Source: Marivita sp. GX14005
Lineage (GTDB): Bacteria > Pseudomonadota > Alphaproteobacteria > Rhodobacterales > Rhodobacteraceae
Reading direction: 5' to 3'
DNA length: 64,000 bases
Assembly: GCF_023370775.1 (NCBI RefSeq)
Contig: NZ_JAMCCQ010000001.1
Coordinates: 1,178,001-1,242,000, forward strand
Below, piece by piece: positions 1 through 64,000 of this stretch. A model generated the notes under the pieces. It made no database searches and was not told the origin of the DNA. It saw nothing but the letters and a program-made list of their open reading frames with translations. Within the stretch, counting starts at the first letter, position 1, and each line of letters begins with the position of its first letter. The position numbers and the translations under genes are program-made.

Positions 1-1
1 G

Positions 2-1159
2 ATTGGTGATACCGCGCTCGATCTTTCGAACCCGCTCGTGCTTGCCGCGCTGGCGCTGATGGCCGCGGTTCTGGGGCTTCTCTTCCTGTCCGTGCTTTCA
101 GCACGCCGCGCTGCGAAACTGGCGGAACCATTGGTCTACCAACTCGCGCAGGTCGGCCAGCGCGTTCAGGCGCTCAGCGACGGGCAGGAGCGGCTTTCCG
201 GCGGACTGACGCATGTCAGCGAGGCGCAGGCGCAGAGCCAGACGGCCATGCTCCAACTGATGGAGCGCCGCTTGGCGCAGGTGCAATCGCAGATGACGGA
301 GAACCTGCAAGGGTCGGCGCGCCGCACCGCGCAATCGCTCGGCGATCTACAGCAACGGCTGCAAAGCATCGACAAGGCGCAGGACAATATCACCAAATTG
401 TCGGGCGACGTGCTATCTCTGCAAGATATCCTCTCTAACAAGCAGACCCGCGGCGCGTTCGGGGAAATCCAGCTCACCGATATCGTCAGCAAGGCATTAC
501 CGAAGGACAGCTACGATCTGCAGGCCACGCTCTCGAACGGCAAACGGGCCGATTGCCTGATTCACCTGCCCAACCCGCCGGGGCCGATCGCCATAGACAG
601 CAAATTCCCGCTCGAAGCCTATGAGCAGTTGCGCCGTTCGGAAACGGCCGAGCAGGCGACGCGCGCGGCCCAACAGCTGCGTCTTTCGCTGCGAAAACAC
701 ATCAAGGATATTTCCGAGCGGTATATCATCGAGGGTGAGACAGCGGACGGCGCACTGCTGTTCCTGCCCTCCGAAGCTGTTTATGCCGAATTGCACGCAA
801 ATTTTCGCGAGATCGTGCGAGAGGGTTTTGCGGCGCGCGTTTGGATCGTGTCGCCCACCACATGCATGGCGACGCTCAATACAATGCGCGCTATCCTGAA
901 GGACGCGCGGATGCAGGAGCAGGCCGGGGCCATCCGAAAGGAGCTTGGGTTGCTGTATGCCGATGTCGACCGTCTTGGCACACGGGTCGAGAATCTGGAT
1001 CGGCATTTCGGGCAGGCGTCCAAGGACATCGCCGAGATAAAGATCAGCGCCGACAAGGCCGGGCGCCGCGCGCGGCGGCTTGATAACTTCGATTTTGAAG
1101 AATTGGCGCAGGACGCCGGCCAGCCGGTGATGCGCCTTGCCGAAACGCCGGGGGAATGA
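2..1159 (+). CDS. rmuC: DNA recombination protein RmuC (5' end outside window)
   Basis: The frame is open from base 2, so the true start probably lies before the window; the first internal start candidate is a GTG at 38. The product begins with a hydrophobic segment (about residues 10-35 of the visible part), then a long Ala/Gln-rich coiled coil (to about residue 130). It ends in the conserved RmuC nuclease-like domain, with short motifs such as RGAFGE, AIDSKFPLEAYE, ISPTT-like VSPTTCMA and a basic tail. RmuC is a membrane-anchored protein linked in E. coli to suppressing rearrangements at inverted repeats; its biochemical activity is not established. The length of at least 385 residues fits the family. 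The identification is secure; the start is not visible. Confidence 0.93.
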   Translation: MGDTALDLSNPLVLAALALMAAVLGLLFLSVLSARRAAKLAEPLVYQLAQVGQRVQALSDGQERLSGGLTHVSEAQAQSQTAMLQLMERRLAQVQSQMTENLQGSARRTAQSLGDLQQRLQSIDKAQDNITKLSGDVLSLQDILSNKQTRGAFGEIQLTDIVSKALPKDSYDLQATLSNGKRADCLIHLPNPPGPIAIDSKFPLEAYEQLRRSETAEQATRAAQQLRLSLRKHIKDISERYIIEGETADGALLFLPSEAVYAELHANFREIVREGFAARVWIVSPTTCMATLNTMRAILKDARMQEQAGAIRKELGLLYADVDRLGTRVENLDRHFGQASKDIAEIKISADKAGRRARRLDNFDFEELAQDAGQPVMRLAETPGE

Positions 1160-1190
1160 TCGGGCATATAGGTCAGCAACCGCGCCCTTT

Positions 1191-1208
1191 TGTTTCGCAT
1201 GCGAAACA
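1191..1208. promoter_or_regulatory. 18-nt perfect palindrome between rmuC and the DUF6173 gene
   Basis: The arms TGTTTCGCA and TGCGAAACA are perfectly complementary and meet without a spacer. It lies 32 nt after the rmuC stop and about 20 nt before a CtrA-type box. No T-run follows it, so an operator for the downstream gene is as likely as an rmuC terminator. Confidence 0.5.
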
Positions 1209-1228
1209 TCGGGTCCGTTCCGGCCCTT

Positions 1229-1243
1229 TTAACCTTTCGTTAA
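1229..1243 (+). promoter_or_regulatory. CtrA-type box upstream of DUF6173 gene
   Basis: TTAA at 1229-1232, seven bases, then TTAA at 1240-1243: an exact match to the TTAA-N7-TTAA site known for the alphaproteobacterial regulator CtrA. It ends 33 nt before the start codon at 1277, a position compatible with activation at the -35 region. Binding itself is inferred. Confidence 0.55.
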
Positions 1244-1276
1244 TCTGCTTCCCCGTTCGCCACGCAGGAGCCTGAC

Positions 1277-1735
1277 ATGAACGACGATATCAGAACGACA
1301 GCGGAATATGCCGAAACGGATGCTTTGCCCCGCAAATACGATGCGCATACGTCCGATGACGCGTCGACGCGCGCGGCGGCAAGCGCCGATTGCGTGACCG
1401 AGAAGCCGGCCGCGCGCAAGAGCCCGGCAGAATGGGCGCATGAGAGGCTGATCCTTTATATCAAGAATTTCGAGGAGGCGCTGGACAACGAACACGAGGT
1501 CGCGATGGGATTTGCCGGCAATGAGACAGGCGTGCTCCGGATCGAAGGGCTAGGCTTCTTCGATCCGGATATCGTCACCTTCTACGGCACCGATTCGAAG
1601 GGACGGCGGATGCAGCTTATTCAGCATGTGTCTCAACTCAACGTCGCCCTGCGCGCCTTGCCGAAACCAGAGACAAAGGCGGAGCCGCGCCGGATCGGGT
1701 TCGAATTGGCGGCGAAACTTGAACAAGCCGGTTAG
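1277..1735 (+). CDS. DUF6173 family protein
   Basis: A 152-residue soluble protein with no signal peptide or membrane segment. The first 50 residues are low in order and rich in Ala, Asp and charged residues. The conserved part starts near PAEWAHERLILYIKNFEEAL and continues through VAMGFAGNE, ITFYG-like VTFYGTD and QLIQHVSQLNVALRALP, which I recognise as the DUF6173 family of rhodobacteria. Its function is unknown. The start ATG has a GGAG-type site (CAGGAGCCTGAC) just upstream. The CtrA-like box 33 nt upstream is the only hint of regulation and could tie the gene to the cell-cycle or motility programme. Confidence 0.75.
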   Translation: MNDDIRTTAEYAETDALPRKYDAHTSDDASTRAAASADCVTEKPAARKSPAEWAHERLILYIKNFEEALDNEHEVAMGFAGNETGVLRIEGLGFFDPDIVTFYGTDSKGRRMQLIQHVSQLNVALRALPKPETKAEPRRIGFELAAKLEQAG

Positions 1736-1821
1736 GCGCGACAGATCGCACTCTATGCAGGCGTGACAGCGGCTGGCAAATCAGGTAGCGACAGGGCAAC
1801 TCAGGTTAGGGATTGTTTGAA

Positions 1822-1956
1822 ATGGCTGAACACAAGCACGGTTCCATGGATATCACGGAGCAGGAAAAGACCTTCGAAGGCTTTATCAAGGTCGCAACAC
1901 GCGTCGCGATCGCCTCGATTGCGGTTCTTATTTTCCTCGCGATCTTCAATTCCTGA
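1822..1956 (+). CDS. aa3-type cytochrome c oxidase subunit IV (44 aa)
   Basis: A very short gene of 45 codons. The product begins [20 protein letters not shown], followed by one hydrophobic helix (about residues 24-42, [13 protein letters not shown]). This pattern, a polar His/Glu-rich head with the MDI...EKTF.GF signature plus a single C-terminal helix, is that of the small bacterial aa3 oxidase subunit IV, which in Paracoccus and Rhodobacter packs against the catalytic subunits in the cytoplasmic membrane. The large oxidase subunits are not in this window, so it stands alone, as it often does in this group. No strong ribosome site is obvious. Confidence 0.8.
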
Positions 1957-1977
1957 TCGCCGGCCAGCGTGACCGTG

Positions 1978-2604
1978 ATGACTTCGCTTTGGCGTCTCTG
2001 CGCCGGGATGGCGCTGACGATTCTTGTCGGCTGCGGGGCGGGCGCGGATCTGCGCCCCGACGCGCCGCTCGAAGTGATCAGCAGCGCGTCCTACCGCCAT
2101 GACGGGCCGCCGGCGCTCACGCTTTATACGATGATCAACAACCGTTCGGAGGCGGGGGCGCATACGAGCCTGATGATCAATGCCTCCCAACGGATCATCT
2201 TCGATCCGGCGGGATCGGTCAGGCTCAGTTCGGTGCCCGAGCGCGATGACGTGCTTTACGGTGTGACGCCCGAGGTTGCGGATTTCTACGCTCGGGCGCA
2301 TGCACGAAAGACGTATCGTGTGGCGATCCAGCGTATCGAGGTGCCGGCGGACGTGGCGGAGCGCGCCATGCAGCTCGCCATTGGGAACGGGCCGGTCGGC
2401 TCTGCCAGATGCGCGCAGAGCACGGCGGCTCTCTTGCGGCAATTGCCAGGCTTCGAAAGCATCGGCGCGACCTGGTTTCCGAAAAGCCTCATGCGCGATT
2501 TCGGGGCTTTGCCGGGCGTTGAAACCCGCGTTCTGGTCGAGAATGATGACGACGACAAAACCGTCGCCATCGCTGCCTATGAGAACAAGGTCGCCGCGCG
2601 ATAA
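1978..2604 (+). CDS. putative lipoprotein, unknown function
   Basis: A 208-residue exported protein if read from the ATG at 1978; GTG codons at 1969 and 1975 are alternatives. The N-terminus is a classical lipoprotein signal: basic start (SLWR), hydrophobic core, and lipobox LVGC near residue 18, so the Cys would be acylated and the protein anchored to a membrane. The rest has no domain I can name; it is rich in polar residues and contains one further Cys (SARCAQS). It follows the oxidase subunit by 21 nt and converges on azlD with only 3 nt between stop codons, so there is no room for a separate terminator. Confidence 0.6.
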   Translation: MTSLWRLCAGMALTILVGCGAGADLRPDAPLEVISSASYRHDGPPALTLYTMINNRSEAGAHTSLMINASQRIIFDPAGSVRLSSVPERDDVLYGVTPEVADFYARAHARKTYRVAIQRIEVPADVAERAMQLAIGNGPVGSARCAQSTAALLRQLPGFESIGATWFPKSLMRDFGALPGVETRVLVENDDDDKTVAIAAYENKVAAR

Positions 2605-2607
2605 GCG

Positions 2608-2931
2608 TTAGATCAGCGCGTTCAGTCCGATCAGCACGGCAGCCCCGATAACCATGGCCGCAAGGACGTTTTTGGTGAAATAGCCCACCGCAAAGGTCGC
2701 CACCGCGGCAGCGAGCCGGGGCGCATCCGGTGCACCTTGGGTCGCGGCGGGCCATACCACCAGCGGTGCAATGAGCGCCGGGATGACGGCGACGGCGGTG
2801 TAGCGCAGATGCCTGAGCAGCCAGGGTGGCAGATCGCGATTCCCAACGATGCCGAGAAACACGAAGCGCAGCCCGAAACTGCCCGCACCGAGCGCGAGAA
2901 TGATGAGCCAGAGCTGGGCCGTATCGGTCAT
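2608..2931 (-). CDS. azlD: AzlD family branched-chain amino acid transport protein
   Basis: A 107-residue integral membrane protein with about four hydrophobic segments and the AzlD-type sequence RFVFLGI...PPWLLRHLRYTAVAVIPAL...GYFTKNVLAAM. AzlD is the small partner of AzlC; together they form an exporter for branched-chain amino acids or their analogues. The ATG at 2931 overlaps the azlC stop in an ATGA arrangement, indicating translational coupling. An in-frame extension further upstream exists, but it would lie wholly inside azlC and lacks the family sequence, so it was not used. Confidence 0.9.
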   Translation of the reverse strand: MTDTAQLWLIILALGAGSFGLRFVFLGIVGNRDLPPWLLRHLRYTAVAVIPALIAPLVVWPAATQGAPDAPRLAAAVATFAVGYFTKNVLAAMVIGAAVLIGLNALI

Positions 2932-3635
2932 GGCTCCAGCCCCAGCGCAACTTCGGCCCGCGCGCCGGCAACCATGCCACCGACGGCGCCGATCATCAGC
3001 CCGAGGTTGAACGGAAGCCACGCGAAGCCGAGCGCGAGGATGACCGCAACCAGCGCCGCGATGCGATGCGCCGGAGTGCGCAGCATCGGGCCGATCATCG
3101 CGAGAAAGGCGATGGGCAATGCGAAATCGAGGCCGAGACCGGCCGGGATGCCTTCGCCAATCAGAGCTCCGGCCAGCGTCGCGAAATACCAAGGCGGGCA
3201 GATCGGGGTGAGAACGCCGAGAAAGTAGCGAAACTTGTCTTCAACCGGTTGCGCCGGACGCGTTTCATAGTCGATCATCGCGGTCGCATAGGTTTGATCG
3301 ACGAGGAAATAGGCAACAATGGCGCGTTTCCAGAAGGGCAAGGCGCCCAGATGCGGCGTGATGGATGCCGAATACATCGCCATCCGCAGGTTCACCGCCA
3401 GTGCAGAGGCGATGATGACGATGGTCGGGGCGTTTTCCGTCAGCAGTTGCAGGGCGGTAAATTGCGCCGCTCCCGCGATCACGACGATGGAGAAGGCAAG
3501 TGTCTCATAAATTTCGAGCCCGGCCTCGGTGCCGACGACACCGAACAGCATCCCGAAGGGAATGATCACCGCGAGAAACGGAACACCGTCGCGGAAGCCG
3601 CGCCAGTAGCTTGACTTTATGCCGACGCCCGCCAT
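2928..3635 (-). CDS. azlC: AzlC family ABC-independent amino acid exporter subunit
   Basis: A 235-residue polytopic membrane protein. The family start SYWRGFRDGVPFLAVIIPFGMLFG is followed by hydrophobic helices and the signatures AGAAQFTALQLL, NLRMAMYSAS and YFLVDQTYA, which identify AzlC. It forms the large subunit of the AzlCD branched-chain amino acid exporter in the cytoplasmic membrane. Start chosen at 3635 because homology begins a few residues later; a start 48 nt upstream is also possible. It is transcribed away from fdhD, with 61 nt between the two start codons, so both promoters must sit in that short gap. Confidence 0.92.
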   Translation of the reverse strand: MAGVGIKSSYWRGFRDGVPFLAVIIPFGMLFGVVGTEAGLEIYETLAFSIVVIAGAAQFTALQLLTENAPTIVIIASALAVNLRMAMYSASITPHLGALPFWKRAIVAYFLVDQTYATAMIDYETRPAQPVEDKFRYFLGVLTPICPPWYFATLAGALIGEGIPAGLGLDFALPIAFLAMIGPMLRTPAHRIAALVAVILALGFAWLPFNLGLMIGAVGGMVAGARAEVALGLEP

Positions 3636-3696
3636 CACTCTCCCCTGTTGGCTTTCGCCGCAACGGGGTATCCTCTGCCGCAAGGAGTTGCAATCT

Positions 3697-4575
3697 ATGT
3701 CGAATGAGGCTCAGACGGACTACATCATCGCGCCCGATCCGCAGGCCGCGCGGCTGACACGGTCGGTCTCTGGCGTGGATCACACCGGCAGCGAGGTCGA
3801 GGCACGGGTGGTCGAGGAACGCCCGCTGACGATTTTCCTCAATGCGCAGGAGATCGTGACGGCGATGACAATCGGCGATTTTCCCGAATATCTGGCAATC
3901 GGGTTCCTGCGCAATCAGGGCATGTTGCAATCTGATGATGTGATCACGCGCGTCGATTACGACGAGGATCTGGAAACCGTCGTCGTTCGAACGGAGCGCC
4001 AGACGAGTTATGAGGAGAAGGTCAAGAAGAAGACGCGCACGAGCGGATGCGCCGTCGGCACCGTGTTCGGCGACATGATGGAGGGGTTGGATCGTGTCAC
4101 TTTGCCGCGAGCGGAGGTGCGAACCTCTTGGCTCTACACACTGGCGAACAAGATCAACACCACGCCGTCGCTCTACCTCGAAGCGGGGGCGATACATGGA
4201 ACGGTGTTGTGCTGCCGTGACCGACCCCTTGTCTATATGGAGGATGTCGGGCGCCACAACGCGGTGGACAAGATCGCCGGATGGATGTTTCGCGAAGGCG
4301 TTTCTGCGGAGGACAAGCTCCTTTACACTACGGGCCGGCTGACATCTGAAATGGTGATCAAGACCGCGCTGATGGGTATCCCGGTTCTCGCATCGCGCTC
4401 GGGCTTCACGGCCTGGGGGGTGGAGATCGCGCGGCAGGTCGGTCTGACCTGTATCGGCCGGATGCGTGGCAAGCGGTTCCTGTGCTTGTCGGGCGCGGAT
4501 CGAGTGCTGCGCGATATGGACCCGGAGGCGGTTCCGGAGGAGAGCAAGAAGCATCGGCGCAAGAGCGCGGTTTAG
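3697..4575 (+). CDS. fdhD: formate dehydrogenase accessory sulfurtransferase FdhD
   Basis: A 292-residue cytosolic protein. The sequence ERPLTIFLNAQEIVTAMTIG, LAIGFLRNQGML, the Cys-containing loop TSGCAVG, CCRDRPLVYMEDVGRHNAVDKI and TTGRLTSEMVIKTALMGIPVLASRSG are diagnostic of FdhD. FdhD takes sulfur from the IscS desulfurase and delivers it to the bis-MGD molybdenum cofactor of formate dehydrogenase. Only one Cys of the CxxC loop of the E. coli protein is kept (GCAVG), a common variant. The start at 3697 follows AAGGAG. It heads an operon with mobA, mobB and moeA, all in molybdenum cofactor maturation; no formate dehydrogenase genes are in view. Confidence 0.95.
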   Translation: MSNEAQTDYIIAPDPQAARLTRSVSGVDHTGSEVEARVVEERPLTIFLNAQEIVTAMTIGDFPEYLAIGFLRNQGMLQSDDVITRVDYDEDLETVVVRTERQTSYEEKVKKKTRTSGCAVGTVFGDMMEGLDRVTLPRAEVRTSWLYTLANKINTTPSLYLEAGAIHGTVLCCRDRPLVYMEDVGRHNAVDKIAGWMFREGVSAEDKLLYTTGRLTSEMVIKTALMGIPVLASRSGFTAWGVEIARQVGLTCIGRMRGKRFLCLSGADRVLRDMDPEAVPEESKKHRRKSAV

Positions 4576-4614
4576 CGAAAAAAGCGGCGTTCGCGCCGCA
4601 TGATGGGGGCGGTG

Positions 4615-5247
4615 ATGGAAAAACCTCTGGGCGTGATCCTGGCGGGCGGTCAGGCAAGGCGCATGGGCGGGGGCGACAAGGGCTTGCTCGAACTTGGCGG
4701 TCGGCCCCTGATGGCGCGGGTGATCGAACGGCTGGAGCCGCAGGTGCGCAAGCTCGCGATCAATGCCAATGGCGATCCAGCCAGGTTCGCTGCGTTCGAC
4801 CTGCCGGTTCTACCCGACAGCGTGGCGGGCTTTCCCGGCCCTCTGGCCGGGGTTCTGGCCGGGCTTGATTGGGCGGCAGGCGAGGGGGCGGACGTGATCG
4901 TTACGGTCGCCGCCGATACGCCCTTCTTTCCTGCGGATTTGGCCGATTTTCTTGTGCGAGCGGCGGAGGGTATGGACCATCCCCTTGTTCTGGCGGCGAC
5001 GCCACGCGGCAATGAAGCAACGAAATCGATGAGCCGTTCCGGGTTGGTGCGGCATCCAACCTTTGGTCTCTGGCCCGTCGCGCTGCGCGAGGATCTGCGA
5101 GAGACGCTCGAGGCTGGTGTGAGCAAGGTGGTTGTCTGGACCGAACGGCACGGGGGCCGTGAAGCGGTGTTCGGCAGGCGCGGGGGCGATCCATTCTTCA
5201 ACGTCAACACGCCAGAGGATCTCGAAACCGCGCGGAGCATGTTATGA
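4615..5247 (+). CDS. mobA: molybdenum cofactor guanylyltransferase MobA
   Basis: A 210-residue nucleotidyltransferase with the signature loop ILAGGQARRMGGGDKGLLEL at the N-terminus, DLPVLPD and GPLAGVLAGL in the middle, TVAADTPFFP (metal and GTP binding) and the C-terminal FFNVNTPEDL. MobA joins GMP from GTP to Mo-molybdopterin to make the guanine dinucleotide cofactor. The start at 4615 is preferred over ATGs at 4600 and 4603 because a purine-rich GGGGGC precedes it. Its stop overlaps mobB as ATGA. Confidence 0.95.
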   Translation: MEKPLGVILAGGQARRMGGGDKGLLELGGRPLMARVIERLEPQVRKLAINANGDPARFAAFDLPVLPDSVAGFPGPLAGVLAGLDWAAGEGADVIVTVAADTPFFPADLADFLVRAAEGMDHPLVLAATPRGNEATKSMSRSGLVRHPTFGLWPVALREDLRETLEAGVSKVVVWTERHGGREAVFGRRGGDPFFNVNTPEDLETARSML

Positions 5248-5735
5248 GGCTTTACGGGGTGACGGGTTGGAAGAACTCCGGCAAGACCGGATTGATGGAG
5301 CGGCTCGTGACGGAGATCACCGGGCGCGGCTACCGCGTTTCGACCGTCAAGCATGCGCATCACACTTTCGATATCGATCAGCCGGGGCGAGACAGCCATC
5401 GCCACCGGGTTGCGGGCGCGACCGAAGTGATGCTCGCCTCAAGCAATCGTTTCGCGTTGATGCACGAGCTGCGCGATGTGCCCGAGCCGAGCCTGGAGGA
5501 GTTGCTGGGTCGGATGCAGCCGGTCGATCTGGTGTTGATCGAGGGCTACAAGCGCGATCGTCATCCGAAGATCGAGGCACACAGGGCGGATACAGGCAAT
5601 GGCCTGATCGCGCCCGGCGATACGACGATCCGCGCGGTCGCGAGCGATGTTTCCCTCGATCTGGACCGGCCGGTTTTCGATCTTGACGACACTGCGCGCA
5701 TTGCCGATTTCGTCCTCGCCGAGGTGGGGCTTTGA
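5244..5735 (+). CDS. mobB: molybdopterin-guanine dinucleotide biosynthesis protein MobB
   Basis: A 163-residue P-loop GTPase-like protein: Walker A GWKNSGKTGLM at residues 7-17, then KHAHHTFDIDQPGRDSHRHRVAGA and VLIEGYKRD, both typical of MobB. It binds GTP and is thought to support MobA in cofactor synthesis. It overlaps mobA upstream and moeA downstream by 4 nt each (ATGA), so the three are translationally coupled. Confidence 0.95.
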   Translation: MRLYGVTGWKNSGKTGLMERLVTEITGRGYRVSTVKHAHHTFDIDQPGRDSHRHRVAGATEVMLASSNRFALMHELRDVPEPSLEELLGRMQPVDLVLIEGYKRDRHPKIEAHRADTGNGLIAPGDTTIRAVASDVSLDLDRPVFDLDDTARIADFVLAEVGL

Positions 5736-7843
5736 CCAGGTTCGACAGCTATACCGTGGTGGACTGGTCGGCAGGGCTCAGAGCGCCCGCGCGCCCGTCG
5801 CCGAATGCGATCTGGATCGGTTCCGTGCAGGACGGGGTTGAGCAGGAACCTGTCTATTTGCGCACTCGTATCGAGGCCGAGGCATGGCTGAGCGCCTTTA
5901 TCGAGCGCGAGGAACAGGCTGGCCGCCGCGCGTTGATCGGGTTCGACTTTCCCTTCGGCTATCCGCAGGGATTCGTGCGCGCCGTGACCGGATCTGACGA
6001 TCCGCTGGTTTTCTGGGATTGGCTCGGCGAACGGATCGAGGACGACGCGGAGGGGCGCAACAATCGCTTCGATGTGGCCGAAACCCTCAATGCCATGTTC
6101 ACTGGCCCGGGGCCGTTCTGGGGCAAGCCGAACGAGGCACTGTGGCCGGAGATTCCCTATCGCAAGGCCGGTATTGCCTTTGATCGGGTTCCCGAACGGC
6201 GCCAGGCCGATTTGCGCGCGCAGGCGTCTTCGAGTTGTTTCCAGCTCTTTTTTAACCCCACCGTGGGTAGTCAGGCACTGATGGGGCTGCCCATGCTGTC
6301 CCGGTTGCGCCGCCGGGCGGGCGTGAAGGTCTGGCCGTTCGAGCGAATCGAGGATGCGCAGACGGTTTTCATTGAGATATGGCCCGGGCTGATCGAAGGG
6401 GCGGTCAAGGACGACGGTGATCCGATCCGTGATCGGGCGCAGGTGCGTTTGCTGTCGCGGGCTCTGGCGCATGTGGGGGAGGGGGAACTCCGTGCGATGT
6501 TGGACGATGTTCCCGATGGCGTGCGGCAGGAGGGGTGGATCCTTGGGGCGGGGCATGAGGCGCATCTCATGACCGCTGCGCGCCTGCCCGATTTGATGCC
6601 GCCCCCCCTGCGAAACGACTGCTTCGCGCTGCCGGCCGGGGTGGATTGGACGCCTGTGGACGATGCGCTCGCCATGCTGCGCGATCGGATGCGCCCGGTG
6701 GTCAAACCGCAAAGCGTTCCGCTTTTCGAAGCCGCCGGGCGTGTGCTGGCCACCGATCTGATCGCCTTGCGCTCCAACCCGTCGCATCCCAACACGGCGG
6801 TGGATGGCTACGGGTTCGGGGCGTCGGACATCGGCGACGGGCCGCAGATCCTGCCGCTCGTGCAGGGCCGTGCGGCAGCGGGTGCGCCGTTTGTCGGCGA
6901 ATTGCCGCCCGGCCATGCGGTGCGTGTCTTGACCGGAGCGGATCTGCCGCAAGGGGTGGATACGGTCGTTCTGGACGAGGATGTTTCCGTCGGCGAGGGG
7001 CGCATCGCGTTTCACGGGCCGCTGAAACGCGGTGCGAACACCAGAAAGGCCGGCGAAGACGTCCCTGCCGGCGATGTCGCGCTGTCTGCGGGGCGTATCC
7101 TGACGCCTGCGGATTTGGCGCTCGCGGCGGCTGTCGGGCATGGTATCCTGCCGGTGTTCGAAAGGCTACGGGTTGCGATCCTGTCGACCGGGGACGAGAT
7201 CGCGGAGCCCGGAACGCCTGCCGGGACGGGGCAGATCTATGACGCGAACCGGCCCATGCTTCTTTCATTGTGCCGGGATTTCGGTTTCGACACCGTCGAT
7301 ATGGGATGCGCGCGCGATGACCGGGAGATTGTTCGTCGCGCCTTGGAGCGCGCTGCGACGCAAGCCGATGTGATCCTGACTTCTGGTGGGGCATCAGCAG
7401 GGGACGAAGATCATCTGTCCGCCTTGCTTCGAGAGAGCGGCGCGATGCAGGAATGGCGCATCGCGCTCAAGCCGGGGCGTCCGCTGGCGCTTGGCATGTG
7501 GGATGGCACGCCGGTTTTCGGATTGCCGGGCAACCCTGTTGCCGCGCTGGTCTGCACGTTGATCTTCGCCCGCCCGGCGATGTGGGCGCTCGCCGGTGCC
7601 GGCTGGCGCGAGCCGCAGGGGTTCGACGTGCCGGCGGGCTTCGAGAAGCGAAAGAAACCGGGCCGGCGCGAATATCTGCGCGCGCGGATTCGGAACGGCC
7701 GGGCGGAGGTGTTCAAATCGGAAGGATCAGGGCGGATCAGCGGATTGAGCTGGGCGGAGGGGCTTGTCGAACTGCCTGACGGGGAGGCGCATGTCTCGCC
7801 CGGCGTTCCAGTGCGTTACATTCCCTTCGGATCGTTCTTCTAG
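5732..7843 (+). CDS. moeA: MoeA molybdopterin molybdotransferase with an N-terminal RNase H-fold-like domain
   Basis: A 703-residue protein, almost twice the usual MoeA length of about 400. From about residue 305 it is an ordinary MoeA, with NTAVDGYGFG, the SGGASAGDEDH motif and LPGNPVAAL. This part inserts molybdate into adenylylated molybdopterin. The first 300 residues are a separate domain with VVDWSAG near residue 10, IGFDFPFGYP near 70, FWGKPNE near 130 and FIEIWPGL near 214. The spaced Asp, Asp and Glu at the ends of predicted strands resemble DUF429-type predicted nucleases of RNase H fold; this is my inference from motifs. No stop or frameshift separates the two parts. It is the last gene of the fdhD-mobAB operon. 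MoeA identity is firm; the function of the N-terminal domain is unknown. Confidence 0.9.
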   Translation: MTRFDSYTVVDWSAGLRAPARPSPNAIWIGSVQDGVEQEPVYLRTRIEAEAWLSAFIEREEQAGRRALIGFDFPFGYPQGFVRAVTGSDDPLVFWDWLGERIEDDAEGRNNRFDVAETLNAMFTGPGPFWGKPNEALWPEIPYRKAGIAFDRVPERRQADLRAQASSSCFQLFFNPTVGSQALMGLPMLSRLRRRAGVKVWPFERIEDAQTVFIEIWPGLIEGAVKDDGDPIRDRAQVRLLSRALAHVGEGELRAMLDDVPDGVRQEGWILGAGHEAHLMTAARLPDLMPPPLRNDCFALPAGVDWTPVDDALAMLRDRMRPVVKPQSVPLFEAAGRVLATDLIALRSNPSHPNTAVDGYGFGASDIGDGPQILPLVQGRAAAGAPFVGELPPGHAVRVLTGADLPQGVDTVVLDEDVSVGEGRIAFHGPLKRGANTRKAGEDVPAGDVALSAGRILTPADLALAAAVGHGILPVFERLRVAILSTGDEIAEPGTPAGTGQIYDANRPMLLSLCRDFGFDTVDMGCARDDREIVRRALERAATQADVILTSGGASAGDEDHLSALLRESGAMQEWRIALKPGRPLALGMWDGTPVFGLPGNPVAALVCTLIFARPAMWALAGAGWREPQGFDVPAGFEKRKKPGRREYLRARIRNGRAEVFKSEGSGRISGLSWAEGLVELPDGEAHVSPGVPVRYIPFGSFF

Positions 7844-7852
7844 CGCGGGCTT

Positions 7853-7893
7853 GGATGCGTCGACGCATCCAGTGTTTCCGTCAACGGAAACAC
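7853..7893. repeat. paired palindromes, copy 1 (between convergent genes)
   Basis: Bases 7853-7870 form an 18-nt perfect palindrome centred on GTCGAC. One base later, 7872-7893 form a hairpin with 9-bp arms GTGTTTCCG/CGGAAACAC and loop TCAA. It sits between moeA and the convergent gene ending at 7901, so it may stop transcription from both sides, although no T-run is present. A structurally matching pair occurs at 43586-43630. Confidence 0.65.
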
Positions 7894-7900
7894 CCCGGCT

Positions 7901-8908
7901 TTAGTCGAACGTGCCGGTGACACGGCCCAGCAGCATGAACGCGCGCGCGGTGCGCGTTCCGGCAAGCGCCGAGATATCTTCGTCGCTGGCATGTTCCTCG
8001 AACCGGGCAAAACCCTTGTCGAAGAGGCGGAGGAAGTGATGCGCGGCATCGCGGAAGATCGGATCCTGCTTCATCCGGCCAGCGGCAAGGGCCAGTGACG
8101 AGCGGTCGCGCACGCCGCCGAGCGCGGCGATCGTTCGGCCCCGTTCGCCCTTGGCAAAGCGGCGCCACAGCTCGGGACGGGCCATGTCGGGGCGCAGATC
8201 ATCCATGTAGATACCGTCTTGGCTCAGCAGGGTCAGCACATCCTGCGCGGCCTGAACCAGTTGCGCGGAAGGACGGTCCTTGAGCGCGCGGCGCAGCGCG
8301 GCGAAGCCTTCCTGATCGTCGGCGGTTTCGGGAAAATGCAGCGCGCGGATGAAATCGGCGGTGGAGAGCGGTGGATGCAAGGCTTCCGCCGGGGTGCCAA
8401 GCGCGAGCGTCGGCTGATCGCCGGTTTCGGGATCGGGCGCAGCCGCCTGAACGGCGATCTGCGCGGCGCGGGTCGAGGTGAACATGGCCAGCGTGGTTTC
8501 GGCCTTTTTCTGCGCGTCCGCGATCTCCTCAAGCTTCTTGACGATGGACGGATGCGGCTGCTGATCGCGCCCGCCCGCCTGATTTTGCGTGATATAGGCG
8601 TGCCGGATCGCATCGATGGCGGTCTGCAGGCGCGTGCTCTCCTCGCGCATGATGCGCGACGCGCGCGCGCCAAGAGCGGCCACCCAGATCATTCCGACGG
8701 GGAAGAACACCACCATCATCACCAGCAAGAACCGTATTCCGTCCGCGCCTTCGCTATCGGCGAAAACGAAGAACAGCGTCGAGACGAGAAGCCAGACGAC
8801 GCTGAGCGCGGCGGCCGTCATCTCGATCCCGCTGAGCCCCCAGGCGAAATCGGCATCGCGCTTCATGGCGGCATTCGCGCCGGGAGGGGCGTTTCGGTGC
8901 TGTGTCAT
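7901..8908 (-). CDS. conserved membrane protein of unknown function
   Basis: A 335-residue protein with two adjacent hydrophobic segments near the N-terminus (about residues 28-48 and 58-80, MTAAALSVVWLLVSTLFFVF and FLLVMMVVFFPVGMIWVAAL). A coiled-coil stretch follows (RASRIMREESTRLQTAIDAI to KKLEEIADAQKKAE), then a largely helical soluble C-terminal half with no catalytic motif that I recognise. The layout suggests an inner-membrane anchor with a cytoplasmic body. The start is taken at the ATG at 8908; a TTG three codons upstream is possible. It lies 16 nt after greA on the same strand and may be co-transcribed with it. The family looks conserved in rhodobacteria, but I know no function. Confidence 0.6.
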   Translation of the reverse strand: MTQHRNAPPGANAAMKRDADFAWGLSGIEMTAAALSVVWLLVSTLFFVFADSEGADGIRFLLVMMVVFFPVGMIWVAALGARASRIMREESTRLQTAIDAIRHAYITQNQAGGRDQQPHPSIVKKLEEIADAQKKAETTLAMFTSTRAAQIAVQAAAPDPETGDQPTLALGTPAEALHPPLSTADFIRALHFPETADDQEGFAALRRALKDRPSAQLVQAAQDVLTLLSQDGIYMDDLRPDMARPELWRRFAKGERGRTIAALGGVRDRSSLALAAGRMKQDPIFRDAAHHFLRLFDKGFARFEEHASDEDISALAGTRTARAFMLLGRVTGTFD

Positions 8909-8924
8909 CGTGGGCAAAACGCCA

Positions 8925-9395
8925 TCAGATATACTCGATCTTCAACACTTCGTAGGATTTCTCCCCGCCGGGGGTGCGCACTTCGACACTGTCGCCTTCT
9001 TCCTTGCCGATCAAGGCGCGGGCGATGGGCGACTTGATGTTGAGCAGCCCCTTTTCGATATTCGCCTCGTGCTCCCCGACAATCTGCCAGGTCTTTTCTT
9101 CGTCGGTATCCTCGTCGACCAGTGTCACGGTTGCGCCGAACTTGATCGGACCGGACATTTTTGCCGGATCGATCACCTCGACCATGCCGAGGACACCCTC
9201 CAGCTCCTTGATGCGCCCCTCGATAAAGCCCTGCTTTTCGCGGGCCGAATGATATTCCGCGTTTTCTTTCAGGTCGCCGAGCTCGCGCGCCTCGGCGATT
9301 GCCTGGATCACGGCCGGACGCTCGACCGACTTGAGCGTTTTCAATTCGCTTTCGAGCGCGGAATGGCCCGCGCGGGTCATCGGTAGCTTTTCCAT
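8925..9395 (-). CDS. greA: transcription elongation factor GreA
   Basis: A 156-residue protein with the GreA coiled-coil N-domain ([20 protein letters not shown], then [18 protein letters not shown], the acidic tip) and the FKBP-like C-domain ([40 protein letters not shown]). GreA enters the secondary channel of RNA polymerase and triggers cleavage of backtracked transcripts. The start at 9395 is supported by AGAGGG about 10 nt upstream and by the family N-terminus. A much longer in-frame extension upstream has no family sequence and runs under the next gene on the other strand, so it was not used. Confidence 0.96.
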
Positions 9396-9665
9396 GAAGC
9401 GGTTCCCTCTTGATCGGCAGGGCAGCGCCCTGGCGCCGGTTCCTCGGCGCGGTCTAATCACGTCGTTTACGTTGACACAAGACTGACTCGACCCCGCGCG
9501 GAAACGCAAGAGGGCATGGGCCGTGAAGCGGTGAGGCGCGTGAAAAAATGCAGCGTTCATGCGTCTGGACGCGCTGCAACGCCGTGTCACAATTGACGGT
9601 AAAGCCCCTGCAAGGTAGCCAAAACCGCAAGAGCCGGAAGGCCGGGCATCATGGGAAGAGTTGCT
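9396..9665. other. 270-nt divergent gap between greA and ETF-QO genes
   Basis: This gap must hold the promoters of greA (leftward) and the ETF-QO gene (rightward). A TTGACA occurs at 9472-9477 on the plus strand but has no convincing -10 partner. A GGAAGAG ribosome site lies at 9654-9660, just before the start at 9666. I see no gene or repeat. Confidence 0.4.
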
Positions 9666-11315
9666 ATGAGCGAACAAACGCGCGAAACGATGGAATATGA
9701 CGTCGTCATTGTCGGGGCCGGCCCTGCCGGGCTTTCGGCGGCCATCCGCTTGAAACAGCTCGATCCCGATCTGGAGGTCGTGCTGCTGGAAAAAGGCTCG
9801 GAAGTCGGGGCGCATATCCTGTCCGGCGCAGTGCTCGACCCGGTCGGGCTCGATGCGCTCATCCCGGATTGGAAGGAGAGGGGCGCCCCGGTGAACGTGC
9901 CGGTGACGCAGGATAATTTCTACCTGCTTGGCGAAGCAGGAAAAATCCGCGTTCCGAACTGGCCGATGCCTCCGCTGATGAACAATCATGGCAATTACAT
10001 CGTGTCGATGGGCAACGTCTGCCGCTGGCTGGCCGAGCAGGCCGAAGACCTCGGGGTAGAGGTGTTCCCCGGCATGGCGTGTTCCGAGCTGGTATATGCC
10101 GACGATGGCAGCGTGAAAGGCGTCGTGGCCGGAGAATTCGGTCTCAATCCCGATGGCACGCCCGGTCCGGGATACGAGCCGGGGATGGAGCTTCATGCCA
10201 AATATGTGTTCCTTGGCGAAGGTGTGCGCGGCAGCTTGTCGAAGCAGGTGATCGAGAAATTCGATCTTTCAGCGGGAAAGGAGCCGCAGAAATACGGCCT
10301 CGGCATGAAAGAAATCTGGGAGATCGATCCCGACAAGCATCGGCCTGGCACCGTGACGCATACGATGGGCTGGCCACTCGGGCGCAATGCGGGTGGCGGT
10401 TCGTTCATCTATCATATTGACAATAATCAGGTTCTTGTCGGTTTCGTCGTTCATCTGAACTACGAGAACCCGTATCTGTATCCCTATATGGAGTTTCAGC
10501 GCTTCAAGCATCATCCGCTGGTCGCCGGCCTGCTCGAGGGCGGCAAGCGGGTCGCCTATGGTGCGCGGGCGCTTAGCGAGGGCGGCTACCAGTCGATGCC
10601 GAAGATGGTCGCGCCGGGTGTCGCCCTGCTGGGTTGTTCCGTCGGAATGGTGAACGTGCCGAGGATCAAGGGCAATCATAACGCGATGCTCTCCGGCAAG
10701 GCCGCCGCAGAGGCGGCGTGCGACGCGATCAAGTCAGGGCGCCGCTCGGATGAACTGACGGCTTACGAAACCGAAGTTCGCGATGGGGCGATCGGCCGGG
10801 ATCTGAAGAAGGTGCGGAACGTCAAACCGCTCTGGTCGAAGCGGGGTCTTGCCGCGTCGCTCACGCTTGGCGGTTTCGATATGTGGACCAACCAGATCGG
10901 TTTTTCACTGCTTGGCACGATGAAGCATGGGAAGACCGATGCCGAAGCGACCGGCGAGGCCGCAAATTTCAAACCGATCGACTATCCCAAGCCGGACGGT
11001 AAGCTGTCTTTCGATCGGTTGACGAACGTGTCCTTCGCCGCAACCAATCACGAGGAAAGCCAGCCCTCGCATCTTAAGCTGAAGGACGACAGTATTCCCG
11101 TCGCGGTGAACTTGCCGAAATACGCCGGCCCGTCGCAAAGATATTGCCCCGCAGGTGTTTACGAATTCGTGAAGGCCGAAGATGGCAGCGATAAATTCGT
11201 GATCAATTTTCAGAACTGCGTTCACTGCAAGACCTGCGATATCAAGGATCCGAGCCAGAACATCGTCTGGACGGTTCCACAGGGAGGCGACGGGCCGAAC
11301 TATCCGAATATGTAG
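9666..11315 (+). CDS. electron transfer flavoprotein-ubiquinone oxidoreductase
   Basis: A 549-residue membrane-associated flavoprotein. The N-terminal FAD-binding motif is [19 protein letters not shown], followed by [20 protein letters not shown] and the GSFIYH-like stretch. The C-terminal ferredoxin-like domain carries the 4Fe-4S ligands in YCPAGVYE and [13 protein letters not shown]. The enzyme passes electrons from the electron transfer flavoprotein (from acyl-CoA dehydrogenases) to ubiquinone. The start at 9666 is chosen because GGAAGAG precedes it; an ATG at 9651 would overlap that site. Neighbouring genes are unrelated. Confidence 0.96.
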
Positions 11316-11413
11316 GATTGAGCGGATTTTCGGCTGTTTCACCAAGGCTCGGTGGTTGTTTGTTAAGGGGTCGCGGGCTACCTTCGCTAAAGGTGTTATC
11401 CGTGGAGTCTGAC

Positions 11414-13138
11414 ATGATGCGTTGGCTATTGTGCCGGCATATCGCAATGATCGCTCTTCTGGGCTTCGCGTTCGCTTCGGGCGCGGGCGCCGGAACGTTG
11501 TCGGGCGATTATCTTGCCGGCCGGCAGGCCAGCTTCGATGGCGATATCGAAGCGGCTGCGCGTCATTACGGGCGCGCAATCATGCATGACCCGGAAAATC
11601 CTACGATACTCGAACGGGCCGCGCTGGCGGAGATTTCTCTGGGTAACATTCCACGCGCGGCGGAACTCGCAGTTGCGATCACCGGCGACGGACAGCGCAG
11701 CCAGGTTGCGCATATGGCGCTGGTCGCGCAAACCGCCGCAGACCAAGATTATGCCACGCTTGCCGAAATGTTGTCCGATCAACGCGGCGTCGGGCCGCTT
11801 GTGGATGGGCTTTTGCTGGCGTGGGCAACCCTCGGAACCGGCGATATGTCCGCCGCACTCGGCACGTTCGATGAGATCGCCGCCCAGCAGGGCATGCGAG
11901 GCTTCGCGCTCTACCACAAGGCGATCGCACTGGCTTCGGTCGGGGATTTCGAAGGTGCCGTCACGATTCTCGACCAAGCCGGCGCCAGCGGAATGCAAAT
12001 GACGCGGCGCGGTGTGATGGCACATGCCGAAATGTTGAGCCAACTGGAACGAAACGAGGAGGCGCTGGCGCTGCTCGACCAGGTATTCGGTCAAGACCTG
12101 GATCCGGGGCTGCGCGACATGAAGTCCGCGCTGGAGGCTGGAACGGCCATGCCATTCACCCACATCCGAAGTGCGAAAGACGGGTTGGCGGAGGTGTTTT
12201 ATACGCTTGCGGCGGCGCTCGCCACCGAGGCGAATGATGAATTTACCCTCTTATACGCACGCGTGGCCGAATATCTGCGGCCGAACCATGTCGATGCGAT
12301 CCTGCTCACAGCCGGGTTGCTGGACGATCTCGGTCAATCCGAGCTCGCGGTGAAGGCCTATGGGCGCGTACCTGTGGACCACCCTGCCTACCATGCGGCA
12401 GAACTTGGCCGAGCAGCCGCGCTCAGCGATAGCGACAAGACCGATGCGGCCATCGAAGTGCTGGAGCGGCTTTCAAAAACCCACGCGAGCGAGCCGGTCG
12501 TTCACAGCACGCTCGGCGATATGATGCGCCGCCTGGAGCGCTACGAAGACGCGGTTTCGGCCTATTCGAGGGCGCTCGAACTTGTTGAGAAGCGGGGCGA
12601 TACCGAGTGGTTTCTGCACTATGCCCGAGCAATAAGTTATGAGCGTATCGGCAATTGGGACAAAGCCGAAGCTGATTTCCGTGCGGCGTTGGAACTGAAC
12701 CCCGAGCAACCCCAGGTTCTCAATTACCTTGGTTACTCCCTCGTCGAAAAGCAGATCAAGCTTGACGAGGCTCTGGACATGATCGAACGCGCCGCCGCCG
12801 CGCGACCGGAAAGCGGTTACATCATGGACAGCCTGGGATGGGTGCTCTACCGCCTCGGACGCTACGAAGAAGCGGTTACGCATATGGAGCGCGCAGCCGA
12901 ACTGATGCCTGTCGACCCGGTCGTCAATGACCATCTTGGCGACGTGTATTGGGCCGTTGGCCGCAAGACCGAAGCCCGGTTCCAATGGCGCCGGGCGCTG
13001 TCTTTCGCCAGTTTCGGAACGAATGCCGAGGAAGTCGATCCCGACCGCATCCGCGCCAAGCTGAGCGCGGGGCTGGATAAGGTTCTAGCTGACGAAGGGA
13101 AGAAGCCCTTGCAGGTAGCGAATGGCAGTTCCGATTGA
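11414..13138 (+). CDS. exported tetratricopeptide repeat protein
   Basis: A 574-residue protein starting with a signal peptide (RWLLCRH, then a hydrophobic core ending in ASGAGAG, about residues 1-25). Two TPR blocks follow: a first near residues 30-250, and clear canonical repeats after about residue 350 (AVKAYGRVP, DAVSAYSRALELV, KAEADFRAALELNPEQPQVLNYLGYSLVEK, EAVTHMERAAELMPVDPVVNDHLGDVYW). It is probably a periplasmic scaffold, perhaps in envelope assembly; no enzymatic motif is present. The start at 11414 follows GTGGAG. The 3' end overlaps ispE by 17 nt, a gene order seen in rhodobacteria. Confidence 0.85.
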   Translation: MMRWLLCRHIAMIALLGFAFASGAGAGTLSGDYLAGRQASFDGDIEAAARHYGRAIMHDPENPTILERAALAEISLGNIPRAAELAVAITGDGQRSQVAHMALVAQTAADQDYATLAEMLSDQRGVGPLVDGLLLAWATLGTGDMSAALGTFDEIAAQQGMRGFALYHKAIALASVGDFEGAVTILDQAGASGMQMTRRGVMAHAEMLSQLERNEEALALLDQVFGQDLDPGLRDMKSALEAGTAMPFTHIRSAKDGLAEVFYTLAAALATEANDEFTLLYARVAEYLRPNHVDAILLTAGLLDDLGQSELAVKAYGRVPVDHPAYHAAELGRAAALSDSDKTDAAIEVLERLSKTHASEPVVHSTLGDMMRRLERYEDAVSAYSRALELVEKRGDTEWFLHYARAISYERIGNWDKAEADFRAALELNPEQPQVLNYLGYSLVEKQIKLDEALDMIERAAAARPESGYIMDSLGWVLYRLGRYEEAVTHMERAAELMPVDPVVNDHLGDVYWAVGRKTEARFQWRRALSFASFGTNAEEVDPDRIRAKLSAGLDKVLADEGKKPLQVANGSSD

Positions 13139-13931
13139 GGCACGTGCGCGTGCAAAGGTGAACCTGACTTTACACGTCACAGGGCAACGTGCTGACGGGT
13201 ATCATCTATTGGATTCACTTGTCGTTTTTGCTGATATTGCCGATCGGCTCACATGCGTTCCAACGCAAGAAATGAGCTTGACCGTCGATGGCGCATTCGC
13301 ATCGGGCGTTCCGACGGACAGTCGCAATCTGGCGTGGCGCGCGGCAGAGCTTGCCAATACGCCCTGTCATATCTCTCTAGAGAAAAACGTGCCACATGGC
13401 GCAGGGTTGGGGGGCGGTTCGGCTGATGCTGCCGCGGTTTTGCGTGCGTTCGACCGCCGCGATCTCGCGACGCAGCTTGGTGCTGATGTTCCTGTCTGTC
13501 TGTCCGACGCGCCGCAACGAATGCGCGGTATTGGGGAGCGCCTGCAGCGGCTTGACACGGTCCCGGGTTTTGCGCTCGTGCTCGTCAATCCGGACATTCA
13601 CCTCCCGACCGCCGATGTGTTCAGAGCCTTGGCTCACAAGTCGGGAAGCCCGATGGATGCTTTGCCCGGACGGCCCGGGGAAGATTGGACAGACTGGCTC
13701 CGCCGGCAACGCAACGATTTGCAAGACGCAGCCCAGGGACTTGCGCCCGAGATCGGCGAAGTTCTCGGTGCCTTGAAGAATGCGAAGCTCGCTCGCATGA
13801 CGGGTTCGGGCAGCACCTGCTTCGGTCTTTACCCGGATCTGGCCCAGGCACGACAGGCCGAAGCCGAGATTTCGCAAATTCACCCGAATTGGTGGGTTCG
13901 GGCCACGCGAACCCTTGGTAGCGTCAATTGA
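13122..13931 (+). CDS. ispE: 4-diphosphocytidyl-2-C-methyl-D-erythritol kinase IspE
   Basis: A 269-residue GHMP-family kinase: ARAKVNLTLHVTGQRADGYHLLDSLVVFAD at the N-terminus, the ATP loop PHGAGLGGGSADAAA near residues 90-104, and the C-terminal MTGSGSTCFGLY. IspE phosphorylates CDP-methylerythritol in the MEP pathway for isoprenoid precursors. It overlaps the TPR gene by 17 nt and converges on the polyprenyl diphosphate synthase gene with an 8-nt overlap of 3' ends. The two neighbours thus make and then polymerise isoprenoid units. Confidence 0.95.
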   Translation: MAVPIEARARAKVNLTLHVTGQRADGYHLLDSLVVFADIADRLTCVPTQEMSLTVDGAFASGVPTDSRNLAWRAAELANTPCHISLEKNVPHGAGLGGGSADAAAVLRAFDRRDLATQLGADVPVCLSDAPQRMRGIGERLQRLDTVPGFALVLVNPDIHLPTADVFRALAHKSGSPMDALPGRPGEDWTDWLRRQRNDLQDAAQGLAPEIGEVLGALKNAKLARMTGSGSTCFGLYPDLAQARQAEAEISQIHPNWWVRATRTLGSVN

Positions 13932-14928
13932 CGCGGGCGATGACGTAATCCGCCAACTCGTCGAGCAGATCGCGAATCGGATGCGGCGGCAACTGCCGCA
14001 AAGCCTCACGCGCCGTTTCGATCCAGCAGAGTGCGTCTTTGCGCGTCGCCTCGAGCGTTCCGTGTTTGCCCAAAAGGCTCACTGCATGGTCGAGATCGCT
14101 TTCATCCTGCCGGCCTTTTTCGATCGTGCGTGACCAGAAGGCACGCTCGGTTTCATTCGCCGCAGCAACTGCCTTGATGACCGGAAGCGTCAGCTTGCGT
14201 TCCCGAAAATCATCGCCGATGTTCTTTCCGGTTGCGTCCGATCCCCAGTAATCGAGAAGATCGTCAACGATCTGGAACGCGATCCCCAACGCATCCCCGT
14301 AGTCGAACAGGGCTTTGACGATGGTTTCCTCCTGATCGGAAATAACGCCGCCGACCTCGGTTGCGGCCGAGAAAAGCGCCGCGGTTTTACCGCGAACGAC
14401 CTGAAGATAAATCTCTTCCGTGGTGGCAAGATCCTGCGCTGCGGAAAGTTGCAGAACTTCCCCTTCGGCAATCGTTGCCGCCGCGTTCGAAAGAATATCG
14501 AGCACCCGCAAATTCCCAGTTTCAACCATGAGCTGGAACGAGCGGGCAAACAGATAGTCTCCGACGAGAACACTGGATTTGTTGTCCCAAAGCAGGTTCG
14601 CCGTCGGCCGACCGCGACGCTTTTCGCTCTCATCGACAACATCGTCATGCAGCAGAGTGGCGGTGTGGATGAACTCGACCGTCGCGGCGAGCTTGATATG
14701 ATCGGGCCCGTCATAGCCGCACATGCGTGCTGCCGCGAGGGTCAGCATCGGGCGGAGCCGCTTTCCCCCGGCTTCGACCAGATGCGCGGTAACTTCCGGA
14801 ATTCGAGGCGCGTGGCGCGAACTCATGCGCGTGCGGATCAGGCTGTTCACCTGCTCCAGGTCATCGGCGAGCAATTCGGCAAGGCGGTCGTGGGGTTTTA
14901 CGGCGGGCATGTTCAAGGGCATCACCAT
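13924..14928 (-). CDS. long-chain polyprenyl diphosphate synthase (ubiquinone side chain)
   Basis: A trans-isoprenyl diphosphate synthase of about 334 residues. The first aspartate-rich motif is in TATLLHDDVVDESEKRRGRP and the second in AFQIVDDLLDYWG; GGKRLRPMLTLAAA binds substrate. In this group it is typically octaprenyl or decaprenyl diphosphate synthase feeding ubiquinone synthesis. Chain length cannot be read from sequence alone, although small residues before the first DDxxD motif suggest a long product. The start is uncertain: TTG at 14949 or ATG at 14928, 14922 or 14910 are all in frame without a clear ribosome site. It is convergent with ispE. Confidence 0.9.
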   Translation of the reverse strand: MVMPLNMPAVKPHDRLAELLADDLEQVNSLIRTRMSSRHAPRIPEVTAHLVEAGGKRLRPMLTLAAARMCGYDGPDHIKLAATVEFIHTATLLHDDVVDESEKRRGRPTANLLWDNKSSVLVGDYLFARSFQLMVETGNLRVLDILSNAAATIAEGEVLQLSAAQDLATTEEIYLQVVRGKTAALFSAATEVGGVISDQEETIVKALFDYGDALGIAFQIVDDLLDYWGSDATGKNIGDDFRERKLTLPVIKAVAAANETERAFWSRTIEKGRQDESDLDHAVSLLGKHGTLEATRKDALCWIETAREALRQLPPHPIRDLLDELADYVIARVN

Positions 14929-14978
14929 TGCTTCATCACGGCTCGACAAATTGGGCCGCGTGTTCCTAAATCCAGGTC

Positions 14979-15194
14979 ATGGAAGAGCTTTTGCGAACAA
15001 ATGATATCACACTCATCCCGCTCGCCCGTGCCGTTCTCGCGGATGAGGGTATAGACAGCTTTGAATTGGACGTAAACATGAGCGTTCTCGAAGGATCGAT
15101 CGGCATTTTGCCGCGTCGGCTCATGGTGCGGTCAAGCCAGATCGATGTCGCACGAAAGGTTCTGCGCGATTATGGTGTGACGTTTGAGGATTGA
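14979..15194 (+). CDS. DUF2007 domain protein
   Basis: A 71-residue protein, MEELLRTNDITLIPLARAVL onward, ending VARKVLRDYGV. This matches the small DUF2007 family (putative signal-transducing domain, alpha-beta fold) of unknown role. Its last 11 nt overlap the start of the methyltransferase gene, suggesting coupling. It is divergent from the prenyl synthase, with about 50 nt between starts. Confidence 0.82.
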   Translation: MEELLRTNDITLIPLARAVLADEGIDSFELDVNMSVLEGSIGILPRRLMVRSSQIDVARKVLRDYGVTFED

Positions 15195-15984
15195 GCCTTT
15201 CACAACCGCGGAATTAAGCCGGGATAATTTTCTCGGCGGCGCGCTGCAGCTTTGGCAACCGAAACATGGATATCGCGCCGGGGCAGATCCGGTTCTATTG
15301 GCGGCATCGATTCCGATCCGGTCGGGAGAGACGGTTCTCGAACTCGGCTGCGGTGGCGGGGCGGCTTTGGCCTGTCTGGCGGCGCGGGTTCCTGGAATCG
15401 TCTGCTATGGGGTGGACATTCAACCGGGCTATGCCGCGCTGGCCCAGCGGAATCTGGATGAGAGCGGCGCGAGGGGATTGGTGTATTGCGCGGATATAAA
15501 CGCGCTTCCCGCCGCGGTGAAATCGCTGCGATTCCATCACGTGATCGCAAATCCGCCCTATTTCGAAAGCCCCCACACCAAGCCGCCGATTGCCGCAGAC
15601 CGTGCGTTTGCGCGTTCAGGGGTAGTGCCGCTGGCAGAATGGGCAAACGTCGCCTCCCGGCGTCTGAGACCCGGCGGAATGGCCACGTTCATTCAGCGCG
15701 CCGAACGTCTGCCTGAGTTGATGGCCGCCTTTCGCGAAACGCTTGGGGCGCTGGAGCTTTGGCCGATACAGCCAAGGGCCGGTCGTTCAGCAGGGCTCTT
15801 TTTTCTCAGAGGTCGGAAAACGCGCCGAGCGGCGTTCGTTTTGCATCCACCGCTCATTCTGCACCGGGGGGACCGACACGAGAGCGACGGCGATTCGTAT
15901 ACCGAAGGTGTTTCGAAGGCGTTGAGGCAGCCTGAACCGCTTCGGTTTCCGGGCGAAAGGCGCGACGAATCGTGGCAATGTTAG
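15184..15984 (+). CDS. tRNA1(Val) (adenine-N6)-type methyltransferase
   Basis: A 266-residue class I SAM-dependent methyltransferase. Motif I is VLELGCGGGAALACLAARVPG; YGVDIQPGYAALAQRNL follows, and the catalytic NPPYF motif lies near residue 125, typical of N6-adenine enzymes. The opening FLGGALQLWQPKHGYRAGADPVLLAA is the usual TrmN6/YfiC start, an enzyme that methylates A37 of tRNA-Val. The only in-frame start is TTG at 15184, inside the DUF2007 gene. The C-terminal 40 residues are Arg-rich and less conserved. Confidence 0.85.
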   Translation: MRIEPFTTAELSRDNFLGGALQLWQPKHGYRAGADPVLLAASIPIRSGETVLELGCGGGAALACLAARVPGIVCYGVDIQPGYAALAQRNLDESGARGLVYCADINALPAAVKSLRFHHVIANPPYFESPHTKPPIAADRAFARSGVVPLAEWANVASRRLRPGGMATFIQRAERLPELMAAFRETLGALELWPIQPRAGRSAGLFFLRGRKTRRAAFVLHPPLILHRGDRHESDGDSYTEGVSKALRQPEPLRFPGERRDESWQC

Positions 15985-16070
15985 CGGTAATTTACCGAAG
16001 CTTCCGATGTCGCGTGACAGAATTGAAAATCTGTGGTGGACTGGACGAGCACCAGCCACAGGAGGATCTT

Positions 16071-16232
16071 ATGAGCTTGACTTCACACCTTCAGGAATTG
16101 AAGCGGAAGCACCAAACCCTGTCTGAAGAAGTCGAACAGGCGCAGCGCGCGCCGGGAACCGACGGTCTTGCCATTGCCGAAATGAAGAAACAGAAGCTGC
16201 GGCTCAAGGAAGAGATCGAACGCCTGTCCTGA
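16071..16232 (+). CDS. YdcH family (DUF465) small coiled-coil protein
   Basis: A 53-residue, highly charged helical protein, MSLTSHLQELKRKHQTLSEEV to KKQKLRLKEEIERL, matching the YdcH/DUF465 family. No molecular role is known to me. An AGGAGG site lies nine nt upstream. Too short and soluble to suggest a membrane role. A strong terminator follows at 16275-16301. Confidence 0.88.
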   Translation: MSLTSHLQELKRKHQTLSEEVEQAQRAPGTDGLAIAEMKKQKLRLKEEIERLS

Positions 16233-16274
16233 ATATATCCGGCCCGGTTCGAGCCGGTGCCTGATACCAATGTA

Positions 16275-16301
16275 AAAGGCCCGCGCATATGGCGGGCCTT
16301 T
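16275..16301. terminator. rho-independent terminator between ydcH and phaB
   Basis: Ten-bp stem AAAGGCCCGC/GCGGGCCTTT with a 7-nt loop. The A and T runs on both sides let it work for the rightward ydcH gene and the leftward phaB gene, which converge here. Confidence 0.85.
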
Positions 16302-16322
16302 CTGCGTTGAAACCCCCGGAGA

Positions 16323-17045
16323 TCAGACGAAGAACTGGCCACCATTCGCCGATATGGTCGAGCCGTTTATGAACCCGGCATCGTCGGACGCCAGAAATGT
16401 CACGCAGCGTGCGATTTCTTCGGGCTCCCCAAGCCGGCCGGCAGGGATTTGGGCGATGATCGAGTCGCGCACCTTTTCGGGCACGGCCATCACCATTTCC
16501 GTGGCGATATATCCGGGGCAAATGGCGTTTGCCGTGATACCCGCCCGCGCGCCTTCCTGCGCAAGCGATTTGACGATGCCAAGATCGCCCGCTTTCGTGG
16601 CAGCATAGTTGACCTGCGCGAACTGACCCTTTTGCCCATTGATCGAGGATATCACGATCACGCGGCCGAATTTGCGTTCGCGCATACCCGGCCAGATCGG
16701 ATGTATCGTATTGAATACCCCTGTCAGATTGGTATCGATCACCTCTTTCCAAGCCTCGGGAGTCATCTTGTGGAAGGGCGCATCGCGGGTAATGCCCGCA
16801 TTGGCAACCACGACGTCGATCGGACCGAGATCGGCTTCGACCTTGGCGATGCCCTCTTTCGAGGCTTCGTAATCAGCCACATTCCACTTATAGGTTCTGA
16901 TCCCGGTCTCCTCGGTAAACTTTGCGGCCTTCTCGTCGTTTCCGGCGTAGGTCGCGGCTACGTTGTAGCCATCCGCCTTCAAGGCTTTGGAAATCGCCTC
17001 GCCGATGCCGCGGCTGCCGCCGGTCACTAGAGCTACTCGTGCCAT
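16323..17045 (-). CDS. phaB: acetoacetyl-CoA reductase PhaB
   Basis: A 240-residue short-chain dehydrogenase. It has the NADPH motif VTGGSRGIGEAISKAL, NAGITRDAPFHKM, the catalytic Ser in VISSINGQKGQFGQ-like VISSINGQKGQFAQ, then YAATK with Tyr and Lys, and the C-terminal GGQF. It reduces acetoacetyl-CoA to (R)-3-hydroxybutyryl-CoA, the second step of polyhydroxybutyrate synthesis. The start at 17045 has GAGGAGACATC just upstream; an in-frame extension upstream is not homologous. It follows phaA, with a terminator-like hairpin and a palindrome in the 137-nt gap, so it probably has its own promoter. PHB synthase is not in the window. Confidence 0.95.
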   Translation of the reverse strand: MARVALVTGGSRGIGEAISKALKADGYNVAATYAGNDEKAAKFTEETGIRTYKWNVADYEASKEGIAKVEADLGPIDVVVANAGITRDAPFHKMTPEAWKEVIDTNLTGVFNTIHPIWPGMRERKFGRVIVISSINGQKGQFAQVNYAATKAGDLGIVKSLAQEGARAGITANAICPGYIATEMVMAVPEKVRDSIIAQIPAGRLGEPEEIARCVTFLASDDAGFINGSTISANGGQFFV

Positions 17046-17103
17046 GATGTCTCCTCTCAGGCCTGTGTGTCTTGGTAAGGTTGTTATCTGCTGATGGCGC
17101 AAT

Positions 17104-17120
17104 GCGCAACATTGTTGCGC
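17104..17120. promoter_or_regulatory. 17-nt TGC-rich perfect dyad upstream of phaB, candidate PhaR-type operator
   Basis: Arms GCGCAACA and TGTTGCGC around a single T, 59 nt upstream of the phaB start. Operators of the PHB repressor PhaR are TGC/GCA-rich dyads, which this resembles. The assignment is inferred from context and not from an exact match to a known site. Confidence 0.45.
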
Positions 17121-17141
17121 CAAAAATTGCATCAGCTCGGT

Positions 17142-17164
17142 AAAAGGGGCGCTCGAAGCGCCCC
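17142..17164 (-). terminator. terminator downstream of phaA
   Basis: Read on the minus strand: an 8-bp stem (GGGGCGCT/AGCGCCCC) with a 3-nt loop, followed by TTTT, starting 18 nt after the phaA stop. It would separate phaA from phaB transcription at least in part. Confidence 0.7.
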
Positions 17165-17182
17165 GCAATTCTTACTCGCTCA

Positions 17183-18358
17183 TCAATCCCGTTCGACGCA
17201 CAGAGCGACGCCCATGCCGCCCCCGATGCAAAGTGTCGCAAGTCCCTTCTTGGCATCGCGCCGCTGCATTTCGAAAAGAAGCGTGTTGAGAACGCGAGCA
17301 CCGGACGCGCCAATGGGATGGCCGATCGCAATGGCGCCGCCATTGACGTTCACAATGTCGGGGTTCCAGCCCATATCCTTGTTGACAGCACAGGCTTGCG
17401 CGGCGAACGCCTCGTTCGCTTCGACAAGATCGAGGTCATCGACGGACCAGCCCGCTTTTTCAAGCGCCTTCCGCGAGGCGTGGATCGGACCGACCCCCAT
17501 GATCGACGGATCGAGACCGGCGGTTGCATAGGACGCGATACGCGCCATAGGTTTGATACCCCGCTTTTCGGCGTTTTCCGCCGACATCAGCAGCACCCCG
17601 GCAGCGCCGTCATTGAGACCCGAGGCGTTTGCTGCCGTAACCGAACCATCCTTGGTAAACGCAGGGCGCAGCTTCTGCATCGCGTCAATGGTTGCGCCGT
17701 GGCGGATGTATTCGTCCTTGTCTACAACGATGTCTCCCTTGCGTGTCTTGACAGTGAAGGGAACGATCTCGTCCTCGAACTTTCCAGCCTTCTGTGCCGC
17801 TTCCGCCTTGTTCTGGGAGGCGACGGCGAATTTGTCCTGCTCATCGCGTGAGATGCTCCATTTCTCGGCAACATTCTCGGCTGTTTGGCCCATATGATAC
17901 CCGTTGAACGCATCCCAAAGGCCGTCGCGGATCATCGTGTCGATGAATTTGACATCACCCATCTTGTGCCCGGCCCGCAGATGCGCCGCATGCGGGCTCA
18001 GCGTCATGTTTTCCTGACCGCCGGCGCAAACGATCTCTGCATCGCCGAGCATGATGTGCTGCGCACCCAACGCGACGGCACGAAGGCCCGATCCGCAGAC
18101 CTGGTTAATCCCCCATGCGGCGCTTTCCTCGGGCAATCCGGCGTTGATATGGGCCTGGCGCGCGGGGTTCTGGCCCTGCGCTGCGGTCAGCACCTGACCG
18201 AGGATCGTCTCGGAAACGGCGTTCTTCTCAATGCCGGCGCGTTCGATCAGCGCCGAAAGCACTGCTGCGCCCAGATCGTGCGCGGGTGTGTTTGCAAAAG
18301 CGCCACCGAACGAGCCTACGGCCGTTCGCGCAGCCGATGCGATCACTACATTGGTCAT
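17183..18358 (-). CDS. phaA: acetyl-CoA C-acetyltransferase PhaA (beta-ketothiolase)
   Basis: A 391-residue thiolase. The nucleophilic Cys is in [16 protein letters not shown] near residue 88; the second active-site signatures are [16 protein letters not shown] (His) and [13 protein letters not shown] (Cys) at the C-terminus; [10 protein letters not shown] is also present. It condenses two acetyl-CoA to acetoacetyl-CoA, which PhaB next door reduces. The ribosome site TTGGAGGGACG precedes the ATG at 18358. Confidence 0.96.
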
Positions 18359-18534
18359 TTCGTCCCTCCAACAATTCTATGGTTCATAGTTGATTCCCCG
18401 AGCAGTATTGCGGATTTGCGCCGCCACCCCCAGACCTATTCCGAGCTTCTCCTAAAGCAGCGGCGAAATATGGGCTACTGGACAGGGTGTCTCAGGGTAA
18501 AGCAGATTCGTTGCCGGAACGCTTTCTGCCCGGA

Positions 18535-19362
18535 TCAAGCAGAAAGAACGCGGGTGAGTGAAGCACGCCACGGCGGCTCGATCGTTGGCGCGGCGAAATA
18601 AAATCCCTGAAGGCAATCGACGCCGAGCTGCGCGAGTATATTGGCATCATCGAAGGTCTCGACGAATTCTGCAACGGTGAACATATCGAACTGCTGCGCG
18701 ATGGCGATGATCGCACGTGTCAGAACCTGATTGTCCGCATCGGTCGCAATACCGCGAACGAACTGTCCGTCGATCTTGAGAATGTCGAACTGAAATTGCT
18801 TAAGGTAGCGCAGCGCGGTGTAGCCTGCACCGAAATCGTCAAGCGCGAAGCTGATCCCCTCTTTCTGCAATTCGCGCATCGCCTGCGTCACCAGCTCGGG
18901 GACGAGCATTGCCGAGGCTTCGGTAATTTCAAGTATCAAACGCTCCGCGACGGTTTTGTCGCGCGAAAGCCCTCGCGCCAGCACCTTGCGCCATTTCGGG
19001 TAGCCGATCGACCGCGCAGACAGGTTGATCGACAAGCGAATACCGGGGTTCTTGGCCAGGATGCGCAGCCCGTGTTCCAGCGCGAGACAGTCCAGAAGGC
19101 GCCCGGTTTCGCGCTCCTCGATCTGCGTGATGAACTGCGAGGCGGGTATGATCCGGCCCGTCGGATCCACGACACGAATCAGCCCTTCGTAAAAGGCGAT
19201 CTTGTCTTGATGGCGGGAATGAACGATGGGCTGGAATGCCAGCCGCACCTCACGATGTTCCACTGCCTGTTCGACCATCGACAGGACCGCGCGATCGCGC
19301 AAATGGGCCGCTGTATCGAGCGGCGAGGGGCCAGCCGGTCTTCGGGCAGCGCGTGGCGGCAT
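18535..19362 (-). CDS. EAL domain cyclic di-GMP phosphodiesterase
   Basis: A 275-residue protein made almost entirely of one EAL domain, with a short Pro/Arg-rich N-terminus and no membrane or sensor domain. Residues needed for catalysis are present: YEGLIRV (EAL motif as EGL), the Asn in NLSAR, LEITE, DDFGAGYT, DILKIDGQF, VAEFVE and the final QGFYF. It should therefore hydrolyse c-di-GMP in the cytoplasm. With no sensory domain, control may be transcriptional: a TTAA-N7-TTAA box lies 43 nt upstream of the start, which fits CtrA control. Confidence 0.9.
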   Translation of the reverse strand: MPPRAARRPAGPSPLDTAAHLRDRAVLSMVEQAVEHREVRLAFQPIVHSRHQDKIAFYEGLIRVVDPTGRIIPASQFITQIEERETGRLLDCLALEHGLRILAKNPGIRLSINLSARSIGYPKWRKVLARGLSRDKTVAERLILEITEASAMLVPELVTQAMRELQKEGISFALDDFGAGYTALRYLKQFQFDILKIDGQFVRGIATDADNQVLTRAIIAIAQQFDMFTVAEFVETFDDANILAQLGVDCLQGFYFAAPTIEPPWRASLTRVLSA

Positions 19363-19405
19363 GACAAACTCCTTTCATCTTGCCTCCGATCTTGGCGCAC
19401 AGGTC

Positions 19406-19421
19406 TTAAACAAGGTTTAAC
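19406..19421 (-). promoter_or_regulatory. CtrA-type box upstream of EAL gene
   Basis: TTAA at 19406-19409, seven bases, TTAA at 19417-19420, then C: an exact TTAA-N7-TTAAC match. It lies 43 nt upstream of the EAL start and 19 nt upstream of the -35 of the rightward rpsD promoter. Binding is inferred. Confidence 0.6.
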
Positions 19422-19439
19422 AGCCGACGAAACAGGCTG

Positions 19440-19467
19440 TTGACACCGGCTGAACCAGGCGTATAAG
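19440..19467 (+). promoter_or_regulatory. sigma-70-type promoter of rpsD
   Basis: A perfect TTGACA at 19440-19445, 16-nt spacer, then TATAAG at 19462-19467. Transcription would start near 19474, leaving an untranslated leader of about 114 nt before rpsD. Confidence 0.75.
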
Positions 19468-19473
19468 CGCGCC

Positions 19474-19587
19474 TTCATTGGTGTTGGTGGCCCCCGCAAG
19501 GGGATGCCTGTCATGGGGTAATGCCCAAGAGGACAACGCCCTTCACCGCCGCCCCTCTCGGGCGTCACTTATAGAAGGAGATCAGCC
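19474..19587 (+). promoter_or_regulatory. structured 5' leader of rpsD
   Basis: The leader contains a CCCC/GGGG hairpin around 19491-19503 and a CGCCC/GGGCG hairpin at about 19549-19563, just before the ribosome site GAAGGAG. S4 controls its own operon by binding mRNA in other bacteria, so autoregulation is plausible. I do not recognise a named leader family here. Confidence 0.4.
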
Positions 19588-20208
19588 GTGACCAAACGCA
19601 CGTCTGCCAAGTACAAAATCGACCGCCGGATGGGCGAAAACATCTGGGGTCGTCCGAAATCCCCGGTCAACCGTCGCGAATACGGCCCCGGCCAGCATGG
19701 TCAGCGCCGAAAGGGCAAGATGTCCGATTTCGGTCTGCAGCTTCGCGCCAAGCAGAAGCTCAAGGGTTACTATGGCGACCTGACCGAGAAGCAGTTCCGC
19801 CGTATCTTCGCAGAGGCAGAGCGCCTTCGCGGCGACACTGGCGAGCAACTCATCGGCCTGTTGGAGCGTCGTCTCGATGCAGTCGTTTATCGCGCCAAGT
19901 TCGTCCCGACGGTCTTTGCCGCACGTCAATTCGTGAACCACGGTCACGTTTTGGTCAATGGCAAGCGCGTCAACATCCCCTCCTATCGCGTGAAGGAAGG
20001 TGACGTTGTCGAAGTCCGCGAAAAGTCCAAGCAAATGACGGCCGTGCTCGAAGCGGTGCAACTGCCCGAGCGTGACGTGCCGGACTATCTTGAGGTCGAT
20101 CATTCCAAGATGACCGCGAAATTCGTGCGCACGCCGGCGCTTGGCGATGTACCTTATCCCGTGATGATGGAGCCGAACCTCGTCATCGAATATTACGCGC
20201 AGAACTAA
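19588..20208 (+). CDS. rpsD: 30S ribosomal protein S4
   Basis: A 206-residue S4: the N-terminal basic segment [20 protein letters not shown], then [30 protein letters not shown], and the S4 RNA-binding motif [32 protein letters not shown]4 binds 16S rRNA early in small-subunit assembly. The start is GTG at 19588 with AGAAGGAG upstream. Here it is a single-gene unit, as in many alphaproteobacteria, between a strong promoter and a strong terminator. Confidence 0.98.
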
Positions 20209-20234
20209 AGTCGCGATTCATCAAAATCCTTGCA

Positions 20235-20262
20235 AAAGCCGCTCTTTGAAGAGCGGCTTTTT
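20235..20262 (+). terminator. rpsD terminator
   Basis: Ten-bp perfect stem AAAGCCGCTC/GAGCGGCTTT, loop TTTGAA, then a T-run, 26 nt after the rpsD stop. Confidence 0.92.
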
Positions 20263-20274
20263 CATTTGGACGTG

Positions 20275-20306
20275 AAAAAAAGCCGCGCTCGAGACGCGGC
20301 CTTTTT
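20275..20306 (-). terminator. terminator of the DUF1127 gene
   Basis: Six-bp stem GCCGCG/CGCGGC at 20282-20287 and 20295-20300, with a T-run on the minus strand (the A-run at 20275-20281). It stops the leftward gene whose coding region ends at 20324, and stands back to back with the rpsD terminator. Confidence 0.75.
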
Positions 20307-20323
20307 CATCAATTCGATCTCAA

Positions 20324-20539
20324 TCAGGCCCAAAACACATCGCGAAAAACGTGATGCGGGATATCCTCGCGCTTCAAGCCTTTTTGCGCCAGCGCCTCGT
20401 CGGACAGCGCATAAAGTCGCGAAACCTCGCGCGCACGCCAGTTTGCTTCGGCAATTCTTACGAAGCCGCGGGTGATGCCATCGAGCAGTCCCGAGAAAAA
20501 GCCATATTTCTGAATTCGGTCGGTATCGGCGAGTGCCAT
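20324..20539 (-). CDS. DUF1127 domain small protein
   Basis: A 71-residue protein ending in the Arg-rich DUF1127 (YjiS-like) pattern NWRAREVSRLYALSDEALAQKGLKREDIPHHVFRDVF. Related small proteins in alphaproteobacteria, such as CcaF1-type proteins of Rhodobacter, bind RNA and affect RNA turnover under stress. Whether this copy does so is inference. It has its own terminator and about 120 nt of upstream gap, so it is likely monocistronic. Confidence 0.85.
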   Translation of the reverse strand: MALADTDRIQKYGFFSGLLDGITRGFVRIAEANWRAREVSRLYALSDEALAQKGLKREDIPHHVFRDVFWA

Positions 20540-20663
20540 GTCGTGCCTCTAATCTCATCAGTCATTCAAGCCGTTGAGATAAGGCTGGCGGGCCTCGGTG
20601 AGTAGCCTCACCTCCGCATAGCCGTTTGCCTTCTGGCGCATGACCCGCGCACCGCAGCGACGG

Positions 20664-21695
20664 TTAACGCCGCAACGTGTCTCCATAGCTGATCGTCGGC
20701 GTCAACTCGACCACCGTTTCCACCGCCGCCTCGGGCGTGTTGACCCGCTGGGCAATGATCTCTGCGGCCTTCTCCCCGATTTCCGTGCGGCATGCATCGA
20801 TCGTGGCAAGCCGGCGTGGAAGACCCTCAAGAAGCTCCACACCGTTAAAGCCGGCAAGGCCGATCCGATCCGGAATGTCAAACCCGCGATCAAGCAGCGA
20901 CAAGAGCCCGCCCGCCGCGATCATGTCATTGGAGTAGTATAGAAAATCCAGGTCCGGCTCGCGTTCCAGAATGGCGGATGTCATCTCGCGCCCTTTGACG
21001 AGAGCCGATCCGCCGGAGTAAAACTCCTTGTCCGCTATTTCGACCCCGCTTTTTGCAAGAGCTTCGGTAAATCCCTCGAAGCGTTTGCGCGCGCGATGAT
21101 CGAGCGGCATTTTTGTGCCGAGAAATCCGATCCGGGAATACCCTGCCTTCAAAATCGCCTGCGCCATGATGCGCCCCGCACGCCGATGCGATATTCCGAC
21201 CATCGAGTCGATCGGCGTCCCGTCAACATCCATGATTTCCACCACCGGAATACCGCTCGCCTTGAGCATCGCCCTTGCCGCATCCGTATGTTCGAGGCCG
21301 GCAATGATCACCCCGGAAGGGCGCCATGACAGCATCTCGTAGAGAACCCGCTCTTCCTTTTCCGGCAGGTAATCTGTAACGCCCACGACCGGCTGCAATT
21401 CGGTCTCTTCCAACACGGCGCTGATACCCGACATGACTTCGGGAAAAACCATGTTTCGCAGGCTTGGAATGATCACGGCAACAAGATTGACCCGTTGGCT
21501 GGCCAGGGCACCGGCAATTTTATTGGGCACGTAGCCCAAAGCCTTGGCGGCCGTCAGAACCCGTTCGCGCGTGCCTTTCGACACGTCACCACGATTGCGC
21601 AGAACCCGACTGACCGTCATTTCCGAAACCCCGGAAGCTTCGGAGACGTCTCGGAGTGTCAGAGGGCGGGAAACGTCATTGGTCACGACCGGCAT
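20664..21695 (-). CDS. LacI family transcriptional regulator (GntR-like subgroup)
   Basis: A 343-residue repressor. The N-terminal helix-turn-helix is LTLRDVSEASGVSEMTVSRVLRN, followed by the hinge ALGYVPNKIAGALASQR, and then a periplasmic-binding-protein-like ligand domain (VAVIIPSLRNMVFPEVMSG, GVIIAGLEHTDAARAML, IGLAGFNGVELLEGLPRRLATIDA). It most resembles gluconate- or sugar-acid-responsive members. No sugar metabolism genes are adjacent, so its targets lie elsewhere. Ligand not predictable. Confidence 0.9.
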   Translation of the reverse strand: MPVVTNDVSRPLTLRDVSEASGVSEMTVSRVLRNRGDVSKGTRERVLTAAKALGYVPNKIAGALASQRVNLVAVIIPSLRNMVFPEVMSGISAVLEETELQPVVGVTDYLPEKEERVLYEMLSWRPSGVIIAGLEHTDAARAMLKASGIPVVEIMDVDGTPIDSMVGISHRRAGRIMAQAILKAGYSRIGFLGTKMPLDHRARKRFEGFTEALAKSGVEIADKEFYSGGSALVKGREMTSAILEREPDLDFLYYSNDMIAAGGLLSLLDRGFDIPDRIGLAGFNGVELLEGLPRRLATIDACRTEIGEKAAEIIAQRVNTPEAAVETVVELTPTISYGDTLRR

Positions 21696-21816
21696 CCTGA
21701 ATGTCTCAACAAAAGCCTAGCGCAAATCTTCCGCGCCCGGCAAGCCATTGGGATGGGATGGCAAGCTGCGGAAACAGGTGACAAATCCGAACGCGCCCAT
21801 TAAACCCGAACCGCGC

Positions 21817-21893
21817 GGTCCCGTGGCTCAACTGGATAGAGCAGCCCCCTCCTAAGGGGCAGGTTGCAGGTTCGAATCCTGCCGGGATCGCCA
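21817..21893 (+). tRNA. tRNA-Arg (anticodon CCT)
   Basis: A full cloverleaf can be drawn. The acceptor is GGTCCCG/CGGGATC (one G-T pair), the D arm GCTC/GAGC, and the anticodon stem GCCCC/GGGGC around loop CTCCTAA with anticodon CCT at 21851-21853. The T arm is GCAGG/CCTGC with loop TTCGAAT; discriminator G and an encoded CCA follow. It reads AGG codons. Its 3' end abuts the mobile-element remnant. Confidence 0.97.
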
Positions 21894-21910
21894 TGGATTC
21901 GGATGAATTG

Positions 21911-21953
21911 CCAGAAAAACCGGTTGCGTGCTTAAAAGAACGCAATTGCTTGC
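21911..21953 (+). repeat. left-end tandem repeats of the transposon remnant
   Basis: Copy one, 21911-21931, reads CCAGAAAAACC then GGTTGCGTGC. Copy two, 21934-21953, reads AAAAGAACG then CAATTGCTTGC and is weaker (about 14 of 20 positions match the consensus CCAGRAAACCAATNGCGTGC taken from all copies). They begin 17 nt after the tRNA CCA. Confidence 0.55.
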
Positions 21954-22193
21954 GCAGAATCCCGTTTCAAGCCGGTTTCTAACTTAAAAGGTTCATGGTT
22001 TTTAATATGATACAGGCCATACGGGGCATTCACCTCAACCGCCTTCGCAAAGCCGATCGCGCGTGATTAGACAGGTCGCTCGCTCGCGTCTCTATATCGA
22101 GAGCAGGACCCGGACCCTTTCATCATCATCCACCGTTCGCCGACCCAAGCGACTGCCGCCAGCTCCGACATCGCGCTCAGAAAGGAGATTGTC

Positions 22194-22296
22194 ATGCCCC
22201 GAGCCACGACGAATATACCATTTCACTCATTGTCCTTCCTTGGTGACATTCCAAAACGACATGAAATCGAACAAAGATGGACGACCTTCCTGCACG
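22194..22296 (+). pseudogene. 5' fragment of an IS-interrupted gene, possibly TniB/TnsC-like
   Basis: AAAGGAG at 22181-22187 precedes an ATG at 22194. The frame encodes MPRATTNIPFHSLSFLGDIP, then KRHEIEQRWTTFLHD, and is cut by the left end of the IS element; read on, it stops at 22350 inside the IS. The HEIEQRW stretch is like the N-terminal region before the P-loop in TniB-type ATPases. The P-loop itself is missing. The 3' part of probably the same gene lies at 23689-24018. Functional naming is tentative. Confidence 0.45.
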
Positions 22297-22297
22297 A

Positions 22298-22323
22298 TAG
22301 TGTCCCACCGAATGGTGTAAGAG
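22298..22323 (+). repeat. left terminal inverted repeat of the IS256-type element
   Basis: Matches the reverse complement of 23662-23687 at 22 of 26 positions. Confidence 0.85.
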
Positions 22324-22352
22324 CGCCGACCTTCGGCAAGGCCCGAGCCTGA

Positions 22353-23549
22353 TCAGGATGCCGCAGCTGGCAACCTGACGTTGGGATTGTCGTTCACGCG
22401 CGAGAGAGTTTCAAGGCTCATGTATCGGCGCGCGACCGTCCATTCGTCGTTGGTCTCGAGCATGATCGCGCCGACGAGCCTTATAATGGCCTCATCGTTT
22501 GGGAAGATGCCGATGACATCGGTGCGCCGCTTGATCTCGCGGTTCACCCGTTCCAGCGGATTCGTCGAGGCGATCTGGGGCCAGTGCTCGCGCGGGAAGT
22601 CCATGTAGGCAAGCACGTCGTCACGCGAGGCGTCCATGAAGGTGCCGAGCTTGTCCTGCTTTTCGCGCAACGCGTCGGCGACAACATCCTACTGAGCCTC
22701 GGCATCGGCCTTGCTTTCCTGGGCGAAGATCGTCTTGAGCATCGCCGCCACCGCCGTGCGCTGCTTGGCCGGAGCGTGCGCCGGGGCATTGCGCATCCAG
22801 TGAACCCGGCACCTTTGTTGGGTGGCGTTGAAGACTCGGCGTGCGGTAGCGCGCAGGCCTTTGTGATCGTCGGCGATCACCAGCTTCACGCCGCGCAGCC
22901 CCCGGTCGGCCAGGGATCGCAGGAAGTCCGTCCAGAACGTCTCGGCTTCGGAAGGGCCGGTCGCGACGCCCAGAACCTCGCGCTTTCCATCCTCGTTGAC
23001 CGCCACGGCTACTATCACGGCGCGGCTCACGATCCGGCCGCCCTCGCGCACCTTCACATAGGTCGCATCCAGCCAGACGTAGGGCGAGGCCCCCTCCAGC
23101 GGACGGCCCAGGAACGCGCTCACCCGCTCGTCAATGTCGGCGCAAAGCCGGCTGACCTGGCTTTTTGACATACCGCCCGCACCCATGGCCTTCACCAGAT
23201 CGTCCACAGAGCGGGGCGAGACGCCGTGGACATAAGCCTCTTGGATAACGGCCACGAGGGCCTTCTCGGCCATGCGGCGCGGCTCCAGGAAGCTGGGAAG
23301 ATAGCTCCCCTTTCTCAGCTTCGGGATCTCCAGCGCGATCCGGCCAGCACGGGTGTCCCAGTCGCGGTCGCGGTAACCGTTGCGCTGCACTTCCCGCAAC
23401 GGCGAGCGCGTTCCCTTGGCCGCGCCCGTCCGCGCCTCGACCTCCGCCTCCATGATCCGTTCGGCGGCGAAGGCCAACATCTCGCGCACAAGATCGCCAT
23501 CGGCCTGCTGTTCAACCAGCTCAAGCAGTGTCATTCTCTCATCGGTCAT
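22353..23549 (-). pseudogene. IS256-family transposase with in-frame amber codon
   Basis: The reading frame of 398 codons has family length but is broken by a TAG at 22689-22691, exactly in frame. The part before it ([12 protein letters not shown] to ...ESKADAEAQ) carries the first two catalytic Asp ([24 protein letters not shown]). The part after it (DVVADALREKQDKL to the end) carries the catalytic Glu region NPLERVNREIKRRTDVIGIFPN. A Trp (TGG) normally sits near this place in relatives, so TGG to TAG is a simple explanation. The product would lack the DDE glutamate and be inactive unless the stop is read through. Start at 23549, with GGAG six nt upstream. Confidence 0.92.
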
Positions 23550-23661
23550 CGTCATCTCCGTCTTTGGTTTCGAGTGTTGCAACCCAAACCTTTGCCGAAG
23601 ATCGAAGGTGGCCGCCAGCCCGGCCGCGCGCTGCGCTAAGCCAAGGGCTTCGCGCGCGGCC

Positions 23662-23687
23662 TCCTACACCATGCGGTGGGGCACTAC
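23662..23687 (-). repeat. right terminal inverted repeat of the IS256-type element
   Basis: Reverse-complement partner of 22298-22323. Confidence 0.85.
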
Positions 23688-23688
23688 C

Positions 23689-24018
23689 TTGCCGGAGGAC
23701 TACAACACGGTTCACGAGATCGTAGGGAGCTATGCTGTGCGTGCCAAACTTGAGACCGATGAAGCAATCCTGGATGAAGATTTCTACCATCGCCTCGTCG
23801 CCGCCGGTGCATTCCGCTGGGGCCTTGTCATCAAGCTCACGATTGATGCAATCGCCGCCGCCCGTGTCGCGGGAAGCGCCAAGCTTCTTGTCGATCATTT
23901 TGTCGACGCCTGGGTAGCAAAAACACAAGAGAACCGCGTCGCGACCCCTTTCACCCATAGCGCCTTCGAGACAATGTATCGAAAGGATCATCCGTTCATC
24001 GCGTCCTTGAGGGAATAA
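23689..24018 (+). pseudogene. 3' fragment of the interrupted gene, AAA+ lid-like C-terminus (possibly TniB/TnsC-like)
   Basis: About 109 codons remain, from the IS border to the stop at 24018, with no start of their own. Visible stretches are HEIVGSYAVRAKLETDEAIL, FYHRLVAAGAFRWGLVIKL, TIDAIAAARVAG, HFVDAWVAKT and FTHSAFETMYRKDHPF. The helical pattern with RWG...I...AI.AA resembles the C-terminal lid of TniB/TnsC-type ATPases, which link a target selector to the transposase. The similarity is by eye and weak. A terminator follows at 24046. Together with 22194-22296 it looks like one gene that lost its centre. Confidence 0.45.
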
Positions 24019-24045
24019 GCTCACTCAACCTTGCAATGCTGTGTT

Positions 24046-24072
24046 GGCCCGCGTCCTTGACGCGGGCCTTTT
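24046..24072 (+). terminator. terminator after the interrupted gene
   Basis: Nine-bp stem GGCCCGCGT/ACGCGGGCC, 5-nt loop, then TTTT, 27 nt after the stop at 24018. Confidence 0.88.
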
Positions 24073-24124
24073 CGCCTTCGAGGACCAGCGCACATATTCT
24101 TCCAATATTCGTAAAAAAGTTTGC

Positions 24125-24164
24125 GCACGGAATTGGTTTCCTGGGCACGCTATTGGTTTCTCAG
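24125..24164 (-). repeat. right-end tandem repeats, inner pair
   Basis: On the minus strand, CTGAGAAACCAATAGCGTGC (24164-24145) is directly followed by CCAGGAAACCAATTCCGTGC (24144-24125). These two 20-mers are the best-preserved copies. Confidence 0.65.
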
Positions 24165-24219
24165 CGCTCGGGTGTTAATCTAGGTATTTGTTCTTTATTG
24201 TTTTTTCTGGCCACTCGAA

Positions 24220-24261
24220 TCTGGGGGGTTGGTTTTTGGGCACGCATTAGGTTTCTCTGGC
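24220..24261 (-). repeat. right-end tandem repeats, outer pair
   Basis: On the minus strand, 24261-24240 reads GCCAGAGAAACC then TAATGCGTGC. It is followed by 24239-24220, CCAAAAACCAACCCCCCAG plus one base, which has lost the GCGTGC half. Spacing to the inner pair is about 55 nt. Apart from the terminator and these repeats, the 315-nt gap 24019-24333 is AT-rich and holds no gene I can support. Confidence 0.6.
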
Positions 24262-24333
24262 ATGAATATCGCGCTTCGGGGGAAGGCAGCCATGGTCGTG
24301 GTTTTCGATCTGCATTCCACTGGACGAAGTTGT

Positions 24334-24942
24334 TTATTCTAAAGGTATGTCTGCATTTCTGCCGGCCAGTTCGACGCTCACGAGATATGCGCGTTCGGGT
24401 GTCAAGCCCGCCATGATGCGCGCTGCGTTTTCCGGGGGCATCCGGGCCAGGAAACCTGCGGCGAAACTGGCTTCCATTTGCTCGAACAGGGCAGCAGCTT
24501 GTTTGGGTTTCATCTTGGCATAGACGTCGGTTAGCTGAGCCACGTCATTCTCCGCAGCTTCGGATGCAGCGTTGATTGTCCTGCGCAGGCTTTTCTCAGC
24601 CTGTTCCAGCTTGCCGAGTTCTTCGCGTATGGAGATTTCGGCGGTCTCAATCTCTTTTTCGCGTTGGTCGAGTTCGCTTTCACGTTCGGCGACGCGTGCT
24701 TCGCGTCGCTGAACCGCCTTGAAGGCCGCTTTCAATCGTTCCGGGCGGGCCAGATCGGGGCTTTCCGACATAGGTTCTCCCTCAAGTTCGGACGGCCGGA
24801 GCGCCTCGCTTGCAATGACCTGTCCTGCTTCCGTCGCCATGCGCAGTATCGCGGAAAGCAGCAGAAGGCTTCCGATGATTGCAAGCGTTCCCCGCGCAGG
24901 CTTCGGTTGCCGCTTTGGCTGCTTCGCAGGAGCATTCGTCAT
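24334..24942 (-). CDS. motE: MotE-like flagellar protein (MgtE N-domain)
   Basis: A 202-residue protein: basic N-terminus, one membrane segment (about residues 20-38, LAIIGSLLLLSAILRM), a long charged coiled coil (ERLKAAFKAVQRREARVAER to SLRRTIN), and a C-terminal MgtE N-terminal-type fold (LTDVYAKMKPKQAAALFEQM, FLARMPPENAARIMAGLTPE). This is the design of MotE of rhizobia and relatives, which helps fold and place the periplasmic motility protein MotC. The location downstream of fliL supports a flagellar role. It overlaps the upstream gene by 4 nt. Confidence 0.8.
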   Translation of the reverse strand: MTNAPAKQPKRQPKPARGTLAIIGSLLLLSAILRMATEAGQVIASEALRPSELEGEPMSESPDLARPERLKAAFKAVQRREARVAERESELDQREKEIETAEISIREELGKLEQAEKSLRRTINAASEAAENDVAQLTDVYAKMKPKQAAALFEQMEASFAAGFLARMPPENAARIMAGLTPERAYLVSVELAGRNADIPLE

Positions 24943-25292
24943 CTTGGATCTCCATGACGGGCGAAGACCGGTCCGTGGTGGCTGTCCGGTGCCGGTGTCT
25001 GCGGTTGCGCAGGCACATCGTGGAGTGCGGCAACCATCAGCTCCAGGCGCTTCGCCGCGTCTTCGGCGCGCTCTGTCAGGCTATGGAGCGTGTCGCTCGA
25101 ATGTGCAGCGGTGTTTTGCGCGGCATCCAGCGCGCTTTGCAAATCGGTTACCTGTGCAGACAGAACCGCGACAGCAGCGCCGACGCCGTTTTCGAGATCG
25201 GTGAACTTGCTCAATCGACGCGCGAGAACGAAGCAGTAAAGCCCGGCACCCAGTGCGCCCGCAACCAGCAAGATGTCAGCGACAAGATCCAT
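24939..25292 (-). CDS. flagellar-cluster protein of unknown function
   Basis: A 117-residue protein with one N-terminal membrane helix (VADILLVAGALGAGLYCFVLARRL), followed by a predicted coiled coil (LENGVGAAVAVLSAQVTDLQ to ERAEDAAKRLELMV) and a Pro/His-rich tail. I know no family function. It sits between fliL and motE, 9 nt from the former and overlapping the latter (ATGA), so it is probably part of the flagellar motor or basal body. Confidence 0.65.
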   Translation of the reverse strand: MDLVADILLVAGALGAGLYCFVLARRLSKFTDLENGVGAAVAVLSAQVTDLQSALDAAQNTAAHSSDTLHSLTERAEDAAKRLELMVAALHDVPAQPQTPAPDSHHGPVFARHGDPR

Positions 25293-25301
25293 GTTTTCCT
25301 C

Positions 25302-25793
25302 TTAGTTCAATATAAATTCTGTGACCAAGAGCCCGTTTGCCTTGCCCAATCCAACAACCATGACGATACGACGGAACAGGTGGAGCCGGATTCTGAACAA
25401 TGCGCCAGGTCCCTCGATGTCCTCCGCCGTCAATGCCCGCAAATACCCATTCATCAGGTCCAGAATTCGGGGCATCAGAAATTCGACATCCTCGCGATAG
25501 TCAGCCGGCACTTCTATCTGGCCGGAAAAGCGCAAATGGTCATTTTTTGCGTTCGGCGGGAGCGTCACGATAATCGTGGGGATTGAAACAAAGGCGATAT
25601 CTGGCAGGTCTTCCACCTCGGCGGGCATGGTTTCGTCGGGTTGGGAACCTGGCATCGGGATCGTGCCGGACCACACACCATAAAAACCGAGCCCGCCGCC
25701 GAGCAAACACAGAAGTGTCGACAGAATCAGCCAGAGTTTCGAGCCCGTCTTCTTATCCTCAGCATTGATTTCAGGCTCCGCCGTGGTCGCCAT
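25302..25793 (-). CDS. fliL: flagellar basal body-associated protein FliL
   Basis: A 163-residue single-pass membrane protein: polar N-terminus, one helix (LWLILSTLLCLLGGGLGFYG, about residues 20-40), and a periplasmic domain with FVSIPTIIVTLPPN, FSGQIEV, and the end RRIVMVVGLGKANGLLVTEFILN. This is the FliL pattern. FliL surrounds the stator and supports motor output. It is the first gene of the leftward flagellar unit and divergent from fliF across a CtrA box. Confidence 0.9.
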   Translation of the reverse strand: MATTAEPEINAEDKKTGSKLWLILSTLLCLLGGGLGFYGVWSGTIPMPGSQPDETMPAEVEDLPDIAFVSIPTIIVTLPPNAKNDHLRFSGQIEVPADYREDVEFLMPRILDLMNGYLRALTAEDIEGPGALFRIRLHLFRRIVMVVGLGKANGLLVTEFILN

Positions 25794-25840
25794 AACTCAC
25801 CTGTTTCGATTTTCTCGAATGTCGTTTTACCCGGCAGGCA

Positions 25841-25856
25841 CTAACCGATTGTTAAC
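25841..25856. promoter_or_regulatory. CtrA-type box between fliL and fliF
   Basis: CTAA at 25841-25844, seven bases, TTAAC at 25852-25856: one mismatch to TTAA-N7-TTAAC. It lies 47 nt from the fliL start and 62 nt from the fliF start, so it could control both directions. CtrA is a known activator of flagellar genes in the Roseobacter group. Confidence 0.55.
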
Positions 25857-25917
25857 GCGATGGGGCGATAAGGGGGGAAATCGAAAGAAACAGAATGTTT
25901 TTGGTCCGGAGAATCCA

Positions 25918-27498
25918 ATGCAGCAAATTTTGCCAGTTTGGAACGGGATGAGCGCCGCGAGAAAGGCGATCGTCCTAGGTGCGACCGTCGCCATCTTTCT
26001 CGCGATACTGGGCATGTCCCGTTTGGTAACCCAGCCGCAAATGACCTTGCTTTATTCCGGGCTCGATCCTGCGGCCGCCGGTGAAGTTGTGCAATCCCTT
26101 CAGCAGCGCGGTGCGCCGTTCGAAGTACGTGGGGATTCGGTCTTTGTCTCAGGCGATATGCGCGATGAATTGCGAATGACGCTTGCAAGCGAAGGGCTAC
26201 CTTCCAGTTCCGCGCAGGGGTACGAATTACTCGACAATCTGACCGGATTTGGCACCACGTCCCGAATGTTCGACGCGGCGTATCTGCGCGCGAAGGAAGG
26301 GGAACTGGCGCGCACGATCGTGTCATCACCCGAGGTATCGACCGCCCGCGTTCATATCGCACCAGGCACTGACAATCCGTTTCGCCGCGATCTGTCGGCC
26401 AGCGCATCGGTGCATGTCTCGGCGAAATCCGGTTCGATCAGGAAGGTGCACGCGCAAGCCATTCGCCATCTCGTAGCATCTGCCGTATCCGGGCTTGCGC
26501 CCGAGGACGTGGCCATCGTCGATTCGCAAGGCGGATTGGTGTCGGATGATGACCGGGTATCTCTGGCCTCCGATCAGGAACGATCGGAGCTTCTGAAAGA
26601 TCGTGTTCTTCGCCTGATTGAAGCACGCGTGGGCCGTGGGAACGCGGTGGTCGAGGTCAGTATCGACACCGTCAACGAAAGGGAAGCGATCACGGAAAGA
26701 AGGTTCGATCCCGAGAGCCGTTTCGTCATAAGTTCGGATACCGAAGAAAGGTCTGACCAGTCCGAGGACGAGGGTTCGGGTAACGTGACGGTCGCCTCTA
26801 ATCTACCGGATGGCGATGAAAGTGCTTCGGAAACAAGGAAAAGCCAAAGCTCTGAAACACGCGAGCGGCTGAATTACGAGGTATCGCAAACGACGCGTGA
26901 AATCATACGCGCGCCCGGAGCGATAAAACGTTTGACGGTTGCGGTTCTCGTCAACGGTACAACCGAAATCTCTCCGGAAGGCATCGAAACCTTCGTTCCA
27001 ATACCCGATGAAGAGTTGAGCACATTGCGCGATCTCGTGGCATCGGCAGTGGGATATGACGACGCGCGCGGCGATGTCATCACGCTGAAATCCATGCCGC
27101 TCGAAGCGCCGGAAACCCTCGGCTCCATGCCCGCATCTGAGCCGTGGTTCGCGGGAAAACTGGATGCCATGTCGATTATCCAGATCGGAGTGCTGGCTGT
27201 GGTCGTGCTTGTGCTTGGGCTTTTTGTCATCCGACCTCTTCTGATGACTTCGCGCGCGGTGCCGCAACTTCCCCGCGCTGATTTGGAGGGGGATGTTCCC
27301 GTTCTGACGGGGACGATCGAACCCGATGATAGCGATTTGCCGCTTCCCCTCGCCGGGAACACATCATCGCCGGGCGAGCTTCCCGGATCCGAAGATGCGG
27401 TCGAAAAGCTGAAGGCGCTAATCGAAGAACGCCGTACCGAAACCGTTGAAATACTGCGCAGCTGGCTCGACGAGCCGGGTGCGAAGGATGCGCCATGA
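25918..27498 (+). CDS. fliF: flagellar MS-ring protein FliF
   Basis: A 526-residue protein with an N-terminal membrane helix (about residues 17-38), the YscJ/FliF ring-building domain (LLYSGLDPAAAGEVVQSLQQ, TLASEGLP, GTTSRMFDAAYLRAKEGELA, VHIAPG), a second domain with LTVAVLVNG, a C-terminal membrane helix (about residues 418-440, IIQIGVLAVVVLVLGLFVI) and an acidic cytoplasmic tail for FliG. FliF forms the MS ring, the base of the flagellum. The start at 25918 has CGGAG upstream; an in-frame extension to 25765 would cover the promoter and was not used. Confidence 0.95.
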   Translation: MQQILPVWNGMSAARKAIVLGATVAIFLAILGMSRLVTQPQMTLLYSGLDPAAAGEVVQSLQQRGAPFEVRGDSVFVSGDMRDELRMTLASEGLPSSSAQGYELLDNLTGFGTTSRMFDAAYLRAKEGELARTIVSSPEVSTARVHIAPGTDNPFRRDLSASASVHVSAKSGSIRKVHAQAIRHLVASAVSGLAPEDVAIVDSQGGLVSDDDRVSLASDQERSELLKDRVLRLIEARVGRGNAVVEVSIDTVNEREAITERRFDPESRFVISSDTEERSDQSEDEGSGNVTVASNLPDGDESASETRKSQSSETRERLNYEVSQTTREIIRAPGAIKRLTVAVLVNGTTEISPEGIETFVPIPDEELSTLRDLVASAVGYDDARGDVITLKSMPLEAPETLGSMPASEPWFAGKLDAMSIIQIGVLAVVVLVLGLFVIRPLLMTSRAVPQLPRADLEGDVPVLTGTIEPDDSDLPLPLAGNTSSPGELPGSEDAVEKLKALIEERRTETVEILRSWLDEPGAKDAP

Positions 27499-28097
27499 CA
27501 GGGTTGAGCACATATCTGGAGGATTTCGGCACAGTGGTGACGCCCGGAAACCTCCCCGGCGTCAACGAGGATACAATTGAGGCGGAACGTCTGGAATCCT
27601 TCGACAAGGGGTATCGCGCCGGGTGGGACGACGCGATCAAGGCGAAATCCGAGGAAACGGCGCAGCATGCCAGCGAGTTTGCACAGAACCTGCAGGATCT
27701 GTCATTTACCTATCACGAGGTTCACGCGCAGGTTCTGTCCAACCTCGTTCCGCTTTTTGATGAGATTCTGAACAAAATGCTCCCCGCGGTCGCGCGGGAT
27801 ACGTTGGGCGCGCATATTTGTGACCAGCTATCTCGCATTTCGCGCGATATCGGCACCGCCAGTATCGAGATTGCCGTTGCGCCCGGCGCGGGCGAGCAGG
27901 TTATCCAAATGGTGAATGACACTGCCGGAACTCTGCCGATAAGCGTTGTCGAAATGTCGGACATTGCGGATGGACAGGCCGAATTACGGCTCGGGCAGCG
28001 GGAAATTTCGATAGACCTTGCCGACACCATTCGACAGATCGCCGATGCGGTCCACGAGGTCATTCACGAAAAACCGAAGGTACAGTCGCATGGATAA
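27495..28097 (+). CDS. fliH: FliH-like flagellar assembly protein
   Basis: A 200-residue soluble protein. The centre has ESFDKGYRAGWDDAIKAKSE and a long helical stretch LPLFDEILNKMLPAVARDTL-like, and the C-terminus has IEIAVAPG...AELRLGQREISIDL, the layout of FliH/YscL-type regulators of the export ATPase FliI. Sequence similarity in this family is low, so position between fliF and fliN is a large part of the case. ATGA overlap with fliF; 8-nt overlap with fliN. Confidence 0.7.
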   Translation: MTGLSTYLEDFGTVVTPGNLPGVNEDTIEAERLESFDKGYRAGWDDAIKAKSEETAQHASEFAQNLQDLSFTYHEVHAQVLSNLVPLFDEILNKMLPAVARDTLGAHICDQLSRISRDIGTASIEIAVAPGAGEQVIQMVNDTAGTLPISVVEMSDIADGQAELRLGQREISIDLADTIRQIADAVHEVIHEKPKVQSHG

Positions 28098-28386
28098 GGC
28101 CAACGAGAGCTTGCAGAAACAACAATCCGACTCGCCATTCACCGCCGTTCCAATCGAGATTACCGTTTCGGTCGGCAAAGCGCGTCCACTTGTTCGGGAT
28201 CTTTTGCAACTGGAAGAAGGCTCGATCCTGATCCTGGACAAGAAAGTGGAGGATCCGGTTGATCTTTATGTTGGTGACAGATGGATTGGTACCGGTGTCC
28301 TGGAAATTGCGGAAACCGGGGAGCGTCAAGGTCAGTTAAGCGTGCGGCTCGTGGATGTCACCGATTTCGGCAAACCCCATGAGTAA
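28090..28386 (+). CDS. fliN: flagellar motor switch protein FliN
   Basis: A 98-residue SpoA-domain protein: VPIEITVSVGKARPLVRDLL, LEEGSILILDKKVEDPVDLYV and a GTGVLEIAETGERQGQLSVRL end, matching FliN. It builds the bulk of the C ring with FliM and FliG, neither of which is in this window. The ATG at 28090 lies within the 3' end of fliH. It ends 3 nt before fliP. Confidence 0.92.
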   Translation: MDKANESLQKQQSDSPFTAVPIEITVSVGKARPLVRDLLQLEEGSILILDKKVEDPVDLYVGDRWIGTGVLEIAETGERQGQLSVRLVDVTDFGKPHE

Positions 28387-28389
28387 CCC

Positions 28390-29118
28390 GTGCTGAAAGT
28401 CTTTCTGGCCACTCTCGGGTCCGCGGTAATCGTCTCGGCACCGGCGACAGCGCAGAGCATATCGTTGGATTTCGGCGATGGCGGATCGGTTACCGGAACG
28501 ACGATCCAATTGATCGCCCTCATCACGGTACTGAGCATCGCGCCCGGGATCGTGATAACCGTGACCTGTTTTCCGTTCATCATCACGGTTCTGTCGATCT
28601 TGAGGCAATCCATAGGGTTGCAGCAATCGCCGCCGAACATGCTGATCGTCAGCATCGCCCTCTTCCTGACCTTTTTCGTCATGGAGCCGGTCCTCCTTGA
28701 GGCTTGGTCGCAAGGAGTTCAACCACTGCTGGACGACGAGATTGGAACCGAGGAAGGTTTCAGGCGAGGGTTCGAGCCGTTCCGCGAATTCATGGCCGCA
28801 CAGGTGGATCCGGATACTTTCGCCACGATGGCTCGAATACGATCCGACGTGGAGCTGGTTGAACCGGGCCCGGAAACACCGCTTTCTATCCTGATCTCTA
28901 CCTTCCTGTTGTCGGAGCTTGCACGCGCCTTTCAGGTCGGGTTCATGATTTTCGTTCCATTCCTGATTATCGATCTGGTCGTCGCAGCTGTTTTGATGTC
29001 GATGGGCATGATGATGGTTCCGCCCGCGATCGTCTCTCTGCCATTCAAGCTGGCCTTTTTTGTCGTGGCCAACGGGTGGTCGCTTGTTGCGGAAAGTCTG
29101 GTTCGATCCTATCAATAG
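28390..29118 (+). CDS. fliP: flagellar export gate protein FliP
   Basis: A 242-residue membrane protein with a cleavable-type N-terminus (residues 1-21, ending in PATAQS). The FliP signatures IVITVTCFPFIITVLSILRQ, GLQQSPPNM, FVPFLIIDLVVAAVLMSMGM and MVPPAIVSLPFKLAFFV follow. FliP forms the core of the type III export gate together with FliQ and FliR. The start is GTG at 28390. It converges with the extensin-like gene, with 2 nt between stop codons. Confidence 0.96.
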   Translation: MLKVFLATLGSAVIVSAPATAQSISLDFGDGGSVTGTTIQLIALITVLSIAPGIVITVTCFPFIITVLSILRQSIGLQQSPPNMLIVSIALFLTFFVMEPVLLEAWSQGVQPLLDDEIGTEEGFRRGFEPFREFMAAQVDPDTFATMARIRSDVELVEPGPETPLSILISTFLLSELARAFQVGFMIFVPFLIIDLVVAAVLMSMGMMMVPPAIVSLPFKLAFFVVANGWSLVAESLVRSYQ

Positions 29119-29120
29119 CT

Positions 29121-30020
29121 TCAACGGCAATAGGAACCGCTACGATATCGAGCCGTGTCGAAATGGAAATGATCCCGGTGAAACCGGTTGGCATCGGGCC
29201 CGAGGACGGTGCCGAAGATACCGCAGGCACTGCGGTGAATTCGTTTCAAAATGGCCGCCGTGCCTTTCCGCCGCCACCCCTCGAGCACTGAAATGTTCCG
29301 TCCGTCGTGCAGACGGACACCGGTGATATCAATGGCGCGCCCCTTGCCATGCTCGCTGATCTTTGCACCGCGTTGGTTGTTCCGTGTTCGGCAGGCGTAA
29401 TGAGCGGCAATTTGAATTTCCGCAACGCCGCCGCCAGCATCGCCGATGGCAGGCTTCAAACCGTTGCGGATCCAACTTTTGAACGCTTGCGCGGTTGTGC
29501 AGTCCATTACCGCTTTTTGACTAAGATCGATACCGGCGATCGATTTGACACGCACGGCGCTTTTGATCCCGCACCCGAAGATGCGACCCGGCACCGTGCC
29601 GATTGCTTCGCCTTGAAGGTCAGGATCACCGCAAACAGCACCTTTGATGCGCTTTTGACGTTGCGCCATCGCCTTTAAGACGACAGAATCCGGACGCCGA
29701 AACGGCTTGAGCGACGCCGCGATTGCCTGCGAAGAGGAGGCTGCGAACGCCATTTGCCCCTGAACGGGTAGTAAATCACGATCCTTGATCACGCGCGGGG
29801 CCTCCGGCCTGCGAAATCTTGCCGCCAACTGGTCTGCCAGCGCAGCTTCCAGTAGACCCGGTCGTGCACGAGGCCGCAGGGAAGATGGGGGATCAGCGCG
29901 AACCGCTGACGAAACGGGGGCTTGACCCGGTGCTGCCGGCGGGACCGAGATATCGGCAAGCGCAGCCGAAGAAATGGCGCAGATTACTGCAAACAAACCA
30001 GATATTCGCAATCCGCGCAT
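29121..30020 (-). CDS. extensin-like C-terminal domain protein, exported
   Basis: A 299-residue protein with a signal peptide (MRGLRISGLFAVICAISSAA, cleavage near ALA-D), a Pro/Ala/Arg-rich linker of about 80 residues and a C-terminal extensin-like domain. That domain has CTTAQAFKSWI, AAHYACRTRNNQRGAKISEH, GKGRAIDITG and the closing HRDHFHFD. Its His/Asp layout resembles D-Ala-D-Ala carboxypeptidase folds of the LAS type, so a periplasmic role at peptidoglycan is plausible but not proven. It lies 8 nt downstream of the prephenate dehydrogenase gene on the same strand. Confidence 0.82.
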   Translation of the reverse strand: MRGLRISGLFAVICAISSAALADISVPPAAPGQAPVSSAVRADPPSSLRPRARPGLLEAALADQLAARFRRPEAPRVIKDRDLLPVQGQMAFAASSSQAIAASLKPFRRPDSVVLKAMAQRQKRIKGAVCGDPDLQGEAIGTVPGRIFGCGIKSAVRVKSIAGIDLSQKAVMDCTTAQAFKSWIRNGLKPAIGDAGGGVAEIQIAAHYACRTRNNQRGAKISEHGKGRAIDITGVRLHDGRNISVLEGWRRKGTAAILKRIHRSACGIFGTVLGPDANRFHRDHFHFDTARYRSGSYCR

Positions 30021-30028
30021 CCCATCTC

Positions 30029-30940
30029 CTATCGGGAACGTCCGAAATTCGGGGCGTCAGTGTCTTGCCCGGCTTCGATGATACCACGTCGGATCGCGCG
30101 GGTATGGGTGAAATAATCATAAAGGAAATCCCCATCTCCACGCCGGATCGCGCGTTGGAGAGCGAAAAGCTCTTCGGTAAAGCGACCGAGAATTTCAAGA
30201 GTCGCGTCCTTGTTGCTGAGGAAAACGTCACGCCACATCGTCGGGTCCGAAGCGGCGATGCGTGTGAAATCACGAAATCCCGCTGCCGAGTATTTGATGA
30301 CTTCGCTATCCGTCACACGGCGAAGATCATCCGCGACGCCAACCATTGTATAGGCGATTAGATGCGGGCAGTGTGATGTGACCGACAGGACCAGATCGTG
30401 ATGTTCGGGGTCCATAACATCGACATGCGAACCGAGGCTTCGCCAAAACCGTTCGAGCCGCTGAACAGCATCGCTGTCGGTATCGTTTGGCGGCACGATC
30501 AGGCACCAGCGATTGTCGAACAAGGTGGCGAACCCGGATTCCGGGCCGGAATGTTCGGTTCCTGCGATCGGGTGGGCCGGAACGAAATGTACGTTGTCCG
30601 GGACATGCGGTGATACATCTTCGATTACGCGCGTCTTGACAGAGCCCACATCCGTCAGGGTCGCGCCCGGTTTGAGGTGCGGGCCGATCTCCGCCGCGAC
30701 CGCACCCATGACACCGACCGGAACGGCCAGAACCACGAGGTCCGCGCCTTTCACCGCGTCGGTCGCGCTGCCACAAACCGTATCGCATAGTCCGATGCGG
30801 CGGGCGGTATCGCGCGTTTCAGAGCTGCGGGCATACCCGGTGACATGCCCGGCCGCGCCGCTGCGCCGCATCGCCCAGAACATCGAGGATGCGATCAGAC
30901 CAAGACCGATCAAGGCGACGCGCTCGTAAATCTGGCTCAT
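30029..30940 (-). CDS. tyrC: prephenate/arogenate dehydrogenase family protein
   Basis: A 303-residue enzyme with an N-terminal Rossmann motif ([17 protein letters not shown]), [23 protein letters not shown] and the substrate-site His stretch [20 protein letters not shown], then [15 protein letters not shown]. It oxidises prephenate or arogenate with NAD(P) in tyrosine synthesis; in this group the cyclohexadienyl type TyrC is usual. It overlaps hisC by 4 nt. HisC-type enzymes often also transaminate aromatic keto acids, so the pair is coherent. Confidence 0.93.
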
Positions 30941-32022
30941 CGTTCGCCCGCCTTAAACTGGCCGATGGCATGCGCAACGCGGCGGCAGCTGGCTTCGTCG
31001 CCGATCGTGATGCGCAGCGCATAAGGCAGGTTGTAGGATCCAACTTGGCGAACGATAAGCCCCTGCTTTTGCAGGTATTGATTGCAGGCCTCGGCTTCAC
31101 TCTCATCGCTGAAGCGCGCCAGAATGAAATTGGCCATGGACGTATCGGACGGCACGCCGTGACCCGCCAGCGCTTCGGCGAGCCAAGCGCGCCAACGCGC
31201 GTTTTCCAAGCGGCATTTTTCGACATAGGCGGTATCTCGCACCGCAGCCTCGGCGGCGGCAAGGGCGGCCGATGACAGGTTGAACGGGCCGCGGATGCGA
31301 TTGATAACGTCGATCACTGGCTTCGGGGCATAGCACCACCCGATCCGCAGACCGCCAAGACCGTAGATCTTGGAAAAGGTCCGCGTCATTACGACATTCT
31401 CGCGCGTTTCGACAAGCCGCGCGCCGCCGTCATAGCCTTCGACGAACTCGGCGTAAGCGCCATCCAGCACAAGAAGAACCCGGGGCGGCAGCTTGTCCGC
31501 CAACCGTTCGATTTCGGCAAGCCCAATCATCGTGCCGGTGGGATTGTTCGGATTGGCGATGAAGACCAGCCGGGTCTTTTCGGTGCAAGCGGCGAGTATC
31601 GCGTCGACGTCGGTGACCCGCTCGTGTTCGGAAACCTCGATCGGCGTCGCGCCGGCGGCCAGCGCACAAATCCTGTAAAGCGCGAATCCGTGTTCGGTAT
31701 GGACAACCTCATCGCCCGGCCCGGCGTAAGCCTGGCTCATCAGGCTGAGCAATTCATCCGATCCGACGCCGCATGCGATCCGCTCGGCATCGAGGTCATA
31801 GACCTCGGCTATGGCGTTGCGCAGGCCGGCATGATCGGTCGGAGGATAGCGGTGAAGATCGAGAACGGCACGGCGCACGGCCTCCTGCGCCGTCGGGCTC
31901 GGCCCGAACGGATTTTCGTTCGAGCTTAGCTTGACGACGTTGGAGACCCCGTCGATATGGGATGAACCGGCGACATAAAGGGCAATGTCCATGATGCCGG
32001 GTTGTGGTGTGATCTTCGTCAT
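30937..32022 (-). CDS. hisC: histidinol-phosphate aminotransferase
   Basis: A 361-residue PLP enzyme of fold type I. Recognised by [13 protein letters not shown] near residue 30, [13 protein letters not shown], the Tyr in [13 protein letters not shown], the PLP Lys in [17 protein letters not shown] near residue 213, and R at the C-terminus (ALRITIGDE). It makes histidinol phosphate and may also serve tyrosine and phenylalanine synthesis given its link to the prephenate dehydrogenase gene. ATGA overlap with that gene. Confidence 0.95.
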
Positions 32023-32110
32023 CTGCGCCTCCGCTCTGGCACAGGGTTTAGCGGGCAGCGCCGGTCAGGGAAAGCGGCAAACCGGATTGTCGGCAGACCT
32101 GTTGTCACGG

Positions 32111-32779
32111 TCACGCAAGAACCTTTTGCAAGAACGGTTCGAAAAGCCCCGGCGGGCCTTCGTAATCGCTCCCGCGAGGAAGATCGACAAGAAACACATC
32201 GCGATGCGCATTTACTTCGTGCGCCGCATCAGGCGGCGCGGCTATGAATGTAAACGTCGTATCATCGCCGAATATCTGGCAGCCCAAACGGCGGGCTTCT
32301 CGATATCGCGGCTCGGTCAGCCGAAAGCTCTCCCACGGGATGACGTTTTCGACTGTGTCCGGCAGGTTCGGCTGGATGTTCGACCAAACAAGATGCGTTC
32401 GCTGCCCGCGCTTCGGCGTGGCGAAAGGGGCAGAAAGATGCGCGATTTTTTGGAGGAAATCGGTGCGTCGCACCGGATCGGCAAGCAGCTGCTCGGGGGT
32501 GTCCTCACGAAAAAAGGAGAACTCCGGCAAGGAGCCGTTCACGATCAGCGTGTCCCAGGCGATGCGGTAGCGTTCCGCATCGCCAAGCGTTTCCGTCAAT
32601 GCGCCGTTCCGGGCAAGCCGGAGGGCGCGCAAACTCGCGTCGAGAGACGCGATGTTCCAATCGAAGAGGCCACGGAGGAAGGCGGGCGCCGTTTCGGGGT
32701 GACGTTCGATGAAATGCTGAAACTGGAACCGGTTGATGCAACTGGCGCCAATCGAAAGAATGCGGAGCGGCGCGCCCAT
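32111..32779 (-). CDS. conserved protein, DUF1796-like (putative papain-like cysteine peptidase)
   Basis: A 222-residue soluble protein. The opening LRILSIGASCINRFQFQHFI and LFDWNIASLDASLRAL resemble the DUF1796 pattern, with an N-terminal glycine/serine/cysteine loop followed by FDW, which has been proposed to be papain-like. A possible catalytic His lies in AHEVNAHRDVF, but I cannot confirm a triad. It starts 9 nt after map ends and is likely co-transcribed with it. Function unknown. Confidence 0.55.
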   Translation of the reverse strand: MGAPLRILSIGASCINRFQFQHFIERHPETAPAFLRGLFDWNIASLDASLRALRLARNGALTETLGDAERYRIAWDTLIVNGSLPEFSFFREDTPEQLLADPVRRTDFLQKIAHLSAPFATPKRGQRTHLVWSNIQPNLPDTVENVIPWESFRLTEPRYREARRLGCQIFGDDTTFTFIAAPPDAAHEVNAHRDVFLVDLPRGSDYEGPPGLFEPFLQKVLA

Positions 32780-32788
32780 CCGCAGCCG

Positions 32789-33604
32789 TCAGGTCTCGAA
32801 GGTGGGGTGGAAGCGGCCCGCTGGGGAGGGTGTGAAGACCTCGCAGCCATCCGAGGTGATGCCGATGGAGTGTTCGAATTGCGCGGAAAGCGACTTGTCG
32901 CGCGTCACCGCCGTCCAGTCATCTGCCAGCACCTTCGTTTCCGGCCGGCCGAGATTGACCATGGGTTCAATCGTGAAAAACATACCGTCTTCGAGTCGGG
33001 GCCCGGTTCCGGGGCGGCCGTAATGCAGCACGTTCGGCGGCGCGTGAAAGACCCGCCCCAGCCCATGGCCGCAGAAATCGCGCACGACCGACATGCGATT
33101 GGCTTCGACATGGCTCTGGATCGCGTGGCCGATATCGCCGAAAGTATTGCCGGGCCGGGCTGCCTCGATCCCCTTGAACAGCGCGTCATGGGTCACCTGG
33201 ATCAGTCGCTCCGCTTTCCTCGACAGTTTGCCGGCGACATACATGCGGCTCGTATCTCCGAACCAGCCATCGACGATCACCGTCACGTCGACATTCAGGA
33301 TATCGCCGTCCTTGAGCTTCTTGTCGCCGGGGATGCCGTGACAGACCACGTGGTTCACGCTGATGCAGCTGGCATGGGCATAGCCCTTGTAGCCAATCGT
33401 CGCGGATGTCGCCCCGGCGTCTTCCACGCTGTTGCGGATGAAGTCGTCGATGGCGCCTGTGGTTTGCCCGACGAACACATGATCGGCCACGGCATCGAGA
33501 ATCCGCGCCGCCAGTTCGCCGGCTTTGCGCATTCCGGCGAAATCGGCCTTGTCGTGGATTCGAATTCCCTCTCGGGTCAGGCGACCGCCGGCGTCATTGT
33601 TCAT
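32789..33604 (-). CDS. map: type I methionine aminopeptidase
   Basis: A 271-residue pita-bread metallopeptidase. The five metal ligands can be placed: Asp in NVDVTVIVDGWFGDTSRMY (two Asp), His in FCGHGLGRVFH, Glu in FTIEPMVN and Glu in QFEHSIGI. It removes the initiator Met from nascent proteins. The N-terminal 20 residues vary between species. Divergent from the CinA-like gene with 144 nt between starts. Confidence 0.95.
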   Translation of the reverse strand: MNNDAGGRLTREGIRIHDKADFAGMRKAGELAARILDAVADHVFVGQTTGAIDDFIRNSVEDAGATSATIGYKGYAHASCISVNHVVCHGIPGDKKLKDGDILNVDVTVIVDGWFGDTSRMYVAGKLSRKAERLIQVTHDALFKGIEAARPGNTFGDIGHAIQSHVEANRMSVVRDFCGHGLGRVFHAPPNVLHYGRPGTGPRLEDGMFFTIEPMVNLGRPETKVLADDWTAVTRDKSLSAQFEHSIGITSDGCEVFTPSPAGRFHPTFET

Positions 33605-33748
33605 GCGAATATCCCTTCAGCTCGATCCCAGACTTATTCTTCCCGGACGGGATTTTCCAGAGCGGTGCCGACAGCGCCCGCCAAGAGGGGTTTGAAAGCG
33701 CCCGAGCGAGGCCTATACCTACGAAATCGGTGGATCAAGGAGGGCTCC

Positions 33749-34471
33749 ATGCCAAACCCAACGGCGGCCATGCTGGTGATCGGAGACGAGATCCTTTCGG
33801 GCCGGACGCGCGACGCGAACGCGCATTTCCTCGCGCAGGAAATGACGAAGGCGGGTATCGATCTGCGCGAGATCCGCGTCGTAAGCGATGACAGGCGGGC
33901 GATTGTCGACGCGCTCGATGCGCTGCGCTCTTCGCACGATCATGTCATCACCTCAGGCGGGATCGGACCGACGCATGACGATATCACCGCCGATTGCATC
34001 GCCGCCGCCTTCGGCGTCCATATCGATGTGCGGGACGATGCGCGCGATCTGCTTCAGTCTTATTACGATAGCCGCGGCATGGAGTTCAACGATGCGCGCA
34101 AGCGTATGGCGCGTATTCCGGACGGCGCTGCGTTGATCGAAAACCCTGTCTCAATCGCTCCCGGTTTCACGATCGGAAACGTGCATGTCCTCGCCGGCGT
34201 GCCATCGGTATTTCAGGCGATGCTCGCCAGCGTCCTGCCCAAACTGGCCGGCGGCGCACCGCTCCTGTCGCAATCCCTGCGCGTCCAGCGCGGCGAGGGC
34301 GACATCGCCGGACGGCTTGCAGAAATCGCGAATGATTTTCCCGATCTTTCCATCGGCTCATACCCCTATCAGACAGACGGTGTTTATGGCTCGAATGTCG
34401 TGATCCGGGGCGCTGACGGGGCGCGTGTCGATGCCGCGATGTCGAAGGTCAACGAGGCATTCGGCACATGA
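33749..34471 (+). CDS. CinA-like molybdopterin-binding domain protein
   Basis: A 240-residue protein holding only the MoCF-biosynthesis-type domain: AAMLVIGDEILSGRTRDANA, VITSGGIGPTHDDITADCIA, ARIPDGAALIENP and APGFTIGNVHVLAGVPSVFQ. Full CinA proteins add a C-terminal nicotinamide-nucleotide amidase domain, which is absent here, so deamidase activity is not expected. The fold binds nucleotides or pterins; the true role of short forms is unclear. AAGGAGG precedes the start at 33749. Overlaps the GNAT gene by 4 nt. Confidence 0.88.
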   Translation: MPNPTAAMLVIGDEILSGRTRDANAHFLAQEMTKAGIDLREIRVVSDDRRAIVDALDALRSSHDHVITSGGIGPTHDDITADCIAAAFGVHIDVRDDARDLLQSYYDSRGMEFNDARKRMARIPDGAALIENPVSIAPGFTIGNVHVLAGVPSVFQAMLASVLPKLAGGAPLLSQSLRVQRGEGDIAGRLAEIANDFPDLSIGSYPYQTDGVYGSNVVIRGADGARVDAAMSKVNEAFGT

Positions 34472-35205
34472 CCCCGGATATCCGCGCGCTCTATGCCGCG
34501 GCCGATGCCACCTGGCCACCGGCGGAGCGTATCGACGCGGGGCCATGGATGCTGCGCAACGGAGCGGGTGGCGGCAAGCGGGTGAGCGCCGCGACAGCCG
34601 AGAGCGCGTGGCGCGCAGACGATCTTGCCGCTGCCGAGGCGGCGATGCGCCTTCTGGGCCAAGCGCCGCTGTTCATGATACGCGAAGGCGAGGCCGATCT
34701 CGATCTCGCACTCGAAGCGCGCGGCTACGCGATGATCGATCCCGTCGATATCTGGTGGTGCCCGCTGGCGAAACTGACCGACCTTCCGATCCCGCGCGTC
34801 ACCGCCTTCGCGCTTTGGGAGCCCCTCGCCGTGATGCGTGACATCTGGCAAGCGGGCGGTATCGACGATGCGCGCATCGCGGTGATGGAGCGGGCCGCGC
34901 ATCCGAAAACCTCGATCTTCGGCCGCATCGACGACAAGCCGGCGGGCGCTGCGTTCTGTGCGATCCACGCAGGCATCGCGCTCGTCCATGCGATCGAGAT
35001 CGCCAGCGCGCATCGCCGCAAGGGGCTTGCCGCTTGGATGATCCGCCGCGCCGCCTTCTGGGCCGCCGAGAATGGCGCGAACTCGATGGCCGTTCTTTGT
35101 AAGAAAGCCAATGACGCAGCCATCGGTCTCTATACTTCCCTCGATATGCAGGTTGTGGGACAGTATCATTACCGCATCCAGCCCAACTCAGGCGATTTGG
35201 AATGA
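34468..35205 (+). CDS. GNAT family N-acetyltransferase
   Basis: A 245-residue protein with a C-terminal GNAT fold: IEIASAHRRKGLAAWMIRRAAFWA is the acetyl-CoA loop (RRKGLA), followed by LCKKANDAAIGLYTSLDMQVVGQYHYR. The N-terminal half is less conserved. The substrate is unknown. It sits between the CinA-like and peroxidase-like genes with 4-nt overlaps on both sides. Confidence 0.85.
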   Translation: MTPDIRALYAAADATWPPAERIDAGPWMLRNGAGGGKRVSAATAESAWRADDLAAAEAAMRLLGQAPLFMIREGEADLDLALEARGYAMIDPVDIWWCPLAKLTDLPIPRVTAFALWEPLAVMRDIWQAGGIDDARIAVMERAAHPKTSIFGRIDDKPAGAAFCAIHAGIALVHAIEIASAHRRKGLAAWMIRRAAFWAAENGANSMAVLCKKANDAAIGLYTSLDMQVVGQYHYRIQPNSGDLE

Positions 35206-35774
35206 CCGACCCCGTAAAGCCCACCGCTCTCGATCTCGCGCCCGTCGATCCGCTGCCGGAAGAGACCCGCAAATATTTCGACCTCTGTCAGGAAAAGCTC
35301 GGGATGGTTCCGAATGTCCTGCGCGCCCATGCGTTCGATATCGAAAAACTCGACGCGTTCATCGGCATGTATAACATGCTGATGCTGTCGGAGAGCGGCC
35401 TGAGCAAACTGGAACGCGAAATGATCGCCGTCGTCGTCAGCGCGGTCAACAAATGCTACTACTGCCTGACCGCACACGGGGCGGCGGTGCGCGAGATGTC
35501 GGGCGATCCGAAACTCGGTGAAATGCTCGTTATGAACTGGCGCGTCGCCGATCTGCCATACCGCCATCGCGCGATGCTGTCCTTCGCGGAGAAGATCACC
35601 AAATCCAGCGCCGAGATCGCCGAATTCGATCGCGAAGCCTTGCGCGACGCGGGTTTTTCCGAACGCGACATCTGGGACATCATCAATGTTGCCGCGTTCT
35701 TCAACATGACAAATCGCGTTGCGAGCGCGACGGATATGCACCCCAATGAAGAGTATCACGCTCAGGCGCGCTAG
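35202..35774 (+). CDS. AhpD/carboxymuconolactone decarboxylase-family peroxidase-related protein
   Basis: A 190-residue protein with the AhpD-like active site NKCYYCLTAHGAAVREMSGD (CxxC plus His) near residues 83-92, followed by FAEKITKSSAEIAEFDREAL. Proteins of this uncharacterised peroxidase-related family reduce peroxides by thiol chemistry or act as disulfide reductases. The 3' end overlaps the OmpA-type gene by 29 nt. Confidence 0.88.
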   Translation: MTDPVKPTALDLAPVDPLPEETRKYFDLCQEKLGMVPNVLRAHAFDIEKLDAFIGMYNMLMLSESGLSKLEREMIAVVVSAVNKCYYCLTAHGAAVREMSGDPKLGEMLVMNWRVADLPYRHRAMLSFAEKITKSSAEIAEFDREALRDAGFSERDIWDIINVAAFFNMTNRVASATDMHPNEEYHAQAR

Positions 35775-36672
35775 CGGACTGGCACTTCTCGCCGCTGTCT
35801 TTGGCGCGCCGGCGGCGGCGCTCGATCTCGCTCTGCCCTTCTCGGCGCAAGAAACCGTAGCGCGCCTGACTGAAGCGGGTTCCTACGACCTTCCGATCGG
35901 AGCGTGGTCCGAAGCGAACGGGCTTCCGGTCGCATCGCTCGAAGGGCGCGTCCAGCGCCGCGCTTGGAGCATTTCCGGCACCTTGACCACCGGACAGGTC
36001 ATGGCGCCGCTTCGAAAGCAACTCGTCGATGCCGGATACGATATCATTTTCGAATGCACCGCCCGAACCTGCGGCGGTTTCGATTTCCGCTTCGCGACCG
36101 AGGTTCTCCGCGCGCCCGCGATGTATGTCGATCTGACCGATTACAGGTTCCTGTCCGCCAAGGGCCCGAAAGCGGAGCGCGCGATCACCCTGATGGTCAG
36201 TCGCGACGGCGATACCGTTTTCGTTCAGATGATCGACGTCGGCCCGTCGGGCGTATCGGTGGTGGCCACCGCACCTTTGCTCTCTTCGAACGACCCGAGT
36301 GATCTTGTCGCGCGGTTGGAAACCGTCGGACATGCGGTTCTGAACGATCTCGATTTTGCGACCGGCTCGTTCGCTCTCGGCGGCGACCATGTGCAATCTC
36401 TCGACACGCTCGCTGATTACTTGCTCCGGAACCCGGAACGGCAAATCACCTTCGTCGGACATACAGATGCAACGGGTTCGCTTGCAGCGAACATAGCGCT
36501 GTCCCGTCAACGCGCTGCTGCGGCACGGGACTATCTCACGCGCGCGGGCGTGCCGGTGGCGCAGGTGGACGCGGATGGCGTCGGATACCTTGCGCCGCGC
36601 GCGAGTAATCTGACCGAGGCCGGACGAGATGCCAACAGACGGGTCGAGGCGGTTTTGATCTCGGTCGAATGA
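35746..36672 (+). CDS. OmpA-domain exported protein
   Basis: A 308-residue protein with a signal peptide (SITLRRASGLALLAAVFGAP), a central region of about 170 residues with one Cys pair (ECTARTCGGFDF), and a C-terminal OmpA peptidoglycan-binding domain: LNDLDFATGSFALGG, ITFVGHTDATGSLAANIALS, RVEAVLIS. It probably links the outer membrane or periplasm to the cell wall. The start at 35746 lies within the preceding gene; a start nine codons upstream lacks a good signal peptide. Confidence 0.87.
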   Translation: MKSITLRRASGLALLAAVFGAPAAALDLALPFSAQETVARLTEAGSYDLPIGAWSEANGLPVASLEGRVQRRAWSISGTLTTGQVMAPLRKQLVDAGYDIIFECTARTCGGFDFRFATEVLRAPAMYVDLTDYRFLSAKGPKAERAITLMVSRDGDTVFVQMIDVGPSGVSVVATAPLLSSNDPSDLVARLETVGHAVLNDLDFATGSFALGGDHVQSLDTLADYLLRNPERQITFVGHTDATGSLAANIALSRQRAAAARDYLTRAGVPVAQVDADGVGYLAPRASNLTEAGRDANRRVEAVLISVE

Positions 36673-36682
36673 AGCGCTGCCC

Positions 36683-36711
36683 CGCCGAGAGCCGTGTCAC
36701 GGCTCCCGGCG
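36683..36711. terminator. hairpin between convergent OmpA-type and peroxiredoxin genes
   Basis: Stem CGCCG-A-GAGCCGT paired with ACGGCTC-C-CGGCG around GTC: 12 pairs with one mismatch. No T-run, so it may act by blocking rather than intrinsic release. Confidence 0.55.
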
Positions 36712-36723
36712 CGAGCGAACAGC

Positions 36724-37377
36724 TCAACTTGGCAGCTTGGCCTTTCGCAGATAAGGCAGCACGGTTTCGATCTCACCGTATTTCGCCTTGGCTTCTTCAT
36801 CGCTCACTGCCTTCGGAACGATCACATCCTCACCGACCTGCCAGTCAGCGGGGGTTGCGATATTCTCCTTCGCCGCTGTCTGCAGCGCGTCGAGTGCCCG
36901 CAACACTTCCGCGAAGTTGCGGCCGACATTCATCGGATAGGTCATCGAGAGTTTCAGCTTCTTGTCCGGCCCGATGATGAAAACGACCCGCACCGTTGCG
37001 CTGTCGGCGGGGGTGCGTCCATCGGGGAGCACATATTCCGCCGGCAGCATGTCGAATTTCTTGGCAACCGTCAGATCCTCATCCGCGATGATCGGGAAGG
37101 GCGCCTTTGCTCCGGAGGTCGACTCGATGTCCTTTTTCCACGCCGTGTGCTCCTCGGCACTGTCCACCGATATACCCATGACCTTGGTGTTGCGCTTTTC
37201 CCATTCGTCCATGAGCCGCGCGACCGCGCCGAATTCGGTTGTGCAGACGGGGGTGAAATCTTTCGGATGCGAGAAAAGGATCGCCCAGCTGTCGCCGATC
37301 CAGTCATGCAGCGTGATGCTGCCCTGATCGGTGTCCACGGTCAAATTCGGAATTTCATCATTGATGCGCAGGGCCAT
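36724..37377 (-). CDS. 1-Cys peroxiredoxin (Prx6 type)
   Basis: A 217-residue thiol peroxidase with the active site FSHPKDFTPVCTTEFGAVAR (peroxidatic Cys near residue 46) and the long C-terminal Prx6 part (FIIGPDKKLKLSMTYPMNVGRNFAEVLRALDALQ). No resolving Cys is present in the usual 2-Cys position. It reduces hydrogen peroxide and lipid peroxides. Divergent from the aldehyde dehydrogenase gene. Confidence 0.94.
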   Translation of the reverse strand: MALRINDEIPNLTVDTDQGSITLHDWIGDSWAILFSHPKDFTPVCTTEFGAVARLMDEWEKRNTKVMGISVDSAEEHTAWKKDIESTSGAKAPFPIIADEDLTVAKKFDMLPAEYVLPDGRTPADSATVRVVFIIGPDKKLKLSMTYPMNVGRNFAEVLRALDALQTAAKENIATPADWQVGEDVIVPKAVSDEEAKAKYGEIETVLPYLRKAKLPS

Positions 37378-37507
37378 GTCAGGTCTCCTTCTGGTCGATT
37401 GGTTTGGCGTCTACATATGCTCTTGCCAAGGCTATTGCACCCCCCTTGCGGCGCGCACGGCGGAGTGCCAGAGTGCCCTTCGACATATCGAGCCGGAGCG
37501 GAATGAG

Positions 37508-38947
37508 ATGATCGAGAAACGCAAATTCTATATCAATGGTTCTTGGGTCGATCCTATCGAGGGGCGCGATCATCACGTCATCGATCCATCGACGGAGGAG
37601 CCCTGCGCGGTGATCTCCCTCGGCGGTCAGGCCGATACCGATGCCGCCGTCGCCGCGGCCAAAGACGCTTTTCACGAGTGGATGTTCACCCCGCCGGCAG
37701 ACCGAATTGCGCTAGTCGAAAAGTTGCTCGACGTCTATAAATCCCGGTCCGAGGAGATGGCTCAGGCGATGAGCATGGAGATGGGCGCGCCGATCGACAT
37801 GGCACGCTCCAGCCAGGTCGGCGCCGGGGCGTCCCACATCAAGAACTTCCTTACCGCGGCACGCAGTTTCGAATTTGAACGCCCCTTGGGCGGTCACGCG
37901 CCGAACGACCGCATCATCTATGAGCCAGTGGGGGTTTGTGCGTTGATCACTCCGTGGAACTGGCCGATGAACCAGGTCACGCTCAAGGTCTGCGCAGCGG
38001 CCATCGCTGGCTGCACCATGGTGCTCAAGCCTTCCGAGGAAAGCCCGCTCAATGCGCTGCTCTTTGCGGAGATGATGGACGCGGCCGGCTTCCCCAAGGG
38101 GGTGTTCAACCTCGTCAACGGCGACGGTGCAGGTGTCGGCAGCCAGCTTTCGGCGCACGAGGATGTGGACATGGTCAGTTTCACCGGCTCCACCCGCGCC
38201 GGCAAGCTGATCTCCAAATCCGCCGCCGACACGCTCAAGCGTGTGCATCTGGAACTCGGCGGCAAGGGGGCGAACCTCATCTTCGCCGATGCCGACGATC
38301 AGGCCGTCAAACGCGGCGTGCTTCACATGATGAACAACACCGGCCAGTCCTGCAACGCGCCCAGCCGCATGATGGTCGAAGCGCCGATCTATGACGATGT
38401 CGTCGAACAGGCCGGCGAGGTTGCCTCGCAGGTCTCTGTCGGCCCGGCCTCCGCCGAGGGCCGCCACATCGGCCCCGTGGTCAACGCGACCCAATGGCAG
38501 AAAATTCAGGATCTGATCCAAAAGGGCATCGACGAAGGGGCACGGCTCGTCACTGGCGGAACCGGGCGACCCGAAGGGTTGAACAAGGGCTTCTACGTCC
38601 GGCCAACCGTCTTTGCCGATGTCACCAATGACATGACAATCGCCCGCGAGGAAATCTTCGGCCCGGTCCTGTCAATCATGCGTTTCGACACTGAAGAAGA
38701 AGCCGTACGTATCGCCAACGATACGCCCTACGGTCTGACCAATTACGTCCAGAGCCAAGATGGCGCCCGCCGCAACCGCCTCGCGCGCCACCTGCGCTCG
38801 GGCATGGTCGAGATGAACGGTCAAAGCCGCAGCGCCGGCTCGCCCTTCGGCGGAATGAAGCAATCCGGCAACGGGCGTGAGGGTGGCGTCTGGGGAATCG
38901 AGGATTTCCTCGAAGTCAAATCCGTTTCTGGATGGTCGCCCGAATAG
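37508..38947 (+). CDS. aldehyde dehydrogenase family protein
   Basis: A 479-residue NAD(P)-dependent enzyme. Key parts are TPWNWPMNQVTLKVC, KPSEESPLNALLFAEM, FTGSTRAGKLI, the general base Glu in HLELGGKGANLIF, the catalytic Cys in MNNTGQSCNAPSRMM and EEIFGPVLSIM. The GQSCNAPSR variant is typical of broad-range or betaine-aldehyde-like members; substrate cannot be fixed. The start at 37508 is chosen because homology begins at once (KFYINGSWVDP). Confidence 0.92.
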   Translation: MIEKRKFYINGSWVDPIEGRDHHVIDPSTEEPCAVISLGGQADTDAAVAAAKDAFHEWMFTPPADRIALVEKLLDVYKSRSEEMAQAMSMEMGAPIDMARSSQVGAGASHIKNFLTAARSFEFERPLGGHAPNDRIIYEPVGVCALITPWNWPMNQVTLKVCAAAIAGCTMVLKPSEESPLNALLFAEMMDAAGFPKGVFNLVNGDGAGVGSQLSAHEDVDMVSFTGSTRAGKLISKSAADTLKRVHLELGGKGANLIFADADDQAVKRGVLHMMNNTGQSCNAPSRMMVEAPIYDDVVEQAGEVASQVSVGPASAEGRHIGPVVNATQWQKIQDLIQKGIDEGARLVTGGTGRPEGLNKGFYVRPTVFADVTNDMTIAREEIFGPVLSIMRFDTEEEAVRIANDTPYGLTNYVQSQDGARRNRLARHLRSGMVEMNGQSRSAGSPFGGMKQSGNGREGGVWGIEDFLEVKSVSGWSPE

Positions 38948-38962
38948 GGAGCTGCTGCGAAC

Positions 38963-38978
38963 GGGGCCGATTGGCCCC
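38963..38978 (+). terminator. probable terminator of the aldehyde dehydrogenase gene
   Basis: GGGGCC/GGCCCC stem with loop GATT, 15 nt after the stop, followed by a pyrimidine-rich CGCTTCTTCTC stretch rather than a clean T-run. Confidence 0.5.
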
Positions 38979-39033
38979 CGCTTCTTCTCGTTCCAAGTAC
39001 TCAAATACCACCGCTGGCCACTGGTCCCGGCGT

Positions 39034-39678
39034 TCAGAATGGCGCAGGCGAGCGGAACCGCACGCCTTTTCCCCCATCGGGATGGCGGAACCGCAATTCC
39101 TGCGCGTGCAGCATCATGCGCGAATAGCGCGCGGCGGTTTCGGGCGCATAAAGCGGATCGCCGAGGATCGGATGCCCCGAAGCCAGCATGTGAACCCGCA
39201 ATTGATGGCTGCGGCCGGTTTTGGGAAAAAGCTGAACGCGGCTTTCATCATCCGATCTCTTGAGCACGCGCCAGTCGGTGATCGCTTCCTTGCCCGCGTC
39301 GTGATCCACCTTTTGAAGCGGGCGGTTCGGCCAATCGACGATCAGGGGCAAATCAACCGTGCCCGTCTTCAATTCGATGCGGCCGGCCACACGCGCCAGA
39401 TAGATCTTTCGCGTCTGCCGCTTCTCGAACTGCAGGCCCAAATGCCGTTGTGCATGAGGCGTGAGAGCGAAAACCATCACGCCGGATGTATCGCGATCCA
39501 GCCGATGAACCAGCAAGGCTTGCGGATAGGCAGCCTGCACCCGCGCCATAAGGCAATCGGCAAGCGCCGCACCCTTGCCCGGCACCGAAAGCAATCCCGC
39601 CGGTTTGTCTACGATCAAAACCTCATGATCCTCGTGGAGCACGACGAGCGGCGTTTGGGGCGGGTCATAATCCGTCAT
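39034..39678 (-). CDS. RluA family RNA pseudouridine synthase
   Basis: A 214-residue enzyme with the catalytic HRLDRDTSGVMVFAL motif (Asp nucleophile), VDKPAGLLSVPG upstream and PKTGRSHQLRVHMLASGHPILGDPLYAP downstream. No S4 domain. It isomerises uridine in rRNA or tRNA; the target is not predictable, though short forms like this include RluA itself (23S U746 and tRNA U32). Confidence 0.92.
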   Translation of the reverse strand: MTDYDPPQTPLVVLHEDHEVLIVDKPAGLLSVPGKGAALADCLMARVQAAYPQALLVHRLDRDTSGVMVFALTPHAQRHLGLQFEKRQTRKIYLARVAGRIELKTGTVDLPLIVDWPNRPLQKVDHDAGKEAITDWRVLKRSDDESRVQLFPKTGRSHQLRVHMLASGHPILGDPLYAPETAARYSRMMLHAQELRFRHPDGGKGVRFRSPAPF

Positions 39679-39871
39679 GCGGCGGGTTTATGCGGCTTAT
39701 CGCACGGCGACAAGCCAAGCGCAGAAGCGATGCTGACGTAAACAGGCCAAGCCGCCCAATCCAGGATTGTCCCCGCTTGACAATGGCTTGCGACAAGGCC
39801 GTGGAACCATACGCGCTGTGCCGGGTTTTCCCCCCGCAACACGACAACACACAGCAAAAAGAGAGCCGGAT

Positions 39872-39946
39872 ATGAACCGCATCATCTACATCGTCGGACT
39901 GGTCGTCATCGTCATCGCAATCCTGTCCTTCATCGGCTTGGCCTGA
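39872..39946 (+). CDS. 24-residue single-helix membrane peptide
   Basis: The product is MNRIIYIVGLVVIVIAILSF plus IGLA: a basic start and one hydrophobic helix filling the protein. A purine-rich AAAAAGAGAG lies about 8 nt upstream. Similar 24-25-residue peptides recur in rhodobacteria, as far as I recall, but no function is known. Given the short length, coding status rests on codon pattern, the ribosome site and hydrophobicity. Confidence 0.5.
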   Translation: MNRIIYIVGLVVIVIAILSFIGLA

Positions 39947-39957
39947 TCTGAACGACG

Positions 39958-40413
39958 TTACTTTGCCTTGCGGAACGTAGCGGCAAGTATTTCGGTCAAC
40001 GCAACCTGATCAATGTCTGTGAAGGCATCCGGCAGGTCGCTGTCGATATCGAACACGCCCAGCAAGCGCTTTGCCCCATCATGAACGGGAATGACAAGTT
40101 CCGATCTCGTGCTCGACGCGCACGCTATATGCCCGTCAAACACGTCGACATCCGGCACCAATTGAGCTTGGCCTGTTGAGGCAGCCGCACCGCAAACACC
40201 GCGTGAGAAGGGAATGGTCAGGCACCCATGACCGCCCTGATAAGGCCCGATCTTCAAAAGACCGGGCTGCGTGACGCGGTAAAATCCCGTCCAGTCGAAC
40301 CGATCATCCGAATGATGCACTTCGCAGGCAACCGTGGCCATGAGCGCTATCGTGTCGGTCTCGCCTTCGGTCAGCGCACCAATCGTTCGCGCAAGTCTTT
40401 CGTAATCCGGCAT
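39958..40413 (-). CDS. msrC: GAF-domain free methionine-(R)-sulfoxide reductase
   Basis: A 151-residue GAF-fold enzyme: FDWTGFYRV, LKIGPYQGGHGCLTIPFSRGVCGAAA, VPDVDVFDGHIACASSTRSELVIPV. The three Cys of the fRMsr active site (in HGC, GVC and IAC) are all present. It reduces free methionine-R-sulfoxide using thioredoxin. Single gene, convergent with the small peptide gene, 11 nt apart. Confidence 0.9.
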   Translation of the reverse strand: MPDYERLARTIGALTEGETDTIALMATVACEVHHSDDRFDWTGFYRVTQPGLLKIGPYQGGHGCLTIPFSRGVCGAAASTGQAQLVPDVDVFDGHIACASSTRSELVIPVHDGAKRLLGVFDIDSDLPDAFTDIDQVALTEILAATFRKAK

Positions 40414-40603
40414 GGCTCATTTCCGTGCTTTTGCATCTCTATTGCACTACTGCGGTGAAGCGTTTCGCATCAAGCTTAGCATCTCGAATTTGGCTAAAAT
40501 TCCAGTGAACTTTTGGCTCCGTATCATGCGAATAGGCAGTTCGGCATACCTGATGGTAAGGATTGGTCTCTAGCCTCGGTTGAAACTCAATGACCGAGGC
40601 TTT

Positions 40604-40942
40604 ATGGAACTGACAACACACACCGCGCCCCACGCCACCATAATCCGCGTTCAAGCCGCCCGCATCGACGCGCCTGTCGCTCTCGATTTCAAGGAAGAGA
40701 TGCGAACGCTTACCCACGCAGGCAAAGGGCGCTTCATTCTCGATCTTGCACAGGTCGAATTCATCGACTCAAGCGGGCTCGGCGCAGTTGTCGCCGCGAT
40801 GAAGCAGTTGCGTCCGCACCAAAGCCTTGAGTTGGCGGAATTGCAGCCCATCGTCGCCAAGGTCTTTCGTTTGACGAGGATGGACACGGTATTCACGATT
40901 CACGATAGCGCGGACATCGCTGGTGATGAAAATCGCGAGTGA
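40604..40942 (+). CDS. STAS domain anti-anti-sigma factor (RbaV-like)
   Basis: A 112-residue STAS protein with the phosphorylation site in VEFIDSSGLGAVVAAM near residue 55 and FILDLAQ before it. Unphosphorylated STAS proteins of this type bind the partner kinase and free its target. The next gene encodes such a kinase and overlaps by about 17 nt. In Rhodobacter capsulatus the RbaV/RbaW pair of this kind controls gene transfer agent production and stationary-phase behaviour; assignment to that pair is by type and order. The start at 40604 follows CGAGGC. Confidence 0.85.
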   Translation: MELTTHTAPHATIIRVQAARIDAPVALDFKEEMRTLTHAGKGRFILDLAQVEFIDSSGLGAVVAAMKQLRPHQSLELAELQPIVAKVFRLTRMDTVFTIHDSADIAGDENRE

Positions 40943-41351
40943 GGAAAGCCGCCGAACCCTGATTGAACTATGTCTGCCTGCATTAGCGATAGTTACACCG
41001 GATATCCTTCGCCGCCTACTTCGCGCGCTCGATGCCGAAGTCGGGTGCGATGTTCTCGAAACGGTTCATATGGTCTTGGCAGAAGCGGTCAACAACGTGG
41101 TCGAACATGCCTATGCGAACCGGCCGAACGGAGCGGTCGCGATCTCCGTGTCTCGCGGCAGAACGGCTCTGACGATCGAACTGCGCGACTGGGGTGCACC
41201 GATGTTTGGCATTCCCGACGGTATCGCACCCGACCCATCCGAACTGGCGGAAGGGGGATATGGCTGGTTTCTAATTCGAAGCCTCACGTCTGACGTGAAG
41301 TATGATCGCGCCGGTTGTTGCAACCGACTCGTTCTCTCGCTGCCGCTTTGA
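40926..41351 (+). CDS. RsbW-type serine kinase/anti-sigma factor (RbaW-like)
   Basis: A 141-residue GHKL ATPase: N box MVLAEAVNNVVEHAYAN (Asn ligands), the RDWGAPMFG stretch, and the glycine-rich ELAEGGYGWFLIRSL lid. It should phosphorylate the STAS protein encoded just upstream and bind an unknown sigma or other target. A GTG at 40923 is an alternative start. No sigma factor gene is adjacent. Confidence 0.85.
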   Translation: MKIASEESRRTLIELCLPALAIVTPDILRRLLRALDAEVGCDVLETVHMVLAEAVNNVVEHAYANRPNGAVAISVSRGRTALTIELRDWGAPMFGIPDGIAPDPSELAEGGYGWFLIRSLTSDVKYDRAGCCNRLVLSLPL

Positions 41352-41602
41352 CTCGAATTTCGGCGGCGCGGCAAACTATCCTCTCTTCCTGTGCAATTAT
41401 GCCGCTCACGAACGCTTCTTCCCGGACCGCGAAACAATGTCCTTAAATGGCCGTATTGGCTTCGAAATTTCGGCGCGGTTTGGGGGCACAACGACAATGT
41501 AGCTGCAGAAAGCTTCACCTCGGCGCCGGGCCATCAACAGCCCCCACCCAGCGCTCGGCGTCGAGGGTATACACTCTGCCGATTTTATCGCGGCGCAGGC
41601 GA
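41352..41602. other. 251-nt gap between the STAS/kinase pair and gshA
   Basis: Convergent 3' ends with no clear terminator. On the minus strand, just after gshA and in the +1 frame, about 30 codons without a start read IDRLRRDKIGRVYTLDAERW and then VGAVDG, which looks protein-like; it may be a gene relic. Otherwise I see nothing. Confidence 0.4.
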
Positions 41603-42973
41603 TCAATAGCTGTATTCGCGGTATATCCGGGTCAGGTCCCCGTTCCATTCCCCATGATACTGATCGAGGAACTCGTCGGCGAGGCTCTGCCCGTTTTCGA
41701 CGCTTTCCTTCAGCGCGTTCAGGAAATGCGTTTCGTCAGGGACAAGACCGCCGGCCCCGGGGCGCGCGCGTGCAGCGAGCCCGGATTCGGCTATTCGAAC
41801 TGTTTCGCGGGCAAGATCGAGCATTTTGAGCCCGCCCACCTCTGCCTGCAGCCCGTCCACCGATGCGGCAACGCGCAAGGCTTCGCGCGTTTCCGCATCC
41901 CAACCCTTGACCATGTCCCACGCTGCATCCAGGGCGCTCTGATCGTAGGTCAACCCGACCCAGAAGGCCGGCAGCGCGCAAAGCCGGCGCCACGGTCCGC
42001 CATCGGCGCCTCGCATCTCGATGAACTTCTTGATCCGCGCCTCGGGAAAAATCGTCGTCAGATGATCGGCCCAATCGGACAGCGTCGGCGTCTCTCCGGG
42101 CAAGGCGGGAAGCTCGCCCTTCAGGAAATCACGGAAGGATTGCCCCAGAGCGTTATGATAAACCCCGTCGCGGTAGACGAAATACATTGGCACATCCAGC
42201 GCATATTGCACCCAGGCTTCGAAACCGAACCCCTCGTCAAAAACGAAGGGGAGCATCCCGGTCCGGTCCGGATCGAGATGGCGCCAGACCCGGCTTCGCC
42301 AACTCTTGTGCCCGTTCACCTTGCCTTCGAAAAAGGGTGATGTGGCAAACAGCGCGGTCGCCACGGGTTGCAAGGCCAGCGCGACGCGCAGCTTTTGCAC
42401 CATGTCGACCTCGGTTTCGAAATCGAGGTTGACCTGCACTGTGCAAGTGCGGCGCATCATTGTCTGACCCGCCGTGCCGACAGTCTGCATGTATTCATCC
42501 ATCAGCGCATAGCGGCCCTTGGGCATCAGGGGCATCTCGTCATGCGTCCAGATCGGCGCCGCGCCCAAACCTATGAATCCCACGCCGATCTCGTCGGCGA
42601 TGGCCTTCACATCACTGAGATGATTGTTCACCTCGTCGCATGTCTGGTGGATCGTTTCGAGCGGCGCGCCTGAAAGTTCGAGCTGTCCGCCCGGTTCGAG
42701 CGAGATGTTCGCCCCCGCCTTCTCCAGACCGATCAGCTTATCCCCTTCAAGGATCGGCGCCCAATCATGGCGATCGCGCAGACCTGTCAGAACGGCAAGG
42801 ATGGAGCGTTCTCCCTCGTAGGGCAGGGGCTTCAGCGTATCCTTGCAATAGCCGAATTTCTCGTGCTCGGTTCCGATCCGCCACTGATCCTTCGGCTTGC
42901 ACCCGTCCGCGAGGTATTGGGCAAGCTGATCGTGATGTTCAATCGGCCCGCCGCCGGATTGGGGGATGGACAT
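41603..42973 (-). CDS. gshA: glutamate-cysteine ligase, plant/alphaproteobacterial type
   Basis: A 456-residue enzyme of the class found in plants and alphaproteobacteria: WRIGTEHEKFGY (ATP/Glu site), ISLEPGGQLELSGAP, RYALMDEYMQTVGTAG, MMRRTCTVQVNLDFE and FIEMRGADGGPWRRLCALPAFWVG. It makes gamma-glutamylcysteine, the first step to glutathione. The start at 42973 fits the family. It is followed by no glutathione synthetase here. Confidence 0.95.
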   Translation of the reverse strand: MSIPQSGGGPIEHHDQLAQYLADGCKPKDQWRIGTEHEKFGYCKDTLKPLPYEGERSILAVLTGLRDRHDWAPILEGDKLIGLEKAGANISLEPGGQLELSGAPLETIHQTCDEVNNHLSDVKAIADEIGVGFIGLGAAPIWTHDEMPLMPKGRYALMDEYMQTVGTAGQTMMRRTCTVQVNLDFETEVDMVQKLRVALALQPVATALFATSPFFEGKVNGHKSWRSRVWRHLDPDRTGMLPFVFDEGFGFEAWVQYALDVPMYFVYRDGVYHNALGQSFRDFLKGELPALPGETPTLSDWADHLTTIFPEARIKKFIEMRGADGGPWRRLCALPAFWVGLTYDQSALDAAWDMVKGWDAETREALRVAASVDGLQAEVGGLKMLDLARETVRIAESGLAARARPGAGGLVPDETHFLNALKESVENGQSLADEFLDQYHGEWNGDLTRIYREYSY

Positions 42974-43036
42974 GGCTGTGCTCCGGTCATGCTGCGCTGC
43001 GCGTCCGGTCAGCCTTGGTCGGATTTTTTCGGGGTG

Positions 43037-43576
43037 TCAATGCAGCCGCGCGATGCGTGCAGCCGGCGTCGCCTTGTGCCAGAGATGGACAGGCAGTGTG
43101 TCGGCGCTTTGTGAGACCGCTGCAAGCCGGCCCGGCGCAAGACCCGGCAGGCTTGCGAACGCATCGAAAAGCGCATCCGCCCCCTCGGCGGTGACGGGAA
43201 TGTGAAGCGGCGCGCCACCTTGATGAGTCAGCACCCAATGCGCCGGCTTCTGCGTTGGGTCATATGTCAGGGAGGTCAGCGCATCCAGGTCGACAATCCC
43301 GCCGTCCAACGGTCCGAAATACGCGATCCTGCGTTCGACGATCTGCACGAGTCCGGGCCCGCCCCCTCCGTGCCGGAACCGGCCTTTCTGCAATCCTGCG
43401 AAAGACAGCAGCCCGCCAATGGCCAGCGTGAGGTATCCGACCCACATCAGCAGGCCGGGAGAGGTGCCGAAGATCCAGTAGAGCCCGAGAAGCGCGATAG
43501 CGAGACCGGCAAGCGCTTCGCGCCAACGGCGCAGGACCGCTCCGGCCTCCGGGCGGATGAAGCTCGACCTCCGCAT
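43037..43576 (-). CDS. conserved membrane protein, unknown function
   Basis: A 179-residue protein with two hydrophobic helices (about residues 22-40, LAGLAIALLGLYWIFG, and 46-62, MWVGYLTLAIGGLLSFAGL). A cytoplasmic or periplasmic domain follows, with VQIVERRIAYFGPLDGGIVDLDAL and HWVLTHQGGAPLHIPVTAEGADALFDAF. It resembles small rhodobacterial proteins of unknown role encoded next to gshA and rsmE. The start at 43576 was chosen because the frame upstream contains palindromic DNA; longer forms are unlikely. Confidence 0.65.
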   Translation of the reverse strand: MRRSSFIRPEAGAVLRRWREALAGLAIALLGLYWIFGTSPGLLMWVGYLTLAIGGLLSFAGLQKGRFRHGGGGPGLVQIVERRIAYFGPLDGGIVDLDALTSLTYDPTQKPAHWVLTHQGGAPLHIPVTAEGADALFDAFASLPGLAPGRLAAVSQSADTLPVHLWHKATPAARIARLH

Positions 43577-43585
43577 CAGAGCGCT

Positions 43586-43630
43586 CTCGATCCGTCGACG
43601 GATCGAGGATTTTCGGTTGACCGAGAATCC
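43586..43630. repeat. paired palindromes, copy 2 (after rsmE)
   Basis: 43586-43607 is a 22-nt perfect palindrome with centre GTCGAC (arms CTCGATCC/GGATCGAG). 43607-43630 is a hairpin with arms GGATTTTCGG/CCGAGAATCC and loop TTGA. It has the same order and the same centre and loop types as the pair at 7853-7893. It lies directly after the rsmE stop and before the next gene on that strand. Confidence 0.65.
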
Positions 43631-43631
43631 T

Positions 43632-44348
43632 TCACGCCCAGTCCCCGAGCGTGGATTGCCAAAGCGTGATGGCGGCCACGGCCGCCGTATCGGCACGCAG
43701 GATTCGCGGCCCGAGGCTGATGGGCGTGGTAAAATCAGCCGCACGCAATCGCACCCGCTCGGCATCCGAAAAACCGCCCTCCGGCCCGATCAGAATGGCC
43801 CAGGGACCGGGCACTTGCTCAAAGCGGTGCGTCGTTCCGACAAGCGCCTCGTCGCAAAATGCCAAGCGCCGTTCGCCCCAACTGTCCAGCACCTTGTCGA
43901 GCCGCTGCAGCCCGACCACTTCGGGCACGAAAGTCGTTCCGCATTGCTCGGCCGCTTCGATAGCATGCGCCTGCAACCTGTCCTGCCGGATACGGTCGGA
44001 ATTGGTGTGTGCCGTCTGGACCGGCAGAATACGCCGGACGCCCAGTTCCGCCGCCTTCTCGACGATGAAATCCGTTCTGGCTTTCTTGATCGGAGCGAAA
44101 AGGAGCCACAGGTTCGGCGGCGTGTTTTGCGGCTGGCTCTGCTCGTGGCACAGCAAGATGCCGCCTCGCTTGCCCGCCTCGACCACCGCGGCCTGCCATT
44201 CGCCATCGCGCCCGTTGAAGATCGCAACCCGAGCGCCGATATCGAGCCGCATAACGCTAAACAGGTAATGCGCCTGATCGCGCGTCAGGGCGACGGCTTG
44301 TGCCGCACCGAGGGGCTGCTCTACATAAAGTCTGATCTTTGCAGTCAT
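43632..44348 (-). CDS. rsmE: 16S rRNA (uracil-1498-N3)-methyltransferase RsmE
   Basis: A 238-residue SPOUT methyltransferase: KIRLYVEQPL at the start, LWLLFAPIKKARTDFIVEKAAELGV, and the knot motifs AILIGPEGGFSDAERVRLRA and ISLGPRILRADTAAVAAI. It methylates U1498 of 16S rRNA. The start at 44348 leaves only 12 nt to the divergent ubiA start; an upstream in-frame start at 44375 would overlap ubiA. Confidence 0.94.
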   Translation of the reverse strand: MTAKIRLYVEQPLGAAQAVALTRDQAHYLFSVMRLDIGARVAIFNGRDGEWQAAVVEAGKRGGILLCHEQSQPQNTPPNLWLLFAPIKKARTDFIVEKAAELGVRRILPVQTAHTNSDRIRQDRLQAHAIEAAEQCGTTFVPEVVGLQRLDKVLDSWGERRLAFCDEALVGTTHRFEQVPGPWAILIGPEGGFSDAERVRLRAADFTTPISLGPRILRADTAAVAAITLWQSTLGDWA

Positions 44349-44360
44349 GGAGCCAGACAT

Positions 44361-45326
44361 ATGCCCGGCCCGCAAACAAGACCAGAGCCTTCAGGGTCCG
44401 TTGCCGATGCCGTTTCCGGCAATTGGGTGGACCGTCACGCCCCTATCCGGGCGCGACCCTATCTGCGCCTAAGCCGCGCGGATCGGCCTGTCGGAACCTG
44501 GCTGCTGTATCTGCCCTGTCTCTGGGGCGTCTTGCTGGCCATCTTTCATTCGGGACAGTTCGGGCTTTTCGATCTCTGGATCATTGCGGGGTGCGGAATC
44601 GGTGCGTTCCTGATGCGCGGGGCGGGCTGCACGTGGAACGACATCACCGACCGCAAGATCGACGGATCGGTTGCGCGCACTGCGTCTCGACCCATTCCCT
44701 CGGGTCAGATCAATGTCGTTCAGGCGCTGGCATGGGCGGTTCTGCAATGTCTTGTCGCATTCGCGATTCTGCTCACCTTTCCGCTGCCGGCAATCGTGCT
44801 GGGGATCGTCGCGCTGATCCCGGTCGCGATCTACCCGTTCGCCAAGCGGTTCACATGGTGGCCGCAGATCTTCCTCGGCATCGCGTTCAACTGGGGCGCC
44901 TTGCTGGCATGGACGGCGCATACCGGGCGGCTCGAATGGCCCGCGCTGTTTCTCTACGCCGCCGGTCTTGTCTGGACCTTGTTCTACGACACGATCTACG
45001 CCCATCAGGACAAGGAAGACGATGCGCTGATCGGTGTGAAATCGACCGCGAGGCTGTTCGGCGAACGCACGCCGGTTTATCTCGCGCGTTTCCTTGTCGG
45101 CACTGTTGCTCTCATGGGTCTGGCCGTAGTGTTCGCCGCTCCGCGCGGGGAAATCCTTGCGCTGGTGATCGCGCTTGGCGGGCCTTGGGCGATGGGGTGG
45201 CACCTGATGTGGCAGATGAGGCGTCTGAAACTTGACGATCACGACCGGTTGTTGGAATTGTTCCGCTCCAACCGGAACGCGGGTCTGATTCCCGTGCTGT
45301 TTTTCGCCATCGCGGCGCTCGCGTGA
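44361..45326 (+). CDS. ubiA: 4-hydroxybenzoate polyprenyltransferase UbiA
   Basis: A 321-residue integral membrane prenyltransferase with about eight helices. First Asp motif: GAGCTWNDITDRKIDGSVAR (NDxxDxxxD); second: FYDTIYAHQDKEDD. PYLRLSRADRPVGTWLLYLP is the family start. It attaches the polyprenyl tail (from a synthase such as the one at 13.9 kb) to 4-hydroxybenzoate in ubiquinone synthesis. A long in-frame extension upstream runs antisense to rsmE and is not homologous. Confidence 0.94.
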   Translation: MPGPQTRPEPSGSVADAVSGNWVDRHAPIRARPYLRLSRADRPVGTWLLYLPCLWGVLLAIFHSGQFGLFDLWIIAGCGIGAFLMRGAGCTWNDITDRKIDGSVARTASRPIPSGQINVVQALAWAVLQCLVAFAILLTFPLPAIVLGIVALIPVAIYPFAKRFTWWPQIFLGIAFNWGALLAWTAHTGRLEWPALFLYAAGLVWTLFYDTIYAHQDKEDDALIGVKSTARLFGERTPVYLARFLVGTVALMGLAVVFAAPRGEILALVIALGGPWAMGWHLMWQMRRLKLDDHDRLLELFRSNRNAGLIPVLFFAIAALA

Positions 45327-45384
45327 TTGCACTTTACTGTCCTGCGCCGTATCGCTGTCCGATCTTCACAGACGTGGAACGCCG

Positions 45385-47301
45385 ATGCGCTTGTCTTCTG
45401 CCCTTATCCTGGTAAGCACATTCGTTGTTGCGGCGCTTCTGAGCCTGCTGGCCGCATGGGTCGCGGCCGGCGCGGTGGAGGAAAGCTCCGAACGCGCCGT
45501 GCGGACGGAGCTTGACCGTGATGCGCTGACCTGGGCGGATGTGGACACGATCGGCTTGCAGGTCTTTCTGATCGGCACCGCCCCCAACGAGGCGGCGCGC
45601 TTCCAGGCGTTGAGCGCGGCTGGGCGCGTTGTCGATTCCGCGCGGGTCATCGACCAGATCGATATCGAAGACGGCGCCGGCATTGCGCCACCGCGCTTTT
45701 CCATCGAGATCCTGCGCAATGACAACGGTATCTCGCTGATCGGTCTGATGCCGCAGGACGCGGATCGGGACCGCCTGATCGCGCGGATCGAGGATGAGGT
45801 GCCGGATGTGCCCGTATCCGATCTGATGGAAGTGGCCGACTATCCTGTGCCGGATGGATGGGCCGACGCGGTGAGGTTCTCCATGCAGGCGCTGGGCGTG
45901 TTCGAGCGTTCGAAGATATCCATCGAACCGGGGCGCGTTTCGATCAAGGGAACGGCCTCCTCCGAGGATGCGCGCCGCCGGATCGAAGCCGATCTTGCGC
46001 GCAAGGCCGATGAGGATCTGGAAGTCGCAATGGAGATCACCGCGCCGCGGCCGGTTATCTCTCCCTTCACGCTGCGCTTCATCAAGGACGACGGCGGCGC
46101 GCGTTTCGATGCCTGCGCTGCGCCGAACGAAAGCGTGCGCGCGCTCATTCTGGAAGCTGCTGCAAAGGCTGGGCTCGAAGGCAAGGTTGACTGCCGGCTT
46201 GGTCTTGGCACGCCGACCCGCGCCTGGGGGGAGGCTGCTGCCATGGGGATAGAGGCGATCGACACGCTCGGCGGTGGCACGATCACCTTCGCCGACGCCG
46301 ATGTGACGCTTTTCGCTTTGGAAGGAACGGAGCAGGATCTGTTCGATAGCGTTGTCGGAGAATTGGAGACAGGGCTTCCGGGGGTTTTCGTGCTCACCGC
46401 GACGCTGCCGAAACCCGCGACCCATGAGTCAGAGGGAACGCCCGAATTCGTCGCAACGCGCAGTCCAGAAGGAGCAGTGCAGTTGCGGGGGCGGATCGCC
46501 AGCGAGGTCGCGCGTCAAACCGCCGACAGTTTCGCCCGCGCCGCATTCGGCTCGGACGCGGTGCGCACCACGGCGCGGATCGATGAGAACTTGCCCGCCA
46601 CATGGTCGGGGCGCGTTCTCGCCGCGCTCGAGGCGCTTTCGCGGCTGTCCAATGGAGCGGTGGTCGTCTCTCCGGACAGTCTGACGGTCACGGGCAATAC
46701 CGGCAACCAGAACGCCGGTTCGGAGATTTCCGGCCTTCTGGCGGAAAAGCTCGGCGATACCGAGGATTTCGAAATTGACGTTCGCTACCAGGAAAAGCTC
46801 GATCCCACGCTCGGCATTCCCACGCCGGAGCAATGCGAGGCGCAGATCGTCGAAATCATCGGAGATCGCAAGATATCCTTCGAGCCGGGATCGGCCACGC
46901 TCGATGCCACGACACGCGATATCATGGACGAGATCGCGGAGCTTCTGAAGCTGTGCGGGGATATTCCGCTCATCATCGCGGGCCATACCGACAGTCAGGG
47001 CCGCGAGATCATGAACCAACAACTGAGCCAAGAGCGCGCGCAAGCTGTCCTCGATGCCCTGCGGCAGCGGCGCGTTCTTACGGCAAGCTACGAGGTGCGC
47101 GGCTATGGCGAGGAACAGCCCATCGCCTCCAACGAGACCGAAGAGGGGCGCGAAGCCAATCGGCGGATCGAATTCAAGCTGCGCCGCCCCGAGCCCGTAG
47201 AGGAGGCGGAAACGACGCTGGAAAGCGTTGAACAATCCTCGCCTTCGGGCGAAACAGCGCGCACCGATGGCGCAGAGGATTCCACCGATGAACAGAACTG
47301 A
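45385..47301 (+). CDS. large OmpA-family protein with BON-like repeats
   Basis: A 638-residue exported protein. The N-terminus is a signal anchor (SALILVSTFVVAALLSLLAA, residues 4-23). The middle holds repeated BON-like modules (GLQVFLIGTAPNEAARFQAL, RVSIKGTASSEDARRRIEAD and similar). The C-terminal OmpA domain has ISFEPGSATLDATTRDIMDE, LIIAGHTDSQGREIMNQQLS, YGEEQPIASNETEEGREANR, followed by an acidic tail. It is probably a periplasmic cell-wall-binding protein. Its 3' end overlaps the next gene by 14 nt. Confidence 0.85.
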   Translation: MRLSSALILVSTFVVAALLSLLAAWVAAGAVEESSERAVRTELDRDALTWADVDTIGLQVFLIGTAPNEAARFQALSAAGRVVDSARVIDQIDIEDGAGIAPPRFSIEILRNDNGISLIGLMPQDADRDRLIARIEDEVPDVPVSDLMEVADYPVPDGWADAVRFSMQALGVFERSKISIEPGRVSIKGTASSEDARRRIEADLARKADEDLEVAMEITAPRPVISPFTLRFIKDDGGARFDACAAPNESVRALILEAAAKAGLEGKVDCRLGLGTPTRAWGEAAAMGIEAIDTLGGGTITFADADVTLFALEGTEQDLFDSVVGELETGLPGVFVLTATLPKPATHESEGTPEFVATRSPEGAVQLRGRIASEVARQTADSFARAAFGSDAVRTTARIDENLPATWSGRVLAALEALSRLSNGAVVVSPDSLTVTGNTGNQNAGSEISGLLAEKLGDTEDFEIDVRYQEKLDPTLGIPTPEQCEAQIVEIIGDRKISFEPGSATLDATTRDIMDEIAELLKLCGDIPLIIAGHTDSQGREIMNQQLSQERAQAVLDALRQRRVLTASYEVRGYGEEQPIASNETEEGREANRRIEFKLRRPEPVEEAETTLESVEQSSPSGETARTDGAEDSTDEQN

Positions 47302-47614
47302 GTTTGTCATTACGACCGCGATCATTCTTTTCGTCGCGTTTTGTCTGGGCTGGTTCGCGAATTGGCTGGTGCATCGGTTCACCCGCGTGAGCCAGGCCGA
47401 TATGGACCAGCTCGAAAAGATGAGCCAGGAGCTGCATGAGGCGGAAGAAACCCGCGATCAGGCAATCACCTATCTGCAGCAGCGCGAAGCCGAGTTGACC
47501 AACCAGTTGGCGCAAACGGAAGCCGAGCTTTCGGCGGCGATGGAAGGTCTGCGCGACGCGCGGCACGAGGCAGAGGAAATGCGCGCCTATGTCGAACGGA
47601 TGAATGCAAGTTGA
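47288..47614 (+). CDS. membrane-anchored coiled-coil protein
   Basis: A 108-residue protein with one N-terminal helix (EFVITTAIILFVAFCLGWFA) and a continuous charged coiled coil (QADMDQLEKMSQELHEAEET to AYVERM). No catalytic motif. It overlaps the OmpA-type gene upstream and the flavoprotein gene downstream by 14 and 11 nt, so production of the three is likely coupled. Function unknown, perhaps an envelope partner of the OmpA protein. Confidence 0.7.
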   Translation: MNRTEFVITTAIILFVAFCLGWFANWLVHRFTRVSQADMDQLEKMSQELHEAEETRDQAITYLQQREAELTNQLAQTEAELSAAMEGLRDARHEAEEMRAYVERMNAS

Positions 47615-48794
47615 CGCGCTCGTCGTCGGGGGCGGTCCGGCTGGATTGATGGCCGCGGAGGCTTTGCTCGATGCCGGACGCTCTGTCACACTTGTCGAGG
47701 CAAAGCCATCGGTCGCACGTAAATTCCTGATGGCGGGGAAATCCGGGTTGAACCTGACGCGGATGCAGCCGGAATATGCCTTTCTGAAGGCATATTCCAC
47801 TAGTGGCTCCATCCATCCGGTCTTGCGCGATGCGGTCAATGCCTTCGGACCGAACTCTGTCCGTGCCTGGGCCGAGGCGCTGGGCCAGCCGACCTTTTGC
47901 GGATCGACGGGGCGTCTCTTCCCCGGTGCGATGAAAGCCTCTCCACTGCTTCGCGCGTGGCTCGGCAAGCTCGATACGGCCGGTTTGGTGCGCCATACGC
48001 GCTGGCGATGGACGGGATGGGACGAGGACGCGGTGCGCTTCGATACGCCGGATGGCCCGCACCATCTTTGCCCGAAGGTCACGGTCTTCGCGCTAGGCGG
48101 CGCAAGCTGGCGCCGGCTTGGATCGGATGGCGCATGGGCGCGGGTATTCGAAGCGGATGGTCACGGGATCGTGCCTTTCCAGCCGTCCAATGTGGGATTG
48201 GCGGTGAACTGGTCCGACCACATGACGCCGTATTTCGGCGCGGCGATCAAATCGGTTGGTTGGCGCGCGGGTAAACTGACGTCTCGCGGCGAAGCGATCC
48301 TGTCGAAACACGGTCTGGAAGGCGGCGGTATCTACTCGCTGGCACCGGCCTTGCGCACGCCCGGCGCGGCCCTGGAGGTCGATCTTGTCCCTGACCTGTC
48401 GCCGGACGATCTGCAATCGCGCCTTCCTGAAACGCCCAAACGGGGCGTAGGGCGAATCCTGCGGAACACGCTGCGCTTGCCCTCCGTAAAGCAGGCGCTT
48501 TTTCGGGAATTCACCGCCCGGCATCCCGTTCCCTACCATCAGCTTGCCGCGCATCTGAAGGCTCTGCCCATTCATCACGCCGGCCTGCGCCCGATGGACG
48601 AGGCGATTTCGACCACCGGCGGGCTGTCCTTCGACGCACTCGACGAAACGCTCATGTTGAAAGCGCGGCCCGGCACGTTCTGCGCCGGCGAAATGCTGGA
48701 CTGGGATGCGCCGACCGGCGGATACCTTCTGACCGCGTGTTTCGCCACCGGCCTTTGGGCCGGGCGGCACGCTGCGGCCTATGGGCGGCCGTGA
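47604..48794 (+). CDS. NAD(P)/FAD-dependent oxidoreductase, HI0933/BaiN family
   Basis: A 396-residue flavoprotein: VDALVVGGGPAGLMAAEALL (FAD loop), EAKPSVARKFLMAGKSGLNLT (family hallmark), VFALGGASWRRLGSDGAW, FQPSNVGLAV, and a C-terminal AGEMLDWDAPTGGYLLTACFATG. The subgroup is that of TIGR03862-like flavoproteins. The true substrate is unknown for most members. Confidence 0.88.
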   Translation: MQVDALVVGGGPAGLMAAEALLDAGRSVTLVEAKPSVARKFLMAGKSGLNLTRMQPEYAFLKAYSTSGSIHPVLRDAVNAFGPNSVRAWAEALGQPTFCGSTGRLFPGAMKASPLLRAWLGKLDTAGLVRHTRWRWTGWDEDAVRFDTPDGPHHLCPKVTVFALGGASWRRLGSDGAWARVFEADGHGIVPFQPSNVGLAVNWSDHMTPYFGAAIKSVGWRAGKLTSRGEAILSKHGLEGGGIYSLAPALRTPGAALEVDLVPDLSPDDLQSRLPETPKRGVGRILRNTLRLPSVKQALFREFTARHPVPYHQLAAHLKALPIHHAGLRPMDEAISTTGGLSFDALDETLMLKARPGTFCAGEMLDWDAPTGGYLLTACFATGLWAGRHAAAYGRP

Positions 48795-48796
48795 CG

Positions 48797-50885
<2,089 letters not shown>

Positions 50886-50975
50886 CGGGGAACGGCAGGC
50901 GCTTCGATGCGTTGAGGAAGCAGACGGTGGAGCGAGCGGCTCCGCCCTTTGTTTTCTTAAGCACAGGAGGCGATC

Positions 50976-51536
50976 ATGCCAGCAATTGAAAGCGCGAAGG
51001 TTCTTATCATTTCCACCAATGGCTTTGAGCAATCCGAGCTCGAGTTTCCCCGCGATCAACTTCGTGCCAAGGGTGCGACCGTTCACGTCGCCACGCTCGA
51101 CGGCAAGGCGATAAAAGGCTGGGAAGGCGCGGATTGGGGCCGTGAGGCCGAGGCGGATGCGAAAATTTCGGATGTGCGCGCCGACGATTATGACGCGCTG
51201 GTAATCCCGGGCGGTCAGATCAACCCCGACCTGCTGCGGGTCGATGACGATGTTCTCGAACTGGTGCGCACCTTCCGCGATCAGGGCAAAACCATCGCGG
51301 CGGTCTGCCACGCGCCCTGGGTTCTGATCGAGGCAGGCGTTCTGGAGGGGCGTGATGCTACCTCCTATCACTCCATCAAGACGGATGTGAAAAATGCCGG
51401 CGCGAAATGGCATGACAAGGAGGTCGTCGTCGATCAGGCCATCATTACCAGCCGCAACCCGGGCGATCTGAAGGCTTTTGTTTCCAAAATCGTCGAGGAG
51501 ATCGAGGAAGGCAAACACGACCGTAGTGTTGCCTGA
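50976..51536 (+). CDS. DJ-1/PfpI family protein
   Basis: A 186-residue protein with the nucleophile elbow TIAAVCHAPWVLIEAGVLEG (Cys near 107, followed by His) and YDALVIPGGQINPD. It belongs to the PfpI/YhbO-like group with proposed protease, chaperone or glyoxal-repair activity. An AGGAGG site lies upstream of the ATG at 50976. Probably a stress protein; separate from the upstream gene by 90 nt. Confidence 0.92.
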   Translation: MPAIESAKVLIISTNGFEQSELEFPRDQLRAKGATVHVATLDGKAIKGWEGADWGREAEADAKISDVRADDYDALVIPGGQINPDLLRVDDDVLELVRTFRDQGKTIAAVCHAPWVLIEAGVLEGRDATSYHSIKTDVKNAGAKWHDKEVVVDQAIITSRNPGDLKAFVSKIVEEIEEGKHDRSVA

Positions 51537-51544
51537 GAATATCT

Positions 51545-51571
51545 GAAGGCTGGATGACCCATCCGGCCTTC
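51545..51571 (+). terminator. hairpin after the DJ-1/PfpI gene
   Basis: Twelve-bp stem GAAGGCTGGATG/CATCCGGCCTTC with one G-T pair and loop ACC, 8 nt after the stop. The T-run is missing, so strength is unsure. Confidence 0.55.
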
Positions 51572-51706
51572 ATCGCAGCACCGCAGGTTCATCGCTGTTT
51601 ACCAGCGGCGAACACTGCGCCAGAAAACCCAGATATTGTCGGCAACCTGCCGCAGTCGCGCCCGAATTGGCCTGCATACACTCTTCGACAGACACGAGGA
51701 TGATGT

Positions 51707-52612
51707 ATGGACCGTCTTACCGAAATGGAAGCATTTGCCACCGTCGTGGATCAGGGCGGATTCACCGATGCGGCCAAGAAACTTGGTATTTCGAAATCGG
51801 CGGTGTCCAAGCATGTCTCGAGCCTCGAAGCACGGCTGGGCGCGCGGCTTCTGAACCGCACGACACGGCGGGTCAGCCCGACCGAGATCGGACTTGCCTA
51901 CTACGACCGAGCGCGCCGTGTGCTGAACGACGCCGGCGAAGCAGATGCGCTCGTCACATCGATGCAATCGGCACCATCGGGGCTTTTGCGGATCAGTGTA
52001 GCAACGGATTTCGGCGTCAATCACCTCTCCCCGGTGCTGGGCGAGTTTCTTTCGGATTTCCCCGATATTACCGTCAATATGGTCCTGAATAACCGCTACG
52101 TCGAACTTATCTCCGAAGGGTTCGACATGGCCGTCCGTATCGGCGAGTTGGAAGACAGCACATTGCGTGCGCGCAAGCTGACCGAAACGACGAAGCGGAT
52201 GATCGCCGCTCCGGGCTATTTCGAGAAATATGGCCGCCCGCGCCGGATCGACGATCTGAACGAACACAAGCTGCTGCACTATTCGAACCAGTCGAGCGGT
52301 AATGTCTGGAAGGTCACCGCGCCGTCAGGTGAGAAGCGGCAGGTGCGCACGGCGGGCTGGCTTTCGGTAAATGACGGTCAGTCGCTGCTGAACGCCTGTA
52401 TCGCCGGGCTTGGCATCGCTTATCTTCCGTCGTTCCTTTACGCCGAAGCGATGGAACAAGGTCTTGTAGAGGATGCGATCCCTGATCTGCCCATCGACAC
52501 ACAAGGCATCTATGCCGTTTACCCGCCCGGTCGGTTCACGCAACCCAAGGTGCGGGCCTTCATCGATTTTCTGGTGCATCAGTTTGCGGATAAAGGCCCG
52601 CGCGACTGGTAA
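51707..52612 (+). CDS. LysR family transcriptional regulator
   Basis: A 301-residue regulator: N-terminal winged helix MDRLTEMEAFATVVDQGGFT, KKLGISKSAVSKHVSSLEARLGARLLNRTTRRVSPTEIG, then a LysR substrate-binding domain (GLLRISVATDFGVNHLSPVL, FDMAVRIGELEDSTLRARKL). It is of the AaeR/DsdC-like group that often controls neighbouring redox genes. No divergent target gene is present; the upstream DJ-1-type gene reads in the same direction. Confidence 0.93.
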   Translation: MDRLTEMEAFATVVDQGGFTDAAKKLGISKSAVSKHVSSLEARLGARLLNRTTRRVSPTEIGLAYYDRARRVLNDAGEADALVTSMQSAPSGLLRISVATDFGVNHLSPVLGEFLSDFPDITVNMVLNNRYVELISEGFDMAVRIGELEDSTLRARKLTETTKRMIAAPGYFEKYGRPRRIDDLNEHKLLHYSNQSSGNVWKVTAPSGEKRQVRTAGWLSVNDGQSLLNACIAGLGIAYLPSFLYAEAMEQGLVEDAIPDLPIDTQGIYAVYPPGRFTQPKVRAFIDFLVHQFADKGPRDW

Positions 52613-52648
52613 CACAGGCTTCCCTCGTCTGCCTGCAGACAAAACCTC

Positions 52649-52681
52649 ACGCCCCGGCTGCCATAGCACGGGGCGTTTTTT
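52649..52681 (+). terminator. terminator of the LysR-type gene
   Basis: Stem ACGCCCCG/CGGGGCGT with a 12-nt loop, followed by six T. Confidence 0.9.
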
Positions 52682-52754
52682 CGCGCGCCTTTCGGGTTGC
52701 AGGATAGCGGGCGCGGCGGCACTGTCTTCGAAACTGATTTACCGGAGCTGCCGC

Positions 52755-53543
52755 ATGCCTTTCACCCTCGCCACATGGAATATCAATTCGGTCCGTCTGC
52801 GCGAGGGTCTGGTTGCCAAACTGCTGGCCGAGGAAGGGCCGGATGTACTGTGCCTGCAGGAGTGCAAAAGCCCGGTCGACAAGATCCCCGTGGAGCAGTT
52901 CCGGGCGCTGGGATACACGCATATGATCGCGCGCGGCCAGAAAGGATATAACGGCGTCGCGATCCTGTCCAAACTACCGCTCGAAGACGTTGGCGATATG
53001 GATTTCGCAGAATTGGGCCATGCGCGGCATGTCGCGGGGCGGCTCGAAAACGGCGTGACCATCCATAACTTCTACGTCCCCGCAGGGGGAGATGTGGCGG
53101 ATCGTGAGGTGAACCCGAAGTTCGGTCAGAAGCTCGACTACCTGACCGGAATGCGCGATTGGTTCAAGGCTGAACAATTCGATAAATCGATCCTCGTCGG
53201 TGATCTGAACATCGCGCCGCGGGAGGATGACGTCTGGTCGCACAAACAACTTCTGAAGGTCGTGAGCCATACACCGACTGAAGTGGCGCATCTTGCCGAT
53301 ACCCAAGAGGCGGGCAAGTGGGTCGACATCACCCGCAAGGATTTGCCCGAAGGACAGCTTTACAGCTGGTGGAGCTATCGTGCCCGTGATTGGGATGCCG
53401 CCGACAAGGGGCGCCGGCTCGATCATGTCTGGGCCACGTCAGACATTGCGAACGCGGGTCATTCCAGCCGCGTCCTGCGCGATGCGCGCGGTTGGGAGAA
53501 GCCGAGCGATCATGCGCCGGTTTTCGCCACATTCGACCTTTAG
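52755..53543 (+). CDS. xthA: exodeoxyribonuclease III
   Basis: A 262-residue Mg-dependent AP endonuclease. Motifs: ATWNINSVRLR (Asn), LCLQECKSP (metal Glu), NFYVPAGGD (Tyr-like position), LVGDLNIAPREDDVW (Asp, Asn), RRLDHVWAT (Asp) and PSDHAPVFATFDL (catalytic Asp-His). It cuts abasic sites and trims 3' ends in base excision repair. The start at 52755 follows CCGGAG. Confidence 0.96.
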   Translation: MPFTLATWNINSVRLREGLVAKLLAEEGPDVLCLQECKSPVDKIPVEQFRALGYTHMIARGQKGYNGVAILSKLPLEDVGDMDFAELGHARHVAGRLENGVTIHNFYVPAGGDVADREVNPKFGQKLDYLTGMRDWFKAEQFDKSILVGDLNIAPREDDVWSHKQLLKVVSHTPTEVAHLADTQEAGKWVDITRKDLPEGQLYSWWSYRARDWDAADKGRRLDHVWATSDIANAGHSSRVLRDARGWEKPSDHAPVFATFDL

Positions 53544-53839
53544 GCGAAGCACCTTCAAATCAAAGCCGAAGATTCAGGCATTTACAGCGCAGGTTTTCTG
53601 CGCGACGCTTGTTCCATGCTTTCTAGGACCATAGCGCGCAATGCCTGCTGCTCTTTGTAATTTGTTCAGGGCTAAACAGATTGCCATGCGCGGCTTGCAA
53701 CGGCGCTATGACATGACGCTACTGCCGCGAGGGAATGGAGCGTGGTAGGTGCGCGGAATTATCGGCGACCCGATCCGCCTTTCAGGATTGGTTTAGATAT
53801 AAACTACTGGCGTGGAGCCAGTGCAAGGGAAGAGGGATA
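53544..53839. other. 296-nt promoter region before the pyruvate dehydrogenase operon
   Basis: No gene seen. A TATAAA at 53798-53803 could be the -10 of the aceE promoter, about 36 nt before the start; no clear -35 is visible. The ribosome site GGAAGAGGG lies at 53828-53836. Confidence 0.4.
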
Positions 53840-56500
53840 ATGAAAGACACCCCCAACGATATCGACCCGGTCGAATCCCAGGAATGGCAAGACGCGGTAG
53901 AGGACGTGATCCTTCGGGATGGCGCCGATCGCGCGCATTTTCTGCTCGACAAGGCGGTTCAGCAGGCGCGGGCGCATGGCGCCAAGCTGCCGTTCTCGGC
54001 GACTACACCCTATCAGAACACGATCGACCCCGATGACGAGGTCGAGATGCCCGGCGATACCGAGATGGAATGGCGCATCCGCACCATCAACCGCTGGAAC
54101 GCGATGGCGACGGTCGTCAAGCGGAACAAGGAAAGCAGCGAATATGGCGGGCATATCGCATCCTTCGCTTCTTCGGCCGCGCTTTACGATATCGGACTCA
54201 ACCATTTCTGGCGGTCGAAATCGGCGATCCATGGCGGCGATCTGGTGTTCTTTCAGGGCCATGTGATTCCGGGTATCTATGCGCGGTCCTTCATGGAGGG
54301 GCGGATCAGCGTCGATGAGCTCGAAAGCTTCCGCTCCGAAGTGGCCGGCGGCGGTCTGTCGTCTTATCCGCATCCGTGGCTGATGCCGGACTACTGGCAG
54401 TTCCCGACCGTGTCGATGGGGCTTGGCCCGCTCATGGCCATCTATCAGGCGCGTTTCATGAAATACCTGCACAATCGCGGGCTCATAGATATGGGCGACC
54501 GCAAGATTTGGTGTTTCCTTGGCGATGGCGAGATGGACGAGCCCGAAAGCCTCGGCGCGATCAACCTTGCCGCGCGCGAAGGGCTGGACAACCTGATCTT
54601 CGTCGTCAACTGCAACCTGCAGCGTCTTGACGGGCCGGTCCGGGGCAACTCCAAGATCGTCCAGGAGCTCGAAGGCACGTTCCGCGGCTCCGGCTGGGAT
54701 GTGATCAAACTGCTCTGGGGACGCGGCTGGGACGAGCTTCTGGAAAAGGACACCAGCGGCAAGCTGCGGCAGTTGATGGACGAAACCATCGACGGCGACT
54801 ACCAGACGTTCAAATCCAAGGACGGCGCCTATATCCGCAAGCATTTCTTCGGCAAATACCCCGAAACGGCGGCATTGGTCGAGGACTGGACGGACGATCA
54901 GATCTGGGCACTGCGACGCGGCGGGCACGATCCGAAGAAGGTCTATAATGCCTTCCTGCGTGCCACGAAGGCCGAGGGTCAGCCGACCTGCCTTCTGGTC
55001 AAGACGGTTAAGGGCTACGGCATGGGATCGGGCGGCGAGGGGATGAACACCTCTCACCAGCAGAAGAAACTGCAGCTCGATCAGCTCAAGGCGATGCGCG
55101 ACCGGTTCCAGATCCCGGTGACGGATGAGGAGCTGGAAAAGGACATTCCCTTCGTTACGCTCAACAATGCGCAAAAGGCGTATCTTGCAGATCGACGCAA
55201 GGATTTGGGCGGCGAGTTTCCGAAACGGGATTGGCGCGATGCACCCAAACTGGAAATCCCGGCGCTCGACAAGTTCAAGGGGCAGCTCGAGTCGACGGGC
55301 GATCGCGAGATCTCGACGACGATGGCTTTCGTCCGCATCCTGACGACACTTTTGCGCGACAAGCAGATCGGCAAGAACGTCGTTCCGATCGTGCCGGATG
55401 AAAGCCGCACGTTCGGGATGGAGGGATTGTTCCGGTCAGTGGGGATCTACAACCCGCTCGGGCAGCATTACACGCCCGAAGACCGCGAACAGATGATGTA
55501 TTACAAGGAATCCGAGAGCGGTCAGGTTCTGCAGGAGGGCATCAACGAAGCGGGCGCGATGGCGGACTGGATCGCGGCGGCGACGTCCTATTCCAATCAC
55601 GGCGTGCCGATGATCCCGTTCTACATCTACTATTCGATGTTCGGCTTTCAGCGGATCGGCGATCTGGCATGGGCGGCCGGGGACTCGCGTGCGCGCGGCT
55701 TTATGCTGGGCGGCACGGCGGGCCGCACGACGCTCAACGGCGAGGGTCTGCAGCACGAGGATGGACATAGCCACATTCTCGCCAGCACCATTCCCAACTG
55801 CATCACCTATGATCCGACCTTCAGCTATGAGGTGGCGGTCATCGTGCAGCACGGGCTCAAGCGGATGTATCAGGATCAGGACGATGTTTACTTCTACATC
55901 ACGCTGATGAACGAAAATTATCAGCATCCCGAGATGCCGATGGGGGCTGAGGAGGGGATCATCAAGGGTCTTTACCGCATGCGGAAGACCGATAAGCCTG
56001 GGAAAAAACATGTGAACCTTCTGGGCTCCGGAACGATCCTCATTCAGGCTTTGAAGGCTGCCGAGATGCTGAAAGAGGATTTCGGAGTGACAGCCGATAT
56101 CTGGTCCGCGACCTCGCTCAACGAACTGGCCCGCGAGGGACAGGATTGCGCACGGCACAACCGGCTCAATCCGCTCGGCGATGAGAAGGTGCCTTATGTT
56201 ACGCAGCAGCTCCAGGGGGCGACGGGACCGATCATCGCCGCAACCGACTACATGAAGAACTACGCCGAGCAGATCCGGGCCTTCGTACCGGGAAGGTTCA
56301 CGGTTCTTGGCACCGATGGTTTCGGACGGTCGGACAGCCGGGTGAACCTGCGCCGGTTCTTCGAGGTGGACGCCAATCACATCGCAGCGGCTGCGATGGT
56401 CGATCTCTATCGCGATGGTGCGGTGAATGAGAAAGACCTGAAGACGGCGCTCAAGAAATACGACATCGACGGCGAAAAGCCGAACCCGCGTCTGGTTTGA
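53840..56500 (+). CDS. aceE: pyruvate dehydrogenase E1 component, homodimeric type
   Basis: An 886-residue thiamine-diphosphate enzyme of the AceE type. The ThDP motif is near residue 230 (WCFLGDGEMDEPESLGAINLA with FVVNCNLQRLDGPVRGNSKI). EYGGHIASFASSA, KTVKGYGMG, RTFGMEGLFRSVGIYNP, GGTAGRTTLNGEGLQHEDGH and LGTDGFGRSDSR are all AceE hallmarks. It decarboxylates pyruvate and acetylates the E2 lipoyl group. Many alphaproteobacteria use a two-subunit E1 instead. It heads the aceE-aceF-lpdA operon. A longer in-frame start at 53735 lies in the promoter region and was not used. Confidence 0.96.
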   Translation: MKDTPNDIDPVESQEWQDAVEDVILRDGADRAHFLLDKAVQQARAHGAKLPFSATTPYQNTIDPDDEVEMPGDTEMEWRIRTINRWNAMATVVKRNKESSEYGGHIASFASSAALYDIGLNHFWRSKSAIHGGDLVFFQGHVIPGIYARSFMEGRISVDELESFRSEVAGGGLSSYPHPWLMPDYWQFPTVSMGLGPLMAIYQARFMKYLHNRGLIDMGDRKIWCFLGDGEMDEPESLGAINLAAREGLDNLIFVVNCNLQRLDGPVRGNSKIVQELEGTFRGSGWDVIKLLWGRGWDELLEKDTSGKLRQLMDETIDGDYQTFKSKDGAYIRKHFFGKYPETAALVEDWTDDQIWALRRGGHDPKKVYNAFLRATKAEGQPTCLLVKTVKGYGMGSGGEGMNTSHQQKKLQLDQLKAMRDRFQIPVTDEELEKDIPFVTLNNAQKAYLADRRKDLGGEFPKRDWRDAPKLEIPALDKFKGQLESTGDREISTTMAFVRILTTLLRDKQIGKNVVPIVPDESRTFGMEGLFRSVGIYNPLGQHYTPEDREQMMYYKESESGQVLQEGINEAGAMADWIAAATSYSNHGVPMIPFYIYYSMFGFQRIGDLAWAAGDSRARGFMLGGTAGRTTLNGEGLQHEDGHSHILASTIPNCITYDPTFSYEVAVIVQHGLKRMYQDQDDVYFYITLMNENYQHPEMPMGAEEGIIKGLYRMRKTDKPGKKHVNLLGSGTILIQALKAAEMLKEDFGVTADIWSATSLNELAREGQDCARHNRLNPLGDEKVPYVTQQLQGATGPIIAATDYMKNYAEQIRAFVPGRFTVLGTDGFGRSDSRVNLRRFFEVDANHIAAAAMVDLYRDGAVNEKDLKTALKKYDIDGEKPNPRLV

Positions 56501-56519
56501 GCGGGAGGAGAAAATAATT

Positions 56520-57788
56520 ATGACGACAGAAGTTAAAGTGCCCGATATCGGCGATTTCGACAATGTGCCGGTCGTGACCGTTCTGGTCAGTGTCGGCGAC
56601 AAGATCGCCGAGGAAGATCCGATCATCGAACTCGAATCGGACAAGGCGACGATGGAAGTGCCAAGCTCCGCTGCCGGAGTTGTGAAGGAGATCAAGGTTT
56701 CCGAAGGCGATACCGTGTCGGAAGGATCGCTGATCCTGATCGTTGAAGCCGACGGCGCGGATGATGCGCCGAAGGAAGAACCCAAGGCCGAAGCGCCCAA
56801 GCCGGAAGCGCCGAAGCAGGAGGCGCCCGCGGCTGCGGCAACGCCCGCTGCCGCTCCGGCGAAGATGGATGCAGGTTTTGGCAAGGTCCACGCGTCGCCA
56901 TCGGTGCGGGCCTATGCACGGCGCGTCGAGGTCGATCTGAACCAGGTGAACGGAACGGGCCGCAAGGGCCGCATCCTGCGCGAGGACGTGGAGAAGGCGC
57001 TGAAATCGCAGGTCGCTCCGGCAGCGGGCGGCGCGGCGGCGCAAGGCGGCATGGGTATTCCGCCGATCCCGGCGGTCGATTTCTCCAAGTTCGGCCCTGT
57101 CGAAAACGTCGAAATGCCCCGGATCAAGAAGATCTCCGGCCCGGCGCTGCACCGCTCATGGCTCAACATTCCGCATGTGACGCACAATGACGAAGCGGAT
57201 ATCACCGAGCTCGACAAGTATCGCAAGGAAATGGACACGATGGCCAAGGAAGAGGGCTACCGCGTCACGCTTCTGAGCTTTGTCATCAAGGCCTCGGTTT
57301 CCGCGCTCAAGCAACATTGGGAATTCAATTCGTCGATCCACCCCGATGGCGACAAGCTCATCAAGAAAGACTACTACAACATCGGTTTTGCAGCGGACAC
57401 GCCGAACGGGCTGATGGTGCCGGTCATCAAGGATGCCGATCGCAAGGGTCTTGTCGACATTTCCAAGGAACTGATGGAGCTGTCCAAGGCGGCACGTGAG
57501 GGCAATCTCAAGTCCGCCGACATGCAGGGCGCGACGTTTACCATCTCGTCGCTTGGCGGGATCGGGGGCACGAGCTTTACCCCCATCGTGAACGCGCCCG
57601 AAGTGGCGATCCTCGGCCTTACCCGCTCCAAGATGGCACCTGTCTGGAATGGCGAGGAGTTCGTGCCGCGCCTGATGCAGCCGCTGTCGCTGTCCTACGA
57701 TCACCGTGCCGTCGATGGTGCCTTGGCCGCGCGCTTCTGCGTGACGCTCAAGACGCTGCTTGGCGATATGCGCAAGTTGATGTGGTAA
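56520..57788 (+). CDS. aceF: dihydrolipoamide acetyltransferase E2 of pyruvate dehydrogenase
   Basis: A 422-residue E2 with a single lipoyl domain (lipoyl Lys in ESDKATMEVPSSAAG near residue 42), an Ala/Pro/Lys-rich linker, a peripheral-subunit-binding domain (VHASPSVRAYARRVEVDLNQV, GRKGRILREDVE), and a catalytic domain ending in SLSYDHRAVDGALAARF (His and Asp catalytic). Only one lipoyl domain is present, against three in E. coli. GGGAGGAG precedes the start. Confidence 0.95.
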   Translation: MTTEVKVPDIGDFDNVPVVTVLVSVGDKIAEEDPIIELESDKATMEVPSSAAGVVKEIKVSEGDTVSEGSLILIVEADGADDAPKEEPKAEAPKPEAPKQEAPAAAATPAAAPAKMDAGFGKVHASPSVRAYARRVEVDLNQVNGTGRKGRILREDVEKALKSQVAPAAGGAAAQGGMGIPPIPAVDFSKFGPVENVEMPRIKKISGPALHRSWLNIPHVTHNDEADITELDKYRKEMDTMAKEEGYRVTLLSFVIKASVSALKQHWEFNSSIHPDGDKLIKKDYYNIGFAADTPNGLMVPVIKDADRKGLVDISKELMELSKAAREGNLKSADMQGATFTISSLGGIGGTSFTPIVNAPEVAILGLTRSKMAPVWNGEEFVPRLMQPLSLSYDHRAVDGALAARFCVTLKTLLGDMRKLMW

Positions 57789-57801
57789 GGAGAGCGATCT
57801 G

Positions 57802-59586
57802 ATGGATATCAAGGTACCCGATATCGGGGATTTCAAAGACGTTCCCGTTGTCACCGTTCTTGTCAGTGTCGGCGATACGGTGGCCGAGGAAGACCCGTTG
57901 ATCGAGTTGGAGAGCGACAAGGCGACGATGGAAGTTCCGTCGCCCACCTCTGGGAAGATTACGGAAATCAAGGTCAAGGAAGGCGACAAGGTTTCCGAAG
58001 GCGATGTTATCATGGTGTTCGAAGGCGCGGCCGCAGAGGCCGAGACTGCCAACGATGCCGTGGGACAAGGCGGTGAGGTCAAGGGCGGCTATGGCGGTCG
58101 CGGTGCGCCGCCGCAGCACGATGCGCCCAAATCGGTCGAAGCCACAGGCGACGCGTCCGGCAAGGGCGACATTCACGCCGAAGTCGTCGTTCTGGGCTCC
58201 GGCCCCGGCGGCTATTCGGCGGCGTTCCGCGCGGCAGATCTGGGACAAAAGGTGGTTCTTATCGAACGCTACCCGTCGCTTGGCGGCGTGTGCCTGAACG
58301 TCGGCTGTATCCCGTCGAAGGCGCTCTTGCACGTTGCCAAGGTCATTACCGAGGCCGAGGAGATGGGGAGCCACGGGATTGCTTTTTCCAAGCCGAAGAT
58401 CGATCTTGACGAGTTGCGCAAGTTCAAGGACGGCGTGATCGGCCAGTTGACAGGCGGTCTGGGTGGTCTCGCGAAGGGGCGCAAGGTCGAGGTGGTTCAG
58501 GGCTACGGGCGCTTCACCGGGCCGAACATGATCGAGGTCGAGGGTGATGGTGGCAAGAAAACCGTCAGCTTCGATCAGTGCATCATCGCCGCCGGCTCGG
58601 AGCCTGTGAACCTGCCGTTCATTCCGCATGATGACGAGCGGGTGATCGACAGCACCGGCGCGCTGGAGCTCAAGGACATTCCCAAGCGCATGCTGATCCT
58701 GGGTGGCGGCATTATCGGGCTGGAAATGGCCTGTGTCTATGACGCGCTCGGGTCCAAGATCACGGTTGTCGAGTTGATGGATCAGATCATTCCGGGCGCC
58801 GACAAGGATATCGTCAAGCCGCTGCACAACCGGATCAAGGGGCGGTACGAGAATATCTTCCTCAAGACGAAGGTAACAGCGGTCGAGGCTCAGAAGAAAG
58901 GGCTCAAGGTCACCTTCGAGGATGACAAGGGCGAGAGCTTTACCGATACGTTCGACAAGGTTCTGGTCGCCGTGGGGCGCAAGCCGAACGGCAAGCTGAT
59001 CGACGCGGAAAAGGCCGGCGTGGCCGTGGACGAACGCGGCTTTATCGCCGTGGACAACCAGCAGCGCACGGGCGTTCCGCATATCTTCGCCATCGGCGAT
59101 GTCGTCGGGCAGCCGATGCTGGCGCATAAGGCCGTGCATGAAGGCAAGGTCGCGGCAGAGGTTTGTGCCGGTGAGAAGCGGTATTTCGACGCCAAGCTGA
59201 TCCCGTCTGTCGCGTACACCGATCCCGAAGTGGCGTGGTGCGGTCTGACCGAAACACAGGCCAAGGCAGATGGCGTCAAATATGAAAAGGGCGTGTTCCC
59301 CTGGGCCGCTTCCGGCAAGGCCTTGTCGAACGCGCGGAGCGAGGGGATCACCAAGCTCCTGTTCGATCCAGAGGACGACCGGATCATCGGCGCTTGTATC
59401 GTTGGCACCAACGCAGGCGATCTGATCTCCGAAGCGGCGCTCGCCATCGAGATGGGTGCGGATGCGGTCGATCTCGGCCACACGATCCATCCGCATCCGA
59501 CTTTGTCGGAAACGGTGAACTTCGCCGCCGAGATGTTCGAGGGAACGATTACGGACCTGATGCCGCCGAAGAAAAAGAAGAGCTAG
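57802..59586 (+). CDS. lpdA: dihydrolipoyl dehydrogenase E3 with N-terminal lipoyl domain
   Basis: A 594-residue flavoprotein. Residues 1-80 are a lipoyl domain almost identical to that of AceF (DKATMEVPSPTSG); a Gly-rich linker follows. From about residue 125 it is a pyridine nucleotide-disulfide oxidoreductase: VVVLGSGPGGYSAAFRAADL, the redox pair GGVCLNVGCIPSKALL, GGGIIGLEMA and the C-terminal HIHPH-like HTIHPHPTLSE with catalytic His-Glu. It reoxidises dihydrolipoamide. Lipoyl-E3 fusions occur in some proteobacteria. Confidence 0.95.
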   Translation: MDIKVPDIGDFKDVPVVTVLVSVGDTVAEEDPLIELESDKATMEVPSPTSGKITEIKVKEGDKVSEGDVIMVFEGAAAEAETANDAVGQGGEVKGGYGGRGAPPQHDAPKSVEATGDASGKGDIHAEVVVLGSGPGGYSAAFRAADLGQKVVLIERYPSLGGVCLNVGCIPSKALLHVAKVITEAEEMGSHGIAFSKPKIDLDELRKFKDGVIGQLTGGLGGLAKGRKVEVVQGYGRFTGPNMIEVEGDGGKKTVSFDQCIIAAGSEPVNLPFIPHDDERVIDSTGALELKDIPKRMLILGGGIIGLEMACVYDALGSKITVVELMDQIIPGADKDIVKPLHNRIKGRYENIFLKTKVTAVEAQKKGLKVTFEDDKGESFTDTFDKVLVAVGRKPNGKLIDAEKAGVAVDERGFIAVDNQQRTGVPHIFAIGDVVGQPMLAHKAVHEGKVAAEVCAGEKRYFDAKLIPSVAYTDPEVAWCGLTETQAKADGVKYEKGVFPWAASGKALSNARSEGITKLLFDPEDDRIIGACIVGTNAGDLISEAALAIEMGADAVDLGHTIHPHPTLSETVNFAAEMFEGTITDLMPPKKKKS

Positions 59587-59600
59587 GCAAAACAAAAAAG

Positions 59601-59623
59601 AAGGGGCCGAGGGGCCCCTTTTT
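59601..59623 (+). terminator. terminator of the pyruvate dehydrogenase operon
   Basis: Eight-bp stem AAGGGGCC/GGCCCCTT, loop GAGG, T-run to 59623. It lies 15 nt before the convergent chrR stop and may also serve that operon. Confidence 0.9.
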
Positions 59624-59637
59624 CGTGTCTATGGGGG

Positions 59638-60303
59638 TCAGATGCCCACGAAAGGTTGCGCGATGCGCGGCAGCAGCCCTTTGAACTTGAGCGGCGCATC
59701 CGTCACCGCGAGACAGATGCAATCTTCGGAAATATCGGCAACCGGGGTATGCTGCAGATCCTCGTGCGCGACTTCGATATCCCCGCGGCGGAAATATCCA
59801 TCCTCATCGTGAAACGCGCCTTGTAGAACAAGCGTCAGCTCAAGGCCGCTGTGTCCATGATCGGGAATTGCGGTGCCCGCAGGAATGTAAAGCAGCCGCG
59901 CCGTCGCTTCGGAACTGGTTGGCAGGACAGCCTGCCTGACGCCCATGCCGACAGGTCGCCATTTGATCGCGTCAAGCCCGCCCGGAACATAGTCTTCCAA
60001 CGGTTTCGGCAACCGTGCATCGCGCCGCTGCGCTGGCCTTTCAAGATGCGACATTCTCTCCGGCGCGGAATGGATCCTGTCGAGCACCGATTGCAAGCTG
60101 CTCTTGCCGATCGTTTCCACGCCGCAGCTGTCGAGAACCGCGCCGCCGAGCGCCTCATGGCTCTCTAGGTTGGCGCGGCACTCGTCGCATAGCGAAATGT
60201 GGGTCGCAACGGCGAGGCTCACCGCTTCGGCCAATGTGCCTGCGGAATAGGCCATGATCAGATCGTCGGTAAGGTGGTGATTGATAGTCATGTTCTTCAT
60301 CAT
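59638..60303 (-). CDS. chrR: ChrR-type zinc anti-sigma factor
   Basis: A 221-residue two-domain protein. The N-terminal anti-sigma domain binds zinc via HHLTDDLIMAY (His) and THISLCDECRAN (HxxxCxxC). The C-terminal cupin has PDHGHSGLELTLVLQGAFHDEDG and the metal His of VAHEDLQHTPVA. This is the layout of ChrR of Rhodobacter sphaeroides, which holds RpoE until singlet oxygen triggers release; the cupin is needed for that response. It overlaps rpoE by 4 nt. All metal ligands I can place are present. Confidence 0.93.
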   Translation of the reverse strand: MMKNMTINHHLTDDLIMAYSAGTLAEAVSLAVATHISLCDECRANLESHEALGGAVLDSCGVETIGKSSLQSVLDRIHSAPERMSHLERPAQRRDARLPKPLEDYVPGGLDAIKWRPVGMGVRQAVLPTSSEATARLLYIPAGTAIPDHGHSGLELTLVLQGAFHDEDGYFRRGDIEVAHEDLQHTPVADISEDCICLAVTDAPLKFKGLLPRIAQPFVGI

Positions 60304-60893
60304 TTCATTGCGTGGCGCAGCCTTTCGAGCGCCAACCTGATACGGGATTTGATCGTTCCCAGCGGCAATCCGGTCTGGTCCGCGATTTCGCTGTGGGACA
60401 GATCGCCGAAATAGGCTTTCTCGATCAGTTCACGTTGTTTCGGAGGAAGGTCGCGCAACGCTTGGGCCAACCTTTCGCTATCCTGTTGCAGTTCCAGAAT
60501 GTCGCTCTGGTCCGGCTCCGCCTCCGGCCCCCAGGGAAGGTCTTCGGGCTCGGGGCGTTTCTGCTTTCGCAGAATGTCGATCTTGCGATTCCGTGCGATC
60601 GTGAAGACCCATGTGGAGGGGTTGGCGCGGGACGCATCGTAAAGATGCGCCTTTTTCCAGACAGTCACGAGAACATCCTGCGCACATTCTTCGGCCAGCG
60701 CAGGGTCTAGCCCTGTCCGCATCAGAAACGCCTTCACACGAGGGGCGAAATATTCGAACACGCGAATAAAGGCCGCTTCATCGCGCAAATCCCGGATTGC
60801 GACGAAATCGTCCACCATCTGGTTGCGATCGTCCGGTGTTTCGGTCTTCAAGATCTTCGTTCCGCTCACGACTGCGAAGGAGGAGTCCCGCAT
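60300..60893 (-). CDS. rpoE: ECF sigma factor RpoE (ChrR-controlled, ECF11-like)
   Basis: An ECF sigma factor with region 2 (LRDEAAFIRVFEYFAPRVKAFL, AEECAQDVLVTVWKKAHLYDASRANPSTWVFTIARNRKIDILRKQ) and region 4 (LPPKQRELIEKAYFGDLSHSEIADQTGLPLGTIKSRIRLALERLR). The sequence is very like Rhodobacter RpoE, which directs the response to singlet oxygen. The start is unsure: ATG at 60893 (197 aa) is given; TTG at 60851 would give 183 aa, nearer the known length; ATGs at 60923, 60953 and 60956 are also in frame, the latter two at the expected transcription start. Autoregulation is suggested by the promoter at 60961-60990. Confidence 0.92.
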   Translation of the reverse strand: MRDSSFAVVSGTKILKTETPDDRNQMVDDFVAIRDLRDEAAFIRVFEYFAPRVKAFLMRTGLDPALAEECAQDVLVTVWKKAHLYDASRANPSTWVFTIARNRKIDILRKQKRPEPEDLPWGPEAEPDQSDILELQQDSERLAQALRDLPPKQRELIEKAYFGDLSHSEIADQTGLPLGTIKSRIRLALERLRHAMK

Positions 60894-60960
60894 TTTCAGA
60901 CCGATGGCAACGGGCTGCGGCATGAAATCCAGATTCTGAGCGGCATTTGACATCATATTG

Positions 60961-60990
60961 CTGTTACGAAAGGCTCGGAGTTTCGGATCA
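60961..60990 (-). promoter_or_regulatory. RpoE-type promoter of rpoE-chrR
   Basis: Minus strand: TGATCC at 60990-60985, 18-nt spacer, TAACAG at 60966-60961. As I recall, the Rhodobacter RpoE consensus is TGATCC-N18-TAAGA; spacing is exact and only the fourth base of the -10 differs strongly. Confidence 0.75.
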
Positions 60991-61012
60991 CCTGCCGAAA
61001 TTTTTTCTTTTC

Positions 61013-61042
61013 TCATCCGAACGATGCCGGGCTGCGTAAAAA
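61013..61042 (+). promoter_or_regulatory. RpoE-type promoter of the FAD-oxidoreductase operon
   Basis: TCATCC at 61013-61018, 18-nt spacer, TAAAAA at 61037-61042: two mismatches to TGATCC-N18-TAAGA with exact spacing. A start near 61049 leaves about 20 nt before the ATG at 61071. Confidence 0.6.
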
Positions 61043-61070
61043 CAAAAAAGACCAGAAGAGCGAGATCTGT

Positions 61071-62369
61071 ATGCCATTCGAAGCCCGTGCCGGCACCCCC
61101 CGGAAAATTGCCGTTGTCGGCGGAGGAATTTCAGGAATGGGCGCAGCCTATATGCTCGCCGAAGATAGCAACGTCACGCTTTTCGAGGCTGAACCCCGTC
61201 TCGGTGGCCATGCGCGCACGATCATCGCCGGGCGCAATGGGGATCAACCAGTCGATACCGGGTTCATCGTGTTCAATTATGCCAATTACCCGCATCTCGC
61301 CAAACTCTTTGCGGAGCTGGATGTGCCGGTCGTCAAAAGCAACATGAGCTTCGCGGCCAGCCTCGACAACGGGCGTATCGAATACGCGCTCGCGACGATG
61401 AAATCGATTTTCGCGCAAAAGCGCAATCTGGTGAACCCGAAGTTTCTCAGAATGCTGCGCGACATCACCCGGTTCAACAAGCGCGCGCTGGATGCCGCGA
61501 ATGACAGAACGCTCGACCTCGGCGCGTTTCTCGACAGGCTCGGCACCGGGCCGTGGTTCCGCGATTATTACCTGTCCCCCCTGACCGGAGCGATCTGGTC
61601 CACTCCAACCGAAAAGGTGATGGAGTTTCCCGCCCACGCGCTTGTGCGTTTCATGGAGAACCACGCGCTGCTTTCGTATTCCGGCCAGCATCAGTGGTAT
61701 ACGGTTCAGGGCGGTTCGGTCGAATATGTCGGCCGTCTGGAGGCGGCTTTGCGGCGGCGGGGCGTGTCACTGCGCATCGGCGCGCCGGTTGACGCGGTGC
61801 GGCGCAGTTCCGGTTTTGTCGAGGTCAAGGCCAGCGGCGGGGATTGGGAGGCATTCGACGAGATCATCTTTGCCACACATTCCGACGACACGCTGCGGCT
61901 CCTGTCGGATGCCTCCGCGCAAGAGCGCGCGGCGCTGGGCGCGATCAAGTATCAACCGAACCGCGTCGTACTTCATGCCGATGACAGCGTCATGCCGTCC
62001 CGCCGGATCTGCTGGTCCTCGTGGAACTATACCGAGGGTCCGACGAAGGAGATCAACACCATCGATCTGACCTATTGGATGAACAGCCTGCAGCCGATCC
62101 CGCAGGAGGATCCGCATTTCGTCACGCTCAACAGCACGCGGCCCATCCGCGAAGAGCTGATCTATGACGAATGTGTGCTGCGCCATCCCGTCTACGATCT
62201 TCCGGCGCTCGAAGCGCAGGAGACCGTGCGCGCGATGAACGGGGCGCAACGCACATGGTTCTGCGGCGCCTGGATGAAGAACGGCTTTCACGAGGACGGG
62301 CTGGGCAGCGCCGTCGATGTCGTGGAGGCGATGCACGCGCGCGATGCGACGGCGGCATCGGCGGCATGA
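61071..62369 (+). CDS. FAD-dependent amine-oxidase-fold oxidoreductase
   Basis: A 432-residue flavoprotein of the COG2907 type: KIAVVGGGISGMGAAYMLAE (FAD loop), GGHARTIIAGR, DTGFIVFNYANYPHL, GSVEYVGRLEAALRRRG, and a C-terminal FCGAWMKNGFHEDGLGSAVD. Genes of this type travel with DUF1365 and cyclopropane-fatty-acid-synthase-like genes in RpoE/ChrR regulons, where roles in membrane fatty acid modification under photo-oxidative stress have been shown in Rhodobacter. Divergent from rpoE; ATGA overlap with the DUF1365 gene. Confidence 0.9.
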   Translation: MPFEARAGTPRKIAVVGGGISGMGAAYMLAEDSNVTLFEAEPRLGGHARTIIAGRNGDQPVDTGFIVFNYANYPHLAKLFAELDVPVVKSNMSFAASLDNGRIEYALATMKSIFAQKRNLVNPKFLRMLRDITRFNKRALDAANDRTLDLGAFLDRLGTGPWFRDYYLSPLTGAIWSTPTEKVMEFPAHALVRFMENHALLSYSGQHQWYTVQGGSVEYVGRLEAALRRRGVSLRIGAPVDAVRRSSGFVEVKASGGDWEAFDEIIFATHSDDTLRLLSDASAQERAALGAIKYQPNRVVLHADDSVMPSRRICWSSWNYTEGPTKEINTIDLTYWMNSLQPIPQEDPHFVTLNSTRPIREELIYDECVLRHPVYDLPALEAQETVRAMNGAQRTWFCGAWMKNGFHEDGLGSAVDVVEAMHARDATAASAA

Positions 62370-63121
62370 GCCATGTCGATCATATCGCGGGGCACACCTA
62401 TCATGGCCGCAAGGGCGCTTTGGACAACGCGTTTCGGTATTCCATCGACTATGTTCTGCTGGACGCCGAGGCCGAGCCGAGAACGCCGCTTCTGTTCTCT
62501 CGCAACTCCGGCAATCTGAGCAGTTTGCAAGATCGCGATCATGGCGGTCCGCCGGGCGACGGGCGGGGTGCGATCTGGGCGCGCGAGGTGCTCGAAGCGC
62601 ATCAGGTGCGGGCAGGTGGGAAATTGCTGCTTCTTGCACAGCCGAGAATGCTCGGACATGTGTTCAACCCGGTGTCCTTCTGGCTGGCGCATGATGAGGC
62701 GAGCGAGCTGATCGCTGTTATCGCAGAGGTGACGAACACGTTCGGGGATCGTCATTCCTACCTATGCAGCAAGCCGGGCAATTCGCCGATCGGTCCTAGT
62801 GACCGGCTTTCGGCAACCAAGGTGTTCCACGTCTCGCCGTTTCAGCCAGTGGGCGGGGGCTATGAGTTCCGCTTCGACATCCGGCCGGACAGGATCGGGA
62901 TCTGGATCGATTATACCAGAGGCAAGGGCGGGCTCATCGCGACGTTGACGGGTCCGCGAAAGCCGATCACCAATGGCTCCATCCTGCGCGCGCTGCTGCG
63001 CCGCCCCTTCGGTTCCCGCCGCGTCCTTGCGCTTATTCATTGGCAGGCGCTGAAGCTGTGGTGGAAAGGCGCGCGGTATCGCGAACGGCCCGAACCGCCG
63101 GTCGAAGACGTCAGCCGGTAG
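62366..63121 (+). CDS. DUF1365 domain protein
   Basis: A 251-residue soluble protein: HTYHGRKGALDNAFRYSIDY, LLAQPRMLGHVFNPVSFWLA (family hallmark), EVTNTFGDRHSYL, KVFHVSPFQP and RHWQAL-like LIHWQALKLWWKGARYRERP. The family is uncharacterised, but its close link with the flavoprotein suggests lipid modification. It overlaps that gene by 4 nt and shares one base with the next start (TAGTG). Confidence 0.9.
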   Translation: MSHVDHIAGHTYHGRKGALDNAFRYSIDYVLLDAEAEPRTPLLFSRNSGNLSSLQDRDHGGPPGDGRGAIWAREVLEAHQVRAGGKLLLLAQPRMLGHVFNPVSFWLAHDEASELIAVIAEVTNTFGDRHSYLCSKPGNSPIGPSDRLSATKVFHVSPFQPVGGGYEFRFDIRPDRIGIWIDYTRGKGGLIATLTGPRKPITNGSILRALLRRPFGSRRVLALIHWQALKLWWKGARYRERPEPPVEDVSR

Positions 63122-64000
63122 TGCCCGACGCCGGAAAATCGCTCGCGCGCTATTCGATCTTCGCGGCGGTGCTTGCGGCGGCGGGGCTGCCGATCTACAT
63201 CCATGCACCGAAATTCTACGTCGATGCCTATGGCGTCAGTCTGTCATCCTTGGGGGCGGTGCTTTTCGCGCTGCGGCTGATCGATGTCGTTCAGGATCCG
63301 CTCCTTGGCAAACTGGCAAGCGCCACGCGGCATCGCCAGGGTTTTGCGGTCGGTGCGGGCCTGACGCTGATGGCAGGTAGCATGTTCGGCCTGTTCGCGG
63401 TCCAGCCGCCTTTTGCGCCGGTGCTGTGGTTCGCGCTGATGCTGACGCTGGTGTTCACGGCGTTCAGCTTTCTCACCATCAACTTCTATGCGCGGGGTGT
63501 GCAGAAGGCCGAGGAACTCGGGGTCTCCGGGCATCTGCGGCTTGCACGTTGGCGTGAAACGGGGGCGCTTCTGGGTGTCTGCGTCGCCTCCGTTCTGCCG
63601 TCGGTCTTTATCGCGCTGGCATGGCCGGAATTCGCTGCCTACGCGGTGATCTTCGCGCTTGTCTGCCTGATTGCGGGTGTTGCCATGCGCGACGAGTGGA
63701 ACGGCGCGATACCGGCTGCGCCCCTTGGTTTCGGCGCGGTGCTGCGCGATCGCGTCTCGCGCCGCTTGCTGCTCATCGCGCTGGTGAACGCGGCCCCGGT
63801 GGCCGTCACCTCAACGCTGTTTCTCTTCTTCGTCGAAAGCAGGTTGGGGGCGCCCGGATGGGAAGGGCCGCTTTTGCTTTTGTTCTTCATATCGGCCGCT
63901 GTGGCGGCCCCGGTTTGGAGCCTGCTGGCCGAACGAGCCGGGCCGAAACGCGCCCTGCTTTCGGCCATGGGGCTGGCGATCGCCGCATTCAGCTTTGCGC
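63121..64000 (+). CDS. MFS/GPH-type transporter, 3' end outside window
   Basis: The frame from GTG at 63121 stays open to the last base (293 codons). It encodes a polytopic membrane protein: SLARYSIFAAVLAAAGLPIY, DVVQDPLLGKLASATRHRQG (the loop after the second helix, typical of MFS_2 sugar/cation symporter-like proteins), and at least seven further helices. Substrate unknown; being co-transcribed with the oxidoreductase and DUF1365 genes, it may move a lipid or a lipid precursor. Similar transporters sit in the equivalent Rhodobacter operon, as I recall. Confidence 0.85.
   Translation, partial: MPDAGKSLARYSIFAAVLAAAGLPIYIHAPKFYVDAYGVSLSSLGAVLFALRLIDVVQDPLLGKLASATRHRQGFAVGAGLTLMAGSMFGLFAVQPPFAPVLWFALMLTLVFTAFSFLTINFYARGVQKAEELGVSGHLRLARWRETGALLGVCVASVLPSVFIALAWPEFAAYAVIFALVCLIAGVAMRDEWNGAIPAAPLGFGAVLRDRVSRRLLLIALVNAAPVAVTSTLFLFFVESRLGAPGWEGPLLLLFFISAAVAAPVWSLLAERAGPKRALLSAMGLAIAAFSFA

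Follow-up and report, generated by a model that had tools for sequence, protein, structure and literature searches.

Positions 21909–24262 of the window (the whole 64-kb stretch of DNA analysed here) are almost certainly what is left of a collapsed Tn7-like transposon (TnsABC + TniQ type) behind tRNA-Arg(CCT). The element has TG…CA termini, flanked on both sides by an exact TGAAT duplication, and its ends carry inverted arrays of ~20-bp predicted transposase sites at the offsets found in its relatives (Table 1). The left end faces the tRNA gene and the tail of tnsC adjoins the right end. Termini, duplication, site scores and offsets together bear out the initial annotation, which saw here a transposon relic with inverted site arrays. 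No tnsA, tnsB or tniQ is present in the window copy. As it has no TnsAB of its own, and the rest of the genome holds only distant relatives of TnsB (28% identity) and TnsC (26–28%), the remnant is most likely immobile.

Table 1 Features of the remnant element and its attachment site, in window coordinates
Feature	Position	Strand	Basis or detail
tRNA-Arg (anticodon CCT), attachment site gene, intact	21817–21893	+	ARAGORN; same tRNA before left end in relatives
Target-site duplication, left copy	21904–21908		5-bp TGAAT, 10 bp past tRNA
Remnant element	21909–24262		Ends TGCCAGA…TCTGGCA
Predicted TnsB-type site, outer left	21915–21934	+	Matrix; offset 6, weak match, score 11.7, rank 6
Predicted TnsB-type site, inner left	21937–21956	+	Matrix; offset 28, score 17.2
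Left-end AAA+ (PF00004) gene, first 34 codons	22194–22297	+	Open homologues in relatives
IS256-family insertion sequence	22298–23686	−	Inverted ends TAGTGTCCCACCG.../...CGGTGGGGCACTA; no target duplication
tnsC, last ~110 codons including stop	23687–24018	+	72% identical to L009 TnsC residues 210–319
Predicted TnsB-type site, innermost right	24122–24141	−	Matrix; offset 121, score 22.2
Predicted TnsB-type site, middle right	24142–24161	−	Matrix; offset 101, score 25.2
Predicted TnsB-type site, terminal right	24237–24256	−	Matrix; offset 6, score 20.6
Target-site duplication, right copy	24263–24267		5-bp TGAAT

Predicted transposase sites at the element ends

A matrix derived from 25 sites at nine ends in relatives, and from none in the window, was used to score both strands of the window. 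The four highest scores in 64 kb (25.2, 22.2, 20.6 and 17.2) all fall at the element's ends. Best scores across 20 simulated first-order Markov sequences ranged from 10.8 to 20.1, so the two left sites are supported by position, not by score. None of the five offsets (left 6 and 28; right 6, 101 and 121) departs by more than 1 bp from its counterpart in the relatives. The repeats had been described as three tandem pairs; they are real, but 24220–24261 contains a single site, giving the right end three sites and not four. With up to three mismatches, the consensus proposed at that time matches only 24125–24144 and 24145–24164 (0.01 expected). The family consensus, searched at the same stringency through the whole 3.45-Mb genome, occurs at four places, three of them in the window element, against one for the reversed control; the repeats are therefore not genome-wide, a possibility raised at the outset.

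Two gene pieces joined by an insertion sequence

The initial annotation took the enclosed coding pieces for parts of one AAA+ adaptor gene (TniB/TnsC). A single interrupted gene is rejected, because 22194–22297 and 23687–24018 correspond to different genes lying at opposite ends of the elements in genomes G067 and G302. The right piece is indeed tnsC (aligned over 110 residues to the open-frame TnsC of locus L009), and as tnsC matches transposition proteins, a fragment unrelated to transposition can be set aside; the left piece belongs to a separate AAA+ gene. The G067 and G302 elements have open homologues of the latter, 364–366 codons long, whose starts lie ~300 bp from the left end; in S1339 one is located near that end.

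Most of the element's inside is an IS256-family insertion sequence that had gone unmentioned. Its assignment rests on a Mutator-type transposase (PF00872, 1.5e-88; NF033543, 4.2e-79) and on the inverted ends. It is a single copy in the genome, and its transposase frame (22353–23582) is interrupted by a stop at 22689–22691. The insertion sequence sits exactly where the left AAA+ gene and tnsC are fused and lacks a target duplication, suggesting that the interior was lost in an IS-linked deletion.

Could the interior have been lost before the present insertion, with a short non-autonomous derivative mobilised in trans into the tRNA site and the IS256-family element arriving later? A short derivative of that kind exists on contig C58 of G067. 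From its left end it runs through the left AAA+ gene, which is open and shares 95% identity with the counterpart in the full C43 element, to the tail of tnsC and the right end. The exact 5-bp duplication around the window remnant is what insertion of a whole unit would leave. We nonetheless consider this order of events unlikely: the breakpoints of the two short elements are not the same, the C58 copy has no duplication, and the insertion sequence in the window, exactly on the fusion and without a duplication, probably took part in the deletion.

In the history that we favour, with the interior lost after insertion, the relatives and Tn7 biology suggest that a TnsD-type TniQ would have bound the tRNA-Arg gene and TnsC would have linked it to TnsAB. 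TnsAB would then have excised the element from the donor and inserted it a short way past the tRNA, which would have stayed functional. Later loss of tnsA, tnsB, most of tnsC, tniQ and cargo would account for an IS256-family element now linking a 34-codon AAA+ start to a ~110-codon tnsC tail.

Relatives encode TnsB, TnsC, a putative TnsA and a TnsD-sized TniQ

Fuller elements at tRNA-Arg(CCT) carry tnsA (putative)–tnsB–tnsC and a TnsD-sized TniQ, with open frames in G067, G262 and S1339 and broken ones in G302 and Alg238-R152. Homologous tnsABC genes were found at L009, where the operon reads zinc-ribbon gene–tnsA–tnsB–tnsC–right end, and at other loci. Tested as a DDE transposase with an integrase core and a Mu C-terminal domain, L009 TnsB scores above the cut-off for PF09299 and just below it for PF00665. 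Against solved structures, the TnsB profile matches PseTnsAB (2e-16) and Tn6677 TnsB (8e-12). L009 TnsC contains PF13401, and the TnsC profile matches the solved Tn7 TnsC (6.4e-4).

An open reading frame resembling tnsA is conserved in the expected place in ten loci, directly before or overlapping tnsB. Three of the ten members give a weak Pfam match to Tn7_TnsA-like_N (best E 7.6e-4), the profile found no relative by sequence among solved structures, and a fold prediction made from two sequences was of low confidence (mean pLDDT 46). Its identity as TnsA, read from sequence and gene order, is thus putative and weakly shown. A search of 13 genomes gave a TniQ match (PF06527) above the cut-off in 11, all but G051 and G396; the protein is encoded inside the elements of G067, G302, G262, G050, S1339 and Alg238-R152. 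It spans 589–680 residues in five elements at tRNA-Arg(CCT); the G302 copy is split. Searched against solved structures, the TniQ profile gave a chance-level match only. Viral contigs contained no relative.

The element had been called Tn7/Tn5053-like, and these genes separate the two. Tn5053/Tn402-type elements (TniA–TniB–TniQ) share with the family an AAA+ adaptor (TnsC is there TniB), TniQ, 5-bp duplications and arrays of sites at each end; they are not known to have a TnsA. Membership of that group is nevertheless highly improbable, given the conserved tnsA-like gene beside tnsB, best solved-structure matches to CAST/Tn6677 TnsB and Tn7 TnsC, the length of TniQ and a tRNA gene as target, whereas Tn5053/Tn402 elements target plasmid resolution (resolvase) sites (PMC11406308). 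The Tn7-like half of the label therefore stands, on the tnsA-like gene, the TnsD-sized TniQ and the tRNA target, and the Tn5053-like half falls.

Tn7 and the Tn7-like elements with TnsD/TniQ targeting of a chromosomal safe site have in common with the family a tnsA-like gene, tnsB, tnsC and TniQ, TnsB-type site arrays at both ends, a 5-bp duplication, a single orientation, a position immediately past a conserved gene, and defence-type cargo. In contrast to them, the family has tRNA-Arg(CCT) as its target, turns towards it the end distant from tnsABC, and carries tniQ at a distance from tnsABC on the opposite strand; some members have an IS1595-type zinc-ribbon gene or a structured RNA before tnsA. 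Tn7-like elements behind tRNAs are already known. Type I-B2 and I-D CAST have a tRNA-targeting TnsD (for example, at tRNA-Val and tRNA-Leu; PMC10293859 and PMC11406308) and so resemble the family in their TnsD-type TniQ, tRNA attachment site and insertion downstream of the tRNA. They differ in their fused TnsAB (PMC11406308) and cas genes; tnsA and tnsB are separate in the family, and no Cas effector was found among 20 cargo or left-end proteins scanned from six elements. The family agrees with the Tn7-like collection of Benler et al. 2021 (PMC8649781) and may figure in its tables, although the accessible part of that paper names no tRNA-Arg or rhodobacterial lineage. We found no literature report of a rhodobacterial lineage at tRNA-Arg(CCT).

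A common address at tRNA-Arg(CCT)

The family's left end faces tRNA-Arg(CCT) at 12 places (the window, G067-C43, G067-C58, G302, G262, G050, S1339, Alg238-R152, G398, G400, G397 and G405) and additionally in Tritonibacter, agreeing with the early suggestion that this gene is the attachment site of a rhodobacterial family. G397 retains only the first ~14 bp of the left end and G405 was judged by eye. In two of the 13 cases (G067-C58 and Tritonibacter) the left end adjoins no more than a 3′ half of the tRNA gene. Exact 5-bp duplications, standing 4–14 bp past the tRNA, are present in five of the eight elements with both ends determined, the window included; G302, G398 and G067-C58 have none. The two ends of the elements in S1339, Alg238-R152 and G050 are on separate contigs and were paired only via the matching duplication, for S1339 also via the right flank, whose gene lies directly behind the tRNA in G002. 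These data define a rhodobacterial lineage of Tn7-like elements in which many members occupy the same chromosomal address.

Clean empty sites were found in 5 of 17 same-genus genomes, and the syntenic empty sites do not contain the element sequence, contrary to a possibility named at the outset. G371 offers no empty site, its tRNA carrying another insert and then a contig end. A pattern search of 394 genomes found five cases, an undercount in which G371 proved to be another kind of insert and G262 was missed. That chance or genome-wide intergenic repeats merely lie beside a tRNA and an unrelated gene fragment has negligible probability: tRNA 3′ flanks do gather many kinds of mobile DNA, and several tRNA-Arg(CCT) occupants in the genus are of other kinds, but the consensus counts, the duplication, the offsets and the fuller homologues found at this tRNA all speak against it.

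Not every relative is at tRNA-Arg(CCT). In G399 the tRNA-Arg(CCT) site is empty and a TnsC with 51% identity is encoded on a different contig; G088 and G051 have no left end behind this tRNA. The Pseudoruegeria relic (L011) lies away from the tRNA, the flank of which (L067) carries no left end, and in Paracoccus L209 no tRNA occurs within the 41 kb fetched. A more distant type, in G127, is also at tRNA-Arg(TCT).

An initial TniQ tree, in which six rows were labelled, required four changes; 98 of 500 shuffles were as low, and the clustering was unconvincing. Once this tree had been seen, and Tritonibacter had turned out to lie beside a 3′ half of the tRNA, Tritonibacter and G127-C3 (tRNA-Arg(TCT)) were labelled as well and one long branch was dropped; two changes then sufficed, matched by 1 of 500 shuffles. 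The clustering on one branch of TniQs found beside tRNA-Arg(CCT) and (TCT) is thus supportive, not a clean test. Such clustering makes the part of TniQ that reads the tRNA gene testable.

Cargo and the region before tnsA

The initial annotation suggested that intact relatives may carry CRISPR-associated or defence genes, and some elements at tRNA-Arg(CCT) with transposition genes do carry likely anti-phage defence genes. Because the address is common and the defence-type genes of fuller members are of different kinds, the 3′ side of tRNA-Arg(CCT) can be viewed as a slot into which such genes are swapped.

Four elements have an IS1595-type zinc-ribbon gene before tnsA, and in some members a structured RNA lies upstream of tnsA (nine copies seen). 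We tentatively suggest, as a possibility short of an even chance, that the lineage carries its own transposition-control RNA (~110 nt, before tnsA), accompanied in some members by an IS1595-derived zinc-ribbon accessory target selector or regulator beside TniQ. If functional, the RNA would be a control element not met in the Tn7-like literature, as represented by the available parts of PMC10293859, PMC11406308 and PMC8649781. The zinc-ribbon protein as sole target selector was dropped on finding TniQ inside the elements. A guide-RNA reading of the region was likewise dropped: a likeness to the anticodon loop was noticed by eye in L010 and in none of the other leaders inspected, and a TnsD-sized TniQ is present.

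Rfam gave four matches to L009 5900–6430, all far under gathering scores. With our own RNA model, whose E-values are too generous, 101 of 394 genomes pass E 0.001, and only six hits stand out (95.7–117.3 bits; next 36.2). As to the strand of the RNA, pair counts were 2 G–T and 3 A–C cells. On the opposite strand, inspection of the six training copies shows in each one a terminator-like hairpin and a T-run.

A collapsed Tn7-like element behind tRNA-Arg(CCT)

From the tRNA-facing (left) to the right end, the window element comprises two sites, a 34-codon gene fragment, an IS256-family insertion, a tnsC tail and three further sites. The inverted arrays claimed beside the tRNA in the initial annotation are upheld, with two sites at the left and three in opposite orientation at the right, where four had been counted. 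We scanned both strands with a matrix of 25 sites from nine ends of relatives, none from the window. The four top scores of the whole window fall on this element's sites; the remaining one scores weakly, at rank 6, but is correctly offset. As 20 simulated Markov sequences reached scores of up to 20.1, the two left sites are unconvincing by score alone; they are convincing once the relatives' offsets (matched within 1 bp), the duplication and the homologous elements are added. Genome-wide, the consensus occurs at four places, three inside the element, against one for the reversed control, so it is not the common intergenic repeat once considered. The arrays are absent from a tandem-repeat program's listing, as expected for degenerate 20-mers.

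Features of the window element and its relatives (offsets counted from the element ends)
Feature	Position	Remark
tRNA-Arg(CCT)	21817-21893	
TGAAT, left copy	21904-21908	target duplication; starts ten bases past tRNA
Element	21909-24262	ends TGCCAGA...TCTGGCA
TGAAT, right copy	24263-24267	target duplication
Two left sites	offsets 6 and 28	predicted, transposase-type
AAA+ gene fragment	22194-22297	first 34 codons
IS256-family insertion sequence	22298-23686	
IS256-family transposase	22353-23582	minus strand; internal stop 22689-22691
tnsC fragment	23687-24018	last ~110 codons
Three right sites	offsets 121, 101, 6	predicted, transposase-type; opposite orientation
Structured RNA	L009 (Aliiroseovarius S1339) 6251-6361	predicted; tnsA begins 6415
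Zinc-ribbon gene	L009:5400-5966	
Zinc-ribbon gene	L043:12688-13275	
Zinc-ribbon gene	L010:170-740	
Zinc-ribbon gene	L013/L193	

The two coding fragments, initially annotated as a single AAA+ gene, belong to two genes. The first corresponds to the beginning of an AAA+ gene (PF00004) of 364-366 codons. In genomes G067 and G302 that gene starts some 300 bp from the left end, and in S1339 it lies close to that end; different genes occupy the left end in G262, G050 and Alg238-R152. In G067 and G302 the AAA+ gene and tnsC are the outermost two, separated by >20 kb. Both genes break off at the IS256 element in the window. This element has inverted ends and occurs once in the genome, with no target duplication around it. 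Loss of the interior by IS-linked deletion is the simplest reading. A distinct short derivative on contig C58 of G067 runs from the left end through an open AAA+ gene and a tnsC tail to the right end.

Fuller relatives and their attachment sites

The tnsC tail, used as a lead, gave three genomes. The S1339 locus carries a zinc-ribbon gene (PF12760), a tnsA-like gene, tnsB (PF09299, weak PF00665), tnsC (PF13401) and a right end. At E<=1e-10, 49 of the 394 family genomes have a TnsB match, mostly a distant one; the close ones are G067 (60%), G302 (49%), G262 (42%) and G050 (40%), with incomplete matches in G051 (48%, partial), G088 (41%, partial) and G205 (43%, a short C-terminal piece). The frames of tnsB and tnsC are uninterrupted in S1339, G067 and G262. 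In G302, three stops break tnsB; in Alg238-R152 it has a single stop, and tnsC is gapped as well. Two further loci of the window's own genome (C1:337610-340634, C7:190787-191982) pair TniQ with a distant TnsC, one also with a distant TnsB (28%), and are probably further Tn7/Tn5053-like elements.

The proposed attachment site holds for many relatives. tRNA-Arg(CCT) and operon share a contig in G067, G302 and G262, the operon lying 22-37 kb downstream. In S1339, Alg238-R152 and G050 the right end is on a different contig from the left end, which follows the tRNA; matching 5-bp duplications occur on both contigs (TTTAA, GTTTC and CGACA, respectively). Exact duplications flank five of the eight elements with both ends determined; none was found at G302, G398 or G067-C58.

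The site does not hold throughout. In G399, TnsABC proteins of roughly 50% identity (TnsC 51%) are encoded on a different contig, and the tRNA-Arg(CCT) site is empty; the Pseudoruegeria fragment (L011) is situated away from the tRNA. Close relatives also occur on two plasmid records: in Paracoccus ferrooxidans (pFER4, CP038202.1) no tRNA lies in the 41 kb examined, and in Tritonibacter mobilis the left end and TniQ adjoin the 3' half of tRNA-Arg(CCT). The Paracoccus TnsABC relative has two TniQ-like genes near tnsA. At G067 C58:224449-224552 (L111) and in Tritonibacter (L210:30130-30290), left ends adjoin only this 3' half, cut at the anticodon loop; by eye, integrase-like sequence lies upstream of it in G067. 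Either this half is target enough, or the tRNA gene was divided afterwards by an integrase. For ten more genomes that have TnsB matches, tRNA-Arg was matched in eight (E<=1e-15); by eye, a left end stands beside it in G127 alone, and it is of a different type. This more distant Tn7-like type (C4:10607-12650, C3:285433-287475; L176, L182, L087, L096) follows both tRNA-Arg(CCT) and tRNA-Arg(TCT) within one genome, its left ends at the two places being almost identical.

LacI-tRNA-Arg(CCT) is retained in all 17 genomes of the genus, the window's own among them. In five (G399, G401, G403, G408 and G409) a flagellar motE-like gene follows directly, within about 30 bp of the tRNA, and the element is absent, giving the empty site sought for comparison. 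Besides the window, four carry what looks like the family's left end: G398, another relic, which retains both ends and contains an inserted gene for an IS-like transposase; G400; G397, with about 14 bp only; and G405, with part of tniQ. Seven show other inserts, gaps or contig ends. A different kind of insert occupies this 3' flank in several genomes (G371 C13:725132 onwards; L145, L146, L151), beginning with AAACTGCCTGAAAAATATG or close variants; the same start precedes the G302 left end.

TniQ and the tnsA leader

Passages in Faure 2023 (PMC10293859), Benler 2021 (PMC8649781) and a review (PMC11406308) describe Tn7-like elements using tRNA genes as safe sites via TnsD or guide RNA, and name tRNA-Leu and tRNA-Val as CAST targets. 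Our literature search, with subscription papers and supplements outside its scope, found no paper linking Tn7-like elements, Tn7 or TnsD to tRNA-Arg, to Roseobacter or to Rhodobacteraceae; for Alphaproteobacteria it gave one on genomic islands.

TniQ (PF06527), on the strand opposite to tnsABC, lies inside the elements of G067, G302, G262, G050, S1339 and Alg238-R152, with 589-680 residues where whole; the G302 copy is broken into two frames. In an 18-TniQ tree, eight tRNA-Arg-adjacent proteins (seven CCT, including Tritonibacter with the tRNA 3' half only, and one TCT, G127) form a nine-row branch (support 95/97) with G205-C37, a row carrying no site label. One of 500 label shuffles clustered equally well, the labels having been completed only after an earlier six-label tree (98 of 500) had been seen.

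Six elements (L009, G302, G262, G050, G088, G399) have in common a stretch of about 110 nt shortly before tnsA. The predicted RNA has four helices, 95.5% paired cells and four pairs changed on both sides; its covariation score was reached by 1 of 500 shuffles, and slid alignments drop to 20-48% paired cells. A model gave six strong hits in the 394 family genomes, all upstream of tnsA (four training members plus G046 and G258), and Tritonibacter has an additional copy (L210 from 16857). Leaders are diverged in L010 and G067, and no copy was seen by eye in those of G127, G171 and G309. No Rfam family reached threshold for the L009 sequence. Read on the opposite strand, the first hairpin resembles an intrinsic terminator. 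In four elements a small IS1595-type zinc-ribbon protein is encoded upstream of tnsA (PF12760 also in L043; two separate pieces in L010); a possible role is regulation or accessory target selection.

Cargo

Defence cargo in intact relatives, anticipated initially, finds support in profile matches among twenty cargo or left-end proteins from six elements, some scanned against one library only: PD-Lambda-4_A, Vsr and PDC-S06 in G067, Drt3b and RTasSbcB in G302, and SduA_C (Shedu), FRG and AIPR domains in G262. These defence roles are predicted from the matches. A calcineurin-like phosphoesterase follows the left-end AAA+ gene in G302 and, by eye, in S1339 (L045:11563-13492, L106:1488-3600), possibly as an unrecognised defence pair. 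G399 (C96) and Paracoccus (L209:21910-22998) likewise have AAA+ homologues, immediately past tnsC.
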